A stretch of DNA of 64,000 nucleotides from Sphingobium sp. BYY-5 (GTDB lineage Bacteria > Pseudomonadota > Alphaproteobacteria > Sphingomonadales > Sphingomonadaceae), in the NCBI RefSeq assembly GCF_022758885.1, contig NZ_JALEBH010000002.1, positions 744,001 to 808,000 on the forward strand. Direction: 5' to 3'. Below the pieces are notes generated by a model, which made no database searches, was not told the DNA's origin, and saw nothing but the letters and a program-made list of their open reading frames with translations. Position numbers and translations under genes: made by a program. Positions 1 through 64,000 of the stretch are shown here, in pieces. Positions within the stretch are counted from its first letter, which is position 1. The number at the start of each line of letters is the position of its first letter.

Positions 1-1085
1 AGATGCTGATTGAAGAAGCTGATCAGCCTGTCGAACGGGATCACGTCTATCTTGTCGTAAAGATCGGTATGGTTGGCGCCGGGGACGATCACGAATTCCT
101 TCGGTTCGGCTGCTGCCGCGAAGGCGGTTTCGCTGAAGTAACGCGAATGGGCCTTTTCGCCATGGATGAACAGGACCGGCCGCGGCGAGATTTCCGCTAT
201 GTAGGTCAGGATCGGCATGTTCATAAACGACAGCGGCGTGGTCAGGCTCCAGGATGCGTTCGAATTGACTGCTCGCGGGTGGAAGCCTCGAGGCGTTTTA
301 TAATAGTCAGCATATTCCACCATGAACTGCGGTTCGCCGCCCTTAAGTTCGAGGGAGACCGGACCATAGGCAGGATAGCCATTCTCTGCATCCGCCCAAC
401 GCTGTTGACCCAGTTGCTCCAGCGTCTGTGCGCGCTGCTGCAGGGTCACCGCGTCGTTATAGCCCTTCGACATCACGCGGGTCATGTCATACATGGTGCT
501 GGCAACTACGGCCTTGATCCGCTTGTCTGATGCGACCGCGTTCAATGCCATACCACCCCAGCCGCAAATGCCGATTACGCCGATCCGTTCGCGGTCGACT
601 TCGGGTCGCAGGCCAATGAAGTCCACCGCTGCGCTGAAATCCTCTGTATTGATGTCCGGCGAGGCGACATTGCGCGGTTCGCCACCGCTTTCGCCGGTGT
701 AGGAAGGATCAAAAGCCAGCGCGACGAAGCCGCGCTCCGCCATGCTTTGGGCATAGATACCCGATGACTGTTCCTTGACCGCACCGAACGGTCCGCCGAC
801 GGCCAATGCCGACAGGCGCTGGTCGGCACGGTCCTTCGGCAGATAGAGATCGCCCGACAGGGTGATGCCATAGCGATTTTTGAACGTGACCTTCTCATGA
901 TCGACCTTCTGGCTGCGCGGGAAGACCTTATCCCATTCGTTTGACATAGTCTGAGCCTCTGCTGTGGGGACGTTGAACATTGAAGCTGCGCCGAAGGCGG
1001 CGAGGCTTGCGCCGGTCAGCTTCAGAAGTGCGCGCCGCTGGATGTCATAGGCTGACGGTTTCGTGTTAGAGCGGTGCATAGACAT
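1..1085 (-). CDS. Exported alpha/beta hydrolase, dienelactone-hydrolase type (3' end beyond window)
   Basis: The start is the ATG at 1085 and the frame stays open to the left edge, giving about 361 residues without a stop. The N-terminus has a twin-arginine-like export signal (RR at 17-18, then a hydrophobic stretch ending near TAEA at 41-44), so it is probably periplasmic. The nucleophile elbow is GICGWGG with Cys at about 174, which points to the dienelactone hydrolase branch rather than serine esterases. A late GANHTDLYD supplies the probable catalytic His. It lies 64 bp downstream of the MFS gene on the same strand and is likely co-transcribed with it, with the divergent LysR gene as candidate regulator. 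The substrate is unknown. Confidence 0.8.
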   Translation of the reverse strand, partial: MSMHRSNTKPSAYDIQRRALLKLTGASLAAFGAASMFNVPTAEAQTMSNEWDKVFPRSQKVDHEKVTFKNRYGITLSGDLYLPKDRADQRLSALAVGGPFGAVKEQSSGIYAQSMAERGFVALAFDPSYTGESGGEPRNVASPDINTEDFSAAVDFIGLRPEVDRERIGVIGICGWGGMALNAVASDKRIKAVVASTMYDMTRVMSKGYNDAVTLQQRAQTLEQLGQQRWADAENGYPAYGPVSLELKGGEPQFMVEYADYYKTPRGFHPRAVNSNASWSLTTPLSFMNMPILTYIAEISPRPVLFIHGEKAHSRYFSETAFAAAAEPKEFVIVPGANHTDLYDKIDVIPFDRLISFFNQH

Positions 1086-1149
1086 TGGTGATCTCCTGTG
1101 CGTTTGCGTTGGGATCGACCCGATCCGCAAAAATGGGTGAGTTTCCCGG

Positions 1150-2334
1150 TCATTCGGGCTTCAGCAGATGCCGACCACTGCCGATGAGCGCGATTGCAAA
1201 ACCGGCCAGAACCACGCTGCCGATGAAGGTCGCGATGACCGTCAGACCGTCCAGAAGCAGCCCGCCGACGACCGCGCCCAGCAGGATCGAGACCTGGATC
1301 GCCGCAACCATCAGGCTGCCTGCGGCCTCAGGCGCGTCGGCGGCATTCTGTGACATCCATGTCATCCAGATGACCGACATGGCGGTATTCATCATACCCC
1401 AGAGGGCGAGAAACAAGCCTGCCGCCACCACGGAGCCTCCCAGGAGCAGCAGGCCTAACGTACAGCCGCCCATGAGCAGCGCCGGCAGTCGCAACAGAGG
1501 CGCGACGTTACCGCGGAGGAAGCGGCCAGACGCCCAGGTGCCAGCGAAGCCAGCACAGCCTAATATAAGCAGCAGGATCGAGAGCATCGTCACGTCCACA
1601 TCCGTCACCTGCTCCAGAAATGGGCGCAGATAGGTGAACATGGTGAAGGCCGACCCCCATGACAGCATTGCCGCGATCAGGCCGCGCAGGAAATAGGGAC
1701 GCTTCAGCAGACCAAGCATGGTCCGGAAGTCCTGGCGCTGACGTGCGGGCAGCGAGGGAAGAGCGATCATATGCCAGACGAGATTGCCGGCGACGATGGG
1801 TGTCAGCGCCCAGAACACTGCGCGCCAGCCGAACATGCCGCCCAGGTAGCTGCCGATCGGCGCAGCGAAGGCGGCCGCGATAGCCTGCCCACCGTACATC
1901 AGAGCGAGCGCACGCGGAACGTCGCGTTCGGGAACCAGTCGCATGATGACGGCGGTGGCCAGCGCCCAGAAGCCGCCGATGCAAATGCCGAGCAGAGCGC
2001 GGCCGATCATGAGTACCGCGAAATTCGGCACCGCCGCGACCAGCACCAATGACAGCAACATGACGGCGGTCATCGCGACCAAAACCCATTTCCGATTGAG
2101 CGTCCCGGCGGCAGTGGTGACAATCATGCTGGCCGCCACCGCGAAGAGGCAGCTAATCGAAATCGCCTGTCCGGTCTGCCCGGTGGTTGCGCGCAACCCT
2201 TCCGCCATCGGCGTGAGTAAACTGACCGGCATGAATTCCGAAGCGATCAGCATCGCCACGCAGAGCGCCATGGAGAGCACCGCCCCCCAGGCGGCGACCG
2301 GTTCGCTTCCATTGGATGTGGTCGCAACCACCAT
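1150..2334 (-). CDS. MFS transporter, DHA1 drug/nucleoside-efflux type (NepI/AraJ-like)
   Basis: A 394-aa protein with about 12 hydrophobic segments. The early EFMPVSLLTPMAEGL motif is typical of the NepI/AraJ/YdhP branch of MFS efflux carriers, and RALLGICIGGFWAL fits the branch's helix-4/5 region. The frame is open back to an ATG at 2370, but that has no ribosome site. The ATG at 2334 has GGAG about 8 bases upstream and is preferred. It probably exports a small hydrophilic compound. The divergent LysR gene begins at 2470, a standard regulator-target arrangement, and the hydrolase gene follows in the same direction. Confidence 0.85.
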   Translation of the reverse strand: MVVATTSNGSEPVAAWGAVLSMALCVAMLIASEFMPVSLLTPMAEGLRATTGQTGQAISISCLFAVAASMIVTTAAGTLNRKWVLVAMTAVMLLSLVLVAAVPNFAVLMIGRALLGICIGGFWALATAVIMRLVPERDVPRALALMYGGQAIAAAFAAPIGSYLGGMFGWRAVFWALTPIVAGNLVWHMIALPSLPARQRQDFRTMLGLLKRPYFLRGLIAAMLSWGSAFTMFTYLRPFLEQVTDVDVTMLSILLLILGCAGFAGTWASGRFLRGNVAPLLRLPALLMGGCTLGLLLLGGSVVAAGLFLALWGMMNTAMSVIWMTWMSQNAADAPEAAGSLMVAAIQVSILLGAVVGGLLLDGLTVIATFIGSVVLAGFAIALIGSGRHLLKPE

Positions 2335-2469
2335 TCGCCTGGCTCCTGTAAAATTTCTCGCAGTGCCCATCTAGTGCTTAACCGATAATGCGATTACCCA
2401 TAGAAATTGGCATGAACTTATCGACTACAACGAATAATCTGTTGTACATGTGAAAGAGGAAGGCACCTG

Positions 2470-3363
2470 ATGGCCAAAACCGACCTCAACCAACTGACCT
2501 GGTTCCAAGCCGTCGCGGAGGAGCGCAGTTTCACCAAGGCGGCGGCAAAGCTCGGCGTTGCGCAATCGACACTCAGCCACACGATCAAGCAGCTTGAAGA
2601 GCGCATGGGGATACGTCTCCTGACGCGCACGACACGCAATGTCGCGGCAACCGTTGCAGGCGAACGGCTGCTCCAGACGATCGCGCCACGCATCGCAGAA
2701 ATCGAAGACGAGATCGCGGCCCTGATGACGTTCCGCGAGAGGCCGTCAGGCTCGATCAGGCTGACCTTATCCGATCACGCATTGGAAAGTGTCGTATGGC
2801 CAAAGCTGAGGCCGGTTCTCAGCGCCTATCCAGATATCGGCGTCGAACTGATCCTGGACAGCAGCTTCCGCAATATTGTCGAGGAAGGGTTCGACGCCGG
2901 TGTCCGGTTGGGAGAAAGCGTCGAGAAAGATATGATCGCGGTCCGCATCGGTCCGGACTGGCGCCTGGTGGCCGTCGCGTCACCCACCTATCTCGATGCG
3001 CATGATGCGCCGGTGCATCCGCAGGATCTGGTCCGGCATATCTGCATCAACATGCGTCACGAGACCGCCGGGGGTCTTTATGCCTGGGAATTCGAGAAGG
3101 ACGGGCAGGCGCTGCGTGTCCGGGTGAAAGGGCAACTGACCTTCAACAATTCCTACGCCATGATCGACGCGGCGGTGAACGGCTACGGCATCGCCTATGT
3201 CCCCGAAAATATCGTGGAACAGCATATCGCGTCAGGTTTGCTGGTGCAGATCCTGGACGATTGGTCCCCCTTATTCGATGGCTATTTCCTCTATTATCCG
3301 AGCCGCCGGCAAAACCTTCCTGCTTTTAAGGTCATCATCGACGCGCTCCGATTTCGAGGATGA
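2470..3363 (+). CDS. LysR-family transcriptional regulator
   Basis: A 297-aa regulator of usual LysR length. The winged HTH is at about residues 20-45 (SFTKAAAKLGVAQSTLSHTIKQLE), followed by the linker [13 protein letters not shown] and a periplasmic-binding-like effector domain. It starts 8 bases after a GAGGAAGG ribosome site. It is divergent from the MFS/hydrolase pair, and the intergenic space of about 135 bp should hold the shared operator. The effector is unknown. Confidence 0.9.
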   Translation: MAKTDLNQLTWFQAVAEERSFTKAAAKLGVAQSTLSHTIKQLEERMGIRLLTRTTRNVAATVAGERLLQTIAPRIAEIEDEIAALMTFRERPSGSIRLTLSDHALESVVWPKLRPVLSAYPDIGVELILDSSFRNIVEEGFDAGVRLGESVEKDMIAVRIGPDWRLVAVASPTYLDAHDAPVHPQDLVRHICINMRHETAGGLYAWEFEKDGQALRVRVKGQLTFNNSYAMIDAAVNGYGIAYVPENIVEQHIASGLLVQILDDWSPLFDGYFLYYPSRRQNLPAFKVIIDALRFRG

Positions 3364-3606
3364 TCGGGATCGTAACACTTTCAGTTTCATGCCCCGGCAG
3401 GCGCTGGGGCAAGCTCCTCCGAAATGTCCTTTCGAAACTCCGCCCCTTCTTTGCCGTTCAGCGTCGAAATGAACGATCCCGCGTGCGGAAGGTCCGCTCT
3501 TAAGCGGGTCGCAAGCTTAGCGCCGTGTCGGTGGTCAGATCGACTGTCCTCCCTGTTATGAGCTGCGAGAATGGAATTGGCGGCTTGCCCTGACCGTCCA
3601 AACTTC

Positions 3607-3635
3607 GTATCGCGAATCATTATCATTCGCGATAC
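3607..3635. promoter_or_regulatory. Perfect 11-bp inverted repeat with Fur-box-like core
   Basis: GTATCGCGAAT and ATTCGCGATAC are exact reverse complements separated by CATTATC. The core, read on the minus strand, contains GATAATGAT, which matches Fur-box hexamers. It ends 16 bp before the preferred TTG start of the TBDT gene, placing it where a repressor would block transcription. It could alternatively act as an RNA hairpin. That it is a Fur/Irr-type site is inference. Confidence 0.6.
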
Positions 3636-3651
3636 TGATGCGGGGGTTTTC

Positions 3652-5763
3652 TTGTCTATATTCCGCGCGGCGCTGTTTGCGTCTATTTCCTTCTGCGCGT
3701 CAGTGGCTTCCGCGCAGGAAGCGCCTGCGTCGTCACCAGATGCGGCCATGGACGAAGGCGATCAGATCATCGTGACAGGCCGCGCCCAACGCCTCTACCG
3801 CACCGAAACCACAACCGTGGGCAAAAGCGCTGAGGACCCGCTCGACATTCCGCAGGCTTTGCAGGTGATCAACAAGGATCTTTTCGCTGACCAAGGGGCA
3901 CGCGACGCGACCGACATCTATCGCAATATTTCCGGCGTCAGTTTCTTCAGCTATGCTGGCGTCACCTTCCGCGGATTTCGCCAGGACCAGTCTTTCTACG
4001 ACGGCATGCGGGGCAACCCGTTCATCGGCTTTTCGGTGCCTCAGCTTTTCAATATCGAACGGGTGGAGGTGCTGAAAGGACCGGCGGGGCTTTTCTTCGG
4101 TCCAGGCTCCCCCGGCGGCATCATCAACTATGTGTCGAAGGTTCCCGGCGACATCAGCGCCATGCGCCTGGTGGCGACGGCGGGCAATTATGACCGGCGT
4201 GGCATATCCGCCGAAGCGACCGGCCCGATCGACAAGGACGGGATCGTCACCTACCGCCTCGGCGGCTTTTACGAGGCGATGAACCCCTATCGGCGCAATA
4301 CGAAGAATGTGTCGCTGATCGGCGACGGCGGTCTTGCCATCAAGACCAACGAGGGCGGCAAGCTGACGCTCCAGGCGACGGTCTACGACAATGATCTTCA
4401 GGCAAACCGCTTGCGCGGCATATTGACCGACAATGACGGCAATTTCCTGACGGACATTCGCTGGAACGCGAACGAACCGACCGATTTCCTGCATCTGAAG
4501 TCTCAGGCCTATCAGGCGCGTTATGCGACCGCGATCGGGGACCGGTTCACGTTCGACGCCGGGGTCCGCTACTTCAAGGCGACCGAAACGCAGCAATATC
4601 ATGAGCCGCGCGGGTTGGTCGCTGGCAGCACCGATCTGGTCGCGCGCGAGTTTCGTGACCAGATCCGCGATGTCGATGGCCTGTCTTTTTCCGCCAACCT
4701 GACAGCGCGGGTCGACATATTGGGCATGGAGCATAAATTCCAGACCGGTACGGACTGGTATGACGAGACGAGTGTGCTCAATTCGCGCATCCTGCGAGCG
4801 GGCGTTACGCCGCTTAGCCTCAGCAATCCCGTCTATACCAACAGCGCGCGCGATGTGGCGCGGGCCGCACTGCTGCCGTTCACCGTCACGGATACGCGCA
4901 CGAAGCGTCAGGGCGCTTATCTTCAGGACCAGATCAGCCTCAGCGATGCCTTCAAGCTGGTCGGTGGCGTGCGCTACGACAAGTTCGAGGATCGCGTGGT
5001 CAATACTGCCTCTTATGAGGATGACGACATTACCTTCCGCACCGGCGCGATCTACAAGCCGCGCAAGGATGTCTCCATCTATCTAAGCTGGTCGCAAAGC
5101 TTCGAACCGCAGACGGCCGCCAGCCAGAATGGCGACGTCGGCGGTCCCTTTGCGCCTGTTACCGGCGACCAGTTCGAAGGCGGCATCAAGACCGACCTGT
5201 TCGATGGCAGGCTCCAGGCCAATCTGGCCGCCTACCGCATCGTGCGAAAGAATATCCTCCAGGCCGATACCAGCCTCCCACCCGTGAATGGCCAGGACCA
5301 GTTACGCCCGATCGGCGAGGTGACGAGCAAGGGGTTCGAGATCGACCTGTCGACCGACATTACCGCCAATTGGGTGGCACTGGTCAACTATGGTTATAAC
5401 GACACGAAGATCACCGGCACGATCGCGGGACAAGCGATAACCAATGCGGTGGGCAACCGCTTCGCCAATGCGCCCAAGCACAAGGTCGGCTTCTGGACCC
5501 GCTATCAGGTGCCAGCGATCGATGCGGCCTTTGCAGTTGGCGGCGAACATGTGTCGAAGCGCATCAGCCTGTCAGGGCAGACCGTAAAGCCCTACACGAT
5601 CTTTGACGCATCGATCACCAAGGGGCTTGGCTTTGCCGAACTGATGCTGCGTGTCGATAATATATTCGACAAAGTCTATGCCGCTTCGGGCTTTTCGGCG
5701 CAGAGCGGCCACTTTCCGGGCGAGCCGCGCACATTTCTGGCCGAACTCCGCTTCCAGTTCTGA
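3652..5763 (+). CDS. TonB-dependent siderophore-type outer-membrane receptor
   Basis: About 703 aa from a TTG start at 3652, which has GGGGG six bases upstream and opens straight into a signal peptide (LSIFRAALFASISFCASVASA). The frame is open back to an ATG at 3571, but that would put the Fur-like palindrome inside the gene and add 27 residues before the signal peptide. DQIIVTGR is the TonB-box region. The plug domain includes IERVEVLKGPAGLFFGPGSPGG, typical of ferric-siderophore receptors. The protein ends in LRFQF with C-terminal Phe, as outer-membrane barrels do. The PepSY gene follows after 2 bp, supporting an iron-uptake operon. Confidence 0.9.
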   Translation: MSIFRAALFASISFCASVASAQEAPASSPDAAMDEGDQIIVTGRAQRLYRTETTTVGKSAEDPLDIPQALQVINKDLFADQGARDATDIYRNISGVSFFSYAGVTFRGFRQDQSFYDGMRGNPFIGFSVPQLFNIERVEVLKGPAGLFFGPGSPGGIINYVSKVPGDISAMRLVATAGNYDRRGISAEATGPIDKDGIVTYRLGGFYEAMNPYRRNTKNVSLIGDGGLAIKTNEGGKLTLQATVYDNDLQANRLRGILTDNDGNFLTDIRWNANEPTDFLHLKSQAYQARYATAIGDRFTFDAGVRYFKATETQQYHEPRGLVAGSTDLVAREFRDQIRDVDGLSFSANLTARVDILGMEHKFQTGTDWYDETSVLNSRILRAGVTPLSLSNPVYTNSARDVARAALLPFTVTDTRTKRQGAYLQDQISLSDAFKLVGGVRYDKFEDRVVNTASYEDDDITFRTGAIYKPRKDVSIYLSWSQSFEPQTAASQNGDVGGPFAPVTGDQFEGGIKTDLFDGRLQANLAAYRIVRKNILQADTSLPPVNGQDQLRPIGEVTSKGFEIDLSTDITANWVALVNYGYNDTKITGTIAGQAITNAVGNRFANAPKHKVGFWTRYQVPAIDAAFAVGGEHVSKRISLSGQTVKPYTIFDASITKGLGFAELMLRVDNIFDKVYAASGFSAQSGHFPGEPRTFLAELRFQF

Positions 5764-5765
5764 CC

Positions 5766-6950
5766 ATGGATCGGGTTCGGACGAGAAAGGGCCGATCGCT
5801 CTGGTGGGTGGTGCATAGCTGGATCGGCCTGAAACTGTCGATCTTCCTGACCTTCATCCTGGCGACGGGCACCTTTGCCGTGTTCGCGCATGAAATCGAC
5901 TGGTTGGCGACGCCCGCGATGCGGGTATTGCCCCGGTCTGAACCGGTCGCGTCATGGGGGGCGTTGGCGCAGGCGGCGGCCCGCGCTGCACCCGATGCCC
6001 GGCTCCAGACCCTGTACGCACCGATCGACTCCTGGTTTACGGTCGAGGCCTGGGTCAGTCGCGGCAAAGGCGCGCCCGAGCGCGTCTATGTCGATCCCTG
6101 GACGGCTAAGGTCACCGGCAGGCATGGCTGGGCCAATGTCCACCGTTTCCTGCGCCAGACCCATCGCCACCTGATGCTGCCGACGAAGATCGGCATACCG
6201 ATCGTCTGTTCGCTGGCCTTGTTGCTGGCGGCATCGCTGGTGTCGGGCATCGTCACCTACAAGAAATGGTGGCGCGGCTTCTTCCGGACGCCGCGCGGCG
6301 GCGATGGCCGACGGATGACCGGCGATCTCCATCGCCTGATGGGCTTGTGGAGCCTGTGGTTCATGGCGCTGATCGCGCTGACAGGCCTGTGGTATTTGGT
6401 GGAGACATTGGGAGGTAACGCCAAGGTGCCCAAATTGCCGGAGGTGGTGGCTAGTGCGATGCCGACCGGGGCCTCGCTGGACCGGCTGGTTGCCAAAGCG
6501 CGCAGAGCCGATCCTGCGCTCGATATTCGGGAAATCCGCTTCACGCCCGACAATGGCGTCATCTTCCTGGGCCAGTCATCCGCCTGGCTGGTGCGCGATC
6601 GCGCCAATGCCGTGGTCGTCGATCCGGCTACGTCGCAGGTCGTGGCGCGGCTGGACGGACGTGCATTAAGCGCGCATCAGCGCATTTCCGAAATGGCCGA
6701 TCCGCTGCATTTCGGCACGTTCGGCGGCATGTGGACGAAAGCCATCTGGTTCCTGTTCGGCGCGTTGCTGACGGCGATGGCCGTCACCGGCACGATGATC
6801 TACGCGATGCGGCTGGTCCGATCGTCGCGATCCGACGCTGGCAGCTTGAAACGCGCCTGGCAGGGGATGGGCGCCTGGGGATATGTCGGCTTTGCCCTCA
6901 TTCTCCTCACCCTGATCCTGACCCCAGGGGCGATTGGGGGAGCGAGTTGA
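5766..6950 (+). CDS. PepSY-associated transmembrane protein (iron-uptake associated)
   Basis: A 394-aa inner-membrane protein with the PepSY_TM layout. One N-terminal helix (SIFLTFILATGTFAVFAHEIDW) is followed by a periplasmic PepSY domain, with helices near residues 140-165 and 195-215, a second periplasmic domain, and C-terminal helices. Conserved VHSWIGL and the GDLHRLMGLWSLWF region are seen in ferric-siderophore reductase-like partners of TBDTs. It starts 2 bp after the receptor stop, so the two are almost certainly co-transcribed under the same Fur-like site. It probably helps release or reduce iron at the inner membrane; the exact reaction is not established. Confidence 0.85.
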   Translation: MDRVRTRKGRSLWWVVHSWIGLKLSIFLTFILATGTFAVFAHEIDWLATPAMRVLPRSEPVASWGALAQAAARAAPDARLQTLYAPIDSWFTVEAWVSRGKGAPERVYVDPWTAKVTGRHGWANVHRFLRQTHRHLMLPTKIGIPIVCSLALLLAASLVSGIVTYKKWWRGFFRTPRGGDGRRMTGDLHRLMGLWSLWFMALIALTGLWYLVETLGGNAKVPKLPEVVASAMPTGASLDRLVAKARRADPALDIREIRFTPDNGVIFLGQSSAWLVRDRANAVVVDPATSQVVARLDGRALSAHQRISEMADPLHFGTFGGMWTKAIWFLFGALLTAMAVTGTMIYAMRLVRSSRSDAGSLKRAWQGMGAWGYVGFALILLTLILTPGAIGGAS

Positions 6951-6970
6951 TGGAAGTTCGACCATTTCAT

Positions 6971-7027
6971 GCCATTCAAGGGCCGATTTCCTCTGCCTAG
7001 GTGCGGACCTACTGCTTTCCCTTCCGG
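6971..7027 (+). repeat. Diverged 57-bp direct repeat, copy A
   Basis: This copy aligns without gaps to 8953-9009 at roughly 70% identity, including exact GCCATTCA and an 11-base TAGGTGCGGAC block. The two copies flank the 524-aa gene. The rest of 6951-7250 holds no gene, only the promoter-like sequence listed separately. Confidence 0.5.
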
Positions 7028-7154
7028 TTGTCGCAGACAGGCCCCTTCAGGGCATTCCATAGAAGGAAGCGGAAATCACCTGCGGATCTTTCGGAAGGTC
7101 CGCCCTGGCCGCTGAAGGGCAATCGGATTTTGACGAGGTAGCCTGCAGATCGAG

Positions 7155-7163
7155 TGCTATAAT
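7155..7163 (+). promoter_or_regulatory. Extended -10 promoter-like element
   Basis: TGCTATAAT is a perfect extended -10 hexamer about 88 bp before the GTG start of the 524-aa gene. A TTGACG at 7130-7135 is 22 bp upstream, too far for a canonical -35, so the extended -10 would have to carry the promoter. Confidence 0.4.
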
Positions 7164-7250
7164 ATCCCACGGCGGCACTCTGGGATTGTCGCCGCGCCGC
7201 TGCTAGTTGTACCGGCCACGCAATCGCCGTGCGAGAAAGGAACATCAATC

Positions 7251-8825
7251 GTGACGCCACGTGCCGCCATCCAGCAGATTGCACGCATGGTTCGGGACGA
7301 TATCCGCTCGGGTGAACTGTCGCCCGGGGCCCACAGCGTCGGAGATATGCTAGCGGCGCAACCCGAAGCCTTACTGCTGATCGTCGACCTCACCGGTGCC
7401 GAAGGGCGCAAGAAGCGGCCTGACGCAACGATGCATCACGCATATTCGTTCATGCTTGGTCAGACTCTGGAGCAACTACGTCAGCGAAGCGAAGCCGGCA
7501 ACGGCCATGCGACCATGGCCATGGAGAATGTCAGGGCCGCGATCGCTCAGCAAATGCGTATTGGCAAGCTCGTGCCGACGGCAGCGATGGCCCTTGTCTC
7601 GGCGTTTTCGCGGGCTGGGATCGAGGTGGGGGAGGATATACGCAGCGCAATGGATCACGCGATGATCCAGACCGGAGCCGGCCAGCTGAATCTCCCGACG
7701 CCCGATGTTGACCAGATGTTGAAGGACTTGGTGAAAGCCTGTGAGGGCGACCCGTTCCTGATCCAGAGCCAGTTCGCCGAATTGACGGCAGCCATGCCTG
7801 CCGGGCTGCAACTCAGTCTGTTGAAAGGACTCGTCCTCGCCGACGATTCCAGTCTGCGCGAGGCCGCTATCGGTTGGCTTCTTGCAGAACCTGCGATCGC
7901 TATGCCGTTAGCCTCCATGATCGAAGAGACTGCCAGACAAGGGCTTGTATCAGCAACGTCGGTTACGAACCTCATGCTGATCCGCAACTGGGTGTCGGAA
8001 GATCGGCGCCGTGCGATTGACGCCATCATCAGAGCCGCGCGAGCTGTCGGGTCGGTGCCGGAGAAGCGCCCCGCAATTCAGGTCAGGGAACTTCTGATAT
8101 CCGAGCGCGATGGGGCGGGAGCGCAAAGCATATTCGCATCGATCAAGCAGGGTAGAAAGAACGCGCTGGTATCGATTCTGATCAAGCAGGGCCATGGTGT
8201 GCGGGACGCCTGGGTAGCGGGCTCACTAAGCAGGCCTGAGATCGAAGACATGCTTGACCATATTGCGTCCGAGATGTCGGTTCATGAAACGACAGCCGAG
8301 GACACGGCCTTGATCCTGAGCAGCGCCCTGGCGGACGGCCCGGCTAGCTCGCTACCCCCGTTTGGCCTCATTCAGGCTATCACGCTTATGGGGCTTTCGG
8401 ATGTCGCGTCCAAGTTTGTATCGGTGGATGATCTCGTTGCCTTGATGCTCTCGGACGCCGACGCTGCGGTAACCGATGCCAAGGCGGTAGAAAGGGCAGT
8501 GCGCGGGTCAGGACGGTGGCTGGCGACCAACCCTCAGCTCGATTCCTGGTTTGAGAATGGCGACGACGTCGCCGCAGCGATTAAACGCAAGCGCAAGATC
8601 GAGGACCGGATCGCCGCGATTATTGAGACGGTGCTGGAACCGAAGCGGGCCTATTGGGCCGGCGTCGTCGCTTGGAGTGCATTCGCACAGCGAGGTGACG
8701 GCCACGGTTCAGACTGGATCGAAATGGCGCTCGTCGCTCGTGAGATGGCTTCGGAACGACCTCTGACCGAGATTCCACTAGCGCGCTTCATCGCCGTGCA
8801 AACGGCGGAGGCTGCCCGCGCCTGA
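7251..8825 (+). CDS. Uncharacterised 524-aa helical protein
   Basis: Starts with GTG, with AGAAAGGA 10 to 17 bases upstream. No signal peptide or membrane segment is visible, so it is predicted cytoplasmic. The sequence is almost wholly alpha-helical, rich in Ala, Leu and Ile, with pairs of amphipathic helices recalling HEAT-like solenoids (for example the regions around residues 195-240 and 340-400). I do not recognise the family and see no catalytic motif. It stands alone between the PepSY gene and the convergent ABC operon, flanked by diverged direct repeats, and has its own promoter-like element. Function unknown. Confidence 0.7.
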   Translation: MTPRAAIQQIARMVRDDIRSGELSPGAHSVGDMLAAQPEALLLIVDLTGAEGRKKRPDATMHHAYSFMLGQTLEQLRQRSEAGNGHATMAMENVRAAIAQQMRIGKLVPTAAMALVSAFSRAGIEVGEDIRSAMDHAMIQTGAGQLNLPTPDVDQMLKDLVKACEGDPFLIQSQFAELTAAMPAGLQLSLLKGLVLADDSSLREAAIGWLLAEPAIAMPLASMIEETARQGLVSATSVTNLMLIRNWVSEDRRRAIDAIIRAARAVGSVPEKRPAIQVRELLISERDGAGAQSIFASIKQGRKNALVSILIKQGHGVRDAWVAGSLSRPEIEDMLDHIASEMSVHETTAEDTALILSSALADGPASSLPPFGLIQAITLMGLSDVASKFVSVDDLVALMLSDADAAVTDAKAVERAVRGSGRWLATNPQLDSWFENGDDVAAAIKRKRKIEDRIAAIIETVLEPKRAYWAGVVAWSAFAQRGDGHGSDWIEMALVAREMASERPLTEIPLARFIAVQTAEAARA

Positions 8826-8952
8826 TCAGCGAACTAACTGGGCGCCGGATGCGCAATGCGGAGCCTGCCGGTCGGCTATCGGAAATCTCCCGCAACCGGC
8901 TCGACGACCGGCTAGGCGCGCGTAGCTGCCGTCCCGCCGTCAACCCTTTGTC

Positions 8953-9009
8953 GCCATTCATGCGCGCATTTTCGATCGCTAGGTGCGGACGAGCAGCTTT
9001 TCCATCCGA
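8953..9009 (+). repeat. Diverged 57-bp direct repeat, copy B
   Basis: Partner of 6971-7027 in the same orientation, sharing GCCATTCA, TAGGTGCGGAC, GCTTT and TCCG in register. It lies in the 328-bp gap between the 524-aa gene and the ABC permease gene; otherwise I see nothing in that gap. Confidence 0.5.
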
Positions 9010-9153
9010 GATAGGCCAATTTCGGAGTGTCAACTTATCGCTGGGTAGATAGCGATAACTGATGTCGAGGCTCCAGTCCCACAGCCCACAGTAGGCTAGA
9101 CGCCAGAAGCATGTCATGGCGCGCATGGTAGGCCTGCATATGAGCGACTGTCC

Positions 9154-10407
9154 TTAGCTGTCCTCAAAGCGCGGCGCGCGGTCGAAATCCTCCTTGCCGA
9201 ATGGCCGGTCGGTAAACAGATAGCCATAATAGAAGCGGCGCAGCGCGGCATGATAGGCCCTGATCCGGTCTTGATAGGCAAGCTGCGCCTGCACATCGCT
9301 GTTGGCGAGACGCGCCAGCAGCCCCTGCACGCCGACGGACGGCAGTACCCAGCCGACAGCATGGGCCACCCGGTCGCGGGCCTTCAACCCGTTTCGATAG
9401 GCGGCAACCTGCGGCGCGACCTTCTCGTCGCCGACCTGATGGAAGGCGAAATACCATTTATAATGGAAGGATTGCGGCAGCGGCGGGCTGCTGGCCCAGT
9501 CGGGATTGGTTGCATAAAATGCCCGCATCGTATCCTCGCGGGGAATATCCCAGGCGCGATTGACCGCTTCGCGTTGCGCAAGGGTAAGCTCGACACCTTC
9601 GCCTACCGGAATCGCCTGGTTAATCGCGACATGGGCGATGGTCGGCAATACCAGCGTGATGACCAGCCACAGTCCCGCCAGCGTCGCGGCATTGGCAACC
9701 GAACTCCAGGCGAACCGGCCAATGAGCAAAGTCACGCCGATCCAGAAGGCAAGATAGCCGATCATGAGCCCCAAAACGGTAAGAGTCGACAGGAAAGCGA
9801 CGCCTGACATGAGTGCGCCAACCAGTAGCGGAGAGGCAATCGCGAGATACAGCAGGCCAAAACGCAATGCCACGCGGCGCAGCCACAGGTGCTGCCCTCT
9901 CGCCGGCAGCGCATTCAGCATGCGCAGCCGTCCTGCTTCCCGCTCGCCCGAGACCAGATCATGGAACAGCGCGATCACGAAAAGCGGCGCGAGATAGACT
10001 AGCACGAACGCAAAATCGAAGCGGCCGGGCAAAGCCAGTTCGGGATTGAAGGCTTCCCCGTCATAGAGTTGGGCCTCAAGCCCAAGGGCACGCACGCGCA
10101 GGATATAGGGCGATACGTCCCGCAACCCGATCGCCGCGAAGGCCAGCGGGGCTGGCGAGTCCCAGGTCGGATGAAAGCTGTAATAGGCCGCGCTGCCCGC
10201 ATCCTTTTCATGATCCACCCATTTGGCGATGGCCGCGATATCCTCTGCCTGCTGCGGCGCGATGCGGGCGATCACGGCGCGTTGATGCGCAATCTCGATC
10301 ATGCCCGCGACTACACTGGCGGCCGAGAGCAGCAGAACGAGTCCCAGCGCGACAAGCGCCATTCGCGCGCGCAGCAGCAGGCGCAATTCCTGACGAATGA
10401 GATTCAT
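9154..10407 (-). CDS. ABC-2 type permease, DUF3526 family (second permease)
   Basis: 417 aa from the ATG at 10407, which overlaps the TGA of the preceding permease gene (ATGA), so translation is coupled. The frame is open farther upstream, but the overlap and typical MNLIRQELRLLLR opening settle the start. One N-terminal helix (VALGLVLLLSAASVVAGMI) is followed by a large extracytoplasmic domain, then about five closely spaced helices from near residue 130. A C-terminal segment of about 180 residues is again outside. The block FHDLVSGEREAGRLRMLNALP is a conserved cytoplasmic loop of ABC-2 permeases. With the ATPase and the first permease it forms a complete exporter. Cargo is unknown; the neighbouring precursor-like peptide is a candidate. 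Confidence 0.8.
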   Translation of the reverse strand: MNLIRQELRLLLRARMALVALGLVLLLSAASVVAGMIEIAHQRAVIARIAPQQAEDIAAIAKWVDHEKDAGSAAYYSFHPTWDSPAPLAFAAIGLRDVSPYILRVRALGLEAQLYDGEAFNPELALPGRFDFAFVLVYLAPLFVIALFHDLVSGEREAGRLRMLNALPARGQHLWLRRVALRFGLLYLAIASPLLVGALMSGVAFLSTLTVLGLMIGYLAFWIGVTLLIGRFAWSSVANAATLAGLWLVITLVLPTIAHVAINQAIPVGEGVELTLAQREAVNRAWDIPREDTMRAFYATNPDWASSPPLPQSFHYKWYFAFHQVGDEKVAPQVAAYRNGLKARDRVAHAVGWVLPSVGVQGLLARLANSDVQAQLAYQDRIRAYHAALRRFYYGYLFTDRPFGKEDFDRAPRFEDS

Positions 10408-11846
10408 TTCTGGATCCTCTGAAGACGTCGTGCGGCGGGGATCAGGGCGAGGGCCGCGATCAACAGCCAGACCAGCAGCATGACCAAGCCAGGCACGCCC
10501 GCACTTACCATTTCCCCCGCCGGGGCAGGTTTGAACCTGAACACCGACATGGATTGCCAATTGTGTGAAGAGATCCGCTTTCGTTCATCGGCGCCAGCGT
10601 CCTGCGCGGTGTCGTCCGAGTATCTGACGGCGTCCGCCTGGAGCCTGTTCAGCCGCTGGATGAGGCCGTAGCGATAGGCCTCCGCCTGGCCGAGAAAACG
10701 GCGATGTCCTCTAAGGTCGGTGCCCGCTGCCGCCATCGACAGGCGTCGTAGCGCAAGGGTCGGGCTGGCGATGCCGAAACCGTCCATCAGCCCGCTCTGC
10801 GCAGCCTGCGTCGCAAAACTCCTAACTGCATAATCGTCGAACAGGCCAGAGGTCAGCTTCTCGCCTTCCATGCCCAGCAGGCCCTTGTAGTTGACCGGCA
10901 GATCCTCGACCCGTGCTACGCCATATTGACGCAGAACCTTCTGCTTGAAGGCCGAGAAGAACGGATCGTCCGGGTTGTGGCTGTCGCCCAACTGCCGCAG
11001 ATCGCGCTGGATCGCGATATCGGTTTCCAGCTTTGTGGCGAGCGGATGCGCCTGCGCCGCGACATCGGGCGCGACGCGCGGCAGGAGGATGACAACCACC
11101 GCCCAAAGCGCAATCAGCGCCAGCAGCGCATCGCGGCTGCGGGCGGCAAGCGCGGAACCCAGGATGACGATGACGGCCCAGAGCGCCAGATAGGCGGCAT
11201 AGCCGCACGCGATCAGCGCCATCGGTCCGGCAAGTGCGCCCGGCTGTCCCGCGATGAGGATGAAGCCGATCATGCCGGGCAGGCCGATCAGAACGGCGAC
11301 CGATCCCAGGGCCAGCAACTTGCCCCCCAGAAGCCGGCGCGCAGACACGCCCTGCACCAGCAATTGCCGCAACGTGCCCTGCTGTCGCTCACGCGCCACC
11401 ACGCCATAGCCCAGGAAGATGAGCAGGAGTGGTGCGATCACCTGTAACACGAAGGCAGGCGTCAACTGGCCGAAGCGGACCAGCAGCGATGATTGGCGCA
11501 CATCCCCGAAATTGGCGGTATTCTGCCGATGCCCCTCCAGAAACATGCTGTTGCCCGTGAAGGCATCGACACCGGGGTCGAAGGCCGCAAGTGGCCCCAG
11601 CGGACGAAAGATGAAATGGCCATAATGGACCACGCGATGGGGATGTCGGTCGGGCTGCGCGTCAAAAGCCTGGCTCGCCTGCGCCTGGAAACGGGCACGC
11701 TGTTGCGCGATCCCGCGCTGGTGGGCCCAGCTGACAAAAGCGGCCACCAGCGCCAGCACTATCAGCAGCGCGAACGCGACGACAGCGACGCGGTTGCGAC
11801 GCATCAGCCGCAGTTCGTCGCGCGCGATCAGGATGACCGGACTCAT
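10404..11846 (-). CDS. ABC-2 type permease, DUF3526 family (first permease)
   Basis: 480 aa, same architecture as the next gene: N-terminal helix (VAVVAFALLIVLALVAAFVSW), long extracytoplasmic domain, a block of hydrophobic helices, second external domain, and a final helix (VMLLVWLLIAALALI). VVARERQQGTLRQLLVQGVSARRLL is the conserved ABC-2 loop that contacts the ATPase. The ATG overlaps the ATPase gene's TGA, and its own stop overlaps the second permease start. It shares the DUF3526-type fold with its neighbour, so the pair probably forms a heterodimer. Confidence 0.8.
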   Translation of the reverse strand: MSPVILIARDELRLMRRNRVAVVAFALLIVLALVAAFVSWAHQRGIAQQRARFQAQASQAFDAQPDRHPHRVVHYGHFIFRPLGPLAAFDPGVDAFTGNSMFLEGHRQNTANFGDVRQSSLLVRFGQLTPAFVLQVIAPLLLIFLGYGVVARERQQGTLRQLLVQGVSARRLLGGKLLALGSVAVLIGLPGMIGFILIAGQPGALAGPMALIACGYAAYLALWAVIVILGSALAARSRDALLALIALWAVVVILLPRVAPDVAAQAHPLATKLETDIAIQRDLRQLGDSHNPDDPFFSAFKQKVLRQYGVARVEDLPVNYKGLLGMEGEKLTSGLFDDYAVRSFATQAAQSGLMDGFGIASPTLALRRLSMAAAGTDLRGHRRFLGQAEAYRYGLIQRLNRLQADAVRYSDDTAQDAGADERKRISSHNWQSMSVFRFKPAPAGEMVSAGVPGLVMLLVWLLIAALALIPAARRLQRIQK

Positions 11847-12580
11847 GCGGCCGCCGCCTCGCGCGCGAATTTGCGATGCAGTTCGCGCACGTCGAAGCGT
11901 TCCTCACCCTGTGCGCTGGCTTCATCGACGATGCGACCAGCCTCCAGAAAGCCGATCCGGTCGGCGATGTCGGTGGCGCTCAGCAGGTCATGCGTGACCA
12001 TCAACACCGCCGCGCCCCTGCGCGCCACGCCATGGACCAAAGCGTTGAAATCGGCCGTTGCGCGCGGGTCCAGCCCCGATGACGGCTCATCGAGCAGCAG
12101 CACCGGCACTTCACGCAGCAAAGCGATCGCGATCGCCACTTTCTGGCGCATGCCCTTGGAAAAGCCGCCCAGTCGCTTGTCCCAGGCCGATGGCTGGAGG
12201 CCTGTCGCCGCGAAGGCTGTATCGATCGCGGCAGGCTCTGGCTGCCGCCCGGAGAGAGCAAGTAGATAGGCGGCATTCTCCCGCGCGCTCAGATGTTCGT
12301 AGAGCGCTACATTTTCGGGAACATAGGCGATCTGTTCGCGTGCCTTGTCCGCTTCATCCACGGGATCGAAGCCATCGATCCGCACTGTGCCGCTGTCGGG
12401 CCGGGCAAAACCCAGCAGTGCCGAAAGCGTGGTCGATTTCCCCGCGCCATTGCCGCCGAGCAGTGCGTAAATCTCCCCCGCCGCGACATGCAGCGTCAGG
12501 CCGCGCAATACGCTGTGGCTCCCGTAGGACAGTTGGACGTCGGATAAGGCGATGCGCTGGCCGTTGGCGGTCAGGGACAT
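11843..12580 (-). CDS. ABC transporter ATP-binding protein
   Basis: 245 aa, one nucleotide-binding domain. Walker A GGNGAGKST is at about 42-50, Q-loop near 83, signature LGGFSKGMRQ at about 137-146, Walker B VLLLDEP with catalytic Glu at about 160-166, D-loop SSGLD, and the H-loop in MVTHD near 196. It is the first gene of an overlapping three-gene unit (ATPase, permease, permease). A 12-bp palindrome lies 61 bp upstream, and a 301-bp gap separates it from the cupin-like gene, so it probably has its own promoter. Confidence 0.9.
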   Translation of the reverse strand: MSLTANGQRIALSDVQLSYGSHSVLRGLTLHVAAGEIYALLGGNGAGKSTTLSALLGFARPDSGTVRIDGFDPVDEADKAREQIAYVPENVALYEHLSARENAAYLLALSGRQPEPAAIDTAFAATGLQPSAWDKRLGGFSKGMRQKVAIAIALLREVPVLLLDEPSSGLDPRATADFNALVHGVARRGAAVLMVTHDLLSATDIADRIGFLEAGRIVDEASAQGEERFDVRELHRKFAREAAAA

Positions 12581-12640
12581 GAATCAGGCTCCTTGGCTAG
12601 TCGCTTAAACATTCCCAAGCAGACGAGATATGTCAATGAC

Positions 12641-12652
12641 ATGTTATAACAT
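12641..12652. promoter_or_regulatory. 12-bp perfect palindrome, candidate operator of the ABC operon
   Basis: ATGTTATAACAT is exactly palindromic, set in AT-rich sequence 61 bp before the ATPase start. No regulator gene of the GntR or TetR class is adjacent, so the cognate protein is unknown. Confidence 0.45.
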
Positions 12653-12717
12653 TATAGATTAACCATCTTGTAATGCCCTTCGTAAAGGACCGCGATCCGA
12701 TATGTGACATTGCCTCA

Positions 12718-12768
12718 TGAAGCGTGGCGGGCAAATCCGGGGGATTATTCACCACCCGGGACGCTTCA
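12718..12768. mobile_element. 51-bp IS3-end scar (paired inverted termini)
   Basis: TGAAGCGT at 12718-12725 and ACGCTTCA at 12761-12768 are inverted, and the right side extends to CCCGGGACGCTTCA. That 14-base sequence is identical to the terminal repeat of the intact IS3 element at 44454-45774. It looks like a solo-end or deletion scar left in the gap between the cupin-like gene and the ABC operon. Confidence 0.55.
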
Positions 12769-12881
12769 GTTTCCACTCATTCTGGTTCATAGGCGCACCG
12801 CTGGGAATGTACGTCGGTCATCACGGCCTGATGTCGCAAACATTTGTGTGCGTTCTGTTTCGCGCCACCACTCTGCCGGAT

Positions 12882-13526
12882 TCACTGTGACGATGCGATG
12901 ATAGAGGAGACGCGGTGGGCGTCGTCGAGCACATATTGCACGCTCCATTCGTCCACACGCGGACGGGGCATCACGTTGAGCGTCACGCTAAAATCGGAGG
13001 GCCAGTGCTGCGAATGATAGTCGGCTCCCTTTTCGACGAACCACACCGCAGCGTCAGAAAGTGAGTGCTCCGAACCTTGAAGCAAAGCGACCGGATCACC
13101 GATCCCGCGATCGGGATGGTGCGCCGGATCGCGCCAGAAAGTCGATGTATAGCCCGGCCCAAGCAGGCAGGTCGTAAAAAATTCGAAATAGTGGTTGTGG
13201 ATCACATCAACCGACAGAAACCGCCTGTAGCTGTCGGGCGCGGTGTTGACGTAAGGCATCCACAAATTGATGCGCGCAAAGAAAGCTGGCCTGCTGCAGA
13301 TCGTAAACGACTGCGCTCCACTGAGCCGCGGCCAAGTCTTGGCGAGAGCGTTGCCATGAACGAACGTGCGCAGCAGGGCGTGATCGTCACGCAGCACTGC
13401 GATTTCCTGGGCGATAAGGTCCATCTGCGACGCCCAATCGCCAGCAAAGATTGTGTCGAGTCGGTCCAGCGTTTCGGCGACCGATGACGAGCCCGATGCG
13501 CTGCACGTGTCAGAAAAGGCGATCAT
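12882..13526 (-). CDS. Cupin-like protein, candidate peptide-modifying metalloenzyme
   Basis: 214 aa. It carries a near-canonical cupin motif 1, with H110, H112, E115 and G123 in IHNHYFEF and the following strand. A second-motif-like stretch follows with H171, H174 and N184 (YHSQHWPSDFSVTLN). These would supply a mononuclear metal site, as in cysteine-dioxygenase-like and other cupin oxygenases. The ATG overlaps the upstream stop (ATGA), so it is translated with the 293-aa protein. No signal peptide. The family is not one I can name. Its place behind a small GG-type peptide makes a peptide-tailoring role an attractive inference, not an observation. Confidence 0.65.
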   Translation of the reverse strand: MIAFSDTCSASGSSSVAETLDRLDTIFAGDWASQMDLIAQEIAVLRDDHALLRTFVHGNALAKTWPRLSGAQSFTICSRPAFFARINLWMPYVNTAPDSYRRFLSVDVIHNHYFEFFTTCLLGPGYTSTFWRDPAHHPDRGIGDPVALLQGSEHSLSDAAVWFVEKGADYHSQHWPSDFSVTLNVMPRPRVDEWSVQYVLDDAHRVSSIIASSQ

Positions 13527-14404
13527 GACACCTTTAGTCGTGAAAGGGCGGCACTGGCAGCAGTTCGCGCTGCAGGTAGGGGTGCGGCAGCGATACGCTC
13601 AAGCAACGCCAAGCCGGCGGCCGGCCGGATACGGCCGAGCGTCTGTGCCATCTTCCACTGTGTGAACATATGTGGTTCTTCGCCTTCGGGCGCCAGGAAC
13701 ATGGTCGCAAGGCAATCCGCTTCGTCGCCGCGCAACAAGCCGGGCGTTCTGGTTAATTCACTGGCCAATGTAGCGAAGAAATAATGCGCGGTGCTGACAG
13801 GATTATTGAACGAAACGGAACGCACGGTCCTGCTGTGCTCATCGAATGCCACGTCGATCTCATGACGGAGCTCACCGTTGAAGCGCAACAGCATTACTCG
13901 CTCGCTCGGCGTATTGAGTTGAACCGCGATAAGTCCGGCGGGAACAACCAACGTGTCGCCTTCGCGAAGTGGAATCGCATGGATCTGTCCGAGCCTTGCG
14001 CCAGCCGGAATGTCCTGAAGTGTCGTTAAACCATCGACCGCAGCCCAGCGTAGCGCGAACGGTGCCTTACATTCGACGATATGAATCACCGCCGCACTCG
14101 CCAGGACCGAAAACGACCGATACTCGGTCTCCGTGCGAATAATGACCGAACTCCAGCGGTCTTGTGTTTCCGCCACGACGAACTTGTCGCTGCCAGACAG
14201 CGAGCTCACCGTTTCTTCATCATGTCTATCACTGCGAACGCGCGATAGCGCAGCGTGGTATTGGGTTGTCCGCTTATATTCCGCGATCCAATCGGCATCA
14301 CCGTCGCCCAAAAGGTGTGGCGCGCGCCCTTCCGCAAACAACTGCTCTAAAATATCATACAAATACAGTGTTTCCAGCAGTTTGACTGGTTGCAGCTTTT
14401 GCAA
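13523..14404 (-). CDS. Uncharacterised protein with cupin-like beta core, partner of the 214-aa cupin
   Basis: 293 aa, no signal peptide or membrane segment. Residues 1-70 are helical. About 75-200 is a run of beta strands resembling a jelly roll (VIIRTETEYRSFSVLASAAVI, then LREGDTLVVPAGLIAVQL, a typical cupin second-barrel pattern) but without an obvious metal triad. The C-terminal 90 residues are helical. It may be a non-catalytic partner, a precursor-binding protein or an enzyme of an undescribed type. It follows the 43-aa peptide gene after 76 bp containing an attenuator, and overlaps the next gene by four bases. Confidence 0.6.
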   Translation of the reverse strand: MQKLQPVKLLETLYLYDILEQLFAEGRAPHLLGDGDADWIAEYKRTTQYHAALSRVRSDRHDEETVSSLSGSDKFVVAETQDRWSSVIIRTETEYRSFSVLASAAVIHIVECKAPFALRWAAVDGLTTLQDIPAGARLGQIHAIPLREGDTLVVPAGLIAVQLNTPSERVMLLRFNGELRHEIDVAFDEHSRTVRSVSFNNPVSTAHYFFATLASELTRTPGLLRGDEADCLATMFLAPEGEEPHMFTQWKMAQTLGRIRPAAGLALLERIAAAPLPAARTAASAALSRLKVS

Positions 14405-14462
14405 GATAGCAGGCCGGAAGCGCTGCTTTTGGCAGACAATCCGGCCTGTCGATCAAGATATC

Positions 14463-14495
14463 AAATAAAAAAATGCCCCATTACGCGGGGAACAT
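14463..14495 (-). terminator. Attenuator-type hairpin with U-run at the end of the peptide gene
   Basis: On the minus strand CCCC and GGGG plus ATG and CAT pair around a 7-base loop with a two-base bulge, followed by seven T then ATTT. The stem overlaps the last codons and stop of the 43-aa peptide gene. Such leaky terminators commonly sit between RiPP precursor genes and their modifying genes to raise precursor expression. Confidence 0.55.
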
Positions 14496-14612
14496 CCAGT
14501 AGAAAATAACCGCAACCGCCGGCAAGTGAATTACGGGTTCCGTGCTGCCGCCAGGCAGGATCGTGGTATCGAGATCTTCGAGTTCAAACGAATCGATGGT
14601 TTCATCAGTCAT
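14481..14612 (-). CDS. 43-aa RiPP-precursor-like peptide with GG motif
   Basis: Found by reading the minus strand. It has a strong AAAGGAG ribosome site about 7 bases before the ATG at 14612. The N-terminal half is acidic (MTDETIDSFELEDLD), with an FELEDLD segment reminiscent of the F-N/D-L-D leader motif. It reaches PGG at residues 20-22. The last 21 residues are hydrophobic with a C-terminal aromatic run (residues 33-41 AVAVIFYWM, ending FPA) and no Cys or Lys. Acidic leader, double-Gly site and hydrophobic core are the hallmarks of an exported or cleaved precursor. The following hairpin, two coupled proteins and ABC exporter fit. Leader/core assignment is inference. Confidence 0.6.
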   Translation of the reverse strand: MTDETIDSFELEDLDTTILPGGSTEPVIHLPAVAVIFYWMFPA

Positions 14613-14691
14613 GACCTACTTCTCCTTTGGCAAATTCGATGCGCTACCGACCGGCTGCCATACTTTCTAAAAGATTAAATTCTGCCGAAAC

Positions 14692-14720
14692 AAAATGATC
14701 GCTTCGTTTAATGGTGTCAA
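14692..14720 (-). promoter_or_regulatory. Promoter-like sequence of the peptide operon
   Basis: A perfect TTGACA at 14720-14715 (minus strand) is followed, at 17-bp spacing, by a weak -10-like CATTTT at 14697-14692, about 80 bp before the peptide start. The -10 is poor, so this is tentative. Confidence 0.3.
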
Positions 14721-14799
14721 GGGTATCAGTCTCCCATGGGATCAAACAGCTCGAGAAGTGAGAATCGGGTGACGAGATGGCAGTAACTGACCTGCTCCC

Positions 14800-14910
14800 T
14801 GTAAACTGGTCCGACTTTATTGAGAAATTCCGGTTAGGTTTGGCTGATGCCGGACAAGCGAGTTTGCGTATGAAGACGTCGAGATTTAGTGAGCAGCAGA
14901 TCGCGTCCAC
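14800..14910 (+). mobile_element. IS3-family left-end remnant with OrfA start
   Basis: Begins with an IS-end-like TGTAAACTGGTCC and contains ATG at 14868 opening MKTSRFSEQQIA, the characteristic start of IS3 OrfA proteins. It is cut after about 12 codons by the next IS remnant at 14911. Confidence 0.5.
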
Positions 14911-15126
14911 TGAACCGCCCCGGGTTTGCCGGAGGTTGTTTGGTTTAAGTTACGCAGCCATGGAGACGTCGTCCAGCATGGCGTAATATTGTGCTTCGGC
15001 TTCAGCGGGTGGGATGTTGCCTATGGGTTCGAGCAGGCGGCGGTTGTTGAACCAGTCCACCCATTCGAGCGTGGCATATTCGACGGCTTCAAAGGAACGC
15101 CACGGGCGGTTCAGCGCGATGTGAAA
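14911..15126 (-). mobile_element. IS3-family remnant, C-terminal OrfB fragment
   Basis: Starts at a terminal repeat TGAACCGCCCCGGG, related to the ends of the intact IS3 at 44454. On the minus strand 15126-14950 encodes the last 57 or so residues of an OrfB (EWVDWFNNRRLLEPIGNIPP, ending SMAA and stop), homologous to the C-terminus of the intact OrfB at 44493. The upstream part is deleted. It interrupts the remnant at 14800-14910, giving a nested scar just outside the peptide operon. Confidence 0.75.
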
Positions 15127-15214
15127 GCATAATTGCAGACAAGCAGAAAACGACCTCGCATTGGAGGCATCTTAATGTTATTGCTAGTGCAATAGAAAAT
15201 GGGGCAAGACAATC

Positions 15215-15865
15215 ATGGGTTTGGCAATTCCCAGCGCAACGAATCTCAGTCTGTTCATCAGCGCCACTCTGGTGTTGCTTCTCGTGCCGGGACCGGCAGT
15301 TCTTTACATCTTCGCGCGCTCGGTCGCGCAGGGTCGCTCTGCCGGGCTCGTTTCGATCTTTGGCATCCATACGGCCACGCTTGTTCATGTCGCCGCCGCC
15401 GCTGTGGGATTGTCGGCGCTCCTGGCATCGTCCGCGCTCGCCTTCAACATAGTGAAGTATGCGGGCGCGGCCTACCTGATCTGGCTTGGCCTCAAGAAGC
15501 TCGTCGGCCCCTCGGACATTCCCAACGTCGAGGGCGGTTTACCGCCGCGAAGCCGCATGCGTCTCTTTTGTGAGGGCTTTCTCGTTAACCTCCTCAATCC
15601 CAAGACAGCGCTGTTCTTTCTGGCTTTCTTGCCACAGTTCGTTGAGGTTAACCGTGGCCATGTCGCAACGCAGATCGCTTTTCTCGGGCTTGTTTACACA
15701 GCGATTGGCGTTCTGACGGACAGCTCCTACGCACTTGCTGCCGGCACGGCCGGCAGGTGGCTGAAGCGCAGTCCCATGTATCTGAAGGCTGAACGCTGGG
15801 TCAGTGGTTTCGTGTATGTCGGCCTTGGCTTGACGGCCGCTTTTGCTGGCAATCAAAAGAAATAG
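15215..15865 (+). CDS. LysE/RhtB-family amino-acid exporter
   Basis: 216 aa with five or six hydrophobic helices and the LysE-family signatures: VPGPAVLYIFARSVAQGRSAGL near the N-terminus, AGAAYLIWLGLKKL in the middle and FLVNLLNPKTALFFLAFLPQF near 120. These proteins export amino acids such as homoserine, threonine or lysine analogues through the inner membrane. It stands alone between an IS3 scar and an IS701 pseudogene, with no regulator beside it. Substrate cannot be read from the sequence. Confidence 0.9.
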   Translation: MGLAIPSATNLSLFISATLVLLLVPGPAVLYIFARSVAQGRSAGLVSIFGIHTATLVHVAAAAVGLSALLASSALAFNIVKYAGAAYLIWLGLKKLVGPSDIPNVEGGLPPRSRMRLFCEGFLVNLLNPKTALFFLAFLPQFVEVNRGHVATQIAFLGLVYTAIGVLTDSSYALAAGTAGRWLKRSPMYLKAERWVSGFVYVGLGLTAAFAGNQKK

Positions 15866-15975
15866 ACCATCCGTCTTCCCCCGGAAGCCCGCCCTAAACG
15901 GCTAGCCCGTCGGTGACGATTTGGAAGCGACGGCACGTCATCGCAAAAATCAAATAGCCGTTCGCGTTTATGGGT

Positions 15976-17110
15976 TCACGACCTAACACTACTTTGGCAA
16001 AAATGTGTTGGGATGTCTGGTGAGGCTGCCCCCGCAGTGAGGGCAACGCCTTGGCGGTGAGCGAGACAAGCGGTCAAGGATGGCTTGGCGCACTGCAGGC
16101 AGGTTGGGCTGAGGGGGTGGGCCGAGGACTCTTTTTTCCGTCCCGCCTGAGCGAGCCTCCGGGATTGTAAGAAGGCGTAGGCAATCATCGACATCAAGGC
16201 ATGGCGGTGAAGTCCGCTCCAGGATCGTCCCTCGAAGTGATCCAGTCCCAGTTCTTCCTTGAGTTGCTGATGGGCGTGTTCACAGATCCAGCGCGCCTTG
16301 ATCGCGCCAGCGAGAGCCTTGATCGGGGTATCAGCGGGCAGATTGGAGAGATAATATTTGCGCTCACCATTCGAGCGATGCTCACCCACCAACCAGGCTT
16401 CCTCGCCCGGCATGTGCTGGGCTCCGGCAGAGCCGATCCGCTGGGGCGCGCCATCGGCAATGTGCACGCGCATGGCAGCAAAGCGGGCCGTCAGGCGTCC
16501 CTTCGTTCCCTTGCGCCAACTGACCTGTTGCCACTTCGCGCCTTCGAGCATGGCGTGCGCAGCCATGGATTTGACGTTCAGCACATGACGCACCCGTGGG
16601 CGACCGCGGCCTGCGACCGGGAAGATCAGTTGCACATCCGCCGGATAGACTTTCTGATGCCGGGGGATACCCAGGCTACGCGCACTCAGTGCCTGTCGGA
16701 ACGGAGCGGACAGCCCGTAACCGGCATCGTCCAGCACACAGCCAAAGCGCACACCGGCAGCGATGAACGATCGATCTCCTCAATCGCGACCTCCGGTTTC
16801 GTGCGGTATTCCTGCAAAGAGGCAGGCACGCCCGCCTTGTCCATGCGCGCGGTATCGCTCGTCCAGCTGTCCGGCAGGAACAGCCGCAAGCTCAGCATTG
16901 AGGGGAACTTCGCCTGAGGCCAGTGTCACCGACACCGGTGTCTGGCAGTTCGCATTCTTGCCCAGCGCCGTGGCGTATTGGGGCGCGACGCCAACGGAGG
17001 CCTTGCCCTTCTTGGGCAGGGCGGTGTCCTCGATGATCAGCCAGAGTCCTATATGCTGATCCACGGCTATCCTTCATCTGATGCTGGGGCCGGTCCAAAA
17101 TCGAGAGCCC
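15976..17110 (-). pseudogene. IS701-family transposase, truncated with frameshifts
   Basis: Homologous pieces occur in order in different minus-strand frames: LIIEDTALPKKGKASVGVAPQYATALGKN (about 17040-16930), then LRLFLPDSWTSDTARMDKAGVP with YRTKPEVAIEEID (about 16900-16750), then FGCVLDDAGYGLSAPFRQAL to the C-terminus (16750-15976). At least two frameshifts separate them and the first roughly 80-100 residues are missing, so it cannot make active transposase. It lies between LysE and a LysR gene. Confidence 0.85.
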
Positions 17111-17321
17111 ATTCTTCATCTTATCGGGGGGTAACCAACCTTCCAGTGATCTCGACCATGTGGTCCATTGCCTGCATCGCCAATGCTCCCGCGATTACGT
17201 CATGTTCGTGCATGGGTCGGAAATCGACGAGATATCGATTCGGAACATTCCTATGTACGGATTGACCGGCCTATGGCATTTCGCGCACATCTCGGTCGCA
17301 GAACTGATATCGGGAAATGTT

Positions 17322-18224
17322 TTGGACCGCTGGCAGGCCATCAAGATATTCGTCCGCGTGGCGGAAACCGGTGGTTTCGCCGAAGCCGCGCGGCAACTGC
17401 ATATGAGCCCGCCCGCGGTCACCCGGGCGATCTCGGCGCTTGAGGATCAGATCGGCGTGCGGCTGCTGACCAGGACGACGCGGTCGGTGAAGCTAACCGA
17501 AGCAGGCCGTGGCTATCTGGACGATTGTCGCCGCATATTGGCCGACATGGCGGATGCGGACGCAGCGGCGGCGGGGACCCATGGCAATCCCACGGGAACG
17601 CTGACCGTTACCGGATCGGTGATCTTCGGCCACATATACGTGCTGCCGATCCTGCTCGACTATCTGGATCGCTATCCGGCCGTGACCGGGCGCAGCCTGT
17701 TCGTCGATCGGCTGGTCAACATCGTCGAGGAAGGCATCGATGTCGCGGTGCGGATCGGGCACCTGCCGGATTCGGGGTTGAGCGCCATTCGTGTCGGGGC
17801 GGTGCGGCGCGTCATCTGCGGCGCGCCGGCCTATTTCGAGCAGCATGATATCCCCCGGACACCGACCGACCTTGTTCACCATCGCATCATCGCGCCGACC
17901 GGGGCATGGGCCTCACCCGAATGGCATTTCGGCCCGGAGGGCAAAAACAGTGTCACCGTTCATCCGGGGCTGTTGTGCAACACCAATGAAGCGGCCATCG
18001 TCGCTGCCGAGCAAGGCTGGGGGCTGACCCGTGTGCTGTCTTATCAGGTCGAACCGGCGCTTGCGGCCGGACGGTTGCTGACCATAATCGACGAACATAT
18101 GGAAAAGCCGCTGCCGATCCATGTCATCCATGCCGAAGGGCGTCGGGCGGCCGCCAAGGTGCGCAGTTTCGTCGATCTGGCGGTCGACCGGCTGCGGGCC
18201 AATCCGCTGTTTCAGTCAGCATGA
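17322..18224 (+). CDS. LysR-family transcriptional regulator
   Basis: 300 aa from a TTG start at 17322. That gives the family-typical opening L(M)[22 protein letters not shown], although the frame stays open about 54 codons farther upstream. The HTH is [24 protein letters not shown], then [16 protein letters not shown], then an effector-binding domain. A weak GGGAAA precedes the start. The alpha/beta hydrolase, PPOX-like and NTF2-like genes follow on the same strand and are probable targets; the 124-bp gap before them contains a long inverted repeat. Confidence 0.85.
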
Positions 18225-18230
18225 TTATAA

Positions 18231-18287
18231 TTCCACTTTCAGAAATAATGAGTTCCAGATTTCTCGAATTATCAGGAATGAGTGGAA
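18231..18287. promoter_or_regulatory. Spaced inverted repeat upstream of the hydrolase gene
   Basis: TTCCACT at 18231-18237 and AGTGGAA at 18281-18287 are inverted, 43 bp apart, in AT-rich sequence with extra TTCC and GGAA half-sites between. The arrangement suits a LysR-type regulator binding two sites before the hydrolase start at 18352. Confidence 0.35.
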
Positions 18288-18351
18288 CGATTATTTCCGC
18301 CTCCAGAAGCTGAAGCCATTGCTCAGCGCCCTCAACAGGGTGGAGGACATG

Positions 18352-19320
18352 ATGAAGAGACTAGTGATTTCGATGCTGCTGGCCACCGCCGGCATTGCTT
18401 CCACGGCCAACGCGATCGCCGCGCCCGCCAACCCCACCGCACAGGCTGCGCCCGCCACAATCCATTATCGTGACGCCACGATCTATGGCGTGAAGATGTT
18501 CTATCGCGAGGCGGGGCCCGCCGACGGCCCGGTGGTGCTGCTGCTCCACGGCTTTCCGACATCGTCGCACATGTTCCGCAATCTGATCCCGCTGCTCGCC
18601 GACCGCTATCATGTGATCGCCCCGGACTATCCGGGTTTCGGCCAGAGCGATGCTCCCGATCATCGGCAGTTCAACCACAGCTTCGCCCATTATGCCGACA
18701 TGGTCGATGCCCTGATGGGCAAGATCGGGGCCGAGCGCTATGCCATGTATGTCATGGATTATGGCGCTCCGGTCGGCTACCGGCTGGCACTCAAGCATCC
18801 CGAGCGGGTCAGCGGCCTCATCGTCCAGAACGGTAATGCCTATGAGGAAGGGCTCGGTGCCTTTTGGGATCCAATCAAGGTCTATTGGAAGAGCGGGTCG
18901 GCAAAGGACCGGGAGGCGCAGGGCTGGCTTGTCGGCCTCGACGCCACCAAGTTCCAATATACCGATGGCGTGCGGGACGTGTCGCGCATCAGCCCCGACA
19001 ACTGGGTCCAGGACCAGGCGCTGCTCGACCGGCCGGGCAACAAGGATATCCAGCTCGACCTGTTTTACGACTATCGCACCAATGTACCGCTCTATCCGGC
19101 GTTCCAGGCTTTCTTCCGCGAACGCAAGCCGCCGACGCTGATCCTCTGGGGCAAGAATGACAAGATCTTCCCCGAGCCCGGCGCGTATCCCTATCGGCGT
19201 GACCTGCCCGACGCGGAGATGCATATTCTCGACACCGGCCATTTCGCCCTGGAAGACAGACTGGACGAGATGGCACCGCTGATCCGCGACTTCTTGGATC
19301 GCAAGGTGGCAGTGCGCTGA
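18352..19320 (+). CDS. Exported alpha/beta hydrolase (epoxide hydrolase/haloalkane dehalogenase-like)
   Basis: 322 aa from the ATG at 18352, which is spaced 5 bases after GGAGG (an ATG three bases earlier is too close). A signal peptide covers residues 1-24 or so ([18 protein letters not shown]). Oxyanion loop [17 protein letters not shown], nucleophile region [14 protein letters not shown] with Asp in the elbow position, cap domain, then [10 protein letters not shown] for the acid and DTGHFALED for the His. An Asp nucleophile points to the epoxide hydrolase/dehalogenase branch. It follows LysR and is probably periplasmic; substrate unknown. Confidence 0.85.
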
Positions 19321-19325
19321 ACGCC

Positions 19326-19360
19326 GGTCCGGGATCATCCTTCGAGGATGGTCCCGGACC
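19326..19360 (+). terminator. Perfect long hairpin with TTCG loop
   Basis: GGTCCGGGA-T-CATCC, loop TTCG with flanking pairs, GGATG-G-TCCCGGACC form a 35-base hairpin with one T/G pair, six bases after the hydrolase stop and 23 before the next start. No T-run follows, so it is more likely an mRNA-stabilising or partial-termination structure than a classic terminator. Confidence 0.55.
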
Positions 19361-19383
19361 CGACGGATGATGGGAAATAGACC

Positions 19384-20013
19384 ATGTCCCACGGTTTTTT
19401 GGATATCGCGATGACGCCGAGCGTGCGCGCGGCGCAGGCTGAGATGGGCGCGGACGCCCAATGGGCGACGTTGAGCGGCAATCGCGCCTTTGATCGCTTC
19501 ACCGCGAATGAGGCCAATTTCCTGGCGGCGAGGGACAGTTTCTACATGGCGAGCGTATCGGAAGAGGGCTGGCCCTATGTCCAGCATCGCGGTGGGCCAG
19601 CGGGCTTCCTCAAGATGGTCGATGACAGGACACTGGCCTTTGCTGATTATCGCGGCAATCGCCAATATATCAGCACCGGCAATCTGGCCGCGAACGATCG
19701 CGCTTGCCTGATCCTGATGGATTATCCCCGGCGCGCCAGGCTGAAGATCTACGCTCATGTCGAGAAGCTGGCACTCGATGCCGATCCTGTGCTCTCTGAT
19801 CTTGTCATGGACAAGGATTACAAGGCGCGCGCCGAGCGCATCTTCCGGCTGCGGCTGGCGGCGTTCGACTGGAACTGCCCGCAGCATATCACGCCGCGCT
19901 TCACGGAGCGCGAGATCGAACAGGCTGTTCGGCCGCTGCACGCGCGATTGGCAGAGCTGGAAGCTGAGAACAGGGCGATGCAGGATCGCCTTGCCAAATT
20001 GGGAGACATATGA
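19384..20013 (+). CDS. Pyridoxamine 5'-phosphate oxidase-family flavoprotein
   Basis: 209 aa with the split-barrel FMN-binding fold of PPOX-like proteins: [50 protein letters not shown] in the middle, then an Arg-rich strand and a coiled C-terminal helix ([22 protein letters not shown], residues about 180-205). Probably binds FMN or a similar cofactor in the cytoplasm. The stop overlaps the start of the next gene by four bases, so the two are translationally coupled. Confidence 0.85.
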
Positions 20014-20483
20014 TGGAAAGCCTGAGGCCGCCCCCGCCGCCCTTCACCCTGGACAGCGCGATCGAGAAGGTGCGCCTGGCCGAGGATGGATGGAACAGCC
20101 GCGATCCGGCGAAGGTCGCCCTGGCCTATACGCCGCTGAGCCAGTGGCGGAATCGGGCCGAGTTCATCGAAGGCCGTTCCGCGATCATCGCCTTCCTGAC
20201 CCGTAAATGGCAGCGCGAACTGGATTATCGGCTGATCAAGGAATTATGGGCCTTTCGCGACAACCGCATTGCGGTGCGTTTTGCCTATGAGTGGCATGAC
20301 GACAGCGGCAACTGGTTCCGATCCTATGGCAACGAGAATTGGGAGTTTGACGAAAGCGGCCTGATGAGCCGGCGCCTCGCCTGTATCAACGATGCGCCGA
20401 TCAGCGCGGCGGAGCGGAAATTCCACTGGACGCAGGGGCGCCGGCCCGACGATCATCCGGAACTGAGTGAACTCGGGCTATAG
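20010..20483 (+). CDS. NTF2-like protein, DUF1348 family
   Basis: 157 aa of usual DUF1348 length. Family features include [81 protein letters not shown] and the late WTQGRRP. The fold is a cone-shaped alpha+beta barrel seen in SnoaL and ketosteroid-isomerase relatives. Its enzymatic role is not known. It is coupled by ATGA overlap to the PPOX-like gene and belongs to the hydrolase operon. Confidence 0.85.
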
Positions 20484-20624
20484 ATAGCAATCTACGGCGG
20501 AACTTTCCTGCCGGAAGCAGTCCTTCTGCTGCTGAGAGGAAGGTTTAAGCAGTTTAGCGACCGCAATTGGTCCAGACTGTCCTCTTGTCTTATGACTTTC
20601 TCGCCTGCTTTGGCATCATGAGAT

Positions 20625-20656
20625 GCCCGATCCGGGGTGGCCACCGCAGATCGGGC
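20625..20656. other. Inverted repeat between convergent genes
   Basis: GCCCGATC and GATCGGGC pair around a 16-base centre that itself contains the palindrome GGTGGCCACC. It lies in the 362-bp space between the DUF1348 gene and the convergent LysR gene and may act as a bidirectional stop, though no T-run is present. Nothing else is evident in that space. Confidence 0.4.
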
Positions 20657-20845
20657 GGAAGGGGTTGGATCGAAGTTGTCTCGGTCGTGGAGGACCGTCG
20701 ATTAGTGTGATCACCCCTTTCTTTTCCAACAGGCCTAGACGGAAACCAGGGCTTCGGGGGCGGAAGCGGTATGGGCAATGACGCGCCCCTTTTCGCGCCT
20801 GTCGAGCAGAGTGGACATCGCAAATGCCCAAGAGAGCGATCGAGG

Positions 20846-21715
20846 TCACATAAGTTTTGCGGACAGGAATTCTATGAAGCGCTGGGTCTTGGCTGGAATA
20901 AGTCGCGTTTCGGTGACGGCATAGATGTTGACTGCCGATCCCTGCCAATCGGGCAGGATGCGCCGGAGCCGGCCCTCGGCCAGGTCATGGGCGACGATCT
21001 TCTCGGGCAGCAGCGCGATCCCCTGATGATTGACCGCGAGCGCGCTGATCATCCCGACGCTGTTGAGTGTGAAACGGCCGCTAACGCCGACATCGATGGT
21101 CTCGATGCCCCGGTGCAGGGGCCAACTCGAGCTTCGCGGCATACAGATACATTCATGCGCCGCCAGATCCGCCGGTGTGGCGGGCTCGCCTGACGCTTCG
21201 ATATAGTCAGGGGAGGCATAGAGGTGGCGCGAATGCCGCCCGATCAGGCGCGCGATCAGGCCGGAATCCTCGAGCTTGCCGATGCGGATCGCCACATCGA
21301 AAGGCTCCGTCACCAGATCGACGCGGCGCGGGGTCAGGTCGAATTCGAACGTGATGCCGGGATAGTGCCGCGCGAAATCGGCGATGATTGGCGTGAGGTA
21401 AAGGGTGGCCAGATCGACCGGGAGCGAAACGCGCAGGACACCGCTCGGCTGCTCCAGCATCGCGCCGAGCTGCTCATGCGCGAGCCGGGCCTCGTCGACG
21501 ATACGCTTGCTCCGTTCATAATAGAGCTGGCCGGCCTCGGTGAGCTCGATCTTGCGCGTCGTGCGATGCAGCAGTCTCAGGCCGATGGCCTTCTCCAGCG
21601 CGCTGATACGCCGCGATAGCGTGGAGTTTGGCACGCCGAGAGCCTCTGCGGCTTTTCGAAAGCTCCTGGCTCGAGCGACCTCCACGAACAGCGCCATGTC
21701 ATTCAGATGGTTCAC
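20846..21715 (-). CDS. LysR-family transcriptional regulator
   Basis: 289 aa: HTH in ARSFRKAAEALGVPNSTLSRRISALEKAIGLRLLHRTTRKIELTEAG, then the effector domain with the PGITFEFDLTPRRVDLVTEPFDVAIRIG pattern of the DsdC/AaeR-like clade that often controls redox enzymes. It is divergent from the Old Yellow Enzyme gene with 95 bp between starts. That space contains a 12-bp palindrome next to its own start, so autoregulation plus activation of the reductase is the likely role. Confidence 0.9.
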   Translation of the reverse strand: MNHLNDMALFVEVARARSFRKAAEALGVPNSTLSRRISALEKAIGLRLLHRTTRKIELTEAGQLYYERSKRIVDEARLAHEQLGAMLEQPSGVLRVSLPVDLATLYLTPIIADFARHYPGITFEFDLTPRRVDLVTEPFDVAIRIGKLEDSGLIARLIGRHSRHLYASPDYIEASGEPATPADLAAHECICMPRSSSWPLHRGIETIDVGVSGRFTLNSVGMISALAVNHQGIALLPEKIVAHDLAEGRLRRILPDWQGSAVNIYAVTETRLIPAKTQRFIEFLSAKLM

Positions 21716-21723
21716 GCAATTGA

Positions 21724-21735
21724 TCCATTAATGGA
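21724..21735. promoter_or_regulatory. 12-bp palindrome, candidate LysR site
   Basis: TCCATTAATGGA is exactly palindromic and lies 9 bp before the LysR start, within the divergent promoter region shared with the Old Yellow Enzyme gene. An imperfect relative (GGATAAATCC-like and GGATAATG) lies farther toward the reductase. Confidence 0.4.
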
Positions 21736-21810
21736 ATACTTATTTCAACTATACGGGATTTATCCTGAAATCGGAATAATGGATAATGTTCCCACAAATG
21801 GAGAATCCAA

Positions 21811-22872
21811 ATGAATCCAATATTCACACCAGTTCGTGTCGGCCGCTACACGCTTCCCAACCGCCTCGTCATGGCACCGATGACCCGCAGCCGTGCCGCT
21901 TTCGACGGTACGCCCGGCGAGCTAGCCATCCAATATTATGCCCAGCGCGCCAGTCTCGGCCTGATTGTCACCGAAGGCACTCAGCCCTCCGATGACGGAC
22001 AGGGCTACCTGACGACCCCGGGCATCTACACGCCCGCACATGTCGTCGGCTGGCGGAAGATCACCTCCGCCGTACACGACAAAGGCGGCCGCATCTTCGT
22101 CCAACTCATGCATGCCGGGCGCATGTCGCATCCCGACAACACGCCGCATCACCGCCAGAGCGTCGCACCATCCGCGATCATGCCAGGAACCGGTATGTTC
22201 ACCATGACGGGGATGCAGAACATTCCCGCGCCGCGTGCGCTGGCGACCGATGAAATGCGTCAGACCGTCGCCGATTTCCGCCATGCGGCCCGCTCGGCGA
22301 TCGAGGCAGGTGCCGATGGCGTCGAAATCCACGGCGCAAATGCCTACCTGGTCCAGCAGTTCTTCGCGCCGAGCGCCAATACGCGCACGGACGAATATGG
22401 CGGTTCGATCGAGAACCGCGCCCGCTTCGCCATCGAGGTAGCTTCAGCGATCGCCGAGGAGATCGGTGCGGACCGCACCGCGATCCGCCTGTCCCCCGGC
22501 ACAAAGATATGGGGGATCGATGAAGGCGCCGAAGGACCAGATCTCTATCGCTATCTCGTCGCCGAACTCGACAAGCTCGGGCTTGCCTACCTGCACATCA
22601 TGCACCAAGGCAATGAGCCGCTGCTCGCCGACATCCGCGAGCTCTGGCATCAATCATTGATCCTCAACCGTCCGGGTCGTCCGCGTGACCAGATCGGCAC
22701 CGACGTGGCGTCGAGGCTCGCCGATTTGGAAGCCTATGGCCAAATCGTCCTGGCCAATCCTGACTTCGTAGCACGACTGAAGACGAATGCCGCGATGAAC
22801 GAGGCAGATCTCAAAACTTACTACGGCGGCGCAGCAGAGGGCTACACCGATTATCCTGCCCTGAACCCCTGA
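21811..22872 (+). CDS. Alkene reductase, Old Yellow Enzyme family
   Basis: 353 aa, full length for OYE/NemA-type flavoproteins. FMN/substrate-binding signatures are visible: LPNRLVMAPMTRSRA near 17-31, IFVQLMHAGRMSH near 95, DGVEIHGANAYLVQQFF near 170-185 with the His/Asn pair, and TDEYGGSIENRARF around 192-205. It reduces activated C=C bonds or nitro groups with NADPH. GGAG lies 6 to 9 bases before the ATG. It is divergent from LysR and followed after 27 bp by the quinone oxidoreductase-like gene. Confidence 0.92.
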   Translation: MNPIFTPVRVGRYTLPNRLVMAPMTRSRAAFDGTPGELAIQYYAQRASLGLIVTEGTQPSDDGQGYLTTPGIYTPAHVVGWRKITSAVHDKGGRIFVQLMHAGRMSHPDNTPHHRQSVAPSAIMPGTGMFTMTGMQNIPAPRALATDEMRQTVADFRHAARSAIEAGADGVEIHGANAYLVQQFFAPSANTRTDEYGGSIENRARFAIEVASAIAEEIGADRTAIRLSPGTKIWGIDEGAEGPDLYRYLVAELDKLGLAYLHIMHQGNEPLLADIRELWHQSLILNRPGRPRDQIGTDVASRLADLEAYGQIVLANPDFVARLKTNAAMNEADLKTYYGGAAEGYTDYPALNP

Positions 22873-22899
22873 ACCGATATCATGACCGGAGATTAGATA

Positions 22900-23862
22900 A
22901 TGGCTCAATCACCGCAACCTCCGAAACCGCCATTGCAAGGCCGGGCTTTGCGTCTGCACGCCTATGGCGGCACTGGCAGCTTAAAAGTCGATACGGTTTA
23001 TGCCTCCGAGCCGGGGCCGGATCAGGTTCTGGTCCAGGTCAAAGCCGCTGGCATCAACGGAATGGATTGGAAAATCCGTGAAGGCTATTTACGTGAAAAG
23101 TTCAATTTGGTGTTGCCCGCCGCCCTTGGCATCGAAATGTCGGGCGTCGTGCTTAAGGTCGGCTCGAACGTCAAAGACGTGAGCGTGGGAGAACGGGTCA
23201 TGGCTGCGCTCGGTGGCCTCGGCGCTTATGCCGACCATTTGGTGATAAACGCCGAAAAGCTCATCAAGACACCTGCAAACTTGTCAGACATTGACGCCGC
23301 AGCGGTGCCGGTGGCGGCGATGACGGCATGGCAAGTCCTCCATGTCGCCGCATTCGACCTTCGGGGGAAACGGGTGCTCATCCACGGCGCGGCTGGTGGG
23401 GTAGGCAGCTTCGCGGTTCAATTCGCCAAGGCGGCAGGTGCGACCGTTTATGCCACGGCCTCGACAAAGAGCGTGGCTCATGTCCAGGCCCTCGGTGCTG
23501 ACGAGGTGATCGATTACCAAAAGCAGAAGTTTGAGCTTGTTGCGAGCAACATCGATCTCGTTGCCGATCTCGTTGGCGGTCCGGTCGTAGACAAGTCGTG
23601 GGCTATCCTGTCGCACAATGGTATCTTGGTGAGTATCGCTGCAACAGACGTGGTTGCCCGGGCACCGGAAGGCCGCCGGGGCGTTTGGTTCTCGGTCAAG
23701 CCTGACACGGCTCGGTTGGCCGTCATCGCTCAACAAGTCGCCGATGGCTCTCTACGCGCAATGATCGCCCAAGTCGTTGCCTTCGAGGATCTGGCAGAGG
23801 CTATCGAGTGCAACCGTACCGGTCATGCCCCCGGAAAGACCGTTGCAGACTTCACCCGCTAA
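22900..23862 (+). CDS. NADPH:quinone oxidoreductase-like MDR protein
   Basis: 320 aa of the zinc-free medium-chain dehydrogenase group. It has an N-terminal GroES-like domain (VQVKAAGINGMDWKIREGYL), with PAALGIEMSGVVLKVGSNVKDVSVGERV in the middle. The Rossmann NADPH site is VLIHGAAGGVGSFAVQFAKAAGATVYAT near 163-190. The structural and catalytic zinc ligands of alcohol dehydrogenases are absent. It is on the same strand as the alkene reductase and probably in its operon, suggesting a response to electrophilic enones or quinones. A T-run right after the stop may help termination. Confidence 0.9.
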   Translation: MAQSPQPPKPPLQGRALRLHAYGGTGSLKVDTVYASEPGPDQVLVQVKAAGINGMDWKIREGYLREKFNLVLPAALGIEMSGVVLKVGSNVKDVSVGERVMAALGGLGAYADHLVINAEKLIKTPANLSDIDAAAVPVAAMTAWQVLHVAAFDLRGKRVLIHGAAGGVGSFAVQFAKAAGATVYATASTKSVAHVQALGADEVIDYQKQKFELVASNIDLVADLVGGPVVDKSWAILSHNGILVSIAATDVVARAPEGRRGVWFSVKPDTARLAVIAQQVADGSLRAMIAQVVAFEDLAEAIECNRTGHAPGKTVADFTR

Positions 23863-24146
23863 TTTTTTTGGCTGCTGTCTGCACACGGAATTTCTCGCGA
23901 CCACTTGTAGGTAATTGGAAGCCAGGCGCCACGGTTACATATGAAAACCCATTAACGGAGGAATCGTCATGTGAGGCAGGGCAGAAGTCTGCCCCCGATC
24001 AACCGCCAGATTATCGATTTTGTGCTTGCAACGCGGGAGCCATCCACAAAGGTCATTCAGCCTGTCCGGCAACACGCTCTTTGCGCCCTTGCGAGGAGAT
24101 ATGTTTGCGCTATCAACGTCGGAACAATAATCGGGAGGAGACCAAT
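23863..24146. other. Intergenic stretch without a recognisable gene
   Basis: 284 bp between the quinone oxidoreductase and the Gfo/Idh/MocA gene. The reading frame of the latter runs through it by chance, but codons look non-coding and no ribosome site occurs before 24132. I see no element beyond T-rich sequence after the first stop. Confidence 0.5.
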
Positions 24147-25469
24147 ATGACCGCCAGCTTCGATCGCCGCACCCTCCTCGTTGGTGGCCTCGCCGCCTCA
24201 GCTACCCTGACGCCCCTCAGCGAGGCCTTCGCCCAGCGCCGCCGCGTGTCCGCCAACGACAAGGTCCAGGTGGGCCTGATCGGCTGCAAAGGCATGGGGT
24301 GGGCGAACCTCACGGCGATGACCAAGGGGGCCGACGTCACGCCCATCGCTCTCTGCGACGTGGATGCCAGGGTCCTCGCCGACCGCGGCGGCGAGTTGCA
24401 GAAAGCCTCCGGCCGCACGCCGCGGCTTTACGACGACTACCGCCGAATGCTGGATGACAAGTCGGTGGACGCGGTGATCATCGCCACCCCCGACCATTGG
24501 CACGCACTCCAGCTCACCGACACCATGTCGGCGGGCAAGGACGCCTATTGCGAAAAACCACTCGGCAACTCGATCGCCGAATGTCGCGCTATGGTCGTCG
24601 CCAAGGAGCGCCACAACCGTGTGGTCCAAGTCGGCCAGTGGCAGCGCAGCAACCAGCACTGGGCTGATGCCATTGCCCATGTCCATTCCGGCGGCATCGG
24701 CCGGGTGCGGAAGGTCAAGGCCTGGGCCTACCAGGGCTGGATGAAGAACATTGCTCCCCAGCCGGACCAGCCGCCGCCTCCGGACGTCAATTATGACCGC
24801 TGGCTCGGCCCGGCGCAACAACGCGCCTTCAACCCCAACCGCTTCCACTTCAACTGGCGCTGGTACTGGGACTATGCGGGCGGCCTGATGACCGACTGGG
24901 GCGTCCACCTGATGGACATCGCCCTGCTGGGCATGAAAGCCCAGACGCCGAACTCCGTCAGCGCGCTGGGCGGCGCCTATGGGTATCCGGGTTCGGCCAT
25001 GGAGACCCCGGACACCCAGACCGCCATCTTCGACTTCGGCAATTATTCGGTGGAATGGGAACATGCGGTCGGCATCAGTCGCGGTCCCTTTGGCGGCCAT
25101 GACCATGGCGTGGCCTTCGTTGGCGAGACCGGGACGCTGGTGGTGGACCGCAGCAAATGGTGGGTCTCGCCGGAGATGAGCGACGGCAAGGCCCTGACCC
25201 AGGAAATTCCTGTCATCCCAGCTAGGGACAACGGGCTTGATCTGCATACGGCGGACTTCATCGCCTGTGTGAAGGACCGCGCACGCTCGCCAGCATGTCC
25301 CATCGAGTCGGCCGCCAACACGGCCATCGTCTGTCAGATGGGCAACATCGCCTGGCGCACCGGCCGCAAAGTCCATTGGGATGCAGCGGCGAGCCAGTTT
25401 AAGGATGACGTCGAAGCAAACGCCCTAAGCACTCCCCGCTACCGCGCACCTTATCGCCTGCCGGCGTAA
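24147..25469 (+). CDS. Exported Gfo/Idh/MocA-family oxidoreductase
   Basis: 440 aa from the ATG at 24147, preceded by GGGAGGAG. The N-terminus is a Tat signal (DRRTLLVGGLAASATLTPLSEAFA) typical of sphingomonad and Bacteroidetes-type exported Gfo/Idh proteins. The NAD(P)-binding Rossmann motif VGLIGCKGMGWANL follows, then DAVIIATPDHWHALQ and the conserved CEKPLGNSIAECRAM near 150. The second domain has HLMDIALLG with the family His. It probably oxidises or transforms a sugar derivative in the periplasm; the substrate is unknown. Confidence 0.9.
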   Translation: MTASFDRRTLLVGGLAASATLTPLSEAFAQRRRVSANDKVQVGLIGCKGMGWANLTAMTKGADVTPIALCDVDARVLADRGGELQKASGRTPRLYDDYRRMLDDKSVDAVIIATPDHWHALQLTDTMSAGKDAYCEKPLGNSIAECRAMVVAKERHNRVVQVGQWQRSNQHWADAIAHVHSGGIGRVRKVKAWAYQGWMKNIAPQPDQPPPPDVNYDRWLGPAQQRAFNPNRFHFNWRWYWDYAGGLMTDWGVHLMDIALLGMKAQTPNSVSALGGAYGYPGSAMETPDTQTAIFDFGNYSVEWEHAVGISRGPFGGHDHGVAFVGETGTLVVDRSKWWVSPEMSDGKALTQEIPVIPARDNGLDLHTADFIACVKDRARSPACPIESAANTAIVCQMGNIAWRTGRKVHWDAAASQFKDDVEANALSTPRYRAPYRLPA

Positions 25470-25707
25470 GCGGCGTGAACGGATGCGGTCGTCTTGCGGT
25501 GGGTAAAGCAAGCATTTCGCTATCGTATGCCGGGTGCATGGTCGTCTACGCGGCCGACAGAGGTCGCCGCATGATGGAGCTAGGCGGGAGGAGCCTTCCA
25601 ATGCGGATGACGCACTATGCTGGATCCAGCGCAGCCCCATACCACGGAATGGCTCGGCCCACGCCCCGGCAGGGACGTAGCTAAGCGTTCAAAGCGAACG
25701 CTATTCT

Positions 25708-26295
25708 TTAGGCGGCAGGAGCGGGAGCACCTGCTGCCCGATCAAAAAGTTCTCCGGATTTTACCATGGCGTGCATGGTAACAGAGAGTTTGCGCGCCAA
25801 GGCGACGGCAGCTCTTTTGAACCCAATGCGCTTCCTCAGTTTTAAACCCCATGTCCGCAAGCTGCTTTCTGCCGAACTGCGGGTCAGGATGACGGTCGCA
25901 GCTTCGTACAGAAGACCGCGAAGATGATTGGCACCTCGGCGAGATATACCACCTCCATAATCGACTTCCCCTGATTGGTAACGGCGCGTAGTTAAACCAA
26001 GCCATGCTCCAACTGAACGTGACTGTCCGAAGTTAGCCGGATCTTCGATTGCGGTAGTGAACGAGGTAGCGGTGATCGCGCCGACGCCAGGGATTGACAT
26101 AAGAATTTAGCACGCCTGGCTTCGGCGTGCGCCAGTGACCAGCTGCCCTTCAAACTCGGATGTGCGTGAGCGAACACTGTGCCGCACTTCCAGAAGAGGA
26201 AGCACAATGCTATCTTGATCGATCATAAGTTCACGAACATGTTTTTCAAATGTGCTTCCCTTTCCTGGAGGAACAACCAGGCCGAAAGTCTTCAA
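25708..26295 (-). pseudogene. IS110-family transposase fragment, frameshifted
   Basis: Two minus-strand pieces in different frames. The distal piece (26295-26107) reads FGLVVPPGKGSTFEKHVRELM from the middle of an IS110 protein. The proximal piece (26100-25708) gives the C-terminal IS116/IS110 domain: SIPGVGAITATSFTTAIEDPANFGQSRSVGAWLGLTTRRYQSGE and RRGANHLRGLLYEAA. The N-terminal DEDD domain is missing beyond 26300. The 238 bp between 25470 and 25707 hold no gene that I can support. Confidence 0.8.
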
Positions 26296-26312
26296 CCGAG
26301 CATGGCAACCTT

Positions 26313-27818
26313 TCAGAATCGGCAGCGCAGAGTTGCACCGGCGGCCAGCAGCATGACGCCGCCGGCGAAGGCCATGGTCCAGATCGGTTCGGTCGGAAAG
26401 AAATGGCGCATGATAGTGCCCATGACGGTCGCCACCAGCAATTGCGGGATGACGACGAATGCGTTGAACAGGCCCATATAGATGCCGAGCTTCTCCTGCG
26501 GCACGCTGGAGGCGAGCATGGCGTAGGGCATGGCGAGGGTCGAGGCCCAGGCGATGCCGATCGCGACTTCCGACAAGAGCAGCAACTGGGCGTCGCGCAG
26601 AACGAGGAAGGACAGGAAGCCGATCGCACCCAGCACCAGAGCCAGCGCATGGGTCTGGGCCTGGCCGATGCGACGGGCGAGCGGCTGGAGCAGGAAGGGC
26701 GCAGCGAAGGCCGCAACGCCATTATAGGTGGCGAACAGGATGCCGACCCAGTTGCCGCCTTCATTATAGGCAGCGCTGGTCGGATCGGCCGATCCGAAGA
26801 CATATTGGGCGACGACCGGTGTGGTGTAGATCCACATGATGAAGAGCGCCGACCAGGTGAAGAACTGGACCAGAGCAAGCTTCTTCATCATCGCTGGCAT
26901 GGTGGCGAAATTGCCGACGACATGGCTCAGCAGATTGTCGGTCCGCCCCCAGGCATGAAGGCTGCGCGCGACGATGCGGGCGATGCCATAGGCGGCGAGC
27001 AGGCCGCCCAGTAGATAGAGTTCCTTTTCCAGCGCCCAGCCCCAGACGGCGGCGATGATGGCGAGGCCGGCGACGATCCAGAGCAGGCCGCCGGCGGGCA
27101 CCGGCGGCGCTTCCTGTTCGATGGTCACCTCGGTCGCGCTGGCAAAGCTGGCCATCTGTTCGGGGGAATATTCGCGGGTGGTGAGCACCGTCCACAGTAC
27201 CGCGAGGAAAAGCGCCGCGCCGCCGATATAGAAGCTGAGCCGCACCGTGTCGGGAACGGCGCCGGCCGGCGCGACATTGGAGACGCCAAACTGGTCGAGC
27301 AGCCAGGGGGTGGAAGAACCGATCACCGCACCGGTACCGATGAAGGCGGTCTGGATCGCATAGCCGGCCATATGCTGTTCCTTCGCCAGCATGTCGCCGA
27401 CAAAGGCGCGGAACGGCTCCATCGAAACATTGAGCGAGGCATCGAGAATCCAGAGCATCAGCGCGGCGCCCATCAGGCCGGACGCATTGGGCATACCGAA
27501 CAGGGCGAGCGCAGCGAACAGCGCGCCAGCGAAGAAATAGGGCCGACGCCGGCCGAGGCGGCACCAGGTCCGATCGCTATAATGGCCGATCACCGGCTGG
27601 ACCAACAGGCCGGTCAGCGGCGCGGCGATCCACAGCAGGGCGAGATTGTCGAGATTTTCCCCCAGCGACTGGAAAATGCGCGACATGTTGGCATTTTGCA
27701 GCGCGAAGCCGATCTGGATGCCGAAAAAACCGAAGCTGATGTTCCACAGGCCCCAAAAGTCCTGGCGCGGGCGGCCGTCGGACGTCGATGCGTTACCGTT
27801 CTGCGTCAGGCCAACCAT
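26313..27818 (-). CDS. SLC45/GPH-type MFS sugar transporter (maltodextrin module)
   Basis: 501 aa from the ATG at 27818, which follows GAGGAGTGGGG; the frame opens nine codons earlier without a ribosome site. Twelve hydrophobic segments. Signatures of the SLC45 group: FGFFGIQIGFALQNANMSRIFQSLG near 25-50, PLTGLLVQPVIGHYSDRTWCRLGRRRPYF near 80-105, and LDASLNVSMEPFRAFVGDML near 140. In sphingomonads and Caulobacter such carriers accompany alpha-glucan genes and import maltose or oligosaccharides across the inner membrane. It is the last gene of the minus-strand run beginning with the exported amylase. Confidence 0.88.
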   Translation of the reverse strand: MVGLTQNGNASTSDGRPRQDFWGLWNISFGFFGIQIGFALQNANMSRIFQSLGENLDNLALLWIAAPLTGLLVQPVIGHYSDRTWCRLGRRRPYFFAGALFAALALFGMPNASGLMGAALMLWILDASLNVSMEPFRAFVGDMLAKEQHMAGYAIQTAFIGTGAVIGSSTPWLLDQFGVSNVAPAGAVPDTVRLSFYIGGAALFLAVLWTVLTTREYSPEQMASFASATEVTIEQEAPPVPAGGLLWIVAGLAIIAAVWGWALEKELYLLGGLLAAYGIARIVARSLHAWGRTDNLLSHVVGNFATMPAMMKKLALVQFFTWSALFIMWIYTTPVVAQYVFGSADPTSAAYNEGGNWVGILFATYNGVAAFAAPFLLQPLARRIGQAQTHALALVLGAIGFLSFLVLRDAQLLLLSEVAIGIAWASTLAMPYAMLASSVPQEKLGIYMGLFNAFVVIPQLLVATVMGTIMRHFFPTEPIWTMAFAGGVMLLAAGATLRCRF

Positions 27819-28047
27819 CCCCACTCCTCGCTTAGCTTCGCACATTTTGACATTTTGGGGCGAGCGCCCGATCCTATCGAAAAATCCGCGTTCAGGCTGG
27901 CTCCCAGCCTATCGAGCGAAACCAAATTAGAATAGCCTGGCGCCATCCGCCGCACCATTGGCTTGATATCCGTCATCCCGGATCAAGTCCGAAATGACGG
28001 CTATATTTTGAGGCGCCGCTATCCCAGTGTCGAATGTGGCTCCACCC

Positions 28048-28227
28048 TCAGCGCTTGCCGCCGCTGGCGACGAAGCGCATCGCCTGACCGCCGCCGGGCG
28101 CGAAGCTGATGGTCAGCGTGATATGGCCGTTGGGCGAGGCGGCCTTGGCCACGACATCGGCATGTGCGGCTATGGGCATGGGACCAAGCGCAATGAGCGG
28201 AAGAGCGAGCGCGGTCAGTCGCGACAT
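28048..28227 (-). pseudogene. Internally deleted GH97 alpha-glucosidase remnant
   Basis: A 59-codon frame with a clean signal peptide (SRLTALALPLIALGPMPIAAHA) and then KAASPNGHITLTIS, like the N-terminal strand of GH97 enzymes. It runs directly into FAPGGGQAMRFVASGGKR and stop, which resembles a GH97 C-terminus. A whole GH97 protein has about 650 residues. It starts 10 bp after the GH13 glucosidase stop, in the slot where GH97 genes are common in these loci. Identification rests on short matches. Confidence 0.5.
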
Positions 28228-28237
28228 AATTTTGTCC

Positions 28238-29839
28238 TCAAACTTGGAAGGCGGCGACGAGGCCGGAGGCGGGAGCGAAGGTCCAGTCGGTGACATCGCC
28301 GGTCGCTAGTTGCGCCTGCCAGCGGTCGGCATCGGCGGGACACCAAGCGATCGGCACGAAACCGAGGTTGAAGACGCAGAGCATCTGCTGCCCATCCTGG
28401 CTGCGTTCGAAGGCGAGCAGGTCATCTGGCGTATCGAGAAAATCGATCGTGCCGCTGCGCAGTGCAGGCGTGGCGTTGCGCAGGGCCAGCACGACGCGCG
28501 TCCAGTGGAGCAGTGAGCCCGGATCGGCTTCCTGTACATCCACCGCGAGCGGACGATGTGCTTCACCGATCGGCAGCCAGGGCTTTACGTCTGAGAAACC
28601 AAGCCAGGGAGCAGCCCCGATCCAGGGCATGGGCGTGCGGGCACCGTCGCGCGAGAGGGTCAGTGGCCAGTTGGCGATCGCCTCGAGGTCTTGCAGATCC
28701 TCGAACCTGATATCGACCTGGGGCAGGCCCAGTTCCTCGCCATAATAGAGGAAGATATTGCCGCGCAGACAGGCGAGCAGCAGCATCTTCATCCGGCAAT
28801 AGGCCTGTGGGTCGATGTCGCCCGCCCAGCGCGAGACGGCACGCGGCGCGTCATGATTTTCGAACGCCCAGCTCGGCCAGCCGATCCCCTGCTCCGCCGG
28901 CCAGCGTGACAGTGCGGCCTTGAGGAAAGACGCGGTCAGCCGGGGGGCGTAGAGGAAATCGAAGCCATAGGCGGTGTTGAGGCGGTGATTGCCCTGGGTA
29001 AACGCCTTCATCTCTGCATCGCTGTCATCGCCGCCTACTTCCGCGACAGTGAAGCGATCGGGATATTCGTCGAACACCGACCGCACCTTTTCGAGGAAGA
29101 GCGGAATGTCCGGATGGCTCTGGCTGTAGCACCTGATCTGGAAATCATAGGGGCGCGTGCGGATACGGCCATCCTCCGGCGCAGGCGGATTGTCGCGCAG
29201 TTGCGGGTCGGGCATCGAATGGTTGATCGCGTCGATGCGGAAACCATCGACGCCGCGGTCGAGCCAGAAGCGGACAATGTCCAGCACTGCGGCCTGCACC
29301 TGCCCATTGTGCAGGTTGATCTGCGGCTGCTCCTTCAGGAAATTATGCATATAATACTGGCCGCGCCGCGCATCCCAGGTCCAGGCCGGACCGCCGAACA
29401 CGGACTGCCAGTTGTTAGGTGGGGAACCGTCCGCCTTGGCATCGGCCCAGACATACCAGTCGGTATACGCATTGGCACGGCTGGAGCGGCTTTCGATGAA
29501 CCAGGGATGTTCATCGGACGTATGCGCCCAGACCTGATCGACGATGATGCGCAGGCCAAGGTCATGGGCCTTTGCAATCAGCCTATCGAAATCGGCGAGC
29601 GTGCCAAAGATCGGATCGACATCGCAATAGTCCGACACGTCATAGCCGAAGTCGCGCATGGGGCTCTTGAAGAAGGGCGAGAGCCAGATCGCATCGACGC
29701 CAAGCGACGCGACATAGGGAAGATGGGCGGTGATGCCGTTGAGGTCGCCTATACCGTCATTGTTGGAATCGGCGAAGCTGCGCGGATAGATTTGATAGAT
29801 GGTCGCACCGCGCCACCATGGAGCTTTGATGTCAGTCAT
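28238..29839 (-). CDS. Cytoplasmic GH13 alpha-glucosidase
   Basis: 533 aa from the ATG at 29839, which overlaps the TGA of the exported amylase gene (ATGA). No signal peptide, so cytoplasmic. GH13 regions are visible in order: WWRGATIYQIYPRSFADSNNDGIGDL (N-terminal), VDQVWAHTSDEHPW (region I), GFRIDAINH with nucleophile Asp (II), FTVAEVGG with acid/base Glu (III) and FENHDAPR with the transition-state Asp (IV). The QIYPRSF and GIGDL features match oligo-1,6-glucosidase/alpha-glucosidase subfamilies. It hydrolyses imported malto-oligosaccharides to glucose. Confidence 0.92.
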   Translation of the reverse strand: MTDIKAPWWRGATIYQIYPRSFADSNNDGIGDLNGITAHLPYVASLGVDAIWLSPFFKSPMRDFGYDVSDYCDVDPIFGTLADFDRLIAKAHDLGLRIIVDQVWAHTSDEHPWFIESRSSRANAYTDWYVWADAKADGSPPNNWQSVFGGPAWTWDARRGQYYMHNFLKEQPQINLHNGQVQAAVLDIVRFWLDRGVDGFRIDAINHSMPDPQLRDNPPAPEDGRIRTRPYDFQIRCYSQSHPDIPLFLEKVRSVFDEYPDRFTVAEVGGDDSDAEMKAFTQGNHRLNTAYGFDFLYAPRLTASFLKAALSRWPAEQGIGWPSWAFENHDAPRAVSRWAGDIDPQAYCRMKMLLLACLRGNIFLYYGEELGLPQVDIRFEDLQDLEAIANWPLTLSRDGARTPMPWIGAAPWLGFSDVKPWLPIGEAHRPLAVDVQEADPGSLLHWTRVVLALRNATPALRSGTIDFLDTPDDLLAFERSQDGQQMLCVFNLGFVPIAWCPADADRWQAQLATGDVTDWTFAPASGLVAAFQV

Positions 29840-31659
29840 TGCGGGGCATTGCTCCGTGCAGCACAAACGCTGTAGCCGAGGGGAGGAAGAGTAAGGGCGA
29901 GACTGCCGGGGACAGCGGCCCGCGGCGCGCAGGCGGCACCCGCGAGTGTATCGAAGGCGACAGAAGCGACATCGACCTGAACCTGCGCCGTGACCGGCAC
30001 GGTCGATGTGTTGAAGGCGATCAGCGTTTCGGCGCCGGTTCCCGGATCAAAACGCGATACGGCAAAGAGGCCAGGTGCGTCGCCACGCGCATGGATCAGC
30101 TCTTGCCCCCGACGCAGCGCGGTATGAGCTGTACGCAGCCGGGCCAGCTTCGCAATGTCGCGATAGAGCGGATGAGCAGGGTCGAAGCGTGATGTGGTTG
30201 TGGTCGCGTCGGTGGCGAGCAGGCGATTGTCGTTATAGCTGGCGACCTTGCTGCCAAACATGTCTTCCCGCGCATCCTGATCGCCACCGTCGCCGACGAA
30301 GCCCTGTTCGTCGCCATAATAGATGGTCGGCACGCCGCGCAGCGTCAGCAACATGGCATTGGCCAGCATCACCCGACTCAGCACTTCGTCCTCGCCCGCC
30401 TGTGGAAAGGCACGACGGACGAAGGTCGCGAAACGGCCAGCATCATGATTGCTGACGAAGGTCGGCAACTGACGCGCGGTAGCAGCACCGTCGCGATAGA
30501 GAGCGTCCCCAGTCAGCATCCGTTCCCACGTAGCGGTCGCCGCCTTGCCCGCCACGGTTTCAAGCACCGCCTGGCGGAAGGCGAAGTCGAGCACGGCAGG
30601 AAAGCCGCCCTCGCGCGTGTGCCAGGCGAGCGGGCCGGCATCGACGGTTTCCACATAGACCTCGCCGAAAATGTGGAAATTGGGGATGCCCTGCGCCCTC
30701 GCTCGCGCTTGCATTGCGGGGACGAACTGCTGCCAGAAATGCGGATCGACATGGCGGGCGGTGTCGATACGGAAACCGTCTATGCCGAAGCGGTCGATCC
30801 AGCCGCCGAAAATATCGATCATGCCCGCGACCACCCGGGGATGCTCTGTCCTCAGATCGTCCAGCCCGGCAAAATCACCCATGGTCGCGCTCTCGCCCGA
30901 ATAGGTCGTCTCGCCACGATTGTGATAATAGCGGACATCGTTGAGCCAGCCGGGGTTCTTCACCTGCTCTTCTCCCTTCGGCACGAAGGGCGTGTAAGCA
31001 TAGGAAGGATCGGTCAGCTTCGCGAAATTCGCTTCGCTATGGTCGGCATCGCCTGAGAAACCCGAATTGATCGCCGCGCCGTTGACGCCGCCGCGCCGCT
31101 GATAAGGATAGTCAGCGCGAGAACGATAGGTGCAGGGTTGCCCCACGCATTCGCGATACTGGATGACATCCGCCGTATGGTTGGCGATGATATCCATATA
31201 GACTTTCATCCCCCGCCCATGGGCGGCCTTCACCAGCGCCGCGAAATCGGCGTCGGTGCCGAAATGCGGATCGACATGCTCGAAATCCGTAATCCAATAG
31301 CCATGATAGCCCGCGCTTTCCTGGCCCTTCGGTCCTTGCACCGGCTTGTTGCGGAAAATCGGCCCGACCCAAATGGCAGTCGCGCCCAATCCCTGAATAT
31401 AGTCCAGCCGCCGGATCAGCCCTTTGAGATCGCCGCCATGGTAGAAGCCCTTGGACGCGGGGTCGAATCCGGTCTGCAATCGGTCCCCTTTCAATCCCCC
31501 CTTGTCATTGCTCGGGTCCGCATTGTCGAACCGGTCGGGCAGGACGAAATAGATCACCTCATCTTCAGGCAGGCGAACGCGATAATCGGGCTGCTGCGCC
31601 ATCAGCGGAGCGGAAAGACCGCAGAGCATAATTGAAAGCCTGGCCGTCCATTTGCGCAT
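29836..31659 (-). CDS. Exported GH13 alpha-amylase-type enzyme
   Basis: 607 aa from the ATG at 31659, which follows GGGGAGGGCGG; the frame opens 32 codons earlier without support. The signal peptide is residues 1-22 or so (ARLSIMLCGLSAPLMAQQ). Catalytic regions: MDIIANHTADV (I), GFRIDTARHVD (II), HIFGEVYVE (III) and FVSNHDAGRF (IV), plus a C-terminal beta domain. It probably acts in the periplasm on dextrins brought in by the TBDT. It is divergent from lacI-type regulator gene with the LacI operator between them, and overlaps the cytoplasmic glucosidase gene. Confidence 0.92.
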   Translation of the reverse strand: MRKWTARLSIMLCGLSAPLMAQQPDYRVRLPEDEVIYFVLPDRFDNADPSNDKGGLKGDRLQTGFDPASKGFYHGGDLKGLIRRLDYIQGLGATAIWVGPIFRNKPVQGPKGQESAGYHGYWITDFEHVDPHFGTDADFAALVKAAHGRGMKVYMDIIANHTADVIQYRECVGQPCTYRSRADYPYQRRGGVNGAAINSGFSGDADHSEANFAKLTDPSYAYTPFVPKGEEQVKNPGWLNDVRYYHNRGETTYSGESATMGDFAGLDDLRTEHPRVVAGMIDIFGGWIDRFGIDGFRIDTARHVDPHFWQQFVPAMQARARAQGIPNFHIFGEVYVETVDAGPLAWHTREGGFPAVLDFAFRQAVLETVAGKAATATWERMLTGDALYRDGAATARQLPTFVSNHDAGRFATFVRRAFPQAGEDEVLSRVMLANAMLLTLRGVPTIYYGDEQGFVGDGGDQDAREDMFGSKVASYNDNRLLATDATTTTSRFDPAHPLYRDIAKLARLRTAHTALRRGQELIHARGDAPGLFAVSRFDPGTGAETLIAFNTSTVPVTAQVQVDVASVAFDTLAGAACAPRAAVPGSLALTLPPLGYSVCAARSNAPQ

Positions 31660-31751
31660 CCGTTCCGCCCTCCCCCTTTTGCCGCTTGTGCCTGATTGCC
31701 GCAGCTTGATGTTCCTCTTAGTCGGCGGGGACCGGCTGGGCCAAGGGAGCG

Positions 31752-31764
31752 GCATACGTATTCA
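31752..31764. promoter_or_regulatory. LacI-type operator, copy 1 (divergent amylase/regulator promoter)
   Basis: GCATACGTATTCA, with palindromic core ATACGTAT, lies 46 bp before the LacI-family start and 93 bp before the amylase start. The identical 13 bases recur at 35813-35825 before the TBDT gene. Confidence 0.75.
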
Positions 31765-31809
31765 AAGGCCGTGCTTTCAAAGCTGCATGCGCGGGCGTAG
31801 GGTCAAACG

Positions 31810-32832
31810 ATGGCCGTCAACGACAAACCGACATCCTTCGATATCGCCACGCTGGCCGGTGTGTCCCAGCCGACCGTATCGCGAGCGCTACGCGGCGACA
31901 AGACAGTGAGCGAGGCGACCCGCAAGCGGATCGAGGCGATCGCGCGTCAGCTCAACTATACGGTGGACAAGAATGCGTCTTCGCTGCGTCGGGGCAAGAG
32001 CAATACGCTGGCCCTGCTCTTCTTCGAAGATCTGCTACCCGACGAAAGCTGGATCAACCCATTCTTCCTGTCGATGCTGGGGTCGATCCTGCAAACCTGC
32101 GCCCAGCGGGGTTATGACCTGCTTACGTCCTTCCAGCAGCTATCGACCGACTGGCATGTCGATTATGAGGATAGCCGCAAGGCCGATGGCATCATCCTGC
32201 TGGGCTATGGCGATTATGAAATCTATCGCACCCGATTGGAGCAACTGGTGACGCAGGGCACGCATTTCGTGCGCTGGGGATCAATGGACCAACATGCGCT
32301 GGGGATGACGATCGGCTGCGACAACCGTCGCGGCGGACGCGATGCAGGCGCACATCTGGTCGCGCGGGGATGCAGCAGAATCGCCTTTCTGGGTGACGCA
32401 TCAAGCCATTATCCGGAATTTCGCGACCGCTATGCCGGCCTGAACGAAATCCTGCGCGAATCCGGACATGCGATCGATCCGGGACTGCATGTCGATGCAC
32501 TGTCCAGCGAACAGTCGGGCTATGAGGCGGCAAGGCGGCTGATCGCGCGCGATGTGAAATTCGATGCGATTTTCGCCGGATCGGACCTGATCGCGATTGG
32601 TGCGATGCGGGCGCTGGACGAACATGGCCTCTCGGTGCCTGGCGATATTCCGCTGATCGGCTTCGACGATATTCCTGCCGCCAGCTTGACCCGGCCGCCG
32701 CTGACAACGATTGCACAGGATTATCTGCGCGCGGGCGAAGTGCTGGTCGATGCGCTGGTCGGTCAGATCGACCGGAAGCCGGTGACGCCTACGCTCCTGG
32801 CACCGCGGCTGGTCACACGGATGACAGCCTGA
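31810..32832 (+). CDS. LacI-family regulator of the alpha-glucan module
   Basis: 340 aa. The LacI HTH is at residues 8-30 (SFDIATLAGVSQPTVSRALRGDKTVSEATRKRIEAIARQLNY, hinge following), then a periplasmic-binding-like effector domain with VKFDAIFAGSDLIAIGAMRALDEHGLSVPGDIPLIGFDDI, the classic C-terminal signature. It is divergent from the amylase operon. The shared 13-base operator at its own promoter and at the TBDT promoter makes it the probable repressor of the whole module, released by maltose or a derivative. Confidence 0.93.
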   Translation: MAVNDKPTSFDIATLAGVSQPTVSRALRGDKTVSEATRKRIEAIARQLNYTVDKNASSLRRGKSNTLALLFFEDLLPDESWINPFFLSMLGSILQTCAQRGYDLLTSFQQLSTDWHVDYEDSRKADGIILLGYGDYEIYRTRLEQLVTQGTHFVRWGSMDQHALGMTIGCDNRRGGRDAGAHLVARGCSRIAFLGDASSHYPEFRDRYAGLNEILRESGHAIDPGLHVDALSSEQSGYEAARRLIARDVKFDAIFAGSDLIAIGAMRALDEHGLSVPGDIPLIGFDDIPAASLTRPPLTTIAQDYLRAGEVLVDALVGQIDRKPVTPTLLAPRLVTRMTA

Positions 32833-32847
32833 CCGGCGTCTCGCCCT

Positions 32848-32887
32848 CAACAAAAAGGACCGCCTCCCCTCAAAGGGGCGGCGGTCC
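32848..32887 (-). terminator. Intrinsic terminator of the TBDT gene
   Basis: GGACCGCC-T-CCCCT and AGGGG-C-GGCGGTCC pair around CAA. On the minus strand the hairpin is followed by TTTTTG, so it ends transcription of the TBDT gene; it may also slow transcripts from the convergent LacI gene. Confidence 0.8.
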
Positions 32888-32934
32888 CGGGGGAGTGAGC
32901 AACCCGCGTGCAGTCGGGCAGCCCAAAGGGGTGA

Positions 32935-35715
32935 TCAGAATTTGTAGGTCAAGCCGAGATAATAATCGCGACCATAGCGCTGATAATCGATGACCTGACG
33001 CGGATCGTCATTCTGATAGGTGACGAAGGGTTGATCAGTCAGGTTCTTGCCCTGCAACAGGATCGACAAGCCGGTGAGCGGACCCGACTGGAATTCATAG
33101 CCGATCTGGGCATCGAGAATCCCTTCCGCCTTGGCAGTGCGGAAGGTCGGTGCCGCCGACAAGCCAGCCACTTCGCCCAGGAAAGACGAGCGGTAGCGAT
33201 AGTTCACGCGAGCCTGAAAGCCGTTCTTTTCGAAATAGGCCGTGCCGCTGGCAACCCATTTCGACAGACCTGGCAAGGTGACGATATCGGTCGGATTGCT
33301 GCCATATTCGATTTCGCTGTGGGTGTAGGACCCGCTGGCGAAGACGCCGAAGCCGTCAAGCGCCTCGCTGAACAGCTTGAAGGGCAGCGACGCGGTCGCT
33401 TCGACACCCATGATCGTGCCCTTGCCGGTGTTGGCCGGTGCTTTCAGCAGGCCGACATAACTGCCGTCGGCCATGATCTGGTTGCGGATTGCTTCAGGCA
33501 GCGAGGGAAGCACGGCCGAGAAGTCATAAGCAATATTATTGTTGGGATCGACAAAATCGGTCAGATTCTTGAAATAGCCGGCCACCGACACATAGCCGCC
33601 CTTGTCGAAATATTTCTCGACAGAAAGGTCGATGTTGGTCGACTGATAGGGGCGCAGATTGATGTTGCCACCGTTTGAACTGAACGGGCTATATTGCGGG
33701 TCGGAACCAAGCCCGATATTGGCCAGGTTGAAGCTATATTCCTGATTGACCCGTTCCTGGTCCATGCGCGGACGAACCATCGTCTGCGCCGCGCCCATCT
33801 TGACGAACAGGCCAGGCTCCAGCTCGACCGAAAGCTGCGCGCTCGGCAGGACATTGGTGTAGCTGTCCTTGCCGGAGGCCGGAACGACGGTGACGACGCC
33901 ATCGGCAAAGTTGGAGATGGTGCCGACCGACGACTGACGGGTGTGGATCACCTGCACGCCGATCGCGCCTTTGAGCGGCTTGCCGCCCAGCGTGCCGTCC
34001 AGGGTCAGCTTGGCATAACCGGTGAAGACATCTTCCTTGACATGATTGTCACGCACCAGCGACGAAGGGCGGTTATCATACACCGCGTCGAGCGTGTTGT
34101 TGTAGAGATAGAGCGGGTCGAGCGTCAGCATCGCCGGCACGCCCAGATAGTTGAGCGAGACGTTCGAGCCGAGCAGCGCTTCCTGCGGCACAGGGGCCGA
34201 GCCGGGCGTGCCGCCCGCAATGGTGCAGTCCGTACCTCCGGTTGGGCAGAGGAAGTAGCTGGTATAGGCGCTGGTCTTCTTGCGACGGCTATAATTGCCG
34301 CCGATTTCCCAGTTGCTGAAGATACTGCCCGAAATATCGCCGACCAGATTGGCGCGGAACGATTTCATATCGTCGATAAATTTGGGCCGGTTGAGGAAGC
34401 CGGCCTGCACGACGGCGGTGGTGCCGTTAAAGCCCCAACCATTGGGGTCGGTCAGGCCGATCGTGTTGGTATCGGTATAGTCGAGCGTCGGTACGATGCT
34501 GAACAGGCCGTTCGACTGACGCTCCACGCGCACCGTGTCGGCAACGCCCGAACGCAGATAGCCGGTGCCCGAATAGGTTTCGAGCAGGAAGTCGGTGCGT
34601 TTTGCGCGCGACCAACTAGCATCGACATTCAGCTTTAGTCGGTCGTTGAGTTGGATATCGTTGTTCCAGCCAAGCGAAATGGTATCGGCCTTGCGCTTGT
34701 TATAGTCGTTGCGCTGGACGCCGTAGACGTTGCTGAAAGTCGCGCTGGTGACCAAGCCATTTTCGACCGTCACATCGCTGACGCCGACGTTGCTGCCCCA
34801 GACCAGCGGAAATTCGATACCACGCAACCGCTGCTCTTCTTCGAAATGCGATAGGAGTATATCGAAGGTTGAATGGAAATTGTCGCTCGGCCGCCATTCC
34901 AGCGTGCCGACCGCGCCATAGCGCTTGAGCAGATTGGACTGCACATAGGGCTTGGCGCCACCGATGATCAGGTTGCCGTCGGTGTCGATGGGATAGCCCC
35001 AGCTATTGAAGCGCTCATTTTGCGACGGTGTCTGCGAGGCGGAAAGGCCCAGGGAGAAGCCCAGAGTATCGTCGGCGAATTGGTCGATATAGGTAGCCGA
35101 AGCACGATAGCCATAGCGCTCACCATCGGGATTGAGCTTATCCATGCTGTTCATCTGGCCGCGCAGCGACACGGTGACGAGGCGATCGTTGCGATCGAGC
35201 GGACGCAGCATCCGCAGATCAACCGTGCCCGAGATACCAGCCGCGATCAGGGCCGCGTCGGCGCTCTTGTAGACATTGACGTTCTGGAAAAATTCCGACG
35301 GATATTGGTCATATTCAACACCGCGATTGTCGCCGACCGTGACCTGTTCGCGACCGTTGAGCAGGGTGGTCGAAAAGTCGGGACCCATGCCACGGATCGA
35401 CAGGCGCTGATCGCGGCCTTCGAGGCGCTGGGCGGTGACGCCGGGCAGGCGGGCCAGCGAGTCCGCGATCGACACGTCGGGCAGCTTGCCAACATCTTCG
35501 GACGAGATGGAATCGACGATTAGGACGGAATCGCGCTTGATCTTCGCAGCCGATGCCAGCGAAGCGCGGATGCCGGTGACGACGATGGCATCGCCTTCTC
35601 CCGCAGTCGGCGCGGCCGTTTCAGCCTCAGTCTGCGCATGAGCAACCGTCGCGACGGAAAGGGAAGCCCCTGCCAGCAGAACGGCACGCAGGACAGGATG
35701 GCGGAATTGATGCAT
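32935..35715 (-). CDS. TonB-dependent receptor, malto-oligosaccharide module
   Basis: 926 aa from the ATG at 35715, behind GGGGAGGA; the frame opens 37 codons earlier inside the operator and is not the start. Signal peptide about 1-27 (LRAVLLAGASLSVATVAHA). DAIVVTGIRASLASAAKIKRDS is the TonB-box/plug start typical of the carbohydrate TBDTs of Caulobacter and sphingomonads, followed by IADSLARLPGVTAQRLEGRDQRLSIRGMGPDFSTTLLNGRE. It ends YYLGLTYKF with terminal Phe. The LacI-type operator at 35813-35825 lies 98 bp upstream. It should carry maltodextrins over the outer membrane. Confidence 0.92.
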   Translation of the reverse strand: MHQFRHPVLRAVLLAGASLSVATVAHAQTEAETAAPTAGEGDAIVVTGIRASLASAAKIKRDSVLIVDSISSEDVGKLPDVSIADSLARLPGVTAQRLEGRDQRLSIRGMGPDFSTTLLNGREQVTVGDNRGVEYDQYPSEFFQNVNVYKSADAALIAAGISGTVDLRMLRPLDRNDRLVTVSLRGQMNSMDKLNPDGERYGYRASATYIDQFADDTLGFSLGLSASQTPSQNERFNSWGYPIDTDGNLIIGGAKPYVQSNLLKRYGAVGTLEWRPSDNFHSTFDILLSHFEEEQRLRGIEFPLVWGSNVGVSDVTVENGLVTSATFSNVYGVQRNDYNKRKADTISLGWNNDIQLNDRLKLNVDASWSRAKRTDFLLETYSGTGYLRSGVADTVRVERQSNGLFSIVPTLDYTDTNTIGLTDPNGWGFNGTTAVVQAGFLNRPKFIDDMKSFRANLVGDISGSIFSNWEIGGNYSRRKKTSAYTSYFLCPTGGTDCTIAGGTPGSAPVPQEALLGSNVSLNYLGVPAMLTLDPLYLYNNTLDAVYDNRPSSLVRDNHVKEDVFTGYAKLTLDGTLGGKPLKGAIGVQVIHTRQSSVGTISNFADGVVTVVPASGKDSYTNVLPSAQLSVELEPGLFVKMGAAQTMVRPRMDQERVNQEYSFNLANIGLGSDPQYSPFSSNGGNINLRPYQSTNIDLSVEKYFDKGGYVSVAGYFKNLTDFVDPNNNIAYDFSAVLPSLPEAIRNQIMADGSYVGLLKAPANTGKGTIMGVEATASLPFKLFSEALDGFGVFASGSYTHSEIEYGSNPTDIVTLPGLSKWVASGTAYFEKNGFQARVNYRYRSSFLGEVAGLSAAPTFRTAKAEGILDAQIGYEFQSGPLTGLSILLQGKNLTDQPFVTYQNDDPRQVIDYQRYGRDYYLGLTYKF

Positions 35716-35812
35716 GACAGAAATCCTCCCCAGGACGCATCTTGAGCTTTTCTTGCCGGCATCGCCGGTCTTCCTGAAATAGCCCCGCCCCGGTCCTCCT
35801 GCACAGAATCCA

Positions 35813-35825
35813 GCATACGTATTCA
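35813..35825. promoter_or_regulatory. LacI-type operator, copy 2 (TBDT promoter)
   Basis: GCATACGTATTCA, identical in all 13 positions to copy 1 at 31752-31764, 98 bp upstream of the preferred TBDT start. This links the receptor to the LacI-family gene 3 kb away. Confidence 0.75.
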
Positions 35826-36165
35826 CTCTTTTGCGATCATCACGCCTGTGTGCGGGAGGCGTGCTGGCATCCCAAAGCCTTTGGCGATGTTCGGGCTAGG
35901 CGCGGTATCGGCGGGCATAAGCAAGCTCGCTGGCAGCCCGCTCCGCTCCTTCAACTCATCATCTGTGGTGGTCCGCCTCGCCTCGTAGGAAGATGTATGC
36001 CCGCTTCTCTATCGCGGCCCTCGTCAAGGGGATCCTAAAAGCTTCATGGCATCACTCCTTCGTTGGTGATCTATGGTCTAGATAATCCTCACGGACCTCG
36101 TGCTTCTCTTCGAGGTCGGCGTACGGCCGCCTCATGATGGGGTAGCAGGTCAATCTTTCCGGCGC

Positions 36166-36253
36166 CCATGGCTCGCCATCAAGCTCTTCTTCCTGCCGCC
36201 CTACAGCCCCGACTTCAACCCGATCGAGAAAGCATGGCGTTGGAACCTCTGAG
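36166..36253 (+). pseudogene. IS630-family transposase C-terminal fragment
   Basis: Encodes KLFFLPPYSPDFNPIEKAW followed by RWNL and stop, the DDE C-terminal signature of IS630 transposases, with no upstream coding sequence. The remainder of 35826-36445 shows only decayed sequence; a short frame at 36263-36478 (WTDLSTDRRRRLVVILGELVQRR) resembles the small protein that precedes large serine recombinases. Confidence 0.7.
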
Positions 36254-36446
36254 TCACAGGTTCATTTAGTGCCGCAGGTGGGCCATGGCGCGTTTCTGAA
36301 CCTGGCTCTTGGATTGCGAGGCATGGCGATGTCATATCGGATGAACATCCATTGGACGGATCTGTCGACGGATCGACGTCGGCGGCTTGTGGTCATTTTA
36401 GGGGAACTGGTCCAGCGACGGCTATCGCTCCTGCGGGAGGCAAGCC

Positions 36447-36580
36447 ATGACGATGGAACTCACCAGAGCGCTGCCTGAAAAGATCCTGCCGCGCCATCAA
36501 GAGTGGCAGGCCGTCGTTTACGTCCGTCAGTCGACTATGCGGCAGGTAGTAGAAAACAGACCCGCTTGCGCTGATCGAGC
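36447..36580 (+). pseudogene. Serine recombinase N-terminal fragment
   Basis: From the ATG at 36447 the frame reads LPEKILPRHQEWQAVVYVRQSTMRQVVENRPA, matching the start of large serine recombinases with the catalytic Ser in VYVRQST. Homology stops after about 40 residues, and the same open frame continues into MFS sequence, so the recombinase is a broken relic fused to other debris. Confidence 0.65.
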
Positions 36581-36589
36581 ATGTGGTCT

Positions 36590-37105
36590 CGCCTGGAGCC
36601 TCCTCGCAGGATATGCGCGACTCATGGTATCCGTGCGCCAGCAGGCCAAGGCGATGGCGATCGCCATGGTGGGAACACCCATCGCACTGTCTTTGGACGT
36701 TCCGCTCGGCACATGGTTCGGGTCTCTGATCGGCTGGCGAACAGCCTTCTGGATCATGTCCCTCCTGACGCTGATTCTGATCATCTGGATTCTGGTGAAG
36801 GCGGCTAACTATCCGGGCCAGAAAAAGGGCGAACGAATGCCTCTACTGCGGATATTTTCGACACCGGGGGTCCGGCCGGTTCTCAACATGGTTGTTGCAT
36901 AGATGCTAGCCCACAACATTCTCTACACCTATGTCGCACCATTTGTTCAACCGGCCGGGTTGGAGGATCGGGTCGACGTTGTGGTGCTGGTCTTTGGATT
37001 GGCTGCGCTCATTGGAATCTGGATTACCGGCAAGCTTGTCGATCATTTCCTTCGAGCGACCGTGCTGGCAAGCCTTGCGGCTTTCGCGATCGCATCGACA
37101 TCACC
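36590..37105 (+). pseudogene. MFS transporter fragment with internal stop
   Basis: An internal part of a DHA1-type MFS protein: WSLLAGYARLMVSVRQQAKAMAIAMVGTPIALS, then PLGTWFGSLIGWRTAFWIMSLLTLI. An in-frame TAG at 36900-36902 breaks it, and the frame resumes with NILYTYVAPFVQPAGL and LVFGLAALIGIWITGKLVDHFLRATVLASLAAFAI. Both ends are missing: the 5' end is joined to a recombinase fragment and the 3' end meets the convergent sugar dehydrogenase gene. Confidence 0.8.
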
Positions 37106-37114
37106 GAAGGTCAT

Positions 37115-38803
37115 CTATCCTCCGTCTGCCAGCGACACGATATAAGCCGCGATGGCATCTGCCTGATCGTTCGTCAGCGATGCACCACCGCTTGGCGGCA
37201 TTGGCGCAGGGAACCGTTTGGGCCGGGCCACTCCTTTGATGACGGTTGCGCGAATGTCGAATATGCTACCATTGCCCCACAGCCATTCCCGATCGGCAAG
37301 GTTTGGGCCTACGGGCGTTCCTTCACCTGCCGGGCCATGGCATCCGGCACAGGGCGCGCCGGCAATCTCCCCCTCATAAAGGCGTCGACCAAGCGCAATC
37401 TTTGCAGAGTCAGCGGTCTTTACCTGCTCGGTTTTCTTACCATCGCTCGCTGGCAGCCGTCCACCCTCTGCCGCCCTGGCCGCGATCAGGGCCGCAGCCT
37501 TGTCGCCCCGATAACGGATGCGCCAGATACGTCCCTGCTTGTCGTCCGAGACATAGAGCGATCCATCCGGGCCGATCGCCAGGCCGGTCGGCCGATAATC
37601 TGCCTTGCCGCTGGCGCGTTCCGGTCCCGCAAAACCGTCCGCAAACAGGATGGAGTTGCCTGATGCGTGGCCATCCTTCATCGGCTGGAACATGATGTTG
37701 AAGCCCTGTTGCGGTCCCGGAGCGCGGTTCCAGGAACCATGGAAGGCGATAAAGGCGCCGTCACGATAAGCCGTAGGGAAAAGCGTCCCGGTATAGAATG
37801 CGATGGCGTTGGGCGCCCAATGGGCGGGAAAAGAGGCTACCGGCCCGCGTCGCCCGGCGCAAGGACCGATCGCCGTTCCGCCATCGCCGCCATATTCGGG
37901 GGCAAGCACCAAGCGCCTGGCATTGGGGTCGAAATAGCATTCCGGCCATCCATAGTCGGCGCCCGCGATAACTTCGATCAGTTCTTCCGCCGGCAGTTCC
38001 TGCCCTTGGGTGGCCGAATAGAGATGGCTCCAATTTTCATGCAGTTGATCGCGCCCATGCTGGGTCACGAACAAGCGGCCCCTGCCATCGACCGCGAGGC
38101 CGACGGCGTTGCGAATGCCCGATGCAAAGCGCGCGGCGGGGGCTAAGGGCTGTCCCGTTCCGGCCGCAGCGAAGCGCCATATGCCCGCGCGCAGAGCCTT
38201 TTCGGCGCAGGGCGTCTGGCCCGGCGATCCGCTCTGTCGATTGTCGACCTGACAGGCATTGGTGGCGCTGCCGCTGTTGACGAACAGGCTACCATCGGCG
38301 CGCAGGGCGATGCTGTGGCTGTCATGATCACCATCGGTGGGCAATTCGATGACCACCCGTTCGGCTGCACCCATGGGCCGGTGGGTGGCGCCATCCAGTC
38401 GATAGCGCAGGATATGATCGCCATCCTCCATAAACAGCCTGTCGCGATCTATGGCGATACCGGTACCGCCGGTCTGGCCAGGGAAAGGACGCTCCACATG
38501 CTCGGCGCGGCCGTCGCCATCCCGGTCCTGCAGCAGGATCAAGCCGGATGCGATATGACCATCCTCCCGGTCGGGCGCGCTATTAGCATACACGGTGCCG
38601 TCCTGCCCCACCGCCAGATGGCGGATATGACCCAGTCTGTCCGCGAAAATCTCGGCGCAAAAGCCCGGCGGCAGCGTCAATCCACTGGAGGGGCCGGCGC
38701 AGCCGGCATCGGCCTGGCCGCTTGGCGCCGAATGGCCGGAGCAGCCAGCAGCGAAGGCGAGCACGCACAGGGCGCCGGCGGAAAAAAGGCTTTTGAGCGT
38801 CAT
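37115..38803 (-). CDS. PQQ-type sorbosone/glucose dehydrogenase with fused cytochrome c domain
   Basis: 562 aa lipoprotein: signal LCVLAFAAGC with lipobox Cys at about 21. Residues about 40-440 form a six-bladed soluble-GDH/sorbosone-dehydrogenase propeller (PPGFCAEIFADRLGHIRHLAV, ASGIRNAVGLAVDGRGRLFVTQHGRDQL, PTGLAIGPDGSLYVSDDKQGRIWRIRY). A C-terminal class I cytochrome c domain has the haem motif CAGCH and a later axial Met in APMPPSGGASL. It would oxidise a sugar in the periplasm and pass electrons to the haem. A GTATGAGAAA repeat lies 70 bp upstream, shared with the TBDT promoter across the GntR gene. Confidence 0.88.
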   Translation of the reverse strand: MTLKSLFSAGALCVLAFAAGCSGHSAPSGQADAGCAGPSSGLTLPPGFCAEIFADRLGHIRHLAVGQDGTVYANSAPDREDGHIASGLILLQDRDGDGRAEHVERPFPGQTGGTGIAIDRDRLFMEDGDHILRYRLDGATHRPMGAAERVVIELPTDGDHDSHSIALRADGSLFVNSGSATNACQVDNRQSGSPGQTPCAEKALRAGIWRFAAAGTGQPLAPAARFASGIRNAVGLAVDGRGRLFVTQHGRDQLHENWSHLYSATQGQELPAEELIEVIAGADYGWPECYFDPNARRLVLAPEYGGDGGTAIGPCAGRRGPVASFPAHWAPNAIAFYTGTLFPTAYRDGAFIAFHGSWNRAPGPQQGFNIMFQPMKDGHASGNSILFADGFAGPERASGKADYRPTGLAIGPDGSLYVSDDKQGRIWRIRYRGDKAAALIAARAAEGGRLPASDGKKTEQVKTADSAKIALGRRLYEGEIAGAPCAGCHGPAGEGTPVGPNLADREWLWGNGSIFDIRATVIKGVARPKRFPAPMPPSGGASLTNDQADAIAAYIVSLADGG

Positions 38804-38866
38804 GCAAATCCCATTCCGCTAAAGCAGGGGCGATGGCGGGTTTGCCGCCGGGTTGCTGATGGCTCT

Positions 38867-38884
38867 AATCTAGTATGAGAAATA
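38867..38884. promoter_or_regulatory. Candidate GntR site, copy 1 (sugar dehydrogenase promoter)
   Basis: Contains ATCTAGTATGAGAAATA, 17 bases identical to the copy at 39768-39784. It lies 64 bp before the dehydrogenase start and just beyond the end of the GntR gene. Confidence 0.6.
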
Positions 38885-38896
38885 GATCAACGCTGC

Positions 38897-39625
38897 TTAT
38901 AACATGCCGGCATCGGTCAACGCATTGCGGATCAATGCCAGCATCTTCAACCGGGCTTCCTCGCCTTCGCCGCGCATGATCGCGTCGAATACGGCGTCAT
39001 GATCGGGCATGGGGTCGCGCGATTCCTTGCGCTCATCGCGCGCAAATCGAGTGGTCCAGGCGACTACTGCCGTGACCGACGTGGCCAGCGTGATGAGCGA
39101 TTCGTTGCGTGTGGCGTGCAGGATAAGACGATGGAAACTCTGATCCGCGGCGCGCCCCTCCGGCGTTTGCAGGCCGAAACGGCGCATTTCCTCCAGGGCA
39201 TGGCCCATGCGGGAAATATCCTGCCCGTCGCGACGCAAGGCCGCGAACTCCGCGGCCGCCGGCTCCACCACGATGCGCAGTTCGAAGATGTCGCGCAGGA
39301 ATTCCGACGTCGGCCCCGCCTCGAACATCCAGGCGAGTACGTCCAGATCCAGCATATTCCACCGCAGCCTGTCGTTGATGCGGGTGCCGCTCTTGGTCCG
39401 GCTATAGACCAGCCCCTTGGCGGACAGGACACGGACGGCCTCGCGATAGGCGGTGCGCGACACGCCCTGTTCGGCGCTGTAGCGCTCCTCGCCCGGCAAT
39501 ATGTCGCCCGGCTGATAGCGGCCGCCGACGATCGCTATGCCCAGATCATGGGCGATCCGGTCATGCACAGCGCGCTGTGCCGGGCTGGAAGGACGGTAAA
39601 GCGGGTGATCGTCTGCTTGCATCAT
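38897..39625 (-). CDS. GntR-family regulator, FadR/UxuR type
   Basis: 242 aa. N-terminal winged HTH (GRYQPGDILPGEERYSAEQGVSRTAYREAVRVLSAKGLVYSRTKSGTRI, residues about 35-82) and an all-helical FCD effector domain with the metal/ligand-binding pattern ELRIVVEPAAAEFAA, DQSFHRLILHATRN and PDHDAVFDAIM. FCD regulators typically answer to sugar acids such as glucuronate or galactonate. It sits between the sugar dehydrogenase and the divergent TBDT; the repeated GTATGAGAAA sequence on both sides is its likely binding site. Confidence 0.9.
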   Translation of the reverse strand: MMQADDHPLYRPSSPAQRAVHDRIAHDLGIAIVGGRYQPGDILPGEERYSAEQGVSRTAYREAVRVLSAKGLVYSRTKSGTRINDRLRWNMLDLDVLAWMFEAGPTSEFLRDIFELRIVVEPAAAEFAALRRDGQDISRMGHALEEMRRFGLQTPEGRAADQSFHRLILHATRNESLITLATSVTAVVAWTTRFARDERKESRDPMPDHDAVFDAIMRGEGEEARLKMLALIRNALTDAGML

Positions 39626-39687
39626 GCGCCTTCGTCCGCCCTGCCGCCTCGGTCGTCAAGCCTGATCCCGCCAAATTACGACAATTG

Positions 39688-39697
39688 GTATGAGAAA
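39688..39697. promoter_or_regulatory. Candidate GntR site, copy 3 (partial)
   Basis: GTATGAGAAA, the 10-base core shared by the two longer copies, set in ATTGGTATGAGAAAAAT, about 60 bp upstream of the GntR start and 113 bp before the TBDT start. It may serve autoregulation. Confidence 0.45.
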
Positions 39698-39767
39698 AAT
39701 TGGCGATATGGCACTCAATCTCATTTCTCCGTCAAATTATGGCTTGAATCGGTTTAGAACACGCGCC

Positions 39768-39784
39768 ATCTAGTATGAGAAATA
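39768..39784. promoter_or_regulatory. Candidate GntR site, copy 2 (TBDT promoter)
   Basis: ATCTAGTATGAGAAATA lies 25 bp before the TBDT start, overlapping where RNA polymerase would leave the promoter. It is identical over 17 bases to the sequence before the sugar dehydrogenase gene. Confidence 0.6.
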
Positions 39785-39809
39785 AAAATGACTCGGAGGG
39801 GATATCATA

Positions 39810-42494
39810 ATGATAAACGGAATAAGGCTGTCCATATCGCTGTTCGCGCTGTTGGTGGCGCAATCGGCCTTGGCACAGCCTGGCGAAGACAAGGGAGCCA
39901 AGGAGGTGGGCGATGGCGACATCATCGTCACCGGTATGCGCGCCAGCCTGTCGTCGGCGCAGAATATCAAGCGCAATGCCCAACAACTGGTCGACTCGGT
40001 CGTGGCCGAGGATATCGGCAAGCTGCCCGACAATAATGTAGTGGAGGCGCTTCAGCGAGTGCCGGGCATCCAGGTGTCGCCTCGCGCGCGTGGCGAATCC
40101 GCCACCGTGCTGATCCGCGGCCTTCCTGACGTGGTGACACTGATCAACGGCCGCAACATCTTCAGCACCACCGGCCGCTCGCTCTCACTGGCGGATGTCC
40201 CTGCGGACCTCGTCGCGGGCGTGGACGTCTACAAGTCGCGCTCCGCCGATCAGTTGGAGGGCGGCATCGCTGGACTCATTAACGTTCGCACTCGGCGGCC
40301 CTTCGACTTCAAGGGCTTCGAATTCGCGCTGGCGGGCCGCGAAGTCTATAGCGAGCAGCCCGACACGATCGATCCCTATGCCAGCGCGCTGATCAGCAAC
40401 CGCTGGTCGACCAGCCTCGGCGAAATCGGCGCCTTGATCAGCCTCTCCTACCACAAGACCCGCTATCGCGACGAAACCATCTATAGCGGCGGCTATTTCG
40501 GCTATAATCTCGACAATAGTCGCGCGCCCTACACGCCAGGCGTCCCGCTCGACCCGCGCGGCACCAACCCGACCGATCCCAAGGTTTTCCGCACCGACGT
40601 GATCGGCGCCTTCGACCGGATCGGCACCCGCACCCGGCCTGCGGTCAATGCCACGCTGCAATGGGCGCCGGACGACCGGCTGACCATCCACGCCGACGGC
40701 CTCTTCTATGGCTATCGCGAACGCGGCAACAGCAATCAGAATTTCACGTCGATGAACGGCGCTCTGCTGTCGCCGCTGGTCTTTGTAGACAATACCAAGC
40801 TGGTCCAGTCGCTCAGCATCGCCAATGGCCGCGTCGCCAATTTCGGCGGCGGCTACCAGAATAAGGCGGACCGCTGGCAAGGCGCGTTGGGCACCGACTG
40901 GACCAGCGGGGATTGGAAGGCATCGACGGAATTCTCCTACACCCGGTCGAAGGCCACCGATGTCGGCAATAATCTGGATGTGGATTTCATCGCGTCGCGC
41001 ACCGACGCGGTGTTCAACGACGGATCGGGCGCGCCCCATTTCACCCTGCCCAACGACGATATGGCCGTTCCGTCGCGCTATTATCTGTCGCGCCTGTCCA
41101 CCACCCGCACCGTCGGTGACGGCAAGGAGCTGGCCTGGCGCGGCGACCTGTCCTACCGCTCGCCCTTCCTCATCTTCTCAGGCCTCGACGCAGGCGTCCG
41201 CCTCAGCAAGCGCGATGCCAAGTCGGACAGCTTTACCCAGACCATGAACTGTTCGGCCACCGGCGCGGTTCAGTGCTACAACATCAAGGCAGCGAGCCTG
41301 CCCGGCCTCATGACGGTAACGCCGGGCGACTTCTACAGCGGGACGCGCCAGTATGTGCGCCAATGGGCGACGCCCACCACCGATTATCTGCTGAACAATA
41401 TCGGAACCTTGCGCCAATTGTTCGGCCTCGCTTCCGGTGATCCGGCCTTTCAGGACACCCAGCATTTCGACATCGAAGAGAAGAATTACGCAGGCTATGG
41501 CCAGGCCAATGTCGAGGTCGGCCGACTGGACGGCCAGATCGGCGTGCGCGTCATCCGTACCGACATCACCTCCAACGCCTTCCTGGTCCTGCGCGGTGCG
41601 ACATCGCCTGTTACCATCCGCAACAAGAGCACCGACATCCTCCCCAGCCTGGCGCTGCGCTACAAGCTTAAGGACAATCTCTTCCTGCGCTTCGCTGCCA
41701 GCAAGACGATTACCCGGCCCAGCTTCGCCCAGCTCAATCCGGCGCTCACCCTGACTCCGCCCGTGCCGGGGCAGCAGCCCTTCGGACGCGGCTCCAGCGG
41801 CAATGCCGACCTTAAACCCGTCCGGTCGGACAATTACGACCTGTCGCTCGAATGGTATATCGACCGCTCCAGCTCGATCACCGCGACGCTCTTCCGCCGC
41901 GACGTCACCGGCTTCATCCAGTCGGTGACCAGCAATTTCGATATCGACTATCTAGGCGCGGACAATGGCGTCTATCAGATCACCCGGCCGGAAAATTCCG
42001 GCTCGGGCAAGCTGCAAGGGATCGAGGGCGGCTTCACCTTCTTCCCCAAAGGACTGCCAACCTGGCTGGACGGTATCGGCATCAGCGCCAACGGCACCTA
42101 TATCGATGGCAAGAACAGGGCGCTCTCGCCCCTGCCCGGCGTCACCGGCTATATGAACATCCCGTTCCAGAACGTGTCCAAATATTCCGCCACCGGCACC
42201 TTCATCTATGAAAAAGGCGGCTTCTCCGCCCGTGCCTCCTATGTCTGGCGCGACACCTATAATGCCGGGCTGCACTTCACCGGTGTCAATCCCAACTTCA
42301 TCACCAACGGTCAGATCAGCAATCTCGACCTGTCCTTCTCCTATGAGATCAATCCTAACTTCACCATCGTCGCCGACGCGACCAACATACTCAAGAATCT
42401 CTACCAGACATCGTTCAACGACCCCGACCTCTACCCGCGCGATACCGTTCTCTACACGCGCACCTTCGCCGTCGGGTTCCGGGCGAAGATCTAA
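39810..42494 (+). CDS. TonB-dependent receptor, carbohydrate type
   Basis: 894 aa with a GGAGGGG ribosome site. Signal peptide residues 1-22 or so (IRLSISLFALLVAQSALA). TonB box and plug start: DIIVTGMRASLSSAQNIKRNAQQLVDSVVAEDIGKLPDNNVVEALQRVPGIQVS, the hallmark of the sugar TBDTs of this group; the C-terminus is TFAVGFRAKI. It is followed after 24 bp by the GH39 gene. With GntR, the sugar-acid dehydratase and the hexuronate-type MFS remnant it belongs to a glycan or uronate uptake module. Confidence 0.92.
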   Translation: MINGIRLSISLFALLVAQSALAQPGEDKGAKEVGDGDIIVTGMRASLSSAQNIKRNAQQLVDSVVAEDIGKLPDNNVVEALQRVPGIQVSPRARGESATVLIRGLPDVVTLINGRNIFSTTGRSLSLADVPADLVAGVDVYKSRSADQLEGGIAGLINVRTRRPFDFKGFEFALAGREVYSEQPDTIDPYASALISNRWSTSLGEIGALISLSYHKTRYRDETIYSGGYFGYNLDNSRAPYTPGVPLDPRGTNPTDPKVFRTDVIGAFDRIGTRTRPAVNATLQWAPDDRLTIHADGLFYGYRERGNSNQNFTSMNGALLSPLVFVDNTKLVQSLSIANGRVANFGGGYQNKADRWQGALGTDWTSGDWKASTEFSYTRSKATDVGNNLDVDFIASRTDAVFNDGSGAPHFTLPNDDMAVPSRYYLSRLSTTRTVGDGKELAWRGDLSYRSPFLIFSGLDAGVRLSKRDAKSDSFTQTMNCSATGAVQCYNIKAASLPGLMTVTPGDFYSGTRQYVRQWATPTTDYLLNNIGTLRQLFGLASGDPAFQDTQHFDIEEKNYAGYGQANVEVGRLDGQIGVRVIRTDITSNAFLVLRGATSPVTIRNKSTDILPSLALRYKLKDNLFLRFAASKTITRPSFAQLNPALTLTPPVPGQQPFGRGSSGNADLKPVRSDNYDLSLEWYIDRSSSITATLFRRDVTGFIQSVTSNFDIDYLGADNGVYQITRPENSGSGKLQGIEGGFTFFPKGLPTWLDGIGISANGTYIDGKNRALSPLPGVTGYMNIPFQNVSKYSATGTFIYEKGGFSARASYVWRDTYNAGLHFTGVNPNFITNGQISNLDLSFSYEINPNFTIVADATNILKNLYQTSFNDPDLYPRDTVLYTRTFAVGFRAKI

Positions 42495-42518
42495 ATGTTC
42501 CTATCGAGAGGATGCCAT

Positions 42519-44198
42519 ATGATGATTCCCAGGGTGATCGCTTCGCTGTCCGTGCTGATGGCGCTGCCTCACGCGGCCCAGGCGCAGGAAGTGAGACAGG
42601 TCGCGATCAGCGTGGACGCGGGCAAGTCGGCCGGCAAGCTGCCGCCGGTCTGGCGCTTCTTCGGCGCGGACGAACCCAATTATGCGACCATGAAGGACGG
42701 TCGCAAATTGCTCGTCGAACTGGGCGAATTGAAGAAGGGTCAGGTCTATTTCCGCGCGCATAATCTGCTCAGCAGCGGGGACGGCACCGCCGCCTTCAAA
42801 TGGGGTAGCACCAACGCCTATACCGAAACCCGGGACGGCAAACCCGTCTATAACTGGGCCATCGTCGACGGCATCATCGACGCCTATCTGGCAGAGGGCA
42901 TCCGCCCCTATCTCCAGATCGGCTTCACCCCCGAAGCGATGGCGAACGCCCCGACGGGCACTCCCTACCGCCATAGCTGGCGTCCCGGCTTCGCCTATAA
43001 CCTGATCGCCACAGGCTGGACCTATCCGCCCAAGGATTATGAGAAATGGGCGGAACTGATCCATCAATGGACGCTCCACAATATCGAACGCTATGGCCGA
43101 GCCGAGGTCGAGAAATGGTATTTCGAGGTCTGGAACGAGCCGAACTCGCCCTTCTATTGGAGCGCAAGTCCCGAAGAATTCTACAAGCTGCACGATTATG
43201 CCATCGCTGCGGTGCGCGAGGCGCTGCCCACCGCGCGTGTCGGTGGTCCCGATGTCGCCGGCCCCGGTGGCACCTTCATGGATGGCTTCCTGAAACATGT
43301 GTCGTCAGGCAAAAACTATGTGACAGGCCAGACCGGAACGCCGACCGACTTCCTGTCCTTTCACGCCAAGGGCAAGCCGATCTTCATCGATGGCCATGTC
43401 CGTATGGGCATCGCCACCCATCTGCGTGAAACCGATGGCGGCTTTACGAAGATACTGTCGATCCCCTCGCTCGCCAGCAAGCCGATCGTCATCGGCGAAA
43501 GCGATCCCGAAGGCTGCGCCGCCTGTCCAGGACCGGCCAACGCCTATCGCAACGGCACCATGTATTCCAGCTACACCGCCGCCAGCTTCGCGCGCATCTG
43601 GGAACTGGCCGAAAAGCGAAAGGTCAATCTGGAAGGGGTTGTATCCTGGTCCTTCGAGTTCGAGGATCAGCCTTGGTTCGCGGGCTATCGCCAGCTCTCG
43701 ACCAACGGCGTCGACCTGCCAGTGCTGAACGTCTTCCGCCTGTTCGCGCAACTGGGCGAAACGAAGCTGGCCACCAACAACAACGCACAGGTGCCGCTGG
43801 ACAGGCTGATGAAGAATGGCGTGCAGGGGGATGCCGACATCGGCTCCATCGCCACCCGCACCGCCGACGGCAAGATCGCGTTGCTCATCTGGCACTATCA
43901 TGACGACGATGTCGCCGGGCCGGACGCCCAGATCAGGCTCAGCCTGAACGGGATCAGGGGCAAGCCCGTGCAGGCAACGCTGTGGCGCGTCGATGGCGAT
44001 CATGCCAACGCCTTTAGCGCCTGGAAAAAGATGGGATCGCCCCAGTCGCCCAATCAGGACCAGTATAAGCAACTGGAGGCCGCATCAGTCATGCAGGCGG
44101 AAACGCTGCCTGTCGCGAAAGGCCAGCGCGATGCCGTCAGCATTGACCTGCGCGTGCCGCGTCAGGGCGTCGCCCTGATCGTCCTCGACGGCCAGTAA
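42519..44198 (+). CDS. Exported GH39-family glycoside hydrolase
   Basis: 559 aa from the ATG at 42519 (GAGAGGA about 7 bases upstream). Signal peptide 1-22 or so (VIASLSVLMALPHAAQA). GH39 features: GADEPNYATMKDGRKLL near the start, FEVWNEPNSPFYW around 205-215 with the acid/base Glu, and PIVIGESDPEGCAAC near 325-340 with the nucleophile Glu; a C-terminal beta-sandwich follows. The family contains beta-xylosidases, alpha-L-iduronidases and related enzymes, so the exact linkage is open. The neighbouring sugar-acid genes suggest an acidic or deoxy-sugar glycan. It directly follows the TBDT gene. Confidence 0.85.
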   Translation: MMIPRVIASLSVLMALPHAAQAQEVRQVAISVDAGKSAGKLPPVWRFFGADEPNYATMKDGRKLLVELGELKKGQVYFRAHNLLSSGDGTAAFKWGSTNAYTETRDGKPVYNWAIVDGIIDAYLAEGIRPYLQIGFTPEAMANAPTGTPYRHSWRPGFAYNLIATGWTYPPKDYEKWAELIHQWTLHNIERYGRAEVEKWYFEVWNEPNSPFYWSASPEEFYKLHDYAIAAVREALPTARVGGPDVAGPGGTFMDGFLKHVSSGKNYVTGQTGTPTDFLSFHAKGKPIFIDGHVRMGIATHLRETDGGFTKILSIPSLASKPIVIGESDPEGCAACPGPANAYRNGTMYSSYTAASFARIWELAEKRKVNLEGVVSWSFEFEDQPWFAGYRQLSTNGVDLPVLNVFRLFAQLGETKLATNNNAQVPLDRLMKNGVQGDADIGSIATRTADGKIALLIWHYHDDDVAGPDAQIRLSLNGIRGKPVQATLWRVDGDHANAFSAWKKMGSPQSPNQDQYKQLEAASVMQAETLPVAKGQRDAVSIDLRVPRQGVALIVLDGQ

Positions 44199-44492
44199 GG
44201 GCAAAAGGTGGAGGCCATGACACAGGCGCGGGCGACGGCTCTCCGGGGACGCTGGGCGATTGCGGTGATGATTACCGTCGCCATCGCCATCAGCTATCTC
44301 GATCGCCAGACCCTGCCCTGGGCGATCAAATATATCGAGGCTGATATCCCGATCGGCAACCAGACCAAGGCCTTCCTCGATTCCGCCTTCCTCGCCACCT
44401 ACGGCCTCATGTATCTGGGTGGCGGCTGGCTGCTCGATCGGATCGGCACGCGGTGAAGCGTCCCGGGTTTTCTGGAGGCTGTGCAGTTTGAC

Positions 44493-45401
44493 TCAGGCAG
44501 CCATATCGAGGGTCTCAATGGCCGCATAGTAGTTAGCTTCGGCCTCGGCGGGTGGGATGTAGCCGAGCGGGCCGAAAAGGCGATGGTTGTTGTACCAGTC
44601 GACCCAGCTCAGCGTCGCCATTTCCACCGCCGATGCGCTTGGCCAGGACCGCTGGCGCCAGATGACCTCGGCCTTGTAAAGGCCATTGATCGTCTCGGCC
44701 AAAGCATTGTCGTAACTGTCGCCGACGCTGCCGACCGAGGGCACGAGGTTGGCCTCCGCCAGGCGCTGGGTGTAGTTCATGGCGAGGTATTGCACGCCCC
44801 TGTCGCTGTGGTGGATCAAGCCGTCATCCGGGCCGGGTCTGCGCGCATGGATCGCCTGCTCAAGGGCATCCAGAACGAACCCGGCCGTGGCTGAAGTACT
44901 GACCTTCCAGCCCACGATGCGCCGCGCATAGGCATCGATCACGAAGGCCACGTAAACGAACCCTGCCCAGGTGTGGACATAGGTGAAATCGACTACCCAC
45001 AGGGCGTTCGGCCGGTCCACACGAAACTCCCGGTTCACCTTGTCGAGCGGGCATGGCGCCTTGGGATTGCTGACGGTCGTGGTCGTCTTCTTCCCTCGAC
45101 GAATACCGGCCAGCCGCATGCTACGCATCAGTCGCTCGACCGTGCACTTGGCGACATCAAGGCCCTCGCGCCGCAACTGATGCCAGACCTTGCGCGAGCC
45201 GTAGAGTCCGAAGCTGGCCTCGTGAACGCGCCGGATCTGCTCGCACATGTCGTCATCCCGGCGCGCACGGGCGGAACGCTTCGCCGGATCGGCAAGACGG
45301 GCCGCGTGTTCGTGATAGGAGGACGGGGCGATCGCCAGTTCGCGGCAGATCGGCTCGATACCCAGGTCCTCGCGATGGACGTCGATGAACGACATCATCA
45401 T
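44493..45401 (-). CDS. IS3-family transposase OrfB
   Basis: 302 aa with HTH_21 and integrase core. Catalytic DDE residues are visible in [18 protein letters not shown] and [15 protein letters not shown]. The start overlaps the end of orfA by four bases, allowing coupled or frameshifted OrfAB production as usual for IS3. Length and motifs are complete, so it is probably active. Confidence 0.95.
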
Positions 45402-45721
45402 CTCTCGCGGCGGTCGAGCTCCGCCATCGCAAAATATGCCGACGCCTTGCGAAGGATCTCGTTGGCTCGACGGAGCTCCTTGACCTCGCGCTCCAGCAGC
45501 TTGAGCCGGGCCTTATCATCAACACCCTGCGCCGCTGGTGCCGCCCGTCGGCCTGCCTCCGTGCGGCACCAGCGGCGCAGCGTCTCGGCCGTGCAGCCGA
45601 TCTTCGAGGCAATCGAACTCATCGCCTCCCATTCCGAGCCGTAATCCGCACGGTGCTCGCCAACCATTCGCACCGCTCGATCACGGACCTCAGGCGAAAA
45701 TCTGTTTCCCATCTTGCTCAT
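45398..45721 (-). CDS. IS3-family transposase OrfA
   Basis: 107 aa with the N-terminal HTH ([13 protein letters not shown], then [16 protein letters not shown]) and C-terminal leucine-zipper coiled coil ([28 protein letters not shown]). It binds the IS ends and multimerises with OrfB. Confidence 0.95.
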
Positions 45722-46403
45722 ACCGGATGCTCCTTCTCACAGTTCGGAGCCTCCGGAAAACCCGGGACGCTTCACGGCGAGGCTTTCTGGCGATCATGAT
45801 CTTCTGGTCGCTCGCCTGCGCCAGCCACGGACTCGCCGGCGGCATAGCGGCGCTGGTGGTGAGCCGGTTGCTGCTGGGCGTGGGCGAAGGGGGGGGCTTT
45901 CCGGCCGCGACCCGCGCCATCGCCGAATAGTTCCCGGCGCAGCGCCGCGCCGCCGCCATGGGTCTCGTCAATGCCGGGACCGCAATCGGCGCGATCATCG
46001 CCCCACCGCTGATCGCGGGCATATTGGCCTATGGCGACTGGTTCGGCCTGTCGAGCTGGCGCTGGGTCTTCTTTGTCACCGGTGGCTTTGGGCTTGCCTG
46101 GGCGCTCTGGTGGTTCGCAAGCTATCACACGCCACCGGCTCCCGACACCGACACGCGCGGAGCCGATGGCCCGGCCCCGACCATCGCGATGCTGTTGGCG
46201 CGCCGCGAAGTGCGTGGCCTGGTCGCCGCCAAATTCCTGAGCGACGGCGCCTGGTATTTCTACCTCTTCTGGCTGCCCAAATATCTGTTCGAAGCGCACG
46301 GCTTCGCTCTGAAACAGGCCGCGACCATCGGCTGGATTCCCTATGCCGCCTCCGGCGTGGGCAGCCTGTGCGGTGGCTGGCTCTCCAGCCGCCTCCTCTC
46401 GTC

Positions 46404-46419
46404 CGGTCGGTCGGTCGGT
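46404..46419 (+). repeat. Tetranucleotide repeat, four CGGT copies
   Basis: Four tandem CGGT units within the MFS pseudogene. Removing one unit restores the reading frame, so the frameshift was probably created by slipped-strand expansion from three to four copies. Confidence 0.85.
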
Positions 46420-46806
46420 CGACGCCGCGCGCAAGATCGCCCTGGGCCTCAGCGCCGCCTGTATGCCCTGGGTTATGCTCGCGCCATCGACCGCATCTGT
46501 CGCGGCGATCATCGCAATTTTCAGCCTCGCCTTCTTCGGGCAGCAAAGCTGGTCGACGCTGGTCATGATCCTGCCGACCGACCTCGCCCCGCGCAGCGCG
46601 CTCGGCCGCCTCGCTGGCCTCGTCGGTCTGGGCGGCGCCTTCGGTGGCATCGTCATGGGGCAGGCGGCTGGTTGGGCGCTCGACGCCGGACTTGGCTACA
46701 CCCCTGTCCTGACCGTGGCTGCAACCCTGCACCTAATCGCCTTCGCGCTGATCTGCTTGTCCATCCCCCGCGTTTCACGTCTCACCTTCACTCGAAAGGC
46801 CGTTCC

Positions 46807-47985
46807 TTGAAAATCACCGAAATCCGCACCCGCGTCGTCCAATGGGAAGGCGAGACCGTGCCGCTGCCACCGCATTTCTGCACCAATCCGATGGACCTGG
46901 TGTCGCCTCTCCTGTCGCCGGAGACGATGGGCACCTTCACCTTCCACGGCTGGCTGATCGTGGAGATATTCACCGATGAAGGGCTGGTCGGCATCGGCAA
47001 TGCCGCGCTCGCGCCGCTGGTGACGAAGCAGTTGATCGACCACTATCTTGCCCCGCTGCTGATAGGCCAGAACCCGTGGGACAGCGAATTTCTGTGGCAG
47101 CATATGTATCGCAAGACCATGGCGTTCGGGCGCAAGGGCGTGGCGCTGGTCGCCATTTCCGCGCTCGACATCGCGATCTGGGACTTGATGGGCAAGGCCG
47201 CGAAACAGCCGGTCTTCCGTCTGCTGGGTGGTCGGACAAAGGCGAAGATCCCGGTCTATGCCAGCCGTCTCTATTCGATTCCGCTGGACGAACTGGCGCG
47301 GGAAGCCGCTGCCTACAAGGCGCAGGGCTACAAAGCGATGAAGCTGCGCTTCGGCTGGGGACCGATCGACGGCGCGGCGGGCATGGCGCGCAACGTCGAA
47401 CTGATCCGCACGGTGCGCGAAACCGTGGGTAACGAGATCGACATCATGGCCGACGCCTATATGGGCTGGAGCCTTGACTATGCGAAACGGATGATGCGCC
47501 TCATCGAACCCTTCAACCTGCGCTGGCTGGAAGAAGCGATCATTCCCGACGACATCAACGGTTATCATGAACTGCGCCGCTTTGGCACCACGCCGATCGC
47601 CGCGGGCGAGCACGAGTTCACCAGCTACGGCTTCCGCCAGATGATCGAGGCCAAGGCGCTGGACTATTTCCAGTTCGACACCAACCGAGTCGGCGGCATC
47701 ACCGCCGCCCGTAAGATCCAGGCACTGGCCGAAGCCTACTCAATCCCCGTCGTCCCCCATGCCGGGCAGATGCACAATTATCATGTCGTGATGGCCAGCT
47801 TGAACTCGGCCATCGCGGAATATTTCCCGATGGTCGATGTGGAGGTCGGCAACGAACTCTTCTGGTATATCTTCAAGGGCGAGCCACAGGCGGTGGACGG
47901 CCATATCGACCTGGACGACAACCTCCCCGGTCTGGGCCTCGAAATCGACGAGGCCGCTCTCTCTCGCTTCAAGGTGATCGGATGA
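46807..47985 (+). CDS. Mandelate racemase/enolase-superfamily sugar-acid dehydratase (rhamnonate dehydratase-like)
   Basis: 392 aa from a TTG at 46807 that overlaps the stop of the dead MFS gene (TTGA), so translation was coupled to it. N-terminal capping domain, then a TIM barrel. GPIDGAAGMARNVELIRTVRETVGNEIDIMADAYMGWS gives the first metal Asp, LRWLEEAIIPDDINGYHELRRF the second ligand, and IAAGEHEFTSYGFRQMIE the third, with His. QFDTNRVGGIT and VVPHAGQMHNYH give general acid/base residues. The GPxDGxAG and GEH patterns resemble L-rhamnonate dehydratase, but the substrate may be another aldonate. Confidence 0.82.
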   Translation: MKITEIRTRVVQWEGETVPLPPHFCTNPMDLVSPLLSPETMGTFTFHGWLIVEIFTDEGLVGIGNAALAPLVTKQLIDHYLAPLLIGQNPWDSEFLWQHMYRKTMAFGRKGVALVAISALDIAIWDLMGKAAKQPVFRLLGGRTKAKIPVYASRLYSIPLDELAREAAAYKAQGYKAMKLRFGWGPIDGAAGMARNVELIRTVRETVGNEIDIMADAYMGWSLDYAKRMMRLIEPFNLRWLEEAIIPDDINGYHELRRFGTTPIAAGEHEFTSYGFRQMIEAKALDYFQFDTNRVGGITAARKIQALAEAYSIPVVPHAGQMHNYHVVMASLNSAIAEYFPMVDVEVGNELFWYIFKGEPQAVDGHIDLDDNLPGLGLEIDEAALSRFKVIG

Positions 47986-48854
47986 CGAACATGAAAGTAG
48001 CCGTTTTGGGGCTAGGCCTGATGGGCGGCGGCATGGCACGCCAATTGCTCGCTGCCGGGTTCGACGTGGCGGTGTGGAACCGCAGCCGCGAAAAGGCCGA
48101 GGCATTGGGCGAAGCCGGTGCGCGGATTACGGAGACGCCGGCCGAGGCGGCGATCGATGCGGCAATCGTCGTCGCCATGCTGGCCGACGACAATGTGTCG
48201 CGGGAAATCTGGACCGGCGATAATGGTGCGCTCGCTGCCATGGAGCAGGGCGCGATCGCGATCGAATCCAGTACGCTGACCAATGACTGGGTGTTCGAAC
48301 TCGCGCGTGAAGCCGTCACGCATGGCGTGCGCTTCATCGAAGCCCCGGTTACCGGCAGCCGCGATCAGGCGGCGCAGGGTATGCTCCGATTCCTCGTCGG
48401 TGGCGAGGCCAACGTGATCGAGGCCGCCCGCCCGGCCTTCGACGCCATGGGCAACGCACTCGTCCATCTCGGTCCGATCGGCAGCGCAGCGACGGTCAAG
48501 CTCGCCAACAACTTCCTGTGCGGCGTACAGGCGGCCAGCCTGGCCGAAGTCATTGCCCTGTTCGAAAAACATGGCCTCAACGTGGAGCAGGCCATGGCCG
48601 TCCTCTTCGACGGCGCGCCCGCCAGCCCGATGGTGAAGGGCGTTGGCCGCCGGATGCTCGACCGCGACTATGCGCCTCATTTCCTCGTGCCGTTGATGGC
48701 CAAAGATTTGGGCTATGCCGCGCAGGCGCTTGCCGACGTCGGTATTACCTCCGCCATAGCCCAGGCCGCGCGGCAACGTTTCATGGAGGCGGACGTGGCA
48801 GGCGAAGGACATCGTGACATAGCGGCGATCGTGGAGCCGCTTAGAAAAGCCTGA
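47982..48854 (+). CDS. HIBADH-like NAD(P)-dependent dehydrogenase
   Basis: 290 aa: Rossmann motif VAVLGLGLMGGGMARQLLAAGFDVAVWNR, substrate motif EAPVTGSRDQAAQGMLRFLVGG with the family's G-x-x-x-A-x-x-G region, catalytic Lys in VKLANNFLCGVQAASLAE, and PHFLVPLMAKDLGYAAQ. Family members reduce tartronate semialdehyde or oxidise 3-hydroxyisobutyrate. Overlap by four bases with the dehydratase gene suggests it acts on a product of that sugar-acid pathway. Confidence 0.88.
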   Translation: MTNMKVAVLGLGLMGGGMARQLLAAGFDVAVWNRSREKAEALGEAGARITETPAEAAIDAAIVVAMLADDNVSREIWTGDNGALAAMEQGAIAIESSTLTNDWVFELAREAVTHGVRFIEAPVTGSRDQAAQGMLRFLVGGEANVIEAARPAFDAMGNALVHLGPIGSAATVKLANNFLCGVQAASLAEVIALFEKHGLNVEQAMAVLFDGAPASPMVKGVGRRMLDRDYAPHFLVPLMAKDLGYAAQALADVGITSAIAQAARQRFMEADVAGEGHRDIAAIVEPLRKA

Positions 48855-48874
48855 AAAACAAGAGGGAGGAGCGA

Positions 48875-49294
48875 ATGAAAAATCGCCACGATCATGACTC
48901 CTCTGTCACCCATATCGGCGCAGACCAACGCGCCCGCCGCCACGGCCTTGCGTATCTGGGACTCGTGCCCTCAGAGAGTTCGACGGGGGAACGGGTGAGA
49001 CGCGGTGGTATCACTAAGGCCGGCAACATGCGGGCACGCCGGGTGCTGATCGAGGGCGCGTGGATCTATCGCTTTCCGGCCAGAGTGAGCCACACGCTTC
49101 AAGTCCGTTTGGAAGATCTCCCGATCCCTGTGCGTGAGATCGCCTGGAAGGCGCAAGTCAGGCTATGCGCTCGCTATCGAAAGCTTATGGCGGCCGGAAA
49201 GCGAAAGGCCGTCGCCGTGACCGCGATAGCACGCGAGATGGCGGCATTTCTCTGGGCCATTGGGTACGAAGTCTCACCAGCCGTGCAGGGCTGA
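48875..49294 (+). pseudogene. IS110-family transposase C-terminal fragment, in-frame with a lost gene's start
   Basis: The ATG at 48875 has a good GGGAGGAG site 13 bases after the HIBADH-like stop region and was probably the first codon of another operon gene. After roughly 20 residues of unclear origin the frame becomes IS110: HGLAYLGLVPSESSTGERVRRGGITKAGNMRARRVLIEGAW, then EIAWKAQVRLCARYRKLMAAGK and AREMAAFLWAIGYEV. The transposase lacks its catalytic N-terminal domain. The 212 bp after it contain no gene. Confidence 0.8.
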
Positions 49295-49506
49295 GGCAGG
49301 CGCCTGTAACCATAGCGAGGAGCAAATCGAAGCCGATATCATCTGTTGATGTACGAAGTGGGGGATAAGGCCACGGTGGGGAACCCTCGCGTCCGCTTTG
49401 TGGCGGACTGTTACAGTCTATGCCCGACTGAATGATTTTTCTGGACACCCACGGTCGTTAGATAATTGGAGCCTTCGTGCAAGCTGCCTCAAGTGACAAA
49501 GCGGCC

Positions 49507-51024
49507 CTAAATCCTGTCGAAAAACATCGTGTCATTGCCCGCTTTCACTCTCAAGGCCTTGACGCGGCGATCGGCGCTGCGATCGAACCTGAACAACAAT
49601 GTGGCTGCCGGAACATATGCATCGGGCATCGCATAAGTTGATGTGTCGACGGGGACCAGGCTTCGGTTTCGGCCTCTTGCCAGAAGCTCGAGTTTCTTGC
49701 CGGAGCGGAGTACCTCCAGCGTTTCGGGGCTGAAGCCCGTATCAAGAAAGCCGGTGACAGAAGGAGCCTGGCCGTCCCGGCGACGATACTGGCCGACATA
49801 ATCGTCAATCCAGGCCGTTTCCGGGACGGGATTGACTCTGACGGACCAGTCGCCGGGCCAATTCAGCGCATCGGAAACGGCGTTGCGGATCTCGTCGCCC
49901 AGAACGTCACCGTGGGTGCCGTTGGTCAATATGACCAAGCCATCGCCCTCCGCCAGATTGCCCTCTATATAAGCTTTGTAGCTGTCATTTGCCCCGGCAT
50001 GATGGAATATCCGGGCCGCGCCTTCGCCTGCAAGGCGAAAGCCCAAGCCATTGAAGCCTGGGGTTACAGTCGTCATCATTTCGGTAGACAGGTCCTGCGG
50101 CAAAAACCCGTCAGATCGACGATAACTTGCGCCAATGGCGATGACCATGCGTGCAAGATCTTCAGCGGTTGTCCAAAGTCCCGACGCGGCGAGTTCCGGG
50201 AAGCTCTGCCAACCCCGCGGCAGTGCGGCTGGCTGCCCCTTTCCGTCATGGGCATGGGCAATATTGACAATATCGTCGGCGGGAGATGCTGCGAATTGGC
50301 TACGCCTCATGTCGAGCGGGCCGAAAATCTCCCGCTGCGCGACCGTAGCGAAGGGATCACCGGTGACATCCTCGATCACGGCCTGCACGATCATGTAACC
50401 ACCGCCGGAATAGCGTGATCGGGTACCTGCAGTGTCCGTCCTCACAAGTGGCCTGTTCATCGCCGGGCTGTCTCCGCGCAATGTCTGGACGAGGGTCGGC
50501 AGGGCGGCGCCGGGCAGATAGTCCTCAAAACCATGGACATTGAAGCCGCTGGTATGAGACAGGAGCATCCGCAGCGTCACGGCCCCCAGATCCCCCGGCG
50601 GGCCGGCAGGAACGCGCCATCGCTTCAACCATCGATTCACGTCGGTATCGAGATCGAGAATGCCGCGCGAAACCAGCCTGAGGCATAGTAGCGCCGTCGC
50701 GACCTTGCTGATTGAACCTACAGAGAAGAGCGTGTTCGGGCCTATCGGCGCCTTTTTTCCGGCAATCCGGGTACCAAAGCCCTCAATGGAATCTACACGC
50801 CCCTGACGGATCACCCCTATGGCGACACCCGGCACAGCATGGTGCTTCATCCGTTCGGACATCGACCATCGGTCAGTGTCGGAATATATGGTCGGACGCA
50901 GTTGCCAATGCGAAATGTCGCCAGGCTTGGCCGCCTCGGCCGAGGAGATTGCGATAAAAGGCGCGCTGAGGCTTCCAGCCAGAAGGCTTCGTCTGTCGAT
51001 ATGCGGCATGAGGAACTGGCCCAT
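49507..51024 (-). CDS. Class C beta-lactamase-like serine hydrolase, exported
   Basis: About 505 aa from the ATG at 51024; ATGs at 51054 and 51009 are alternatives, and none has a strong ribosome site. A Tat-like signal (IDRRSLLAGSLSAPFIAISSAEA) precedes the domain. Nucleophile motif SxxK is in SVGSISKVATALL, the YxN position is RYSGGGY, and the KTG equivalent is HHAGAN. The C-terminal 100 residues form a lipocalin-like extension (VGQYRRRDG). Probably a periplasmic esterase or peptidase rather than an antibiotic-resistance enzyme. It is monocistronic. Confidence 0.85.
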   Translation of the reverse strand: MGQFLMPHIDRRSLLAGSLSAPFIAISSAEAAKPGDISHWQLRPTIYSDTDRWSMSERMKHHAVPGVAIGVIRQGRVDSIEGFGTRIAGKKAPIGPNTLFSVGSISKVATALLCLRLVSRGILDLDTDVNRWLKRWRVPAGPPGDLGAVTLRMLLSHTSGFNVHGFEDYLPGAALPTLVQTLRGDSPAMNRPLVRTDTAGTRSRYSGGGYMIVQAVIEDVTGDPFATVAQREIFGPLDMRRSQFAASPADDIVNIAHAHDGKGQPAALPRGWQSFPELAASGLWTTAEDLARMVIAIGASYRRSDGFLPQDLSTEMMTTVTPGFNGLGFRLAGEGAARIFHHAGANDSYKAYIEGNLAEGDGLVILTNGTHGDVLGDEIRNAVSDALNWPGDWSVRVNPVPETAWIDDYVGQYRRRDGQAPSVTGFLDTGFSPETLEVLRSGKKLELLARGRNRSLVPVDTSTYAMPDAYVPAATLLFRFDRSADRRVKALRVKAGNDTMFFDRI

Positions 51025-51054
51025 AAATCGGCAGCGCCCGCCATATAGATGCAA

Positions 51055-51650
51055 AGCTGGTCCGGTGCCCTAACCAACCCGTTAGATCGATGCCAACTAC
51101 CCTAGCCAGATCGCTTAAGTCGTCAACAGGCCACTCGCGATGCCGTTAAGCGCCCTTAACAGACCGTGGTCCAGCTATCATGGTCTCTGGGCCACTCCGC
51201 AGGGGGCAGATCAGTAGCTCATCCTCGCATGCATCAATCCAGCGAAAAGGAGGCAGGCGGAAAGCGGTATCCTCGCCACCGCCGCGATGATGACATGTGA
51301 CGAGGACGATGCAGCCGCTTGCGCGTCTCCGGGGGCTTCCCAGGGGGAGCCCAGGTGATAACGAGGGCATTTCACGACGGTCGCGCAAGCGGCGCTGTAG
51401 CTGCATCAAAATGCATCAGCGTAGCTCAGCATTCGAGCCGACTTCGGCCTAGGACTTAGGCCGTCTCGCGGCGATAGCCGCCACTGCATCAAAACCGACA
51501 TAAAAAGAGCGCGGGCGAGGCGGGGGAATAAGCGCGCGAAATGGGGGCGCAGCCCCGCCGTCCCACCGATGGTCCGGTTCGCCCTGGTCAACCGCGCGTC
51601 GGGCCAGCCCTTCGCACCATATGTCACTTAAATGTTGATACATCGCCCAT
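51055..51650. other. Long non-coding or decayed stretch
   Basis: About 600 bp between the serine hydrolase and the toxin stub. Several short minus-strand frames exist (51146-51409, 51406-51627) but none has a recognised family or good ribosome site. The sequence is probably prophage or island debris, given the portal relic downstream. Confidence 0.4.
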
Positions 51651-51667
51651 CGTCACATATAAGTGAC
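51623..51667. promoter_or_regulatory. GTCAC/GTGAC repeats, candidate antitoxin operator
   Basis: GTCACTTA at 51623-51630 recurs as inverted half-sites in GTCACATATAAGTGAC at 51652-51667, 13 bp before the toxin stub start. HigA-type antitoxins repress their own promoters through such sites. Confidence 0.5.
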
Positions 51668-51679
51668 GACATAGAAACG

Positions 51680-51772
51680 ATGCAGACTCCCGCCTTTGCC
51701 GAATGGTTCAGCGGCCCAGATACCCTAAACCGCCCTAGCGTTGATTGTACCAATTGGAGGAAATGGAGATGA
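51680..51772 (+). pseudogene. HigB/RelE-type toxin stub (internal deletion)
   Basis: From the ATG at 51680 the frame begins MQTPAFAEWFSG, matching the N-terminus of HI1419/HigB-type toxins (xTPEFxxWLxxL). It then reads unrelated sequence to a TGA that overlaps the antitoxin start (ATGA). A full toxin has about 100 codons; about 85 are missing. Confidence 0.65.
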
Positions 51773-52056
51773 CTATCGAACTGACCCGCTCCGATGCGAC
51801 AGAACATATCTCAGAGCCAGAGGATCAGGCCGCACTACTGGCCGACGCCCTTGCGTCCGGCGATGTTCATACGATCGCTGCCGCCATCGGCATCGTGGCC
51901 CGCGCACGCGGCATGACGGAATTGGCGAAGGAAACGGGCATCAAGCGCCAGGCTCTCTATCGCGCACTGAGCGTTGACGGAAATCCGACCCTGGAAACGA
52001 TGCTAAAGGTGCTGCCCGCCCTGGGCCTGCGGATGAAGTTCGAAGCGGCGGCCTAA
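51769..52056 (+). CDS. Addiction-module antidote protein, HI1420/HigA-like
   Basis: 95 aa from the ATG at 51769, spaced 8 bases after GGAGG. It contains a Cro/CI-type HTH: DVHTIAAAIGIVARARGMTELAKETGIKRQALYRALSVDGNPTLETMLKVLPALGLRM, exactly the family pattern. It should bind DNA and neutralise a RelE/HigB-fold toxin, but the toxin gene upstream is deleted, so this is an orphan antitoxin. It may still repress through the GTCAC repeats. Its stop overlaps the convergent portal fragment. Confidence 0.88.
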   Translation: MTIELTRSDATEHISEPEDQAALLADALASGDVHTIAAAIGIVARARGMTELAKETGIKRQALYRALSVDGNPTLETMLKVLPALGLRMKFEAAA

Positions 52057-52946
52057 GCCGCCGCCTTCACCCGCTCGGCAAAGCGCACCACCTCGAACCC
52101 CAGCGCCTCGTTGAGTTCGAGGAAGACGGACTGCAACGGGCCGATCTCCAGTTCGAAGAAAGCGTCCGTGGCCTTGGTCACATCGCCAAAGCCGCCCGTA
52201 TTGGCTGGGACGATGCCCAACAACTGCGGCGGCACTCTATGCGCGGCCAACACATCATCGCGCGTGGTATTCTTGATCCCCAGAAATTCGTCATTCGCGC
52301 CCACCTGGGCGATCGGCAACAACTTGATGCCATTTTCCTTGCCGTTAGGCGAATGGACGAACAGGTTACGGAAATTCCCTGGCCCCTTGGACTTTCTCAG
52401 CGCATTGCGCATCCCGTCCACGTCGCCGTCGGCAAACTCGCCGGTGGCATAGAGGATGTAGCCGGCATGGCTCCCATTCTCGAAATAGCGGCGGCGGAAC
52501 AGGGTGGCGTTCTCATTGAGCAGCGCGGATTGCAGCGCTGAGAGATATTCGGGCAGACCATAGATTTCCTGATTGACGTCCGGGGCCATCAGATGATGGA
52601 CCGTGCCCCGGTCAAATTCGCTTTCATTCTGGAACCCCGGCACCCACCAGAAACGGCCCGGCTCGACGCCGCGCCGCATATATTTGGCCAGGACATGGTC
52701 AAGCCGCATCACCCCGCCAAGCCGGTTGGAGATCGCCTGCACATAGGCATTTCCCATCACCAGATAGTCCTGCACCAATCCCGCAAAGGCTTTACGCGAC
52801 AAATAGGGCGTTGGGTCCAGACTGGCCGCCAGCATGTTGCGTTTGAGGATGATCGCACTCGAATGATGGGGGGACGCGCGATAGGCGCGGGAGAGGCCAC
52901 CGTCGCGCTCGCACGCCGATTGATGCGATGTCCCTGTTGTGCACAA
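52053..52946 (-). pseudogene. P2/PBSX-type phage portal protein fragment
   Basis: About 290 codons of a portal protein lacking its first 60 or so residues. RASPHHSSAIILKRNMLAAS, LSRKAFAGLVQDYLVMGNAYVQ, LMAPDVNQEIYGLPEYLSALQSALLNENATLFRRRYFENGSHAGYILY and RVPPQLLGIVPANTGGFGDV are in the family order. The frame opens only with a TTG at 52946 in unrelated sequence, so it is truncated at the 5' end. No terminase, capsid or tail gene accompanies it. Just outside, 52923-52973 on the plus strand encodes MRCPCCAQTN, recalling the start of Ogr/Delta zinc fingers. This is a prophage relic. Confidence 0.8.
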
Positions 52947-52973
52947 ACAAACGTCATATCTATGACACAGTAA

Positions 52974-53310
52974 GATTAGCTGTCTGGTTGCGATACATCA
53001 TCCGCTTATCGTCCGACATCATCGGCCGCTTCGCACCGATCCCTTTGCTCGCAACAATCAAGGAAGGCTTCGGATTTTGAAATGCGGCCTTTGCTTTGAT
53101 GATGAGCATCGACGGTATCCAGTTTAAGTAGGGTGGCGGTTTGAACGCACAAACGCTATGAGCGGTGCAATTCCTGAAACAGGAACGGGAGTGACCCGCA
53201 TGTGCTCATTCGGCCTAGCCGGAGCGACGGGCTATTTTACGCAGCATTTATGGGTCGCCTTTTCACCATATCGATGGAGGCACCCCAGACAGAAGGGTTA
53301 GAAGACATTC
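52974..53310. other. Intergenic region before the DUF6481 gene
   Basis: About 340 bp with no supported gene. The last 100 bp probably form the promoter and leader of the DUF6481 gene; a GGAGG at 53275-53279 is too far from its start to serve it. Confidence 0.4.
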
Positions 53311-53646
53311 ATGCGAGGATATAAAGCGCCGGGCTTTCAGGACAGAACGACTGCGGCCCGCGACGCCAAGCAGAAAGCGCTGGACCAACTGCGCGACAAG
53401 CCTCCAATCGATCAAGCCGAGCAGGCGAAGCGCCAGGCAAACCGCCTCGCTAAGGAAACGGCTGCTCGGGAAAGACGGGAAGCCACCCTTCGTGACCGGG
53501 AAGCCGCAAAGCTGGCCAAGCGCGCAGAGACCCTGCAGCATACAACTGCGGTAGCCGAGGCGGCCCCCAAGACTGTTGCGCTCACCGATGCCGAACGCAA
53601 GGCCGCGCGTGACGCCCGTTATGCGGCTCGCAAAGCCCGCAAATGA
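53311..53646 (+). CDS. DUF6481-family protein
   Basis: 111 aa, very basic and Ala/Lys/Arg/Glu-rich. The opening MRGYKAPGFQDRTTAARDAKQKALDQLRDKP is the conserved signature of DUF6481 proteins of alphaproteobacteria. The remainder (residues about 30-80) is one long charged helix, probably coiled coil, ending in KARK. Function is unknown. These genes often sit near cold-shock genes, but none is present here. Confidence 0.85.
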   Translation: MRGYKAPGFQDRTTAARDAKQKALDQLRDKPPIDQAEQAKRQANRLAKETAARERREATLRDREAAKLAKRAETLQHTTAVAEAAPKTVALTDAERKAARDARYAARKARK

Positions 53647-53807
53647 GGCAGGTGACTATTCTCCTATAATGACGCCCGGCATTATCGACCGACAATTAAG
53701 GAACATTTCTGGACCAGATATACAATGCCGATAGGCAGGTAGAGCGCGCCAATCCAGGTCCATCCTTTTCCACCGATCCAAGTCAGGCAGACATCGCTGC
53801 TTCTGGC

Positions 53808-54470
53808 GTGTTGATCGACACCGCAGATATTCCCGGCGGCGGACAATTGCGCCTGTTGCAATATGGCGGCAATTTCTCGATCGAATTCGGTTTTGAAGAA
53901 CTCATGGGCAGTTGCGACCATGTTTCAGAAGAAGCCTTGGCGAAGCTAACATGCGAACGCCTTTCCAACCGAGACGGCGACGTGCTGATCGGGGGGCTGG
54001 GAATGGGCTTCACCCTGGGCGCGGCGCTGGCGGCATGGTCACCTCGGTCATCCATCACGGTCGTGGAACTGGTGCCCAAGATACTGACCTGGGCGAAGGG
54101 TCCATTAGCGCACATCTTCCGCGATCATCTCGCAGATCCTCGCGTCATCATAGAAATCGATGACGTGCATGATGTAATTGCAAACTCAAAGGATCGCTTC
54201 GATGCCATCCTTCTTGACGTGGATAATGGGCCGGATGGGCTGATCCAGCTGGAGAATGAACGGCTTTATTCCGGTTGGGGGCTACGCTCTGCCCATACGG
54301 CTCTTCGGTGTGGAGGCATATTGGCAATCTGGTCCGCTTATCCGGCGGCTGATTTCGATCGCAGGCTGGAAGCAGTTGGGTTCGTTGTTGAAACACTGGA
54401 AATACCCGCCTTCATCGGCAGTAACGATGATGTCCACCATATTTGGTTCGCAACAAAACAAACCGAATGA
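53808..54470 (+). CDS. Spermidine synthase-like methyltransferase-fold protein
   Basis: 220 aa from a GTG at 53808 (TTG three bases later is also possible). The family typically begins about eight residues before IPGGGQLRL, which supports this start although no clear ribosome site is seen; a CTG at 53709 with AAGGA is the alternative. The SAM-type Rossmann motif is DVLIGGLGMGFTLGAALA, then ITVVELVPKILTWA and FDAILLDVDNGPDGL, as in spermidine-synthase relatives lacking the aminopropyl-specific residues. Substrate unknown. It is monocistronic. Confidence 0.8.
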   Translation: MLIDTADIPGGGQLRLLQYGGNFSIEFGFEELMGSCDHVSEEALAKLTCERLSNRDGDVLIGGLGMGFTLGAALAAWSPRSSITVVELVPKILTWAKGPLAHIFRDHLADPRVIIEIDDVHDVIANSKDRFDAILLDVDNGPDGLIQLENERLYSGWGLRSAHTALRCGGILAIWSAYPAADFDRRLEAVGFVVETLEIPAFIGSNDDVHHIWFATKQTE

Positions 54471-54644
54471 CGGCGGATTGGATCACGCCAGTACCGAAGA
54501 AAACGGTCATGCACGATCCATGTACGGCATTTAGCTGCTAATTTGTCGTTCCTAAGTGCTGACGGTCAGCTACTTGCTGTATGGGCTTTCCATCCATCGC
54601 TCGGCGCTTCGGCTTTATAGTGAAAGGCGGAAGAGAACTGCACC

Positions 54645-54998
54645 CTAAAGCCCTGCGACACCTTTCCGGCAAGTTACAGCCGGTCGGCCAGATGCCGTCA
54701 GGCAGTTCATGAATGCTGAACAATCGGTCGTGGAAAGGGAATAGATGGCAAAATTCTTGTCGACCGCGAGGGCCTCGATACTGTAATCTTCATGATACGT
54801 CGTCGCCATGAAGCGGCCGAACCGGTGGAGATAGCCACCCAGATTGGCGTGCAGCAGAGAGGAATAGATATAGACGAAACCGATACAGGCCTGCATCACC
54901 GAAGAGTAGAAGCCGAAGGTCAACAGCGGCGGCGATGTGAGGCTGCGCAGGGCGATGATTCCGAAGAAAGACATCTGCGCTCTCGCCGGCCAGTCCAT
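54645..54998 (-). pseudogene. Sterol desaturase/fatty-acid hydroxylase relic
   Basis: The minus strand reads LLTFGFYSSVMQACIGFVYIYSSLLHANLGGYLHRFGRFMATTYHED, then IEALAVDKNFAIYSL. That matches the C-terminal half of sterol desaturase-family proteins (IHANLxxxxGPLRxxxxTPxxHHxHH, then xxAxDKNFAxxLPxLD). The diagnostic His cluster is reduced to one His and the N-terminal two thirds is missing. The remaining sequence of 54471-55356 shows no other gene. Confidence 0.5.
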
Positions 54999-55356
54999 TG
55001 ATTTGGCCGAATGATGCTCGGCATGGAAACCCAGCGCAGACTAAGATTTACGGCCGTGACGCGCCAAACGCGTGGCGACCCCAGCCTGTGCTGGGTGACA
55101 ATAGAATGGCAGGCAAACGAGGGCATTCCGCAACCCTCACAACCTATAGAACTTGGTAACGCGAGCTTAGATTTGCGTTTGGCCATGGTGTCCCGAAAGA
55201 CGTCAGCCACTCCGTCCGGTGGGGGAAGGCTGTTGCGATTCCGTCACAAGTCCAACCTCAATTTGTATCCCTGGCGAACTTTTAATGGTTACGGCGCGTC
55301 GTCTTATGTAGAAGGGAGACGCCGGCCCGCGCCGGCGATAAAACAGGGGGAGAGAG

Positions 55357-57831
55357 ATGATGCCTACATTGCGCAAGCGTGTAACCTTTTCCGCATCCGT
55401 CATTGCTCTTGCGGTTACGCAGCAGGTCTTCGCACAAGATAATAATGCAGCGACCAATAATAACGGGTTCGACGAAATCATCGTGACGGCGCAGAAGCGG
55501 GCGCAATCGCTTCAGGATGTCAGCGTGGCGGTTTCCGCCATCGGTGGTGAAGCCCTGGCCAATGCCGGGATCAACAATCTACAGGATATGCAGCAACTGG
55601 TGCCGGCGGTTACGTTCGGCAATGATTTCAACCAGGCCAAGATCTTCATTCGCGGCGTGGGTGCCAATACATCAACCACCGGCAGCAGTACCGGCGTGGC
55701 GCTGCATGTTGATGGCGCCTATGTCGCGCGGGCCGAAGCGCAACTGACGTCGCTGTTCGATGTCGAGCGCGTGGAAGTGCTGCGCGGGCCGCAAGGCAGT
55801 CTTTACGGCCGCAACGCCGTTGGCGGCTCTATCAACATCATCACCGCCAAGCCGACCGATGCTCTTACTGGTTATGTGCGCGCGAGTTACGGCAATTATG
55901 AAGCGCTGACCACCGAAGCCGCCATATCCGGCCCGATCGCTGACTGGCTGCGCCTGCGCGTCGCGGCCAAGAGCGAACTGCGCGATGGCTATGGCCGCGA
56001 CCCCTTCAACGGCTGGGACGTTGACGACCTCAACCGCAAGATGGTGCGCGGGCAGGCGCATATCCTGTTTTCGGAGAAAGCGGACCTGTTGTTGTCGGCT
56101 GAATATTTCCGCCAGCGCGACAATAGCGGCGCGGTGCATTATTATGGAGACGCCTTTCCCGGCGTCGCCCGCCTGGCCCCGCTCGGCCCAGCCGGGATCG
56201 CCACCAACCCGCGCGATCTGGGCAGCGACGAGCCGCCATCGGTCAACACCAAGAGCCAGTCCTACACTGCGACTTTCAACTGGGAATTGAACGATGCCTT
56301 TTCCATCACCAACATCGCCAATTATCGCGATTTCAAGACGCAGCTAATTCAGGATCTGGATATTTCGGCGGTGGTGAACCAGTTGCCGACGGCTACCACC
56401 GTTCAGACGCGCACCATCAATGCCAAACAATGGAGCAATGAATTCCAGGTCAAATATGACAGCGACATCGTCAACGGCGTCGTCGGCCTTTATTATTTCG
56501 GCGAGCATCAGCGCCCGCGCGATCAGGTCGGACTGACATCCTCATACGGCATGGCGAGCAATATCGGCTTCCTTGCCACGCGGCCCACCATCATCGACGG
56601 CACGCCCGCAGCACCGGGATCGATCGACCTGGCCTATGCCGATTATCTGTGCGGCTTTGCCGATGGCGTTGCGCCCAATCGCGTCTGCCTGCGTTCGCGG
56701 TTGAATACGGAAGCATGGGCCGCCTTCGGCCAGCTCAATTTCGATCTGGAAAAGGCGATCGGCCTCAATAACCTGACCCTGAAACTGGGCGGCCGCTTCA
56801 GCCATGAGAAAGTGTCGACGGCCAATATGTCGGTCGTCATGACCGCCAACGCCAATCCGGCCACGGGGTCCGTCCTGGCCTATACCGATGCGCCCTATAC
56901 GCAAGGCGGGACCTATCGGGAAAAGACGTTCAAGGATTTCACACCCGAAATCGGCCTGAACTGGCAGCCTAATGGCAACACCCTGCTTTATTACACCTAT
57001 TCCGAAGGGTTCAAGGCGGGGTCAGGCGAAAATGCGGCGGGCAGTTCGACCATCGTGAAGCCGGAAAAGATGAAAAACCACGAAGTCGGCGCGAAGCTGG
57101 AATTGTTCGACCGCGTGCTGACCTTCAACGTTGCGGGCTATTGGTACAAGCTCAAGGATTTGCAGATCAACAAGACGATCGGCGGCGGTCCCACCGGTTA
57201 CACGACGATCTTCGAAAATGCAGCGCGAACGGAGGCCAAGGGCGTCGAGATCGAATGGATGCTGCGGCCGATGCGCCGCGTTCGCCTCTCGGGCGGCGTC
57301 TCCTATACCGACAGCAAATATAAGGATTTCCTGACGCTCGATCCGTTGGATCCGCGCAACGTCGCACAGCCTGGGCAGCCGGCCTACAACCCGGTCACCA
57401 ATCCCGACCCGACGGCCTATGGCGCACCCTGTCTGGACGGCAGCGCGAACGTCGGCGGTTGCCAGATCCAATTGGCCGGGAACCGGACCCGCAACTCGCC
57501 CAAATGGTCGTACAACCTCCATGGCGAAATAGATGTGATGGACGATAGCGGTTCGGGCACGCTGACCCTGACCGGCGATATGTCGGGCAAGAGCACCGTC
57601 TATTTCACCGAATTCAACCGTCTAAGCGAAGGCGCAAAAGCCTTTACCCTGTTCGATGCGGCGCTGCGATGGACCTCCGCTAAAGAGAATGTCACCGCTT
57701 CGTTGTGGATCAAGAATATAGCCGATACGCTGCGCGCCAGTTCAACTTTTGCCATTTCAACGGGCCGCGTCATCGGCGCGACCTGGCTGCCGCCGCGTAC
57801 ATATGGCGTGTCGCTGGGCTATCGCTACTAG
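55357..57831 (+). CDS. TonB-dependent receptor
   Basis: 824 aa with a GGGGGAGAG site before the ATG. Signal peptide about 1-24 (VIALAVTQQVFAQ). TonB box DEIIVTAQKRAQSLQDVSVAVSAIGGEAL, plug motif VERVEVLRGPQGSLYGRNAVGGSINIITAKP, and C-terminal RTYGVSLGYRY ending in Tyr. This is the FyuA/IroE-like sphingomonad group often linked to small aromatic or plant compounds rather than to polysaccharides. No operon partner or regulator is adjacent, so the ligand cannot be guessed. Confidence 0.92.
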   Translation: MMPTLRKRVTFSASVIALAVTQQVFAQDNNAATNNNGFDEIIVTAQKRAQSLQDVSVAVSAIGGEALANAGINNLQDMQQLVPAVTFGNDFNQAKIFIRGVGANTSTTGSSTGVALHVDGAYVARAEAQLTSLFDVERVEVLRGPQGSLYGRNAVGGSINIITAKPTDALTGYVRASYGNYEALTTEAAISGPIADWLRLRVAAKSELRDGYGRDPFNGWDVDDLNRKMVRGQAHILFSEKADLLLSAEYFRQRDNSGAVHYYGDAFPGVARLAPLGPAGIATNPRDLGSDEPPSVNTKSQSYTATFNWELNDAFSITNIANYRDFKTQLIQDLDISAVVNQLPTATTVQTRTINAKQWSNEFQVKYDSDIVNGVVGLYYFGEHQRPRDQVGLTSSYGMASNIGFLATRPTIIDGTPAAPGSIDLAYADYLCGFADGVAPNRVCLRSRLNTEAWAAFGQLNFDLEKAIGLNNLTLKLGGRFSHEKVSTANMSVVMTANANPATGSVLAYTDAPYTQGGTYREKTFKDFTPEIGLNWQPNGNTLLYYTYSEGFKAGSGENAAGSSTIVKPEKMKNHEVGAKLELFDRVLTFNVAGYWYKLKDLQINKTIGGGPTGYTTIFENAARTEAKGVEIEWMLRPMRRVRLSGGVSYTDSKYKDFLTLDPLDPRNVAQPGQPAYNPVTNPDPTAYGAPCLDGSANVGGCQIQLAGNRTRNSPKWSYNLHGEIDVMDDSGSGTLTLTGDMSGKSTVYFTEFNRLSEGAKAFTLFDAALRWTSAKENVTASLWIKNIADTLRASSTFAISTGRVIGATWLPPRTYGVSLGYRY

Positions 57832-58527
57832 GTAGAACGGAACGGATCTCGGCCCGATACTTGCCGAATGTTTTTTGGCAGGAGGCGGCCGGGATTTCGG
57901 TTTGGCAGGCGTTTTGTAAAGGAAAGGACACGCTGCTGGATGCTGGGGTGGTGAGGCAACATCCACCCCAGTGGATCTCATGGTCCACCCGAAGGCGCCT
58001 CTGGCGGAGGCAACCGGTCGGACGTAGCTGAGAGGAAGTAATGTGCCTACGGGACTTATAAATTTACCTTATTTCATTGATTTTATTTGAACAATTTGCT
58101 CACTTCCTACATGTACAGCTCAAGGAGATCCCGCGGGGAAAGTTTTCACTGCAATTCAGTACAAGTTCGAGTCTGGCAGACCATTTGGACGATGATTTTC
58201 GACCTGAAATGGCTATAGCGCCCAGAACATGTCTCGGCTTGGGTCGATCCATCATTGCCGCTGAGAGGCGACATTCTATTGCCAAGAGCAGACAGTTCAC
58301 TCTCTCCTCAGAGCGTACATTCGACCCAATGTGTGGCCCAGAAAGTCGAACATCTCGTCCGGTACCTTGCAGAGATAAATCCTCCCCTCGCTCACGGTCA
58401 GCTCCTCCATGATCCTGCACATATGATCGGGCACCGCTTCAGCCGCCTCTGCCTCTGCTGTCGTACAACTGAAGCAATAGATGCCTAGTAGCCTGCGCCG
58501 CGACAGCAACGCAGCGGGGGACGGCGA
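57832..58527. other. 696-bp gap without a recognised gene
   Basis: I see no ORF with family support, no clear hairpin terminator and no RNA gene between the TBDT and the sigma-factor gene. A promoter for the sigma/FecR unit must lie in its 3' part. Confidence 0.4.
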
Positions 58528-59016
58528 GTGGCGAACTGGATGCCGGATGGATCTATGTGGAAGCGGCTGCGGCGGCAGGTTGGCAGGACTGTCGCTGCCC
58601 AGGATGTGGATGATCACCTCCAGTCGGCCTTCCTGAAATTTCAAAGCTATCAGGCCCGAAAGACGGTGCATAATCCGGAGGCATTCCTCGTGCGGGCGGC
58701 CGCCAACGATGCCATGGACGCCTATCGTTATAATCGCCGACGACCGACCGACAGCCATTATGAAGAGGTGGTGGCGATGCTGGCGGATACCACCCCGCTT
58801 GCTGACGAGGACCTGGTTATACGGCAGCGACTGGATCGTGTCCGTGAGGGAGTGGCCAAGTTGACGCCGCGTACTCGCGAGGTCTTTTTGTTGCACCGTC
58901 TTGAAGGTTTGAAATATCACGAGATTGCAAAGCGTCTTGCAATCAGCGAAAGCGCCGTCGAAAAACATGTTGCAAAGGCGGCCTTGTTCCTCGCCCAATG
59001 GGCGAAAGGCTGGTGA
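58528..59016 (+). CDS. ECF RNA polymerase sigma factor, FecI type
   Basis: 162 aa from a GTG with GGGGGAC about 7 bases upstream. Sigma-2 region: RTVAAQDVDDHLQSAFLKFQSYQARKTVHNPEAFLVRAAANDAMDAYR. Sigma-4 HTH: LTPRTREVFLLHRLEGLKYHEIAKRLAISESAVEKHVAKA, the FecI pattern. The FecR gene starts 8 bp after its stop. The set forms a cell-surface signalling unit with the STN-type TBDT downstream. Confidence 0.92.
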   Translation: MANWMPDGSMWKRLRRQVGRTVAAQDVDDHLQSAFLKFQSYQARKTVHNPEAFLVRAAANDAMDAYRYNRRRPTDSHYEEVVAMLADTTPLADEDLVIRQRLDRVREGVAKLTPRTREVFLLHRLEGLKYHEIAKRLAISESAVEKHVAKAALFLAQWAKGW

Positions 59017-59023
59017 GGATGTA

Positions 59024-59944
59024 ATGAAGGCTTCTCCATCGCAGCAAAAAGCCGAGGCGGAGGCAGCCGCGTGGCTGGCCCGATTGCATGGCAAACACGG
59101 AGCAGCCGATCTTGAAGCTTTCCAGTCATGGCGGGCCGATCCCGAACATGCAGCCGCCTTCGACCAGCTGACTGAGGTCTGGGACATGGCCGGCGGCTTG
59201 CGTCATGTGGATCTGGAGGTGGCCACCGCGGCCGAGAAGCAGATCAACCGCCGCACCGTTCTGCTTGGCGCGCTGGGCGGGTGCGTAGCGCTGGGCGGTT
59301 TTGCCGCGTGGCAATCGGCGCAGGCGACCGTCTATCGCACCGCGATTGGCGAGCAGCGCCGGATTCGACTACCGGATGGAAGCCGTCTGATCCTCGACAC
59401 CGACAGCGAGGTACGAGCGCATGTCAGTGAGAGTCAGCGCCACATGGAGCTTCGCCGGGGGCAGGCCTATTTCGCCATCGTGCGGTCGAACCTGCCCTTC
59501 GTGGTGGAAGCGGGAGGACATGATATTTCGGCGAACGTGAGCGCCCTGAATATCCGGTGCGATGCGACCCAGGTTTCAATCACTCTGTTCGATGGCAAGG
59601 CGACCGTGCTGTCGCCGCAGGTCGCTCCCACGCAGCTGGAAGCGGGCGAGCGCCTCATTGCAAACGGGGAGAGGGCGCACCTCGATCGGCCAGACCTTGG
59701 CGATGCCGCCGCCTGGCAATCGGGCCGCGTGATCTTTCATGGTGACACGCTGGCCGCCGCAGTGGCGGAAATGAACCGCTATGGTTCCACGGAAATGCTG
59801 TTGGAGCCGGCCGTTGCGGGGCTTCAGATCAGCGGTTCCTATCGCACCGGCGACAGCCAGGCTTTTGCGCGATCAATCGCGACCCTCCTGCCTGTACGCG
59901 TGACCGCGCGGGCCGATAAACTGCTGCTGGGAACCAAAGGCTAA
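59024..59944 (+). CDS. FecR-family anti-sigma/transmembrane regulator
   Basis: 306 aa from the ATG at 59024. Cytoplasmic N-terminus with the DUF4880-type ASD motif (AAAWLARLHGKHGAADLEAFQSWRADPEHAAAFDQLTEVWD), a transmembrane helix near 77-98 (VLLGALGGCVALGGFAAWQSA), then the periplasmic FecR domain (RTAIGEQRRIRLPDGSRLILDTDSEVRAHV, ELRRGQAYFAI). The C-terminus (LQISGSYRTGDSQAFARSIATLLPVRV) is an STN-like segment. It passes the receptor's signal to the sigma factor next to it. Confidence 0.93.
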   Translation: MKASPSQQKAEAEAAAWLARLHGKHGAADLEAFQSWRADPEHAAAFDQLTEVWDMAGGLRHVDLEVATAAEKQINRRTVLLGALGGCVALGGFAAWQSAQATVYRTAIGEQRRIRLPDGSRLILDTDSEVRAHVSESQRHMELRRGQAYFAIVRSNLPFVVEAGGHDISANVSALNIRCDATQVSITLFDGKATVLSPQVAPTQLEAGERLIANGERAHLDRPDLGDAAAWQSGRVIFHGDTLAAAVAEMNRYGSTEMLLEPAVAGLQISGSYRTGDSQAFARSIATLLPVRVTARADKLLLGTKG

Positions 59945-60031
59945 AAATTGAAAAAAGGGGTGGGGAAGAATCCACTCCAGGCGTCGGCATGATGGGGCGG
60001 TGATTGCGCCTGCAGTGTCGAGGTCTGTTTC

Positions 60032-62575
60032 ATGTCTTCCAATTTGTTCGCAAAAATGCAGCGCACAGTGCTTTACAGCGGTATCTGCCTTGCGGCCTGT
60101 GCCGCCAGCAGCATGGCAAATGCTCGTACCGCCGCCGCCGCCATTCACCTTCCGGCTCAGTCGCTTGCCACCTCGCTGGAAGCGATTTCCAGCCAGATGG
60201 ATATCAATATCCTCTTCACTCCCGATGTCGTGGCCGGTCGTCATGCTCCGGCGGTCGACGGCAGCATGACGGTGCAGGAGGCCGTGCGGCGCCTGCTCGT
60301 TGGCACCGGGCTGACCGCGATCCCGGATGCGGACGGTGGCTTCGTCATCCGCAAGGAGGAGGGGCGATCTTCCGACGTTTGGCAAGGGGCTGGCGGAGAC
60401 ATTATCGTGACCGCCCAGAAAGTCCAGCAGCGCGCCATGGATGTGCCAATCACGATCAGCGTCATGACGAAGGAGCGTATGGAACAGGTCGGCGTGTCCG
60501 ACCTCGATGAGCTGTCCAACTATATTCCCGGACTTAACATTCAGGAGCAGAGCGCCAATAATCCGGGCATCGTGATCCGAGGCATCACGTCCGACAGCGG
60601 CTCCTCTCAGCAGGCCGCGCGTGTGACGCTTTATTATAATGGCGTCGACATCTCCCGCTCGCGCTCTGCCTATCAGGGCATTTACGACATGGAGCGGATC
60701 GAGGTGGTGAAGGGACCGCAGGCGACCCTGTTCGGCACCGCCTCCACTATCGGCGCGATCAGCATGATCTCCGCCAAGCCCAAGCCCGGTCTCTCCGGCG
60801 AAATGGGCGCTGGATATGGCAATTATGGCGCCTACAAACTGGGCGGATTCCTGAATGCCGGTTCGGATATATTGGCGGCGCGCGTCGCCTTTTCATGGGA
60901 AAAACGCGACGGTTACGTCCATAATCTCGACCCGGCGCAAGGGGATCTGTACGCGAAGAACCAATTGGGCGTTCGTGCCTCATTGCACTTCACGCCCAGC
61001 ACGGACTTCACGGCCGATCTGGTCCTGACTTATGACCGTCAGCGCAACAGTGGCACGCCCTTCACCAACCTCCGCCTGCCGCCCGCGTCGATCCCCGGCA
61101 ATCCCTACGGTAATGTGTGGCTGGGCGGTTCCCCCCTCGCCAGCCAGCGTCTGGAAGGCGACAAACTGGGCCTGACCCGCAATATCTATGACGTGAATTT
61201 CACCGCCAACTGGAAGTTCGCGGATGACTGGAACTTTACTACGGTCAACGGCTTCCGCCAGTTCGATTCCAACGAACTGTTTGATGCGGACGGATCGCGC
61301 GCCTGGTATCTGGAATTTGGCGAGAATGCCCGTGGCTGGCAGTTTAGCCATGAGGGTCGCTTCGCTTATCGCACCGACACGATCCGCGCGTCCTTCGGCT
61401 GGAATTATTTCTATGAGAAGAGCAACCAATATGTGCCCTTTTCCTCGGAAGAAGGCACGTTCATTCAGTGCTCGACGGGCCGTATCGCCGGTCTGGGCTG
61501 CATTAACAGCAATAATGTGGTGACGGCATCGCAGGCGACCAGCATCCTGACCGGCGGCCTCGCGACCAGCATCCCCTATTTCAGCTGGTTCAACAATCGC
61601 GGCATCAATCAGAGCTGGTCGGTCTTCGGCGAAACGACGTGGTTGCCAACCCCGGCCCTTGAACTGACGGCGGGTGTGCGTTTGCTAATCGAGAAGCGAC
61701 GTTCCGGCTTTGGCGCCTATGCACCCAACAGCGTCTTGACCGGACGTCCGCTGATCCCCAGTCAAGTCAACACAAACGGTAATTATTTCTGGGCGGAAGA
61801 TAGCTATCAGGCCACGCTTCCTCGCTTCAATGCGCTGTATCGCATCGATCCCAATATCAATCTCTATGCCACCATCTCCAAGGGTCGCCGTTCGCCCACG
61901 GTGAACGTCGATGCCGCCAGTGCGACGACCGCTCGCATCAATCCGATCGCGGCCGAGAATGTCTGGAACTATGAAGGCGGCATCAAGGGACGCGCGGGCA
62001 TCATCTCCGGCTCGTTGGGCGTCTATTATCAGAAATATGATAATTTCCAGGTGAGCGTGCAGGACGGAACCGTCACCCGGACGGTCAGCGCCGGCACCGC
62101 CAGCAATCTGGGCGTCGAGGCCGAAGTACAGGTCACGCCGACCAGTTGGTTCAACCTGTTCGGCAATGTCGGCTATATCGACGGCGGCGTCGACAAAAAG
62201 GCCGCCAATGGCCGTTTTGCGGGCATGAAATTTCGTCTCCAGCCCGAATGGCAGGCAGCGGCAGGCTTTACCCTGAACGTGCCGGTGACGGAAGGCGTCA
62301 AGGCGTTCCTGACGCCCAGCGTGACCTATCGCAGCAAGATCTACTTCGAGATCCCGAATACCGAACTCATCAGCCAGGACAAGGTGACGCTGGTCAATGT
62401 GCGCGGCGGTGTCTCGCTGGCCGATGGACGTTACGAGGTCGCGGCCTACGCCCGCAACCTGTTCAACAAGCGCTATCTGCTCGACGCGGGCAATACGGGG
62501 GGCGCTTTCGGTTATCCGACCTTCATCCCTGCCGAGCCGCGCTTCTACGGCGTCCAGCTCACCGGCCGCTTCTAA
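60032..62575 (+). CDS. FecA-like TonB-dependent receptor with STN signalling domain
   Basis: 847 aa. Signal peptide about 1-32. STN domain at about 36-108 (IHLPAQSLATSLEAISSQMDINILFTPDVV to VQEAVRRLLVGTGLTAI). TonB box and plug follow (DIIVTAQKVQQRAMDVPITISVMTKERMEQ, MERIEVVKGPQATLFGTASTIGAISMISAKP), then a barrel ending VQLTGRF. The STN domain contacts FecR, so ligand binding should switch on the ECF sigma factor. The PhoD-like phosphatase gene begins 20 bp downstream, suggesting the ligand is an organophosphate or its product. Confidence 0.93.
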   Translation: MSSNLFAKMQRTVLYSGICLAACAASSMANARTAAAAIHLPAQSLATSLEAISSQMDINILFTPDVVAGRHAPAVDGSMTVQEAVRRLLVGTGLTAIPDADGGFVIRKEEGRSSDVWQGAGGDIIVTAQKVQQRAMDVPITISVMTKERMEQVGVSDLDELSNYIPGLNIQEQSANNPGIVIRGITSDSGSSQQAARVTLYYNGVDISRSRSAYQGIYDMERIEVVKGPQATLFGTASTIGAISMISAKPKPGLSGEMGAGYGNYGAYKLGGFLNAGSDILAARVAFSWEKRDGYVHNLDPAQGDLYAKNQLGVRASLHFTPSTDFTADLVLTYDRQRNSGTPFTNLRLPPASIPGNPYGNVWLGGSPLASQRLEGDKLGLTRNIYDVNFTANWKFADDWNFTTVNGFRQFDSNELFDADGSRAWYLEFGENARGWQFSHEGRFAYRTDTIRASFGWNYFYEKSNQYVPFSSEEGTFIQCSTGRIAGLGCINSNNVVTASQATSILTGGLATSIPYFSWFNNRGINQSWSVFGETTWLPTPALELTAGVRLLIEKRRSGFGAYAPNSVLTGRPLIPSQVNTNGNYFWAEDSYQATLPRFNALYRIDPNINLYATISKGRRSPTVNVDAASATTARINPIAAENVWNYEGGIKGRAGIISGSLGVYYQKYDNFQVSVQDGTVTRTVSAGTASNLGVEAEVQVTPTSWFNLFGNVGYIDGGVDKKAANGRFAGMKFRLQPEWQAAAGFTLNVPVTEGVKAFLTPSVTYRSKIYFEIPNTELISQDKVTLVNVRGGVSLADGRYEVAAYARNLFNKRYLLDAGNTGGAFGYPTFIPAEPRFYGVQLTGRF

Positions 62576-62595
62576 TCAGGCGAGGAACGCAAGAC

Positions 62596-64000
62596 ATGAC
62601 CATCATTATGGACCGGCGCCTGCTGCTGAAAGCAGGTGCCTTCGGGCTGGCCGCGCTGGCGACGCCCGGCGTGGCGCAACTTCTGACGGCGCGGGGCTTT
62701 ACCCATGGCGTCGCCAGCGGGGAGCCTTCCGCGAACTCGGTGCTGTTGTGGACGCGCTATGTCGGCAATGGCGATGTGCGCCTCACCTGCGAAGTTGCGG
62801 CGGATGAAAGCTTTACCCGGATCCTCGGCGGCGGAACCGTTGCCGCCGCCGCTGAACATGACCATTGTGCCAAGCTCGTCGTGAACGGGCTGACGCCGGA
62901 CCGCTGGCTCTTCTACCGCTTCGTCGCGCCCGACGGCACGAAGAGCGCCATCGGCCGCACGCGCACTTTGCCCGATGGCGACACCGCCCGGTTCGGTATC
63001 GGCTTGTTCTCCTGCTCCAACATGCCCTTTGGCTGGTTCAACGCCTATGCCCATGCGGCGGCGCGCGACGATCTGGACCTCATGGTCCATGTCGGCGACT
63101 ATCTCTATGAATATGGTCCCGGCAAATATCCGAAGATCGAAGTGCCCGGCCGTACCGTCCAGCCGGATCATGAAATGGTGACGCTGGCCGACTATCGCCT
63201 GCGTTACGCCTCCTACCGCTTCGACCCCGACCTCCTTCGCCTGCACCAGCGCTTTCCGATGCTGGCGCAGTGGGACGATCATGAATTCGCCAACGATAGC
63301 TGGCAAGGCGGCGCGGAAAATCATCAGCCGGAAACGGAGGGGGATTGGTCCGTGCGCAAGGCGGTGGCGGAGCGCGTCTATCGCGAATGGATGCCGGTGT
63401 CGGACAAGCGCTATGACAGCTACCAGATCGGTTCGCTGGCAACGCTGTTTCGCCCTGAAACGCGTATCACGGCTCGTTCCAAGCAGCTGGGGCTGGGAGA
63501 GGCGCTGGCAGGGAGAAGCGATATTGCCAAAGCCTTTGCCGATTTCCGGGATGGCCCCTGGAGTGCCGCCGATCGCACGCTGATGGGCGCGGAACAGGAA
63601 GCGTGGCTGTACCGGGGCTTTGAACGGTCGGTAAAGGCAGGCACGCGCTGGCAGGTTCTGGCGCAACAGATTGTCATGGGCAGCATTCGGGCGCCGGAAG
63701 CTGTTGCAGGCTGGACGTCCACCGGCTCCCCCCCGGAAGTCCGCAAGGCCATGATGGGTATTGTCGCGGCCTCGAAAGCCGGTCTGCCCTTCAACATGGA
63801 CGCATGGGACGGCTATCCGGCGGCGCGCGAACGCCTGCTCCGCGCGGCGCGGGAGGCGGACAGCAACCTCATCGTTCTGTCCGGCGACAGCCATAATGCC
63901 TGGGCCAATAACCTCTCCACCGGGGGCCACGCGGCGGGTGTCGAATATGCCGGTCATGCCGTCACATCGCCCGGCTTCGAGACCTATCTGCCCAGCGTCG
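62596..64000 (+). CDS. PhoD-type alkaline phosphatase/phosphodiesterase (3' end beyond window)
   Basis: 468 residues visible from the ATG at 62596 (GAGGA about 9 bases upstream). Tat signal DRRLLLKAGAFGLAALATPGVA. N-terminal PhoD domain (FTHGVASGEPSANSVLLWTRY), then the metallophosphatase core: IGLFSCSNMPFGWFNAYAHAAARDDLDLMVHVGDYLYEYG with metal-binding Asp, WDDHEFANDSW, and the downstream VLSGDSHNAWANNL. PhoD enzymes release phosphate from phosphodiesters in the periplasm using Ca and Fe. It is next to the FecIR/STN receptor set, not to a Pho-type regulator. Confidence 0.93.
   Translation, partial: MTIIMDRRLLLKAGAFGLAALATPGVAQLLTARGFTHGVASGEPSANSVLLWTRYVGNGDVRLTCEVAADESFTRILGGGTVAAAAEHDHCAKLVVNGLTPDRWLFYRFVAPDGTKSAIGRTRTLPDGDTARFGIGLFSCSNMPFGWFNAYAHAAARDDLDLMVHVGDYLYEYGPGKYPKIEVPGRTVQPDHEMVTLADYRLRYASYRFDPDLLRLHQRFPMLAQWDDHEFANDSWQGGAENHQPETEGDWSVRKAVAERVYREWMPVSDKRYDSYQIGSLATLFRPETRITARSKQLGLGEALAGRSDIAKAFADFRDGPWSAADRTLMGAEQEAWLYRGFERSVKAGTRWQVLAQQIVMGSIRAPEAVAGWTSTGSPPEVRKAMMGIVAASKAGLPFNMDAWDGYPAARERLLRAAREADSNLIVLSGDSHNAWANNLSTGGHAAGVEYAGHAVTSPGFETYLPSV

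Follow-up and report, generated by a model that had tools for sequence, protein, structure and literature searches.

A recurrent gene set of a short peptide and two coupled cupin-fold proteins, with a probable divergent RiPP-like member in Sphingobium

A short peptide gene followed by genes for two coupled cupin-fold proteins, here called F1 and F0 in gene order, is a real, recurrent and undescribed gene set, as is seen from the linkage and order of the genes, the coding status of the peptide in relatives, the homology of both proteins and their predicted folds. In the 64,000-nt stretch of DNA from Sphingobium sp. BYY-5 that we analysed (the window), the genes at 14612-12882 probably belong, as a divergent member, to an undescribed three-gene RiPP-like system. 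We come to this reading because the peptide-F1-F0 set recurs, because its peptide is under purifying selection in relatives, and because its context in some relatives is RiPP-like. On sequence grounds, the peptide may be modified, cleaved and exported.

All six minus-strand ORFs between 14612 and 9154 lie where an earlier note on this DNA had placed them, in the order that it gave, namely a peptide, two proteins and an ABC ATPase/permease/permease trio. The features of the locus are listed below.

14622..14628, minus strand: ribosome-binding site AAAGGAG before the peptide gene, read from the sequence
14481..14612, minus strand: 43-aa precursor-like peptide, ATG start
14466..14490, minus strand: terminator-like hairpin and T-run on the peptide stop codon, a possible attenuator (hairpin scan)
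14410..14448, minus strand: GC-rich hairpin of 9 bp in the 76-nt spacer ahead of the 293-aa gene (z -2.44)
13523..14404, minus strand: 293-aa F1-type protein with cupin-like middle and C-terminal HEAT-like repeat (diverse F1 profile)
12882..13526, minus strand: 214-aa F0-type protein, 3-His cupin of predicted thiol-dioxygenase fold (profile comparison, fold prediction)
12631..12653, minus strand: promoter/operator-like conserved block AATGTTATAACATGTCATTGACA, 5' of the exporter (alignment with relatives)
11843..12580, minus strand: ABC ATPase, 245 aa, a neighbour and probably a separate unit (Pfam ABC_tran)
10404..11846, minus strand: ABC-2 permease with DUF3526, 480 aa, neighbour (Pfam)
9154..10407, minus strand: second DUF3526 permease, 417 aa, neighbour (Pfam)

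The 293-aa gene starts at TTG, the first ATG, GTG or TTG past the upstream stop, and overlaps the 214-aa gene by 4 nt (ATGA), in line with the coupling proposed in the earlier note. Its description of the trio agrees with Pfam, which gives ABC_tran for the ATPase and DUF3526 for both permeases. The usual RiPP enzymes (YcaO, LanM, radical SAM, DUF692 and lasso B/C), reported there as absent, were found neither among the 19 window proteins scanned nor in the F0 and F1 alignments. Six terminator-like sites are present in the scanned stretch versus 3.0 expected, so the hairpin on the peptide stop codon is weak when taken alone. The promoter-like block at 12653-12631 stands between the 214-aa gene and the exporter, dividing the six genes into two probable transcription units.

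The 214-aa protein is homologous to F0, a family of ~300-aa proteins. When the profiles are compared, the probability is 99.3% across 201 columns, and residues H109, H111 and H170 are the HxH...H set that is invariant in 32 members, which supports the metal cupin site that had been assigned to one of the two candidate modifying proteins. The predicted structure of F0 has a thiol-dioxygenase (cysteine dioxygenase) fold with a 3-His site. Pfam returned no family for the 214-aa protein and no dioxygenase family for the 32 members, a PDB sequence search gave no match, and NCBIfam gave nothing credible for the peptide, 293-aa or 214-aa genes. For the F0 family as a whole, too, neither Pfam nor NCBIfam offers a credible match. 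Membership of both proteins in a known metabolic family, which the earlier note had named as evidence against its reading, was not found in Pfam and NCBIfam scans of F0- and F1-type proteins, where F1 gets HEAT repeats only. The 214-aa protein is the probable catalytic subunit.

With the 214-aa protein as query, a match at E <= 0.01 is seen in 142 of 397 genomes of the window's own family, 10 of which exceed E 1e-5 and are not counted as secure. In a large protein set, F0 has at least 2,269 relatives at E <= 1e-5 (7,999 candidates scored), and the best 120, where named by their sources, are mostly called "transposase" or "hypothetical protein". The public name transposase is rejected, as no transposase Pfam domain is present in the 32 members. 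The 214-aa protein has five close relatives (45-58%). A search of genome contigs with their alignment gave no match, and close relatives of the window proteins were found neither in plasmids nor in viral contigs.

F1 is a ~320-aa protein encoded ahead of F0. It ends in a HEAT-like repeat and has no invariant His, and the model of a relative predicts a cupin fold plus HEAT repeat. For the 293-aa protein itself, the Pfam cupin match falls below threshold (20.4 bits against a cut-off of 22) and the HEAT match is weak. A diverse profile of 15 F1s scores it at 46.5 bits, as against 9.4 for the best of 54 other window ORFs and 7.6 for the best of 1000 shuffles, and hhalign to the same profile gives 94.9% over 147 columns. 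The Erythrobacter-type F1 profile missed it (hhalign probability 1.1, with an empty search of its own genome), which, as judged from these profiles, makes the 293-aa protein a divergent F1. In the large protein set, where the best 7,997 candidates were scored, it found no relative other than itself. With its fold taken from the F1 model of a relative, it is the probable partner subunit.

The linkage of the three genes was followed in an F0 alignment search of genome contigs, in which 399 of 407 pattern stretches encode F0. We retained 80 F0 loci labelled as sphingomonads, erythrobacters or, in three cases, only Alphaproteobacteria. F1 is present at 79 of these named loci, the exception (L209) beginning at a contig end. 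A precursor HMM match lies directly upstream of F1 in 78 of the 79, and in the sole exception (L192) F1 sits at contig base 10. The HMM seeds came from 12 of the 79 loci and from four regions, so the seed loci are not independent, and without them the count is 66 of 67. No precursor HMM match occurs elsewhere in the 32,184 frames of the 80 loci and 39 regions. The precursor has a conserved leader and a hydrophobic tail, and four columns are nearly fixed (P 100%, G 99%, D 97%, Y 93%) in the 88 peptides aligned, nine of 97 having been dropped (seven without a start by rule, two without the motif pattern). The pN/pS of its ORF is 0.18 over 16 independent pairs, indicating purifying selection.

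The 39 regions were hand-picked from match lists and are not a random sample. Thirty-six have F1; the others are L037, L082 at a contig end, and L083, whose F0 match contains two stops. In 26 of the 36 there is a short ORF that follows an RBS and has a hydrophobic tail, versus 13 of 924 control windows, at a hydropathy cut-off fixed after viewing the peptides. Either such a short hydrophobic-tail ORF or an HMM match is present in 32, and neither in L071, L076, L080 and L087, with L076 short of the cut-off by 0.01. A short precursor beside putative maturation proteins is conserved as a unit in both collections (78/79 and 32/36). Homologues without an adjacent small ORF, which the earlier note would have counted against itself, were therefore not seen at those 78 named loci, but some distant loci have no detectable one.

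Around the sphingomonad operons, the recurrent neighbours are housekeeping-looking and mostly on the opposite strand, as judged by eye. Recurrent genes directly downstream are on the opposite strand, no same-strand gene recurs there in more than 7 loci, and no export or leader-processing genes were seen by eye among same-strand recurrent neighbours. One recurrent neighbour, ~3.6 kb away, resembles signal peptidase I in its sequence.

The window peptide has an acidic N-terminal half and a hydrophobic tail, and a cut behind GG (residues 21-22) would yield a tail of 21 residues. An equally hydrophobic C-terminal half is found in 3 of the 450 window ORFs of 30-70 aa, the window peptide included, and the window peptide alone adds an N-half charge of <= -4, by a combined criterion picked post hoc. 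It goes unrecognised by the family's precursor HMMs, which rank it 27th and 36th among 1,450 sequences, with E-values of 8 and 12. Its summed pairwise similarity to 27 divergent precursors was equalled by 3 of 3000 shuffles that preserve the composition of each half, and its best single similarity to a precursor by 78 of 3000. The peptide is assigned to the precursor family mainly by position, and its location, coupling and make-up are consistent with a precursor role. The earlier picture of a GG peptide ahead of coupled proteins holds in that the short upstream ORF recurs, but GG is not a shared trait, the usual precursor carrying LPxLDxxxGxFG.

Outside the window's family the F1-F0 set is rare. 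A class draw gave matches in 5 of 385 genomes, one from another family, and in two phylum draws, genomes of other families account for two of the 15 matching (398 drawn) and one of the 10 matching (299 drawn). The families of two phylum-draw genomes have matches in 7 of their 157 and 6 of their 119 genomes. From two other families of the phylum we took 11 regions, five with a precursor by our own rule and six without; F1 was not recognised in L239, in L241, or at one F0 of L238. Export or leader-processing genes stand at four. L231 has the peptide, F1 and F0, then an ABC ATPase, an ABC-2 permease, HlyD, a second ABC ATPase and MacB; L232 has the three genes and two TldD/PmbA peptidases; L240 has three tandem diverged peptides, F1, F0 and an ABC ATPase; and L233 carries three F1-F0 pairs, a peptide being detected at one of them, alongside ABC, HlyD, MacB and S49 peptidase genes. 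At L237 an ABC ATPase lies some distance downstream. Precursor tails differ strongly among lineages while the gene order is kept. By analogy, the exporters, TldD/PmbA pair and tandem precursors beside F1-F0 appear as in RiPP clusters.

Like RiPP clusters in general, the set places a short peptide of leader and tail ahead of coupled, putatively modifying proteins and has, in some F1-F0 relatives, tandem precursors, TldD/PmbA peptidases and ABC exporters. Unlike them, the core pair in the window consists of two cupin-fold proteins without a named family, with no usual RiPP enzyme in the proteins scanned. The MbnB-MbnC and TglH-TglI pairs each combine one metal enzyme with one partner needed for peptide binding, a likeness to F0-F1, but their enzymes are DUF692 proteins, with a fold other than that of F0. 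CDO has a three-His site, and the substrates of ADO and PCO are N-terminal Cys residues of proteins. F0 shares their predicted fold and has the invariant HxH...H set, but lacks a Pfam dioxygenase match. Because 82 of 88 precursors have no Cys (it occurs in 6), oxidation of a thiol cannot be the reaction common to all. PbsQ, a cupin-like hydroxylase from a cluster of biphenomycin type, is a protein of cupin fold that hydroxylates a residue of a RiPP (PMC12257519). It works beside an MNIO, an arginase and a B12 radical SAM enzyme and is related to JmjC (PMC12257519). F0, by contrast, resembles thiol dioxygenases. No description of the peptide-F1-F0 gene set was found in the literature searched, where subscription journals are thinly covered, which is no proof of absence.

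The shared strand, the 300-bp spacing and the ABC exporters of some F1-F0 sets in other families would suit a single six-gene RiPP operon with a dedicated ABC exporter, as the earlier note had it, but the synteny and promoter evidence led us to reject a dedicated exporter, and we consider such an operon improbable. Of 93 other same-genus genomes, 14 have the first permease (73-79% identity), and across these the trio is well kept (permeases 72-81%, ATPase 82-88%). A search with the 293-aa protein gave no match in any of the 14; the lone weak match in the genus is stop-broken and lies in G273, not a trio-bearing genome. A divergent TonB receptor starts 139-365 bp from the trio in 12 of the 14. 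Upstream of the ATPase, the block AATGTTATA..AT..CATTGACA is common to the window and all 14 genomes, two of which carry a single mismatch. The window has one copy (12653-12631); the window was part of the alignment from which the pattern was derived, so the chance value of the pattern is not an independent one. As to the identity of this block, a Zur box was considered but is not claimed, since the Zur motif GTTA-5N-TAAC (PMC4176598) does not match. The proteins scanned next to F1-F0 at other loci gave no DUF3526 match at E <= 1e-5. The absence of a 293-aa match from the other trio-bearing genomes, the facing TonB receptor and the common promoter block together suggest that the trio is probably its own unit. 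It is probably an older resident, part of a TonB-receptor/ABC module, and at most would export the peptide product by co-option.

A more serious alternative, though one we regard as unlikely, is that the peptide is no precursor and is instead a small subunit, structural or regulatory, of an F1-F0 enzyme whose substrate is something else. The single precursor match per locus in the 78 named loci, the near-invariant leader and tail positions and the recurrent housekeeping-looking neighbours favour a subunit. The three tandem diverged copies in L240, the peptidase pair in L232, the exporters in L231, L233 and L240, and the strong divergence of the tail between lineages despite the kept gene order argue against it. 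The terminator-like hairpin at the stop codon and the second hairpin in the window would also fit a short ORF that is a mere leader, its translation regulating the two downstream genes by attenuation. This we find very hard to credit, given the purifying selection on the relatives' peptide; moreover, the peptide ends about 1-32 nt before the F1 start in most named loci with a listed peptide, so there is little room for an attenuator.

In the RiPP-like system that we prefer, the short bipartite peptide (A) would act with F1 (here 293 aa) and F0 (here 214 aa), which may form one complex. F1 would recognise the N-terminal leader, the metal of F0 would drive an oxidative change in the Val/Ile/aromatic tail, and the tail would then be released, or retained as the product. 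It is quite possible, if somewhat short of probable, that the set is a new RiPP class in which a two-protein cupin complex of thiol-dioxygenase fold oxidises Val/Ile/aromatic tail side chains, and that it is a fixed cellular system in Erythrobacter-like genera. Because it would be fixed there, its product may be a cofactor, signal or envelope component derived from the peptide, not an antibiotic; the neighbours of the sphingomonad operons are more in keeping with a conserved role in the cell than with an antibiotic for export. If true, this would be a small, three-gene peptide-maturation system without a named enzyme family, whose F0 occurs in roughly one in three of the genomes sampled from the window's family, partly masked by the name "transposase". 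If the tail is oxidised, the thiol-dioxygenase fold would gain a peptide side-chain chemistry that has no need for cysteine.

Among the precursors, the short ORFs directly upstream of the F1 (cupin-fold and HEAT partner) and F0 (3-His cupin) genes in relatives, an EVGGxxC-type subset carries GG and then a Cys three residues on, which replaces the D...Y[DE] tail. This subset comprises the precursors of seven loci from other DNA that were compared with the window: L034, L039, L047, L049, L076, L084, and L085.

Near the peptide operon, a DDE_5 transposase ORF is located at window positions 15976-16752. The ORF matches just the end part of the DDE_5 profile and, because coverage is limited in this way, it is probably a remnant. 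Further along the window, an ALIL pseudoknot (45326-45440; Rfam match, 91.9 bits) adjoins an ORF with rve and HTH_21 domains (44493-45401), and together we take these to be an apparent IS3-type element.

Relatives of the ABC trio, an ATPase with two DUF3526 permeases, are seen at two further loci, L131 and L132, of one genome; in L131, the ATPase of the trio relative is directly preceded by a TonB receptor. In the window, a TonB siderophore-type receptor and a PepSY_TM protein occupy 3571-6950, and four more TonB-receptor-type proteins lie within 32935-62575 among the window proteins scanned. A stretch of another compared locus, L126, is 90% identical at the DNA level to window 3571-6950, and is located ∼2.5 kb past the same ABC trio in L126.
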